Virus record (IMG/VR): IMGVR_UViG_3300006802_013621
Coordinates: 1-20,477 of that record
Length of the DNA stretch: 20,477 nt
Origin: a virus
Direction: 5' to 3' (one strand)
Positions 1-20,477 of the stretch are shown one piece after another. Each line of letters begins with the position of its first letter. Positions within the stretch are counted from its first letter, which is position 1. A program made the translations under genes and the position numbers. A model generated the notes under the pieces. It did no database searches. It was not told the DNA's origin and worked only from the letters and a program-made list of their open reading frames with translations.

Positions 1-1
1 A

Positions 2-394
2 ACTAACTATAATTTAAAAGAATTTCAACATGACTATCTATTATATTATCTAAATATAGAACAATATATAGCCAAAAATAATATAAATACATTAATAGTT
101 ATGTCTGATTCCAACGAATTCAAACAGTTTATCAATGAACAAAATAATCCAAAAATTAAAACTATCCATACACTAAGCACACACACATGTCCTAGTCCTG
201 GACATCTCAGATACTCGTCTTTTAAACAAGAGTTATCAAGAGATCAATTGTTACATACGGCATTAGACATAAAACTGTTGACACAGAGTAAGCAAAACGT
301 ATCATACAGTAGTTATGCATGGGGTTCGGGTTTCGTAACCTGGATTAGCAAAATATACGATATACCAGTAAAAATAGAACATATATTCAAATAA
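2..394 (+). CDS. C-terminal part of a glycosyltransferase-like protein (fucosyltransferase-type fold), cut by the window edge
   Basis: The reading frame is open from the first bases of the window, so the ATG at 101 is internal and the gene begins upstream. About 130 residues are visible. A strand ending in LIVMSD is followed by a segment rich in polar residues. Near the end the pattern LLTQS...SSYAWGSGFVTWIS, then YDIPV, resembles the nucleotide-sugar-binding half of fucosyltransferase-like GT-B enzymes, where a conserved Ser-Gly-Phe segment follows a 'not-visible-to-others' strand. The donor sugar and acceptor cannot be read from this fragment. With the two GT-B genes at 18083-20477, it suggests the phage modifies a glycan, its DNA or a virion protein. 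It could be another GT-B family. The stop TAA ends two bases before the next gene. Confidence 0.5.
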   Translation, partial: TNYNLKEFQHDYLLYYLNIEQYIAKNNINTLIVMSDSNEFKQFINEQNNPKIKTIHTLSTHTCPSPGHLRYSSFKQELSRDQLLHTALDIKLLTQSKQNVSYSSYAWGSGFVTWISKIYDIPVKIEHIFK

Positions 395-396
395 TC

Positions 397-855
397 ATGA
401 GACCAAGCTGGACTGACTATTTTTTAGGGTTAGCTAAGGTTGTTTCACAACGTAGTCACGATATACATACGCAACACGGATGCGTCATAACTGATCAGCA
501 ACACAGAATATTAGGTGTAGGGTATAATGGATTTCCAAAGGGTGTGGATGACTATCTTTTGCCAACATCACGTCCTGAAAAATATCATTGGATGATTCAC
601 GCTGAAAGAAATGCTCTAGCAAATTGTGTTATACGCCCAGACAACGGCAGAGCATATGTAACCGGACAATGTTGTAACGACTGCATATTGTCATTATGGC
701 AGGAAGGAATCACCGAGGTTGTTATGTCCGATGATCATGGAACTAAATTATTTGATGATGAAGCACAAAAACGCTTCGATTTATTTATAGAACAAAGCGG
801 TATGGTTGTTAGTAAATATACACCAAACTTAGAATGGATTAAGCAAATTATATAG
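397..855 (+). CDS. dCMP deaminase family protein (zinc-dependent cytidine/deoxycytidylate deaminase fold)
   Basis: Predicted to convert dCMP to dUMP, feeding dTTP synthesis. At 152 residues it has the usual length for phage dCMP deaminases. The zinc and catalytic signature is visible: H68-A-E70 (in IHAERNAL), followed by the Cys pair C93-x2-C96. The substrate-side motif GVGYNGFPKGV (about 40-50) is also typical. Oddly, the proline of the usual PCxxC motif is replaced by cysteine, giving CCNDC, though both zinc ligands remain. No strong Shine-Dalgarno site precedes the ATG. It starts two bases after the previous stop, so translation may be coupled. The ribonucleotide reductase downstream supports a role in dNTP supply. 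Related deaminases acting on other cytosine derivatives cannot be excluded. Confidence 0.9.
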   Translation: MRPSWTDYFLGLAKVVSQRSHDIHTQHGCVITDQQHRILGVGYNGFPKGVDDYLLPTSRPEKYHWMIHAERNALANCVIRPDNGRAYVTGQCCNDCILSLWQEGITEVVMSDDHGTKLFDDEAQKRFDLFIEQSGMVVSKYTPNLEWIKQII

Positions 856-1009
856 CTCATGTTTTGATGTTAGAGATTTTTATTAGGTGTATTATTACAT
901 AAATAGTTTCCTAAAAGGCCGTAACAATCCATGACAGCTAACACAGTTTATAACAGGATCAATTCTTATTTACAGGCCTAAATTTAGTAGTTTTAAGGAG
1001 TGAGCAAAT
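856..1009 (+). other. 154-bp gap before the ribonucleotide reductase, with a possible 16-codon leader ORF
   Basis: This is the longest gene-free stretch in the window. It holds an ATG-to-TAA reading frame at 931-981 encoding a 16-residue peptide (MTANTVYNRINSYLQA), with only a weak upstream purine run. It could be a leader peptide, a gene remnant or chance. The region ends in a good ribosome-binding site for the reductase (AAGGAG at 995-1000, nine bases before ATG 1010). TTGATG at 864-869 and TATTAT at 890-895 are 20 bases apart, too far for a convincing sigma-70 promoter. I see no conserved cobalamin-riboswitch box, even though the enzyme downstream uses B12. Confidence 0.3.
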
Positions 1010-3223
1010 ATGTCAGCTATTAACGAGTTGCAGAATTATACTTTTGTTAGCAAATATGCACGTTGGATAGAAAGCGAAAATCGAAGAGAAACATGGAAAG
1101 AGGCAGTAGACAGAGTTAGAAACATGATGCATGTTCAGTATGATTCTTTTGACTTAACATCATCTATAGGGGTGGCAGAAGAAATCAATTGGGCATATGA
1201 TATGATGCTAAAAAAGAAAGTTCTCGGTAGTCAAAGAGCTTTGCAATTCGGTGGGGAGCCTATCCTAAAGAGACACGCTAAAATATATAACTGTACCAGT
1301 TCCTATTGTGATCGTTTAAGATTTTTTCAAGAATGTTTTTGGCTATTATTGTGCGGTTCCGGCACAGGGTTTAGCGTACAAAAGCATCATGTTGCAAAAT
1401 TACCAAAACTACAACATATTACCAAAAAAGGCCGTCCAACACAATATGTTATTGAAGATAGTATTGAGGGATGGGCAGATGCTCTTGGGGTATTGTTAAC
1501 GTCGTATTTTGAAAAACCATCTGATCCAAGATTTGAAAAATATTTAGGAACTAATATTTCATTTGATTATTCCAATATTAGAAAAAAGGGATCATCATTA
1601 TCTTCTGGTGTTGGTAAAGCCCCAGGATCAGAACCTCTACAAAAAGGCTTAGAAAAAATTAGAGATCTTCTTGATAGATGCATTGCCAATGACCAGAAAA
1701 AACTACGACCTATTGATGCTTATGATATCATAATGCATAGTAGTGATGCTGTGTTGTCTGGTGGGGTTCGTAGAAGCGCATCGTTAGCATTATTTAGTCA
1801 TGATGACGAAGAAATGGCTAAAGCCAAGACAGGGAATTGGTACATAGAGAATCCACAAAGAGCAAGAAGTAATAATTCTGCATTATTGCTAAAAGACAAT
1901 ACTTCATATGAAGATTTTAAAAGCCTGATGGAAAGTGTTAAAGAGTTTGGAGAACCAGGATTTATTTGGAGCGATTCCACAGAAATGACCTTTAATCCCT
2001 GCGTGGAAGTTGGCATGTGGCCGGTTGATGAAAAGACGGGAAAAAGTGGATGGCAGGGATGTAATCTATCAACAATCAATTGCTCATCCGTATCAGATGA
2101 ACAAGATTTTTACGATAGATGCAAAGCAGCAGCTATTATTGGTAGTTTACAGGCTGGATTTACCAAATTAGATTATTTGGGAGAAGTAAGCTGCAATATT
2201 TTTCAAAGAGAAGCATTGCTTGGAGTGTCTTTAACCGGAATTATGGAAAAACATGAATTGGTATTAACTGAAAAGGTTTTAAAGGAAGGAGCTAAAATAG
2301 CTGTTGAAACTAATAAAGAGATGGCAAAAAAAATAGGAATCAATCAAGCTGCTAGAGTAACGTGTTTAAAACCAGAAGGAACATCCAGTTCAATGCTTGG
2401 TACTAGTTCTGGCATCCATCCACATCATGCTAAAAGATATATCAGGCATGTTCAAGCAAATGTTCTTGAACCACCATACCAGTACTTTAAGAAATATAAT
2501 CCTCAAGCATGTGAAAAATCATCATGGTCAGCAAATCATACAGATGAGGTTATTAAATTTCCAATAGAAGTACCAGATGGATCAAAATTAAAAAATCAAT
2601 TACCAGCTATTGAAATGCTTTCTATTGTTAAAGATGCACAAAAAAACTGGGTTAATTCTGGCAAAAATAAAACCTTGTGTACTCAAGACTTTTTAAGTCA
2701 TAATGTTAGTAATACGGTTACTGTTCAACCAGACGAATGGGATGATGTTACAAGCTTTATCTATAATAATAGAAAATTCTTTGCTGGAATAAGTCTTATA
2801 CCACAAAGCGGAGATAAAGATTATCCACAAGCACCATTTACTACTGTATATACTAGTCGTGAAATCACCAAAGAATATGGAGATGCATCATTGTGGTGTT
2901 CTGGATTAATAGAATTAGGATTAAATGCATTCAATAATAATTTATGGGCAGCTTGTGATTACATGACATTAAATCAAGCGTCTGATACCGATAATGATGC
3001 TAAAAAATTATTTTCAATTAAAATGATAAGATTTGCGAAAAAATATTTTAATAACGATATTAAACGTTTAACTTATTGTATGAAAGATGTTTATAATTGG
3101 AAAATTTATACAGATTTATATGATAGTTTTGCTAAGGTTGATTATACACAACTATTCGAAACTGAGGACAATACGACAGGGATAGAGGAAATTAGTTGTG
3201 CTGGTGGCGCATGTCTAATTTAA
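1010..3223 (+). CDS. nrdJ: Class II (adenosylcobalamin-dependent) ribonucleoside-triphosphate reductase, monomeric RTPR type
   Basis: Predicted to reduce ribonucleoside triphosphates to deoxyribonucleotides using a B12-generated thiyl radical, so it needs no oxygen and no separate radical subunit. At 737 residues it matches monomeric RTPR enzymes (about 740). Visible landmarks are the first redox cysteine region (YNCTSS, C95), LLLCGSGTGFSV (about 112-123), the radical-cysteine motif NPCVEV (C331), the second redox cysteine in GCNLSTIN (C351), the phosphate-binding stretch LKPEGTSSS, and a C-terminal redox pair in CAGGACLI (C730, C735). The glycine usual after the active-site Cys (NPCGE) is valine here. 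AAGGAG at 995-1000 supports the ATG. There is no intein or intron, both of which are frequent in phage reductases. It pairs with the upstream deaminase in nucleotide supply. Confidence 0.95.
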   Translation: MSAINELQNYTFVSKYARWIESENRRETWKEAVDRVRNMMHVQYDSFDLTSSIGVAEEINWAYDMMLKKKVLGSQRALQFGGEPILKRHAKIYNCTSSYCDRLRFFQECFWLLLCGSGTGFSVQKHHVAKLPKLQHITKKGRPTQYVIEDSIEGWADALGVLLTSYFEKPSDPRFEKYLGTNISFDYSNIRKKGSSLSSGVGKAPGSEPLQKGLEKIRDLLDRCIANDQKKLRPIDAYDIIMHSSDAVLSGGVRRSASLALFSHDDEEMAKAKTGNWYIENPQRARSNNSALLLKDNTSYEDFKSLMESVKEFGEPGFIWSDSTEMTFNPCVEVGMWPVDEKTGKSGWQGCNLSTINCSSVSDEQDFYDRCKAAAIIGSLQAGFTKLDYLGEVSCNIFQREALLGVSLTGIMEKHELVLTEKVLKEGAKIAVETNKEMAKKIGINQAARVTCLKPEGTSSSMLGTSSGIHPHHAKRYIRHVQANVLEPPYQYFKKYNPQACEKSSWSANHTDEVIKFPIEVPDGSKLKNQLPAIEMLSIVKDAQKNWVNSGKNKTLCTQDFLSHNVSNTVTVQPDEWDDVTSFIYNNRKFFAGISLIPQSGDKDYPQAPFTTVYTSREITKEYGDASLWCSGLIELGLNAFNNNLWAACDYMTLNQASDTDNDAKKLFSIKMIRFAKKYFNNDIKRLTYCMKDVYNWKIYTDLYDSFAKVDYTQLFETEDNTTGIEEISCAGGACLI

Positions 3224-3245
3224 CTATTTCTGAAAGGCTATTACA

Positions 3246-3968
3246 TTGAGAAAAAGAAAAAACCGGAATAACTCTAATGATAAAAAAATTAGCTTACTGG
3301 GCCCAAATCCATTAATACCGCCATCAGAAGAAATAACTGTTGGTTTTAAAAATAGATTAAAGCCTAGATCCATTAATCAAAAAGAATATATCAGAACGAT
3401 AGCAGAAAACACTATCACTTTTTGTCAGGGGGTTCCCGGTAGTGGAAAAACACATATTGCTGTCGGAATGGCTCTGGAATATTTAGTTGACGCTAAGGTA
3501 AAAAAAGTAGTCATAACAAGACCAGTTGTTGAAGCTGGAGAAAGATTGGGTTTTCTACCTGGAACAGCAGAAGAAAAATTACATCCATATCTATTGCCAT
3601 TATTTGATGAAATTAATTACTTTATGGCATCTAGTCATTATAATAAATTACAAGGTAATAGACAAATTGAAATTGTTCCTCTTGGTTTAATGAGAGGAAG
3701 AAGTTTTCATGATGCATTTATTGTTGCTGATGAATGTCAAAATGCCTCATACGATCAATTGAAAATGCTATTGACACGAATTGGAATGAATAGTAAAATG
3801 GTGCTAACGGGAGATATTGCACAATCCGATTTAGAAGATAGAAGAAGGGGCGGTTTTCAAACAATTATTGAAAAATTAGATGGAGTTAATAATATTGGCT
3901 TTTCGGCACTAGAATCTTCAGACATTGTTAGAAATCCTATTATTGCAGATATTATTAATAGAATATAA
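3246..3968 (+). CDS. phoH: PhoH-like P-loop ATPase
   Basis: A 240-residue protein of the PhoH family, a superfamily-1-helicase-like ATPase domain very common in phages but of uncertain role (RNA-related or phosphate-stress functions have been proposed). The Walker A motif is GVPGSGKT (62-69), and Walker B with the catalytic acid is FIVADE (about 158-163), followed by CQN. The sensor-like TGDIAQSD (about 188-195) and ITRPVVEAGERLGFLPG (about 90-106) are family signatures. The first 40 residues are basic and low in structure. The start is TTG: AAAGG lies eight bases upstream, and no ATG exists before the conserved domain. The stop overlaps the ATG of the next gene by one base, so the two are probably translated together. 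Confidence 0.9.
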   Translation: MRKRKNRNNSNDKKISLLGPNPLIPPSEEITVGFKNRLKPRSINQKEYIRTIAENTITFCQGVPGSGKTHIAVGMALEYLVDAKVKKVVITRPVVEAGERLGFLPGTAEEKLHPYLLPLFDEINYFMASSHYNKLQGNRQIEIVPLGLMRGRSFHDAFIVADECQNASYDQLKMLLTRIGMNSKMVLTGDIAQSDLEDRRRGGFQTIIEKLDGVNNIGFSALESSDIVRNPIIADIINRI

Positions 3969-4534
3969 TGAAACATAAAAAGTGTTTGGTATTAAATGCT
4001 GATTATACTCCCATTGGGATTATATCATGGCAAAAGGCTATGGTGTGGCTTTTTCGCATTAAAGAAGATACTAATAATATAGATATTATTGAATATCATG
4101 CAAATGATAGTGTTTTAACTTGTCGTGGTCCAGAAAGAATACCCTCTGTTGTAAAAACCATCAAATACTTTAAACTATTGAATCATCATGTAAATTTTTC
4201 TAGAAAGAATGTCTTTATAAGAGATGATTTTCGTTGTCAATATTGTAATAAAAAATATGCAATAAATGAATTGACTTATGATCATGTTATTCCAAGAGCA
4301 CAATGGAAATGCTTAGATACACCAACATGTTGGACAAATATAGTTACAGCGTGTTGGAACTGCAATGAAAAAAAGGGTAATAAAACACCTCAACAAGCAA
4401 ATATGCCTCTAATTAAAGAGCCATATATACCAAGAAAAACTCTCAAATACTTGCCACTAGCCCATCAGCTGAATACTATACTAACAGACCTACCCAAAGA
4501 ATGGCACAGCTATATAGGAGATTTGATAGGATAA
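3968..4534 (+). CDS. HNH endonuclease (bacterial McrA-like family)
   Basis: A 188-residue HNH nuclease predicted to cut DNA with a single metal ion. The N-terminal part (CLVLNADYTPIGIISWQKA, then NVFIRDDFRCQYC) matches a widespread family found in bacterial chromosomes as well as phages. The nuclease core has two Cys pairs that hold the fold with zinc (C90/C93 and C129/C132), the general base D105-H106 in TYDHVIPR, N124, and a closing N133-x-K-K-G-N. It follows phoH with a one-base overlap. The sequence does not show whether it acts as a homing enzyme, in host DNA degradation or in packaging. Its placement in a tight operon without its own promoter argues for a resident phage function rather than a recently inserted homing gene. 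Confidence 0.85.
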   Translation: MKHKKCLVLNADYTPIGIISWQKAMVWLFRIKEDTNNIDIIEYHANDSVLTCRGPERIPSVVKTIKYFKLLNHHVNFSRKNVFIRDDFRCQYCNKKYAINELTYDHVIPRAQWKCLDTPTCWTNIVTACWNCNEKKGNKTPQQANMPLIKEPYIPRKTLKYLPLAHQLNTILTDLPKEWHSYIGDLIG

Positions 4535-4875
4535 TGCCCACTTATAGTTATTTTTGTAGCAACTGTAATGATACATTTGAGAAATTTTTCTATATCAAGG
4601 ATTACAAAGAAAAAGTTAAATGTTCACAATGTAAGAAAAATTGCTGTAGACATTATGTTGAAGATGTGTTGACACAATCTGCATCTGTTAAAAAGGCCGA
4701 CAGCGAATTAAAAACTATTGGTGATTTAGCTAATAGAAACAGAGATAGATTGTCTAATGATCAAAAACAAGCACTAGATAAAAAACATAATGACTATAAA
4801 GATCAAGATTCAGGAAAAGAATTGCCTAAAGGTATGTCAAGGATTCAAAAACCTAAGAAACCGAAGTGGAGTTAA
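4534..4875 (+). CDS. FmdB-like small zinc-ribbon protein
   Basis: 113 residues starting MPTYSYFCSNC, the hallmark N-terminus of FmdB-type zinc ribbons. Two Cys pairs, C8/C11 and C30/C33, form the predicted zinc site, with an extra Cys pair (C37, C38) just after. The second half is charged and probably disordered, ending in a basic Lys/Pro-rich tail. An ATG 33 bases earlier would add 11 residues in front of the conserved MPTY start. I chose 4534 because it overlaps the previous stop by one base and places the family N-terminus first. FmdB proteins are often described as putative regulators, but no function is established. Confidence 0.7.
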   Translation: MPTYSYFCSNCNDTFEKFFYIKDYKEKVKCSQCKKNCCRHYVEDVLTQSASVKKADSELKTIGDLANRNRDRLSNDQKQALDKKHNDYKDQDSGKELPKGMSRIQKPKKPKWS

Positions 4876-4877
4876 TA

Positions 4878-5255
4878 ATGTCAGATAATTTCGATTTCAC
4901 TGTAGACCAATCAAAAAATATCCCGTCTACTATTATTCAAGATAAATATTATACTATATTTGGTATGGAAGATTATGTAGACGATAATGGTAACACTCGT
5001 CAAACTACAGAAAACAAAAATACATTCGCCAAAGAGATCAATGGAAAATATATGATAAAAATTGGACTAGACAATAGAGTATATAATCCTATTGGAATGT
5101 TTTCTGAGGGTAAGGCAAATAAAATTTTAGCTAAAATAGGCAAAAATGAATTTAATTTCAAGAAAGTTAATCCAAAAGTTTTTGATCTATATTTATCTTT
5201 TCTTAGAACAAAAAACATAGCATGGTTAAACAATGCGAACAGGGAGCTTCTATGA
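4878..5255 (+). CDS. Hypothetical phage protein, 125 residues
   Basis: Not recognised. It is a soluble-looking acidic/basic protein with no Cys-rich motif, signal peptide or membrane segment. The middle (about 60-100) alternates short strands and lysine-rich helices. The ATG at 4878 is chosen over a GTG at 4866 because GTGGAG lies a few bases upstream. Its stop overlaps the next start (ATGA), placing it in the same translationally coupled run of small genes between the HNH nuclease and the recombinase. Confidence 0.7.
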   Translation: MSDNFDFTVDQSKNIPSTIIQDKYYTIFGMEDYVDDNGNTRQTTENKNTFAKEINGKYMIKIGLDNRVYNPIGMFSEGKANKILAKIGKNEFNFKKVNPKVFDLYLSFLRTKNIAWLNNANRELL

Positions 5256-5593
5256 GACTTAATAAAACACAACAATATGCTATTCGCTGGATGGTATCTC
5301 AAGGTAATGAGATAGCACAAATTGTGAAAGAACTAAAAATTCCAGCAGACTCAGTAAATAGATTTGTAGAGAAAAATTGTAACATTAATACCAATAATAC
5401 TATCCCAACAACATCTTCTCGCGTCAAAGCCAAAGATTTAATGATTAGAAATACTTCTTCTAAACAAATCAATAATGTTGCTATTATGACTAGGGAAGCA
5501 TCGGAAATGGGTGATCATTTTAAAAAATCAGCACCAAATACTCAATCCGCTCCACGATACGAGAACAATATTCATAGAATTTATGACAAATAA
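5252..5593 (+). CDS. Hypothetical protein with a possible N-terminal helix-turn-helix
   Basis: 114 residues starting MRLNKTQQYAIRWMVSQ. The ATG at 5252 is supported by AGGGAG five bases upstream and an ATGA overlap with the previous gene. An earlier ATG at 5222 would lie deep inside the previous gene. Residues 4-40 read as two or three helices ending in EIAQIVKELKIPADSVNRF. This has the spacing of a small helix-turn-helix of the kind that senses 'can this element bind here', but the match is by eye. The remainder (Ser/Thr/Asn-rich, about 45-114) looks unstructured. It could be a small DNA-binding regulator. No specific function is assigned. Confidence 0.65.
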   Translation: MRLNKTQQYAIRWMVSQGNEIAQIVKELKIPADSVNRFVEKNCNINTNNTIPTTSSRVKAKDLMIRNTSSKQINNVAIMTREASEMGDHFKKSAPNTQSAPRYENNIHRIYDK

Positions 5594-5999
5594 ATATATC
5601 TCTAAGTACTCAAATAATAAGGAAGTGAGTGCTGCACAATATATAACAGAGATGATTTGTGAAAAACGAGCAAAAATGCTCAAGCTTGATTTGCATTATA
5701 GGTTTTGGACGAATAAAGAATGGGCATCTTATTATAGAAATCAAATAGGATCAGCCAATAAGCTTTTAAAGGAATACGATTGTAGAGCGATTATAAGAGC
5801 GTTAAACAATCCGAAAAGCGTAAAAATTTATTCCTTGAGGGCTCCTCATCTAATTGCTATTATACAAAGTGAGCAAGAACTGATAGAAAAAGAAAATACA
5901 GACCTCAAACAAACATACGAACGAAAAACAGATACAAAATATCTTACAGGTAATTCCAAAAAAAATAACATCATATCCAAACTGAAGGATTTAGAATGA
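5583..5999 (+). CDS. Hypothetical phage protein, 138 residues
   Basis: The likely start is the ATG at 5583, which overlaps the end of the previous gene by 11 bases. Earlier in-frame starts (from 5511) would overlap it by over 80 bases and add a poorly conserved-looking leader. The protein begins MTNKYISKYSNN and carries a helical, aromatic-rich region (about 20-75, including HYRFWTNKEWASYYRNQI). This is followed by a helical stretch with many Glu and Lys, and a basic tail. RFWTNKEWASYYRNQI and ANKLLKEYDCRAIIRAL suggest a DNA- or protein-binding helical domain. I do not recognise a family. Its stop overlaps the recombinase start by four bases (ATGA), so it may be co-expressed with the recombination genes. 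Confidence 0.65.
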   Translation: MTNKYISKYSNNKEVSAAQYITEMICEKRAKMLKLDLHYRFWTNKEWASYYRNQIGSANKLLKEYDCRAIIRALNNPKSVKIYSLRAPHLIAIIQSEQELIEKENTDLKQTYERKTDTKYLTGNSKKNNIISKLKDLE

Positions 6000-7003
6000 C
6001 AATACAAGCAGAAATTAAAAAGACTTTTGGTGACGATATTCTCCTATCTGGTAATTCTATTAAGGAGAAAAAAACAGTTATTATCCCTGTAAGTCCAGCA
6101 TTAGATATGGCATTACAGGGTGGTGTGCCAGAAGGTAGTTTTGTTGTATTAACAGGACAACCAAAATGCGGCAAAACAACAACATCTTTAAGTATTGCTG
6201 CTACAGCACAGGAAGAACAATACAGGGGTTCTCTACCGAATCCTCGACATGTGTACTATCTAAACATTGAAGGTCGATTGAAAAAGAGAGATATTGAAGG
6301 CATAGCAGGATTAGATCTTGACAGATTTACTCTAATTGGATCAGCACAGGGTAAAATCTTACATGCAGAAGAGTATTTACAAATTGCAGAACAGATTATT
6401 AATCAAGAAGCTGGTAGTGTTGTAATTATAGATTCATATTCGGCTTTATGTACAGAAGCAGAAATAACCTCCGAAATGAACAAAATGCAACGGGCTGACG
6501 GAGCAAAGTTATTAGCAAAGTTTTGTCGTAAAGTTGCAAATGTAATTCCAGTAAATAAAAATATTGTGATCGGGATCACCCATCTAATGGGAAATCCAAC
6601 TGGATATGGTGCAGAATTTAAAGAGAAAAGTGGTCAAGCTATTGCTTATCAAACTGATATCAAGATTAGGGCTAAAAAATTTACTCCTTGGTTATTGGGA
6701 AAAGAGAATCATCAAATAGGACAAGAGGTAGAATGGCAAGTTATCTGTTCTGCTCTTGGGCCTCCTGGTGCAACCACAACGAGCTTTATTAGATATGGCC
6801 AAGGAATTGATAAACATATGGAACTTTTTAATTTGGCAGTAGATATTGGCTTAGTACAAAAGGGTGGGGCTTGGTATACGTTTACCACCCTTGATGACTC
6901 TCCAAAATTTCAAGGAGCAGAAAAAGCTAGAGATTTTTTGGTTGAAAACAAAGAAGTATACGAAACCTTAGCTAAAGAAATTAATACTGCACTGGGATTG
7001 TAA
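5996..7003 (+). CDS. uvsX: RecA/UvsX-like recombinase
   Basis: Predicted ATP-dependent strand-exchange protein that forms filaments on single-stranded DNA for recombination-dependent replication and repair. It has 335 residues. Walker A is GQPKCGKT (54-61) and Walker B is SVVIIDSYSAL (141-151). Other RecA-fold features are SPALDMALQGGVPEGSFVVLTG at the start of the core (written here as two pieces: SPALDMALQGG and VPEGSFVVLTG), the strand IVIGITHLMG in the region before the DNA-binding loop, and the C-terminal DIGLVQKGGAWYTF, which parallels the RecA segment ending in GAWYSY. GAAGGA lies six bases before the ATG. Two recombination-like genes follow with overlaps, as expected for a recombination operon. 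UvsX is used as a functional label; orthology to the T4 protein is not shown. Confidence 0.9.
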   Translation: MTIQAEIKKTFGDDILLSGNSIKEKKTVIIPVSPALDMALQGGVPEGSFVVLTGQPKCGKTTTSLSIAATAQEEQYRGSLPNPRHVYYLNIEGRLKKRDIEGIAGLDLDRFTLIGSAQGKILHAEEYLQIAEQIINQEAGSVVIIDSYSALCTEAEITSEMNKMQRADGAKLLAKFCRKVANVIPVNKNIVIGITHLMGNPTGYGAEFKEKSGQAIAYQTDIKIRAKKFTPWLLGKENHQIGQEVEWQVICSALGPPGATTTSFIRYGQGIDKHMELFNLAVDIGLVQKGGAWYTFTTLDDSPKFQGAEKARDFLVENKEVYETLAKEINTALGL

Positions 7004-7410
7004 TGGATATTATAGACCTAGATAACAACATCAAAAAATGGCAATTAAAAGGACATATATCTAAAGCTACTGCAACTAATAAATCTACCTATCATATAAA
7101 GGCCAGAAAGTTATTACATACCATATACCCTACAGTACAAATTTTAGAAGAAGTCCCGATTCCTATTAACAATAAAGAAACACTCTATTTAGATTTCTAT
7201 GTTCCACTATTAAAAAAATGCATAGAAGTTCATGGTGAACAACATTATGAATTTGTTCCTTTTTATCATTCTACTAGACTGCATTTTTTAAAAGCACAAA
7301 AGAAAGACAGACAAAAACAAGAATGGTGTGAGAAAAATTCTATTTCATATATAGTCTTACCATATAACCTAACAACAGACGAATGGGAAAGTAAATTTAA
7401 TGAACACTAA
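7003..7410 (+). CDS. Small Vsr/PD-(D/E)XK-like nuclease
   Basis: 135 residues. The centre reads as a restriction-endonuclease-like fold: a strand with Asp (LYLDFYVP, D64), a second strand ending in an acidic/His cluster (KCIEVHGEQHY, E75, H77, E79, H81), then KKDRQKQEWCEKN and a strand SYIVLPY. The layout, 'D - strand - xHGxxxH - helix with D/K-x-W - strand', is that of Vsr-like and DUF559-like nucleases. It starts one base inside the recombinase stop. A structure-specific or nicking role in recombination, such as junction resolution, is plausible from position but is inference. The catalytic assignment is by eye. Confidence 0.65.
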   Translation: MDIIDLDNNIKKWQLKGHISKATATNKSTYHIKARKLLHTIYPTVQILEEVPIPINNKETLYLDFYVPLLKKCIEVHGEQHYEFVPFYHSTRLHFLKAQKKDRQKQEWCEKNSISYIVLPYNLTTDEWESKFNEH

Positions 7411-7882
7411 GGATAAAGTTAAAGAATGGGATGATATTCTTGATGAGTATGAAAAATCAATAGGATTGCCATCATATAAGAATGATCAATTTGCTAATGA
7501 AGAATTAGAACATTATTTTTCTATGGATAGAAAGATATTGGAAAATATGAGTCCCCAAGACTGTGGAGAAATAGCATATAGATTAGGACAATTTAGTTTT
7601 CATGTTCAAAGAAGCCTGAATAGAGAACTTGCTAGAGTAAATTGGGCAGACGAAACTATTAAAGAAACTATAGCAGATGAGCTTAATTCATACAAGGGAT
7701 ATGGATATGTCGAAAAATCAGCACAAGCTATTAAGCATAACGATAACGCTACTGCTCTAAATAAGATCAAAAAATACGCCAAAATGAGATCTGATAGATT
7801 ACAATATATGGCCAACGGTATAAAAAATCTTTCGGATATTCTTCTCAATATACAAAGGAGTAAACTCAAACATGAGCAATAA
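7400..7882 (+). CDS. Helical protein, candidate UvsY-like recombination mediator
   Basis: 160 residues, almost entirely predicted helix, with no Cys motif. The middle (SFHVQRSLNRELARVNWADE, about 70-90) followed by YKGYGYVEK and then a long helix (KYAKMRSDRLQYMANGIKNL, about 125-144) recalls the organisation of phage recombination mediators. T4 UvsY has an Arg/Asp-rich helix with a Tyr-rich turn and a final helix with LQYW. The similarity is weak and the main argument is position: directly in the recombinase operon, overlapping the nuclease gene by 11 bases. If correct, it would help load the recombinase on SSB-coated single strands. It could equally be an unrelated structural or replication accessory protein. 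Confidence 0.55.
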   Translation: MNTKDKVKEWDDILDEYEKSIGLPSYKNDQFANEELEHYFSMDRKILENMSPQDCGEIAYRLGQFSFHVQRSLNRELARVNWADETIKETIADELNSYKGYGYVEKSAQAIKHNDNATALNKIKKYAKMRSDRLQYMANGIKNLSDILLNIQRSKLKHEQ

Positions 7883-8267
7883 AAGAGAAACAGTAGATAA
7901 AATCTATCAATTATTAATATCTCTGGTGGAGGAGGATGAGTCTGTGCATCAGCCAGCACCCCCTAAAAAAACAACAAAAAAGAAATCTACCACTAATCGA
8001 ATATCTAAGACTAAAACAATACAGACCAATGAGAATAGTAGTCAACGATTAAATAAATTTGATAGCATGGCTGAAAAGAATATGTTTCGAGACGATATAG
8101 CGATTGATAGAAAACTTAGTGTGCAACCACCCTGTCCACGCACACGCTCATATGCTACTATAGACGTATCTTGCAGGGTTTGCGGTAAGACCGACAAGGT
8201 TAACCCCGCTCTTGTATCAGAACCATCAAGATATAAATGTAATTCTTGTGCCAGATCTGGAGGTTGA
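7872..8267 (+). CDS. Protein with disordered linker and C-terminal zinc ribbon
   Basis: 131 residues in three parts. There is a short N-terminal helix (about 5-22). A Lys/Thr/Ser-rich linker (about 27-60) is probably disordered. The C-terminal zinc ribbon has C101-x2-C104 and C123-x2-C126 (CRVCGK ... YKCNSCAR). AAGGAG at 7855-7860 precedes the ATG at a somewhat long spacing, and the gene overlaps the previous one by 11 bases. The architecture suggests a nucleic-acid or protein adaptor. Its place directly before the helicase makes a replication or helicase-associated role possible, but nothing in the sequence proves it. Confidence 0.7.
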   Translation: MSNKRETVDKIYQLLISLVEEDESVHQPAPPKKTTKKKSTTNRISKTKTIQTNENSSQRLNKFDSMAEKNMFRDDIAIDRKLSVQPPCPRTRSYATIDVSCRVCGKTDKVNPALVSEPSRYKCNSCARSGG

Positions 8268-8271
8268 TTAA

Positions 8272-9717
8272 ATGAGTCTCGATGATACCGCTGCTGAAAG
8301 AGCTGTATTATCTGGAATTTGCAAATACTCTGATAATATATATTTGGAAATTTCTGATATTGTTGATGTTCAGTGCTTTACTATAGATAGTAATAAGCTC
8401 ATTTTTGAATGCGTAAAAGCATTGTGTGAAGAAAATACTAAAACAATAGATATTGCATCTATTTTATCTAAAGCTAAAGAGCTTGGTTATTCTGATTATT
8501 TTGCTAAAAAAGAAGAACTTAGCCATTTACAGGCTGTGTTGAATTTTCCTATTCATATAGATAATGTAAAGAAGTTCGCTACTAAAATAGTTAAGCTTAA
8601 AATAGCAAGACTATTAAAGGAACAATTAAGCAATGCTCAAAAGAATATTAATGGAATTAATGGATCAGAAAGCATATCTCATATTATTTCTTTAGCAGAA
8701 GATCCTATATTTGACTTTACCAATCTTATTAATAACGATGACTCTGCTCCAGAACAAATGTCGAAAGGACTCGATGAATATCTGGAAGAATTAACAAATA
8801 ATCCAATTGATCAAGTTGGTATCCCTACTGGGTTTCCGGTTTATGATCAAGCAATTGGTGGTGGATTAAGAAAAAGCACAATCAATGTTATTGCAGCACG
8901 GCCCAAAACTGGTAAAACTTTGTTGTCTGATAATATGGGTCTTAATATAGCTAAACAGGGAATTCCTGTATTAAATATGGATACAGAAATGACCAAGGTT
9001 GATCATATCAATAGGCTTATAGCTATGATGACAGAAATTGAAATAGCCAAAATTGAAACTGGTAAATTCACAGATTCTCAATCTTCGATCAATAAAATAA
9101 CAAAAGCTGCACAAGATCTTAAAGAGATGAAATTTTATCATAAATCTATAGCTGGTAAATCTTTTGATGAACAGCTGTCTATTATGAAAAGATGGATAGT
9201 TAAGGATGTTGGCTTAAACGATGATGGAACAGCGAAGGACTGCGTTGTATTTTATGATTATTTGAAGCTTATGGATACACAAGGACTATCTTCGGATATG
9301 AAGGAGTATCAGCTTCTTGGATTTATGATGACCAGTCTACATAATTTTGCTAGTAAATATAAGATACCTATAGTAGCATTTATACAATTAAACAGAGACG
9401 GGATAACTAAAGAAAGCACAGACACAGCTAGTGGTTCTGATAGAATTATCTGGCTATGTAGTAACTTCACCATATTCAAAAGAAAAAGTGATGAAGAAAT
9501 TTCTGAAGATGGTCAGTCTGCTGGTAATCGCAAACTTATCCCAATTATTAGTAGGCATGGTGGTGGATTAGACGATAACGACTATATCAATTGCCATATG
9601 AAGGGATGGTGTGCCAAAATTTCAGAAGGCAAGACTAAACTTGAGTTGATGCATAGTTCTGATGAACAGGAAGGATTTGTAGTTGATAATGAACAAGAAG
9701 AAATACCATTCGCATAA
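8272..9717 (+). CDS. dnaB: DnaB-like replicative DNA helicase
   Basis: Predicted hexameric 5'-3' helicase that unwinds the replication fork. Its 481 residues have an N-terminal helical domain (about 1-150, beginning DDTAAERAVLSGI as in DnaB) and a RecA-like C-terminal motor. Walker A is ARPKTGKT (209-216), the catalytic Glu lies in NMDTEM (E239), and Walker B is CVVFYDYL (324-331). The Gln-containing motif IVAFIQLNR and the GSDRIIWL segment that carries the Arg follow. A GGAGG-type site precedes the ATG. The very end, EQEEIPFA, is acidic and resembles the C-terminal tip of SSB proteins. The gene overlaps the primase by about 30 bases, a typical helicase-primase pairing. Confidence 0.93.
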   Translation: MSLDDTAAERAVLSGICKYSDNIYLEISDIVDVQCFTIDSNKLIFECVKALCEENTKTIDIASILSKAKELGYSDYFAKKEELSHLQAVLNFPIHIDNVKKFATKIVKLKIARLLKEQLSNAQKNINGINGSESISHIISLAEDPIFDFTNLINNDDSAPEQMSKGLDEYLEELTNNPIDQVGIPTGFPVYDQAIGGGLRKSTINVIAARPKTGKTLLSDNMGLNIAKQGIPVLNMDTEMTKVDHINRLIAMMTEIEIAKIETGKFTDSQSSINKITKAAQDLKEMKFYHKSIAGKSFDEQLSIMKRWIVKDVGLNDDGTAKDCVVFYDYLKLMDTQGLSSDMKEYQLLGFMMTSLHNFASKYKIPIVAFIQLNRDGITKESTDTASGSDRIIWLCSNFTIFKRKSDEEISEDGQSAGNRKLIPIISRHGGGLDDNDYINCHMKGWCAKISEGKTKLELMHSSDEQEGFVVDNEQEEIPFA

Positions 9718-10840
9718 TCAGCAAGAATTAAAAATTATTTGCGATTCATTGTGCGATAATATAACAGATGTACTATCATCTCTTGATCTGCATGATTATA
9801 GAGATAATTCAAAAATGCTTACTATGCCATGCCCCATTCATGGCGGTGATAATGAGTCTGCTTTAAACTTATACTATGAAGGAGATTCCTATCGAGGCAA
9901 TTGGAAATGCAGAACGCATGGATGTGAAAAATATTTTAAAGCTTCTATATTAGGATTTATCAGAGGCGTAATATCAGCACAAAGATATTCTTGGAATAAA
10001 GATGGTGATAAAATGTGTTCTTTTCAAGAGGTTATGGCTTTTGCTAATTCTTTAGTTTCAGACCAAATACAAACTGGTAAAGTTTTTAACAATATTGCAC
10101 AAGACAAGAATAATTTTTCCAGGATAATAAACAACATTACCAATAAGCCAAACGAAGATTCAAAAATCTCTAGACAGTCAGCTATTAAAAATATTAAGAT
10201 ACCATCACAATATTATATAGACCGAGGATTTTCATCTGAGATATTACAAAAATACGATGTTGGCCTATGTGATAATCCAGACAAGCCAATGTATAAAAGG
10301 GTAGTTGTGCCAATATATGATGATAATAGAAAATATTTAGTTGGCTGTACTGGTAGAAGTATTTTTCATCAATGCGACATTTGTGGATCATATCATGATG
10401 ATAATAAACAATGTCCAGATAAAGAAAAATTATGGTTATATTCTAAATGGAAGCATAGTCTTGGTTTTAAATCTCAAAACCATCTATACAATTACTGGTA
10501 TGCTAAAGAATTTATATATAATAACAATTATGCAATAATAGTCGAGAGCCCAGGTAATGTTTGGAAGTTGGAGGAAGCTGGTTTACATCATAGTCTAGCT
10601 CTTTTTGGTTGTAATTTAAGTGATAGACAAAAACTAATATTAGATTCCTCTGGTGCTATGACACTATTCGTTATCATGGATAATGATGACGCTGGTAAAA
10701 AAGCATCAATAGAAATCAAAGAAAAATGCGAAAATACATATAGATTATTTTTTCCTAAAATTTCTAAACAAGATATTGGAGAAATGACTAACGAGGAAAT
10801 AAATACAGAAATTAAACAATTTATAGAGGAACACCTATGA
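9683..10840 (+). CDS. DNA primase with CHC2-type zinc finger and TOPRIM domain
   Basis: Predicted to make RNA primers for lagging-strand synthesis. The N-terminal zinc finger has C50, H53, C76 and C81 (PCPIHGG ... NWKCRTHGC), followed by FKASILGFIRG, as in DnaG-type primases. The TOPRIM catalytic core is visible as a Glu-containing strand (AIIVESPGNVWKLEEAG) and an Asp-x-Asp strand (FVIMDNDDAGKKA). A second Cys cluster (QCDICGSYHDDNKQC, coded around 10371-10413) sits between them and may bind another zinc. Two starts are possible: TTG 9683 has AAGGA at ideal spacing, and ATG 9689 is two codons later. I kept TTG. Length 385 is short compared with bacterial DnaG (about 580), so the C-terminal helicase-binding domain is missing or different. 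Confidence 0.88.
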   Translation: MIMNKKKYHSHNQQELKIICDSLCDNITDVLSSLDLHDYRDNSKMLTMPCPIHGGDNESALNLYYEGDSYRGNWKCRTHGCEKYFKASILGFIRGVISAQRYSWNKDGDKMCSFQEVMAFANSLVSDQIQTGKVFNNIAQDKNNFSRIINNITNKPNEDSKISRQSAIKNIKIPSQYYIDRGFSSEILQKYDVGLCDNPDKPMYKRVVVPIYDDNRKYLVGCTGRSIFHQCDICGSYHDDNKQCPDKEKLWLYSKWKHSLGFKSQNHLYNYWYAKEFIYNNNYAIIVESPGNVWKLEEAGLHHSLALFGCNLSDRQKLILDSSGAMTLFVIMDNDDAGKKASIEIKEKCENTYRLFFPKISKQDIGEMTNEEINTEIKQFIEEHL

Positions 10841-11421
10841 TTATAGCCTTTGCTGGACGTAAACAATCTGGGAAAACTAGTGCTTGTGAATTTGTAAGAA
10901 ATGTTTTTGTAAATACCAAACATGAAATTGCATGTATATATAATTTTGCTGATCCTCTTAAGCAGCTTTGTCAAAATATATTGGGTCTTAGTTATGATCA
11001 ATGTTATGGTACAGATGACCAGAAGAATGAGTTGGTAAATTGTTATTGGGATAATAAACAGCTTTCTGCCAGAGAGGTTATGCAAATAGTTGGAACGGAC
11101 ATGTTTCGTAAAATGCAGCATAATGTATGGGCTGATGCTACTATTAGAAAAATCCAAGATGAAAAACTTCCATTGGCCCTTATAGCAGATTGTCGTTTCC
11201 CAAACGAGGTAGATGCTATTAAAAATGCTGGGGGATTAGTAATCAAACTACACAGAAATCTGTATAATTCAACCCATGCTAGTGAGCAGGCACTAGATGA
11301 AGAATGCTATGATCAATCCAATTTTGACTTGGTTATCAATAATCAGGATATTGATATCACAACAAAAAATAAAACTATCCTTAACTTCTTAATAGAAAAA
11401 GAGGTGATATCATTATCATAA
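10837..11421 (+). CDS. Deoxynucleoside monophosphate kinase
   Basis: Predicted to phosphorylate dNMPs to dNDPs, completing the nucleotide supply route begun by the deaminase and reductase. 194 residues with a P-loop GRKQSGKT (7-14) right at the N-terminus, NFADPLKQLCQ (about 37-47), the family motif AREVMQIVGTDMFRKM (about 77-92), and LIADCRFPNEVDAI (about 117-130). These are characteristic of phage dNMP kinases (T4 gene 1-like). The ATGA overlap with the primase and AGAGGA six bases upstream fix the start. Its last codons contain the ribosome-binding site of the next gene (GAGGTGAT at 11401-11408). Confidence 0.88.
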   Translation: MIIAFAGRKQSGKTSACEFVRNVFVNTKHEIACIYNFADPLKQLCQNILGLSYDQCYGTDDQKNELVNCYWDNKQLSAREVMQIVGTDMFRKMQHNVWADATIRKIQDEKLPLALIADCRFPNEVDAIKNAGGLVIKLHRNLYNSTHASEQALDEECYDQSNFDLVINNQDIDITTKNKTILNFLIEKEVISLS

Positions 11422-11463
11422 CATATTTCCGTAGCTCATCATATAACACACACAATATGTGTG
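11401..11463 (+). promoter_or_regulatory. Translation start region of the RecB-like nuclease: strong SD and a hairpin over the first ATG
   Basis: GAGGTGAT at 11401-11408 matches eight consecutive bases of the anti-Shine-Dalgarno complement. The best-spaced codon is ATT at 11412 (seven bases after GAGG), in frame with the nuclease. The first in-frame ATG (11457) has no purine-rich site before it. It is also folded into a small perfect hairpin, CACACA (11449-11454), loop ATA, TGTGTG (11458-11463). Both features argue against the ATG and for a non-AUG start near 11412. Confidence 0.6.
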
Positions 11464-12455
11464 AACAGCAATATTTTTTTGATTATGTATTAGGATATAG
11501 GTCTCCGTCTAATAAAAAAGCAGACAAGGGAACCATAGTACATAAAGCATTAGAAATATTAGCTTTCATAAAATATCATCAACAACAAAATAATAAATCT
11601 TTTATAGATGATATTGTTGGAGAAATAGATATCAATAATTATAATTTAGATAGTATCATTGAGTCTATATATCTATATTATACAAGCCATTTCACACACC
11701 ATAAATGGACAAACGTGGACTATAAAGATTGTTATAATTGGACATACAAGGCCATAAACTATGAAGACGGCATCTTTGATCCACGAAATCGTGAGATATT
11801 ATATCCTGAACAACAATTTGATCTTGTAATAGATAAACCATGGGCAAAATATAAATACCAAACAGACAAAGGAATCATAGAAGGTAATTTAGCAATAAAG
11901 GGAACTATAGACTTAATTACCAAGCCAAACCATAATACTCTAGAAATAGTAGACTGGAAAACAGGGCGTAGATTAAATTGGGCAACAGGAGAAGAAAAGA
12001 CACAAGAAAAACTTGAAAAAGATCCGCAACTAATGATCTACTATTACGCTGCTCAGAGACTATATCCGGAAATTGATCATTGTATTGTAACTATTTTTTT
12101 TATTAATGATGGTGGTCCTTTTAGTATGACTTTTGATAAGAAAGATATATATGCTACAGAACAACTATTAAAAGAAAAATTTCAACATATTAAAAAGACT
12201 ATTAAACCCAGATTAAATAAAACATGGAAATGTAATAAGTTATGTCATTATGGAAAAACAACCTTTGAAAATACTCATATTCAACCAATTGTAGAATATA
12301 GAAATGGTCAAGTTTGTGGAGTAAATTCTATTATGACAAAATGCGAACAGGTCGCCCACGACATTTCTGTAAAGGGCTATGAGAATACGGTTGACGAATA
12401 CACGGTTCCAGGCTATAATGTAGGACACTACAAGGCCCCTGGAAGTACTGAGTAG
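11412..12455 (+). CDS. RecB/Cas4-like PD-(D/E)XK exonuclease
   Basis: Predicted DNA exonuclease of the RecB/AddB/Cas4 fold. Numbering from ATG 11457, motifs are GTIVH (H29), GTIDLIT (D152), LEIVDWKTG (E163, D166, K168) and DPQLMIYYYA with the family Gln. Cysteines at C2, C259, C263, C287 and C296 could hold an iron-sulphur cluster, as in Cas4/AddB. The reading frame is open 15 codons upstream of the ATG. That upstream part (YFRSSSYNTHN, leading into MCEQQYFFDYVLGY) is the conserved N-terminal 'S-x-Y ... C-x-x-x-Y/F' helix of the family. I therefore place the start at ATT 11412, behind GAGGTGAT, overlapping the kinase stop. ATA 11418 or ATC 11415 are alternatives. It may process ends for recombination, act at the fork, or degrade DNA. 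Confidence 0.82.
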   Translation: MIITYFRSSSYNTHNMCEQQYFFDYVLGYRSPSNKKADKGTIVHKALEILAFIKYHQQQNNKSFIDDIVGEIDINNYNLDSIIESIYLYYTSHFTHHKWTNVDYKDCYNWTYKAINYEDGIFDPRNREILYPEQQFDLVIDKPWAKYKYQTDKGIIEGNLAIKGTIDLITKPNHNTLEIVDWKTGRRLNWATGEEKTQEKLEKDPQLMIYYYAAQRLYPEIDHCIVTIFFINDGGPFSMTFDKKDIYATEQLLKEKFQHIKKTIKPRLNKTWKCNKLCHYGKTTFENTHIQPIVEYRNGQVCGVNSIMTKCEQVAHDISVKGYENTVDEYTVPGYNVGHYKAPGSTE

Positions 12456-12487
12456 GTACATGTTCATCCATTTTACCTTTTCTAAAT

Positions 12488-12527
12488 TATAATGGTGTAA
12501 ATGATAATGTAACCATTTAAAGGAGGT
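12488..12527 (+). promoter_or_regulatory. Leader of the HNH homing-type gene: possible -10, inverted repeat and strong SD
   Basis: The 75-bp gap between the nuclease and the HNH gene holds TATAAT at 12488-12493, without a good -35. It also holds an inverted repeat AATGGT (12491-12496) / ACCATT (12512-12517) overlapping it, and a near-perfect Shine-Dalgarno AAAGGAGGT (12519-12527). The inverted repeat could be an operator or a small hairpin in the leader. A self-contained leader is typical of freestanding homing endonuclease genes. Promoter activity is uncertain. Confidence 0.4.
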
Positions 12528-12533
12528 ATTATG

Positions 12534-13253
12534 ATGGGTAGAAAAATAGAAAACGGAAGATATACTAAATGCTATAGCAAAATTTTAACAAAAGAATATC
12601 TTGAAACAGAATATCCTAAAAGGGGTTGTTATGCCATAGCTCACGAACTCGATATGAATGTTAAAACAATATATAATTATTTAGAATACTACAACATACC
12701 ACGAGATAGAAAATCTAGATCCCAAATAAAGAGTGGGGATGTCTATGGTTTACTTACTATGGTTGAAAAATCAGGAAAACTTAAAAACGGCACAATAAAA
12801 TGGAAATGCAAATGCGTGTGTGGTAAAGAAACAACAGTTCCTGCAAGTAGAATCAAAGCAGGCAAAGTAAAAAGTTGTGGGTGTTTAGTAAAAAATAAAT
12901 TTGGACAAAAACATCATAAATGGACAGGATACTGTGGAATATCTGGGTCAAGATTAGCAGATATCAAAATAAGGGCCAAAAAGAAAAATCTAGAGTTTGA
13001 CCTTGATGCACAATTCTTATGGGAAATATTTATAAAGCAAGACAGAAAATGTGCTATTACTGGGAAAGAATTGGACTTGACACAAGATGGCTCTGTAGAT
13101 AGAATAGATAGTAGTCGTGGCTACACAAAAAATAATGTGTGGTGGGTCACAAAAGACATTAATAAAATGAAACTAGACTTTACTCTTGATTATTTCATAC
13201 ATCTTTGTGAAATGGTCGCAAACAATAAGGAGAAAATAAAAGATGGGCGTTGA
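12534..13253 (+). CDS. HNH homing-type endonuclease with N-terminal helix-turn-helix
   Basis: A freestanding homing-type nuclease, 239 residues. It begins with a DNA-binding helix-turn-helix (about 16-56; YAIAHELDMNVKTIYNYLE). A four-Cys zinc-binding segment follows (C92, C94, C96 and C115/C117; SRIKAGKVKSCGC), common in phage homing enzymes. The C-terminal HNH core has C173-AITG, SVDRID (D189, D192), GYTKNNVWW (N200, N201) and N210-K-M-K. In this subfamily the usual first His is Asp. Two ATGs are available (12531 and 12534). The second is better spaced from GGAGG. It has its own leader and sits exactly between the RecB-like gene and the polymerase gene, whose start it overlaps by 11 bases. 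Insertion next to a conserved polymerase motif containing a stop codon suggests that motif is its target (see findings). Confidence 0.85.
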   Translation: MGRKIENGRYTKCYSKILTKEYLETEYPKRGCYAIAHELDMNVKTIYNYLEYYNIPRDRKSRSQIKSGDVYGLLTMVEKSGKLKNGTIKWKCKCVCGKETTVPASRIKAGKVKSCGCLVKNKFGQKHHKWTGYCGISGSRLADIKIRAKKKNLEFDLDAQFLWEIFIKQDRKCAITGKELDLTQDGSVDRIDSSRGYTKNNVWWVTKDINKMKLDFTLDYFIHLCEMVANNKEKIKDGR

Positions 13254-15138
13254 GCGTCGTTATGTGCCGCTACACGTCCATTCTTGAGTGTCACACTACT
13301 CACTCTTGGATGGACTTAGCAAGCCAAAAGACATTGTTAAAAGATGTCTGAGTATTGGAGCATCTTCTTGTGCTATTACAGATCATGGTTCGATATCCGG
13401 GGCTGTGCAATTTTATAGTGAACTTAAGAAGAATAATATTAAACCAATTCTTGGTTGTGAACTATATATAGCAAAAAAAGACTGTAAAGATAAGAGTAAA
13501 GACAATGCCAAATTAGAACACTTGGTGGTATTGGCTAAAAATCTAAAGGGATGGAAAAATTTAATCAAGATAGTATCAGCATCTAATCAACCAGATCACT
13601 TTTACCACAAACCACGACTAGATTTAGATAGTCTTGGAGATTTGTTGGACGGAAACATTATTGCTATCACAGGACACTTGGGATCGACACTAGCAAATAG
13701 AATCATACATAACGATAAAATATCGGAAGATTGGAAAAAGCAATCCCTAAGCCACATAGATCATCTGCACAATATATTTGGCAAAGACAATGTGTTTCTA
13801 GAAGCCCAATTAATAGATAAAGAAGTAAATCCGATTCAAATAGAATTAACCGATTGTATTAGGTCTGTAGGACATGATAGCAATACAAAGGTAATTTGCA
13901 CTCCAGACGCACATTATGCTAATCAAGCAGATGCTGTCGATCAAAGGATCTTGTTATGCAATAACATGAGAACAACCCTATCTGCGATAAATCATAAACT
14001 ACAAAATAATATTGAGGTTGGATTATCTTGTTTTTTTAATAGTGATAAATATTATATTCCTTCATCTGAAGAAATGTTTGATCTTCATTCAGAAGAAGAA
14101 ATAGAAAATACTATTTATGTTGATAGCTTGTGTGAAGAATACGACATATTAAGTCAGCCTATTTTACCACCATTTAATTATCCAAGTAAATATAAATCAG
14201 ATTCTGATTATCTAAGGGATCTTTGTAGAACAGGATGGAGAAAACACGAATTAAACAAATTAGACAAAGAAGCCCAAGATAAATATGTTCAAAGACTAAA
14301 ATATGAATTTGATGTTTTACATGGCGCTAATCTCTCTAGTTATTTTTTAATTGTTCAAGATATAGTTAGTTATATTCGTCAATCTAATTGGCTTCCAGGA
14401 CCAGGAAGAGGAAGTGCTGCTGGCTGTCTAGTGTCATATTTATTGGGTATAACTTCCATAGATCCAATGAAATATGACCTTATGTTTGATCGATTTTATA
14501 ATGCTGGAAGAAATACTAAGGATCGTGTATCCATGCCAGATATTGATATTGATGTTCCTATTGACAAAAGAGAGCATATTATTGATTATATAAAAAAGAC
14601 ATATGGTAATGATAAGGTTTCTCAAATGCTAACTTTCAATACCATGAAAGGTAGGGGATCGTTAAAAGATGTTCTTAGGGCATATGGTAATATATCTTTT
14701 GAGGATATGAATAAAATTACTAAGAATATTCCAGACGAGGCTAAGATTTCAGACGAATTACAAGAAATGAAAAAAGAACATGGAGAAGCATCGATTATTA
14801 AATGGGCTTTAGAAAATAAAGGACAAGACTTGAAAGAGTGGTGTTCATTAGACGAAGAAGGTAATCTTACAGGCCCCTTGTCAAAGAGGTTTGAACAGGC
14901 TATTAGATTAGAAGGAACCAAAACAAATCAGTCTAAACACGCTGCTGGTGTAGTTATCGCACCAGAGGCCCTTAATAATATTTGTCCTATGGTTTATGAT
15001 ACAACCAATAAAAATTTAATAGCTGGCATGGAAATGCAAGATTTAGAGAGTATTGGTGTTATTAAATTCGATATTCTCGGAGTTGCCGTTCTTGATAAGA
15101 TTATGAATATTTCAGATATATTACGAGAAGGAGTATAA
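13243..15138 (+). CDS. dnaE: DNA polymerase III alpha subunit, N-terminal half (PHP and catalytic palm), with an in-frame TGA at 13285-13287
   Basis: Bacterial-type replicative polymerase, first half. ATG 13243 is preceded by AAGGAG (13228-13233) and encodes MGVERRYVPLHVHS, the start of the PHP domain. A TGA follows, and the frame then resumes with HYSLLDGLSK after two extra codons (GTG TCA). The other PHP metal ligands are kept (TDHGS, GCELY, EHLVVLAKN, PDAHY), unlike E. coli. The palm shows GPGRGSAAG, PDIDID (Asp codons at 14539, 14545 and 14551) and IKFDILG (Asp codon 15070), so the catalytic Asp triad is complete in this half. The protein ends just after that last Asp strand, and the fingers are encoded at 15991-17592. 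Starting at GTG 13288 instead would delete HVH and has no Shine-Dalgarno site. Confidence 0.85.
13276..13315 (+). promoter_or_regulatory. Stem-loop spanning the in-frame TGA of the polymerase gene
   Basis: The 5' arm GTCCATTCTTGAGTG (13276-13290) pairs with the 3' arm CACTCTTGGATGGAC (13301-13315): eight base pairs including one G-U, a 2x2 U-U internal loop, five more pairs, and a ten-base loop (13291-13300). The TGA (13285-13287) lies in the 5' arm at the internal loop and apical stem. In the 9-base-shorter coding sequence the apical GAGTG strand would be absent. A hairpin around a take-off codon and stop is a known element of ribosome bypassing in T4 gene 60. A role here is inferred. Confidence 0.6.
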
Positions 15139-15141
15139 AAA

Positions 15142-15324
15142 ATGAAATTTAAAGATTTAGCAGTTGGGGACATTTTTGTTAAACAAGACCAAGCTGCTCA
15201 ATATAAAAAGGTTCCAGAGCAAAGGGTCAGTTGTTGCAAAATCAAAGTTAACGCTATACGTCAAACAGATAATGCTCAAATAGTTTTTCGTCCACTAGAC
15301 GAGGTTGTAAAAATTGAAAAATAA
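15142..15324 (+). CDS. Small conserved-looking phage protein, 60 residues
   Basis: It begins MKFKDLAVGDIFV, the opening of a short beta-rich domain seen in many small phage proteins (lead strand, 'VGD-x-F' turn, several strands). The ending is VFRPLDEVVKIEK. There is a Cys pair (SCCKIKVNAI, about 30-39), but not enough cysteines for a ribbon. AAGGAG at 15128-15133, eight bases before the ATG, makes the start certain. It lies three bases after the polymerase N-terminal half and overlaps the exonuclease, so it is probably made with the polymerase subunits. The function is unknown. An accessory or assembly role in the polymerase is only a guess from position. Confidence 0.75.
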   Translation: MKFKDLAVGDIFVKQDQAAQYKKVPEQRVSCCKIKVNAIRQTDNAQIVFRPLDEVVKIEK

Positions 15325-15994
15325 AATATGTATCTTCGACTTTGAAACAGATGGCAAAGACCCTTCGGTTTGTAGCCCTGTGCAATTAGCTGCTGTAATG
15401 ATAGATCCAGATAAGCTAGAAATTGTAGAGAATTCTGAATTCAATATTAATTTTAAGCCAGAATTATTAGAGCAAAATCCAGATCATCAATATGACACAG
15501 ATCTATTAGAGTTTCACGCTAAAGCACAACAATGTGCCGTTGGTGATATTATAGCCAAATGGAAAGAATATCCAAACCAAAAGCAGTCTTGGACACAATT
15601 TGTTAATTATTTAGATAAATATCATTCCAGAAGCTCTAAGAAAAGCATATTTTCAGCACCAATTGCAGCTGGATATAATATCTTACGTTTTGATATGAAT
15701 ATAGTCGATAGACTTGCTATTAAATATAAGAATATTGGTAAAGATAAAAGCAATAATATTTTTCATCCTAGAGACAAAATTGATTTGATGCATTTGATGT
15801 TTTTATGGTTTGAAGATAATGACGAAATAAAAAGTTTATCATTGGATAATATGAGAGATTATCTAGGCATATCAAAAGACAAGGCTCACGATGCATTAAA
15901 AGACGTACACGATTGTGCTTCTATACTAATACGGTTTTTGAGATTACACAGAAATCAAGCAAAGAAAATAAAATTTAGGAATTCTTTTGCATGA
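15314..15994 (+). CDS. DEDDh 3'-5' exonuclease (DnaQ/epsilon-like proofreading subunit)
   Basis: Predicted proofreading exonuclease of the DnaQ fold, 226 residues. All five catalytic residues are visible: D9 and E11 in FDFETDG, D127 in NILRFDMN, H192 and D197 in HDALKDVHD (H-x4-D). The only usable start is TTG 15314, because a stop lies two codons upstream in frame. GAGGT at 15301-15305 provides the ribosome site. It is encoded between the two halves of the polymerase III alpha subunit and overlaps the second half by four bases (ATGA). The natural reading is a polymerase-exonuclease complex made in equal amounts. No clamp-binding motif was identified by eye. Confidence 0.88.
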   Translation: MKNKICIFDFETDGKDPSVCSPVQLAAVMIDPDKLEIVENSEFNINFKPELLEQNPDHQYDTDLLEFHAKAQQCAVGDIIAKWKEYPNQKQSWTQFVNYLDKYHSRSSKKSIFSAPIAAGYNILRFDMNIVDRLAIKYKNIGKDKSNNIFHPRDKIDLMHLMFLWFEDNDEIKSLSLDNMRDYLGISKDKAHDALKDVHDCASILIRFLRLHRNQAKKIKFRNSFA

Positions 15995-17592
15995 CAAAAT
16001 ATTTTGAATATAAGAAGTGTGGATGTAAATTTCCATTGGATTCTGCTGGTAACATTGTTTTCGATCCAGATATTTTAAAACTTAATCTAGACTGTAAAGC
16101 AACGTGGGATTTGATTGGAACCGGAAACACAAAGGGATGTTTTCAGTTGGAATCTCGTTTAGGTAGAAGTATGGCAAAGAAACTAAAGCCAGAAAATATC
16201 GAACAGCTATCAGCACTTATTAGTATTATGAGGCCAGGATGTCTTGAGGCTGTTAGAGATGGAAAAACAGTTAGTAATCACTTTATAGACAAGAAAAATG
16301 GATTAGAGTCTGTTGATTACTTTCACCCGTCTCTAGAGCCAATATTGTCTAATACTTTCGGTGAAATGGTATATCAAGAGCAGGCAATGCAAATAGCCAA
16401 AGACTTGGCTGGATTTAATTTGCAAGAAGCAGACATGCTTAGAAAAGCTATTGGTAAGAAAAAAGCCGATGAAATGTCTAAATTAAAAGACAAATTTCTA
16501 TCTGGATGTAAAAGAGTCAATCTTATTTCACAAGATCAAGCTGACCAAATATTTTCATGGATCGAAAAAAGCCAAAGATATTCTTTTAATAAAAGCCACG
16601 CTGTTAGTTATGCTATGAACGCCTATTTATCAGCATTTAGTAAAGCTCATTTTACCAGAACATTTTTTGCTTCTTATTTAAAGTTCGCTAAAGATAAAAT
16701 AGATGCACAGCAAGAAATCAAAGAATTAATTCAAAATGCATCTCAAATGGATATTCAGGTATCAACTCCAGATATTAGAAAACTTAATAGATATTTTGTA
16801 TTAAGAGATAAAATCATCTATTTTGGTTTAACAGATATTAAGGGTGTGGGACAATCTGTATTTAATAAGCTGCTCACGCTAACTGATGAAAATAAATTAC
16901 AAACAATGAAATGGCCCGAAATGCTATTAAATGTATTATTAGACATTAACAGCACTGCTGTAAAAGGCTTGATTTCTTCTGGTGCTATGGATCATTATGG
17001 ACACACAAGAAACACTATGTTATTTGAATATAGTCTTGTGTCTGATTTAACAAAAAGAGAAATAGAAATATGTAAAGAATATATTACTGAAAAAACCATT
17101 AAAGATATTCTTAAAAAATTGTCTATCTCCAAAATTACTTCTAGAAGAAAGAGCATAATAGACAATCATATTAAATCTATAGAAAAACCTCCATTTGATC
17201 TATCTGATACCATTGAATGGATTGCTGATAAAGAATATGAATTATTAGGATACTCTTTATCGTGTTCTAGGATTGATATGTTTGATATTACAAATGCCAA
17301 CTGTACATGTTCTGAATTTTTAAAAACCACCAAACAAGATATTATTATAGCAGGAGAGATAGAGTCTATCAATATTGTTAAAACAAAGTCTGGTAAGCAC
17401 AAGGGGGCGGATATGGCATTTATAAGCATTTCTGATAATACTGGACTGTTAGATTCTGTCATTGTTTTTCCTGAGGCATATAGATCTTATCAAAATATAT
17501 TATTCAATAATAATATCGTAATTATTAAAGGATCTAGATCTAAAGAAAAGGATGGATTAATAGTAGACAAAATTTTTATACCACAAGCTTGA
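15991..17592 (+). CDS. dnaE: DNA polymerase III alpha subunit, C-terminal half (fingers, HhH and OB fold)
   Basis: Second half of the split polymerase, 533 residues. After a short N-terminal piece with a Cys cluster (KKCGCKFPLD, about 8-17), it joins the DnaE sequence at GNTKGCFQLESRLG, equivalent to the E. coli segment TAVFQLES. It continues through IMRPG, HFIDKKNG, VYQEQAMQIAK, ADMLRKAIGKKK, SFNKSHAVSYAM and LTDIKGVG (helix-hairpin-helix), ending in an OB-fold (AGEIESINIVKTKSG ... VFPEAY). No catalytic Asp is needed here because all three are in the first half. The ATG overlaps the exonuclease stop, and TAGGA lies ten bases upstream. There are no split-intein sequences at either junction, so the two chains must associate without ligation, or in another way not visible here. 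Confidence 0.9.
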   Translation: MTKYFEYKKCGCKFPLDSAGNIVFDPDILKLNLDCKATWDLIGTGNTKGCFQLESRLGRSMAKKLKPENIEQLSALISIMRPGCLEAVRDGKTVSNHFIDKKNGLESVDYFHPSLEPILSNTFGEMVYQEQAMQIAKDLAGFNLQEADMLRKAIGKKKADEMSKLKDKFLSGCKRVNLISQDQADQIFSWIEKSQRYSFNKSHAVSYAMNAYLSAFSKAHFTRTFFASYLKFAKDKIDAQQEIKELIQNASQMDIQVSTPDIRKLNRYFVLRDKIIYFGLTDIKGVGQSVFNKLLTLTDENKLQTMKWPEMLLNVLLDINSTAVKGLISSGAMDHYGHTRNTMLFEYSLVSDLTKREIEICKEYITEKTIKDILKKLSISKITSRRKSIIDNHIKSIEKPPFDLSDTIEWIADKEYELLGYSLSCSRIDMFDITNANCTCSEFLKTTKQDIIIAGEIESINIVKTKSGKHKGADMAFISISDNTGLLDSVIVFPEAYRSYQNILFNNNIVIIKGSRSKEKDGLIVDKIFIPQA

Positions 17593-17616
17593 CACCGTGT
17601 CGTGCTGTGTTATAAT
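17589..17616 (+). promoter_or_regulatory. Near-consensus sigma-70 promoter upstream of ssb
   Basis: TTGACA (17589-17594) and TATAAT (17611-17616) are separated by 16 bases, and the -10 is preceded by TGT, giving an extended -10 (TGnTATAAT). The -35 overlaps the stop codon of the polymerase C-terminal half. This is the clearest promoter in the window. It would drive ssb and probably the glycosyltransferases, using unmodified host RNA polymerase, and so suggests early or constitutive expression. Confidence 0.78.
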
Positions 17617-17667
17617 AGTGTGTGCGTTCGATTGACTTTTAGAACTTTGAGTTGAAGGAGTTTGACT

Positions 17668-18045
17668 ATGAATCAAGTATTTTTACGAGGTAATTTGACA
17701 AGAGATCCAGAGCTGAGAACGATTGATAATGGAGATAGATCAATATCAGTTATCAATTTTACTGTTGCTGTGTCTAGGGAATATACCAAGGCAAATGGCA
17801 CAAAGGATAAGGTTGTGTCTTATATTCCTTGTGAAGCATGGGACAGTGGAGCAGAACTCATCGCTGATTCTTTTCGCAAGGGCGACTTAGTGTTCGTAGA
17901 AGGATCTATGAGAAATGACAAGTGGGAAAAGGACGGAGTCAAGCATAGTAGCATGAAGATTAGAGTAAATAATTTCTCTAAGCTAACAAAGCTAAAGAAG
18001 AATGCAGATAAGGCCGAAGATACTGAAGAACCAGTAGCATTCTGA
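17668..18045 (+). CDS. ssb: Single-stranded DNA-binding protein
   Basis: OB-fold SSB, 125 residues. It binds single-stranded DNA at the fork and in recombination. The opening MNQVFLRGNLTRDPELR, the strand VINFTVAVSREY, YIPCEAW and LVFVEGSMR are standard SSB signatures. The C-terminal tail is short and acidic, ending EDTEEPVAF, a variant of the DDDIPF tip that recruits partners. ATG 17668 is chosen because AAGGAG ends seven bases before it. A TTG two codons earlier is too close to that site. It has its own strong promoter, consistent with the high copy number needed for SSB. It is shorter than the E. coli protein (178) because it lacks the long Gly/Gln linker. Confidence 0.93.
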   Translation: MNQVFLRGNLTRDPELRTIDNGDRSISVINFTVAVSREYTKANGTKDKVVSYIPCEAWDSGAELIADSFRKGDLVFVEGSMRNDKWEKDGVKHSSMKIRVNNFSKLTKLKKNADKAEDTEEPVAF

Positions 18046-18082
18046 TTATAATTGTCAAACCGAAATAGGAGATCTCTAGTAT

Positions 18083-19693
18083 ATGAGAAAAAAAAGAATA
18101 TTGATGGTAGGCGAAAACCATATTGCTAAGTCAGGATTCGGTCTCTATACTAGAGAAATTCTATCTAGGTTACACAAGTGTGATAAATATGAAATTGCAG
18201 AATTAAGCTGCTTTAATAGCGGGGCTCATGCTCCACAGGTTCCGTGGAAAGTTTATCCTGTTATGCCATTTCAAGATGATCCTCCAGAAGTTCATCAAAA
18301 ATTTGGAGCAGACGGTGAGAATGTTTTTGGTAAATGGAGATTTGATCAGGTAGTTTTGCATTTCAAACCAGATATTGTGTTTGATATACGAGATTTCTGG
18401 ATGCTTGCTTATCAGGAAAATTCTGTTTTAAGACCCTATTTTCACTGGGTCATAGCACCAACCGTAGATTCAATTCCACAACAACTGAATTGGCTTCAAA
18501 CATTTGGTAGTGCGGATGTTGTACTAGCACATACTGACTGGGCGATTGATTATATGAAGTCTGTTGGCCATAATATTAATGCTATCAAAAGTGTATCGGA
18601 TTCTGTTGACACTGACGTATTTAAGCCAATAAATTTTTCTTTAACTCTTAATAGGGCCCAACATTTTATACCAGAAAATGCTTTTATTATTGGTGCGGTA
18701 ATGAGGAATCAGAAGAGAAAACTTATTCCAAATTTAATGGGTATAGTTAAGAATGTAAGAACATTATCAAAAAGAACCGACGCCTATCTATATTTACATA
18801 CTAGCTACCCAGAAAAGGCTGGTTGGGATATTCCTAGTCTTCTTCAGGAATATGATGCTTATAATTTTACATTATTTACATACTATTGTCAAGCGTGTAA
18901 AAAGGCGTATGCTTCACATTGGAAGGGTCCAAAAACTGTTTGTCCATTCTGTTCTCAAAAATCATCCAATTTACCAAGCGTAGTTCATGGACTAACAGAC
19001 AGTCAATTAAAAAATGTATATAACCTATTCGATATTTATCTACAATATGCTATTTGTGAAGGACTTGGTATTCCGCAGTTAGAGGCCGCTTCTTGTGGAG
19101 TGCCAATCTGTTCTGTTGATTATAGTGCAATGAGCGAGGTTTCTACCAAACTAGATGGCGAAAAAGTTTCTTATGCTCTATTTAAAGAAATGGAAACCGG
19201 TGCGTTTAGGGCTATTCCTAATGATTCTGAGGCTGTTCAAATCATATTGCGTCATATGAGCACATCCAAAGAAACTAATATAAAACGCAAGAAAAATGCA
19301 AGAAATAAAATTCTAGAACATTATAGTTGGGATAAAACAGCAGACACATATATGGAAATATTTGATAGTTTACCTTTTAAAGATATGTGGGACACACCGC
19401 TAGAGATAAATCCAGCCGCACCAGTACCTCAAGGTCTTTCAAATAGAGAATTTGTCTCTACCATTGTTACTGATGTAATTAAAAGTCCCCACTTACTCAG
19501 AACAACATATATACAAAACATGATTCGTTGCTTAGATGAAGGATACTTACAAAATGGCAATAATATTGTAACCTTTACCAAAGAGACAGCTAAGAAAAAT
19601 CTTGAAGGATTATTAAATCATAAAGCAACACTAGAGCAACTTAGATCTGGTAAGGCATTAGATAATTCTAGGTTTCTAAAATATGGAACATAA
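18083..19693 (+). CDS. GT-B glycosyltransferase (GT4-like) with an inserted zinc ribbon
   Basis: 536 residues. The N-terminal Rossmann domain opens RILMVGENHIAKSGFGLYTREI, written here as RILMVGENHI then AKSGFGLYTREI, and contains HFKPDIVFDIRDFW and DVVLAHTDWAIDYMK. The C-terminal donor-binding domain has the E-x7-E motif EGLGIPQLEAASCGVP (326-341), diagnostic of GT4-type retaining transferases. Between them, at the strand that normally leads straight to 'G-L-x-x-x-x-L', a zinc ribbon is inserted (C269, C272, C287, C290; YYCQACKK ... VCPFCSQK). A further helical tail (about 450-536) has no obvious match. AGGAG precedes the ATG. Donor and acceptor are unknown. Targets could be host cell-wall glycans, phage DNA bases or virion proteins. 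It overlaps the next transferase by 11 bases. Confidence 0.85.
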   Translation: MRKKRILMVGENHIAKSGFGLYTREILSRLHKCDKYEIAELSCFNSGAHAPQVPWKVYPVMPFQDDPPEVHQKFGADGENVFGKWRFDQVVLHFKPDIVFDIRDFWMLAYQENSVLRPYFHWVIAPTVDSIPQQLNWLQTFGSADVVLAHTDWAIDYMKSVGHNINAIKSVSDSVDTDVFKPINFSLTLNRAQHFIPENAFIIGAVMRNQKRKLIPNLMGIVKNVRTLSKRTDAYLYLHTSYPEKAGWDIPSLLQEYDAYNFTLFTYYCQACKKAYASHWKGPKTVCPFCSQKSSNLPSVVHGLTDSQLKNVYNLFDIYLQYAICEGLGIPQLEAASCGVPICSVDYSAMSEVSTKLDGEKVSYALFKEMETGAFRAIPNDSEAVQIILRHMSTSKETNIKRKKNARNKILEHYSWDKTADTYMEIFDSLPFKDMWDTPLEINPAAPVPQGLSNREFVSTIVTDVIKSPHLLRTTYIQNMIRCLDEGYLQNGNNIVTFTKETAKKNLEGLLNHKATLEQLRSGKALDNSRFLKYGT

Positions 19694-20477
19694 TATACTG
19701 TATATTGGACCATATAATGAAGAATCTCATAGGGGTAGATATTCTTTATCTAATATACGAGCTTTAATAAAAGCTGGACATTCATTAAAGATTGTGCCAA
19801 TCTATTATATAGATGAGCAATTCAAAGAAACCCCAGAAGATTTAAAAGAGTTTGAAAATAGCTCTAATAATATAGACTGTGATATTTGTATACAACATTG
19901 TGATCCTTTACAATATTCTTTTCATTCTGGTTTCAGAAAAAACATTGGTATCTATACTCCAGTTGGTCTGCCAGATGACCCAATAATTAATAGTCGATTA
20001 AAAATGCTGGATAATATTATTGTAAATTCATTAGATCTTAAAGAAGGACTGAAAAATATTGTTCCAAAAAATATTAGTGATAATATTAGATATTGCCCGA
20101 AATATATTGATATCGCCAAGATAAAAAATGCTCACAAAGAAAAGTTAGACTGGACCGATCCTTCTCGCTACTATTTTTATGCTGAACTAACTTTTGATGA
20201 TCAATATGATTGGGAAAAACTTCTATATGTTTATATTACAACATTCATGAATAAAAGGTCTGGTCTTATAATTAAAACATATGGTCTTGATAATAAAAAC
20301 AAAATTGATTATGTAAAAAACACAATAGAGTCAATTGCTATTGGAGCCAATATCAAACCAGATCCAGAAAGTATGCCAAAAGTATTAACTGGTATTTATT
20401 CAGAAGAGGATACCATTAAGGTTTATAATTCTATAAATTGTTTTATTGATTGCATTAGAACATATGATTATAATGAT
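19683..20477 (+). CDS. Second GT-B glycosyltransferase-like protein, cut by the window edge
   Basis: An open frame of 265 codons from ATG 19683 to the end of the window with no stop. It begins MEHNILYIGPYNEESHRGRYSL, split here as MEHNILYIGPYN and EESHRGRYSLSN, a Rossmann opening like that of the neighbouring transferase. DCDICIQHCDP, NIGIYTPVGLP and NIIVNSLDLKEGL are followed by the start of the second domain (SRYYFYAEL, then YVYITTFMNK), with RSGLIIKTYGLD. The conserved E-x7-E segment would lie near or beyond the window edge, so the family assignment rests on the overall layout. It overlaps the previous gene and is probably co-translated with it. Confidence 0.65.
   Translation, partial: MEHNILYIGPYNEESHRGRYSLSNIRALIKAGHSLKIVPIYYIDEQFKETPEDLKEFENSSNNIDCDICIQHCDPLQYSFHSGFRKNIGIYTPVGLPDDPIINSRLKMLDNIIVNSLDLKEGLKNIVPKNISDNIRYCPKYIDIAKIKNAHKEKLDWTDPSRYYFYAELTFDDQYDWEKLLYVYITTFMNKRSGLIIKTYGLDNKNKIDYVKNTIESIAIGANIKPDPESMPKVLTGIYSEEDTIKVYNSINCFIDCIRTYDYND

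Follow-up and report, generated by a model that had tools for sequence, protein, structure and literature searches.

Near its start, the dnaE gene of a large family of uncultivated phages is interrupted by a stop codon plus a few surplus bases (the dnaE element), and we think it likely, with a probability of about 0.8, that the ribosome passes over them by a programmed bypass directed by an RNA hairpin. The window, by which we mean the whole 20,477-base IMG/VR virus record analyzed here, includes one such DnaE-type polymerase gene. We propose that a putative free-standing HNH homing endonuclease gene has inserted, on repeated occasions, at the start of the phage dnaE gene, just after the HVH codons of the PHP domain, and that the insert would supply a replacement start, consisting of a Shine-Dalgarno site, an ATG and 13-20 codons ending in PLHVHS, together with a stop and a few extra bases. 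A ribosome coming from the replacement ATG would reach a Ser codon with the stop in its A site and the hairpin pressed against it. The hairpin would exclude release factors, and the peptidyl-tRNA-Ser would detach and then re-pair with the codon that tops the 5' arm of the hairpin, a move of 6-12 nt downstream that measures 9 nt in the window. From that codon on, translation would resume as HVHS-HYSLLDG and yield a full-length N-terminal half of DnaE with its PHP motif intact. We infer the hop, its landing point, the exclusion of release factors and the activity of the endonuclease from comparisons among related sequences.

The interrupted dnaE start and its relatives

In the window, a lead ORF of 14 codons (MGVERRYVPLHVHS; 13243..13284, plus strand, as are all features given here) runs from ATG 13243 to the take-off codon TCT (13282-13284), provides the HVH motif and ends in PLHVHS. 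Its Shine-Dalgarno site, AAGGAG (13227..13232), is read directly from the sequence and is of a type found in most relatives as well. Immediately 3' of the take-off codon stands an in-frame stop, TGA (13285..13287, likewise a direct reading), after which GTG (13288-13290) and TCA (13291-13293) lead in the same frame into HYSLLDG. From there, the downstream ORF (13294..15138) encodes the remainder of the DnaE N-terminal half, with the PHP domain and palm (PF02811, 2e-35; PF07733, 2.5e-72; phrog_405, 4.5e-154). Alignment with uninterrupted relatives suggests that the skipped bases are the nine at 13285..13293; that is, TGA, GTG and the landing codon TCA. Deleting them gives HVHS-HYSLLDG, the same length as HVHTHYSLLDG in the uninterrupted relatives L001-L007, which are 81-84% identical and read ...PLHVHTHYSLLDG.

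The first-pass annotation of the window had described a TGA within the PHP signature after HVHS, an ATG with a good Shine-Dalgarno site, exact repair by removal of nine bases and otherwise intact PHP metal ligands, and comparison with relatives bears this description out. The segments TDHG, GCELY and DAHY, which we take to carry the other PHP ligand positions, are retained in nearly all dnaE genes that bear the element. The HVH of the window itself aligns with LHQH in the PHP domain of Thermus-type Pol III alpha (2hpi).

We fetched the 80 nearest IMG/VR relatives by the downstream protein alone, with the stop left out of the query, and 13 of them are interrupted in the same way: Y-[VIT]-P-L-H-V-H-S, stop, gap, [HM][YF]SLLDG. 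A pattern scan of IMG/VR returned 78 stretches, redundant copies included, all of which resolve to the dnaE element, and two more scans with HCH and GAC variants of the pattern added L160 (HCHS) and L161-163. The interruption HVHS-stop-short gap-[HM][YF]SLLDG is thus known from about 55 distinct IMG/VR sequences. Because most variants came from a pattern requiring PLHVH[ST]-stop and YTN-GATGG, the invariance of these two features in the pattern-derived set is partly built in; the 13 loci fetched by protein are free of this bias.

All of the roughly 55 elements interrupt dnaE at one and the same codon junction. The stop lies directly 3' of the take-off codon in 55 of 55 distinct elements, as it does in the 13 loci retrieved without a stop in the query, and it is TAA in 29, TAG in 23 and TGA in 3. 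The gap, counted from the stop to the codon before [HME][YF]S, measures 3, 4, 5, 6, 7, 8 and 9 nt in 1, 2, 3, 12, 17, 19 and 1 of the 55 sequences, respectively; modulo 3, it is 0 in 14, 1 in 19 and 2 in 22. Across the family the proposed skip is 6-12 nt long and the lead has 13-20 codons. Gap length varies even among close relatives, with 8 nt in L105 and 9 nt in its sister L115, and with gaps of 6, 7 and 8 nt in a single clade.

An assembly error can be ruled out, since the element occurs on many independent contigs. Reassignment of the stop codon (TGA read as Trp, for example) can be ruled out as well, as TAA, TAG and TGA all occur and the gaps change frame. Because all three frames and all three stops are represented, neither readthrough, nor one type of frameshift, nor reinitiation at GTG can cover the set. 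A short programmed bypass is the only single mechanism among those considered that appears to fit every variant.

The element was sought more widely. Among genome contigs, the scan gave one true match, L167, whose contig is phage-like and was assigned to a Chitinophagia MAG by binning; its five remaining matches were due to chance. INPHARED, searched for isolated phages, held no DNA match, and protein relatives there were at most 35% identical. A covariance model (R1) found no convincing copy of the element in other genes of the loci examined; native dnaE starts score low with it because they share codons with the element. We found no report of bypassing in dnaE in the open-licence literature.

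The hairpin around the stop codon

The junction folds into a hairpin of about 40 nt, in which an outer stem of 8 bp surrounds the take-off codon and an inner stem of 5-8 bp holds the stop. In the window, the 5' arm of the outer stem is GTCCATTC (13276..13283), placed by the fold and shared by nearly all element loci, and its 3' arm is GGATGGAC (13308..13315), supported by the fold and by enrichment of ATGGAC in element loci. This stem pairs the dnaE codons for L-D-G-L with the V-H codons and with positions 1 and 2 of the take-off codon. Fold and covariation together place the arms of the inner stem at GAGTG (13286..13290), which contains most of the stop codon, and CACTC (13301..13305), which belongs to the dnaE codons for S-L. 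The commonest form of the hairpin in the family is GUCCAUUC-Y-U-[AAGUGAA-loop-UUCACUU]-UU-GGAUGGAC.

A 51-nt segment of the window folds at -19.6 kcal/mol, with z = -5.1 on the sense strand and -2.2 on the other, and none of 200 shuffles folded as well. Mean fold energy is -18.8 kcal/mol for the elements versus -6.4 kcal/mol for native dnaE starts. The gap folds against the next dnaE codons in 36 of 38 distinct cores, and only L141 and L161-163 lack a stable hairpin. The constant codon junction and its placement in a strongly folding hairpin argue that the interruption is not due to chance.

Two registers of the inner stem are found, and the stem covaries, with paired arms that include TAACGA/TCGTTA, TAGTGA/TCACTA, TAGCGA/TCGCTA, TAGAGA/TCTCTA and AAGTGAA/TTCACTT. 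Arms pair better with their own partners than with permuted ones (0 of 5,000 permutations reached the observed value), and none of 500 shuffle controls matched the observed covariation score or the number of cells paired. Over the first six inner pairs, G.U appears 21 times and A.C never, which fits pairing in the sense RNA. For the outer stem, ATGGAC in the 3' arm is present in 50 of 60 element loci versus 9 of 53 native loci. Counted over 11 phylogenetically independent contrasts, the association of ATGGAC with the element averages 8.9 to 0.3 (median p 0.004); for a TCA or TCG serine codon, such contrasts give 8.5 to 1.0 on average (median p 0.02).

A hairpin of this kind could also mark a place where the gap is removed at the RNA level, either by RNA polymerase jumping or by processing or splicing. 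The short direct repeats that flank it, often TCT...TCT, could favor template jumping, and a group I intron may be the ancestor of the gap in T4 gene 60 (PMC5009743). Against this, a search of the window with Rfam 15 found no family at the gathering score, and no intron or ribozyme; the gap is only 3-9 nt long with variable ends; and the stop codon is always retained, which would be needless if the gap never reached the ribosome. Of the explanations weighed here, removal from the RNA is the one to which we give least credence.

Landing codons and translation across the gap

If the ribosome hops, then in 34 of the 36 cores with a hairpin its landing codon would start 0-1 nt past the point where pairing in the inner 5' arm ends, for gaps of 5-9 nt. 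With the landing codon at the top of this arm, hop length would follow stem length. The codons seen in this position are TCT, TCA, ACT, GCT, TCC, GCC, TTT, TCG and, in L117, TGA. In 22 of 55 sequences this codon repeats the take-off codon or could be read by its tRNA; in the rest it would form about two of the three possible pairs with that tRNA-Ser. Neither AGY nor ACG is found there in any of the element variants, whereas 24 of 55 natives have one or the other, a difference for which independent contrasts are few (about 3 to 0) and not significant. Where no stable hairpin forms, take-off and landing codons match exactly: L141 reads TCT-TAA-TCT, and L161 reads TCG-TAAA-TCG.

The first-pass annotation had taken a pair of matched Ser codons to determine the hop. 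Matched codons do recur in some relatives, but the landing codon varies and seems to need only about two of three pairs; it is the covarying hairpin, which that annotation had not seen, that appears to set the hop. Two features of the landing site count against a hop: the codon lies within the hairpin, and it is often an imperfect match (ACT, GCT, TTT, and TGA in L117).

Selection on the flanking codons provides a further line of evidence. Among 42 distinct lead-plus-loop sequences, pN/pS is 0.043 for the PLHVHS lead codons and 0.19 for the two codons of the hairpin loop, or 0.037 where the first of these is His. The loop codons are mostly H or M followed by Y or F, as they are in natives. Given strong amino-acid selection on each side, the codons before and after the gap are probably both translated and joined. 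The codon preceding [HM][YF], in turn, is apparently not read as an ordinary codon, because TCN, ACT, GCT, GCC, TTT or even TGA can stand there. Landing further on, at the TCN codon of the 3' arm, would give HVHS-LLDG; this can be ruled out, since the [HM][YF] loop codons are under amino-acid selection.

The same constraint bears on termination followed by reinitiation, in which the 14-codon lead would be released and DnaE would restart at GTG 13288 in the window, or at the TTG of LLDG, either without HVH or complemented by the lead peptide. Coupled reinitiation is frequent in phages. Moreover, some gaps contain bases resembling a Shine-Dalgarno site (GAGTG, AGGTGA), an in-frame GTG is present in some to most variants with gaps of 5, 6 and 9 nt, and the second Leu of LLDG is TTG in 56 of 60. 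However, reinitiation would leave the [HM][YF]S loop codons untranslated in spite of their strong amino-acid constraint, and a covarying hairpin around the stop would not be required for initiation alone. Upstream of LLDG, an in-frame ATG, GTG or TTG is lacking in about half of the variants. A start at GTG 13288, which the first-pass annotation had named as a rival, is ruled out as a general answer, since this GTG is missing from most variants. The TTG of LLDG is ruled out as a start by three variants that have CTG in its place, one of which, L145, also has no earlier start. Its conservation can be traced to the outer stem, since the codon may be TTG or CTG while the third-base G, which pairs with the C of the take-off codon, is constant in hairpin-bearing variants. 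We therefore regard reinitiation as improbable.

Conventional recoding is, in our judgment, less probable still. It would involve readthrough where the gap is in frame 0, a -1 frameshift where the gap modulo 3 is 2 and a +1 frameshift where it is 1, and any of the three would add a few residues. A stop followed by a hairpin does look like the stimulators of readthrough and frameshifting, and 25 of the 38 distinct cores have an open transit frame. But close relatives would then need three separate mechanisms, as with the gaps of 8 and 9 nt in L105 and L115 and of 6, 7 and 8 nt within one clade. The +1 route is also blocked by a stop in 3 of the 11 cores in which the gap modulo 3 is 1, no slippery heptamer was seen, and varying residues would be placed into a conserved metal-site loop. 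Readthrough with a three-residue insertion, the other rival in the first-pass annotation, could serve only the frame-0 gaps. The short programmed bypass which that annotation preferred, by contrast, draws support from the occurrence of all frames and stops, from the covarying hairpin and from selection on both flanks.

We judge the chances to be about even that the hairpin alone, with no signal from the nascent peptide, sets both take-off and landing, the peptidyl-tRNA moving from the base of the hairpin to the codon at its apex. If so, hop length would equal the length of the stem arm, and the reading frame would be free to drift in evolution. A nascent-peptide signal of the gene 60 type, which lies about 25-30 residues from the P site, is impossible here because the lead has only 13-20 codons, a point that also weighs against the bypass.

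The endonuclease gene and known bypass systems

Directly upstream in the window is an ORF of 240 aa (12531..13253) for a free-standing HNH-type endonuclease, probably a homing endonuclease, which matches PHROG HNH and endonuclease VII-like families (best E 1.7e-21) and has no Pfam match. Its stop, TGA 13251-13253, overlaps the dnaE lead, and leads across the family mostly start with M[GD][VM], in line with overlap of the last codons of the endonuclease gene. Full-length copies occupy the same spot in the window and in L040, L087, L091, L096, L107, L116 and L136, while fragments remain in L054, L097/113/128/148, L119/134 and L167 and, by eye, also in L083 and L117. Full-length or partial copies at this place in other element loci are 57-71% identical. 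The gene is gone from most element loci, and apart from one fragment, in L076, no copy adjoins a native dnaE.

After the PDDEXK gene in the window, GTACATGTTCAT (12456..12467) is probably a remnant of the dnaE 5' end that preceded the insertion; the native sequence in L001 reads ...TTACATGTTCAT. A fuller remnant of a native start, ATGAAAAATTATATTCCTCTCCATGTACATGCTCACTAA (MKNYIPLHVHAH*), lies upstream of the endonuclease gene in L136. The extent of the feature in the window is better set at about 12456 to 13315. On the DnaE tree the element has a patchy distribution, as a mobile element would; the label changes between element and native 15 times, at least 11 of them on starred branches, with gains and losses indistinguishable.

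The take-off codon of T4 gene 60 is followed by a stop, a small stem-loop forming in the A site prevents termination, and the peptidyl-tRNA comes down 50 nt further on, at a matched codon; the ancestral T4 gene was split by mobA, which encodes an HNH endonuclease, and the gap may be a protection from cleavage by MobA (PMC11194080, PMC5009743, PMC3014915, PMC2988022). The likeness to gene 60 that the first-pass annotation had remarked on is closer than was then apparent, because a homing endonuclease gene lies directly upstream of the dnaE lead. Both systems place the stop right after the take-off codon and within a take-off stem-loop that includes sequence 5' of that codon (PMC5009743, PMC3014915, PMC11194080), and the landing codon, which pairs with the peptidyl-tRNA in T4, would do so at dnaE too. 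In both, an endonuclease gene has inserted nearby and the interrupted gene encodes a phage enzyme of DNA metabolism. In the mobA cassette, as at dnaE, the HNH endonuclease gene sits beside the bypass and related phages without it have an uninterrupted gene; the T4 insert may protect its target from cleavage (PMC5009743, PMC2988022).

The differences are also clear. Gene 60 skips 50 nt from a Gly codon, whereas the dnaE element would skip 6-12 nt from a Ser codon, with length and frame varying between relatives, to a landing codon that lies within the hairpin and is often mismatched. The nascent-peptide signal of gene 60, about 25-30 residues before take-off, has no counterpart behind a lead of 13-20 residues, and for this reason we do not class the dnaE element as gene 60-type proper. 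The T4 event is reported to be unique among T4-like phages, while the dnaE element occurs in many lineages, probably through recurrent insertion. Unlike mobA, the dnaE-linked endonuclease gene overlaps the replacement start, and many phages have kept the hairpin after losing the endonuclease. Nicking by MobA and its inheritance have been studied in the laboratory; the dnaE-linked enzyme is a predicted endonuclease.

Two shorter systems invite comparison. In the synthetic 'stop-hop' constructs of Weiss et al. 1987, as summarized in PMC5009743, matched codons around a stop gave one amino acid from nine nucleotides. L141, with TCT-TAA-TCT, has exactly this layout as there summarized; those were laboratory constructs, whereas the dnaE elements are natural, conserved and, as a rule, apparently dependent on the hairpin. 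The byp elements of Magnusiomyces capitatus mitochondria are likewise short inserts corrected by the ribosome, with imperfectly matched landing codons (PMC5009743). They differ from the dnaE element in being mitochondrial, in seeming independent of mRNA context and in using an unused codon, and no covarying hairpin containing a stop has been described for them. The dnaE element would work like programmed bypassing and probably is a short, hairpin-directed variant of it. Reviewers had expected shorter counterparts of bypassing to exist elsewhere (PMC5009743).

If the hop is real, it would probably be the first widespread natural counterpart of the hop in T4 gene 60, so far the single well-studied bypass on bacterial ribosomes (PMC5009743). 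The length and frame of the hop, the stop, the stem sequence and the landing codon all differ among about 55 natural variants, which together with the uninterrupted controls make up a ready mutational series on what such a hop requires. For annotation pipelines, the consequence is that the N-terminus of interrupted polymerases will be miscalled and the PHP HVH motif dropped. The dnaE element would also illustrate the way in which a selfish endonuclease may lodge within a polymerase gene that is essential.

Organization of the split DnaE

Two ORFs encode the DnaE of the window, and the break between them falls 3' of the KFDILG palm motif. The N-half (13243-15138) corresponds to positions 51-616 of phrog_405 and the C-half (15991-17592) to positions 623-1077, with a DnaQ-like exonuclease gene (RNase_T; 15314-15994) lying between the two. 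We saw no intein motif at the DnaE split in the window. In most complete relatives, the N-half is 608-621 residues long.

Start of the PDDEXK nuclease gene

The PDDEXK nuclease gene of the window seems to start at ATT 11412, which gives a product beginning IITYFRSSSY. This start has the Shine-Dalgarno sequence AGGTGA, several relatives carry ATG at the equivalent position, and the start region (11412-11421) overlaps the TAA of the preceding gene (11419-11421). The automatic start call at 11457 is probably wrong.

Endonuclease copies and CRISPR-like arrays in related loci

Other gene borders in these phages hold more distant copies of the same endonuclease family, at 28-40% identity in most cases. 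Such copies lie upstream of the PDDEXK gene in seven related loci (L096, L113, L128, L130, L140, L145 and L149) and downstream of dnaE in L105 and L076. In L076, the endonuclease gene is also represented by a C-terminal fragment (7-231) directly 5' of an uninterrupted dnaE start (HCHS-MLSLLDG); this is perhaps a locus where the hairpin was lost.

In phage contig L160, the interval between the PDDEXK and dnaE genes contains two arrays flanking an ORF (5580-7700). The first, CRISPR-like, array (5580-5866) has five 37-nt repeats or partial repeats spaced at 65-66 nt; the 539-aa ORF (5888-7507) is TnpB/Cas12f-like by eye (CPKC...CQCG); and the second array (7500-7697) has a different repeat.

Possible host

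Because L167 (RFVO01000077.1), a phage-like contig bearing the element, was binned in a Chitinophagia genome, there is a weak hint of a Bacteroidota host.
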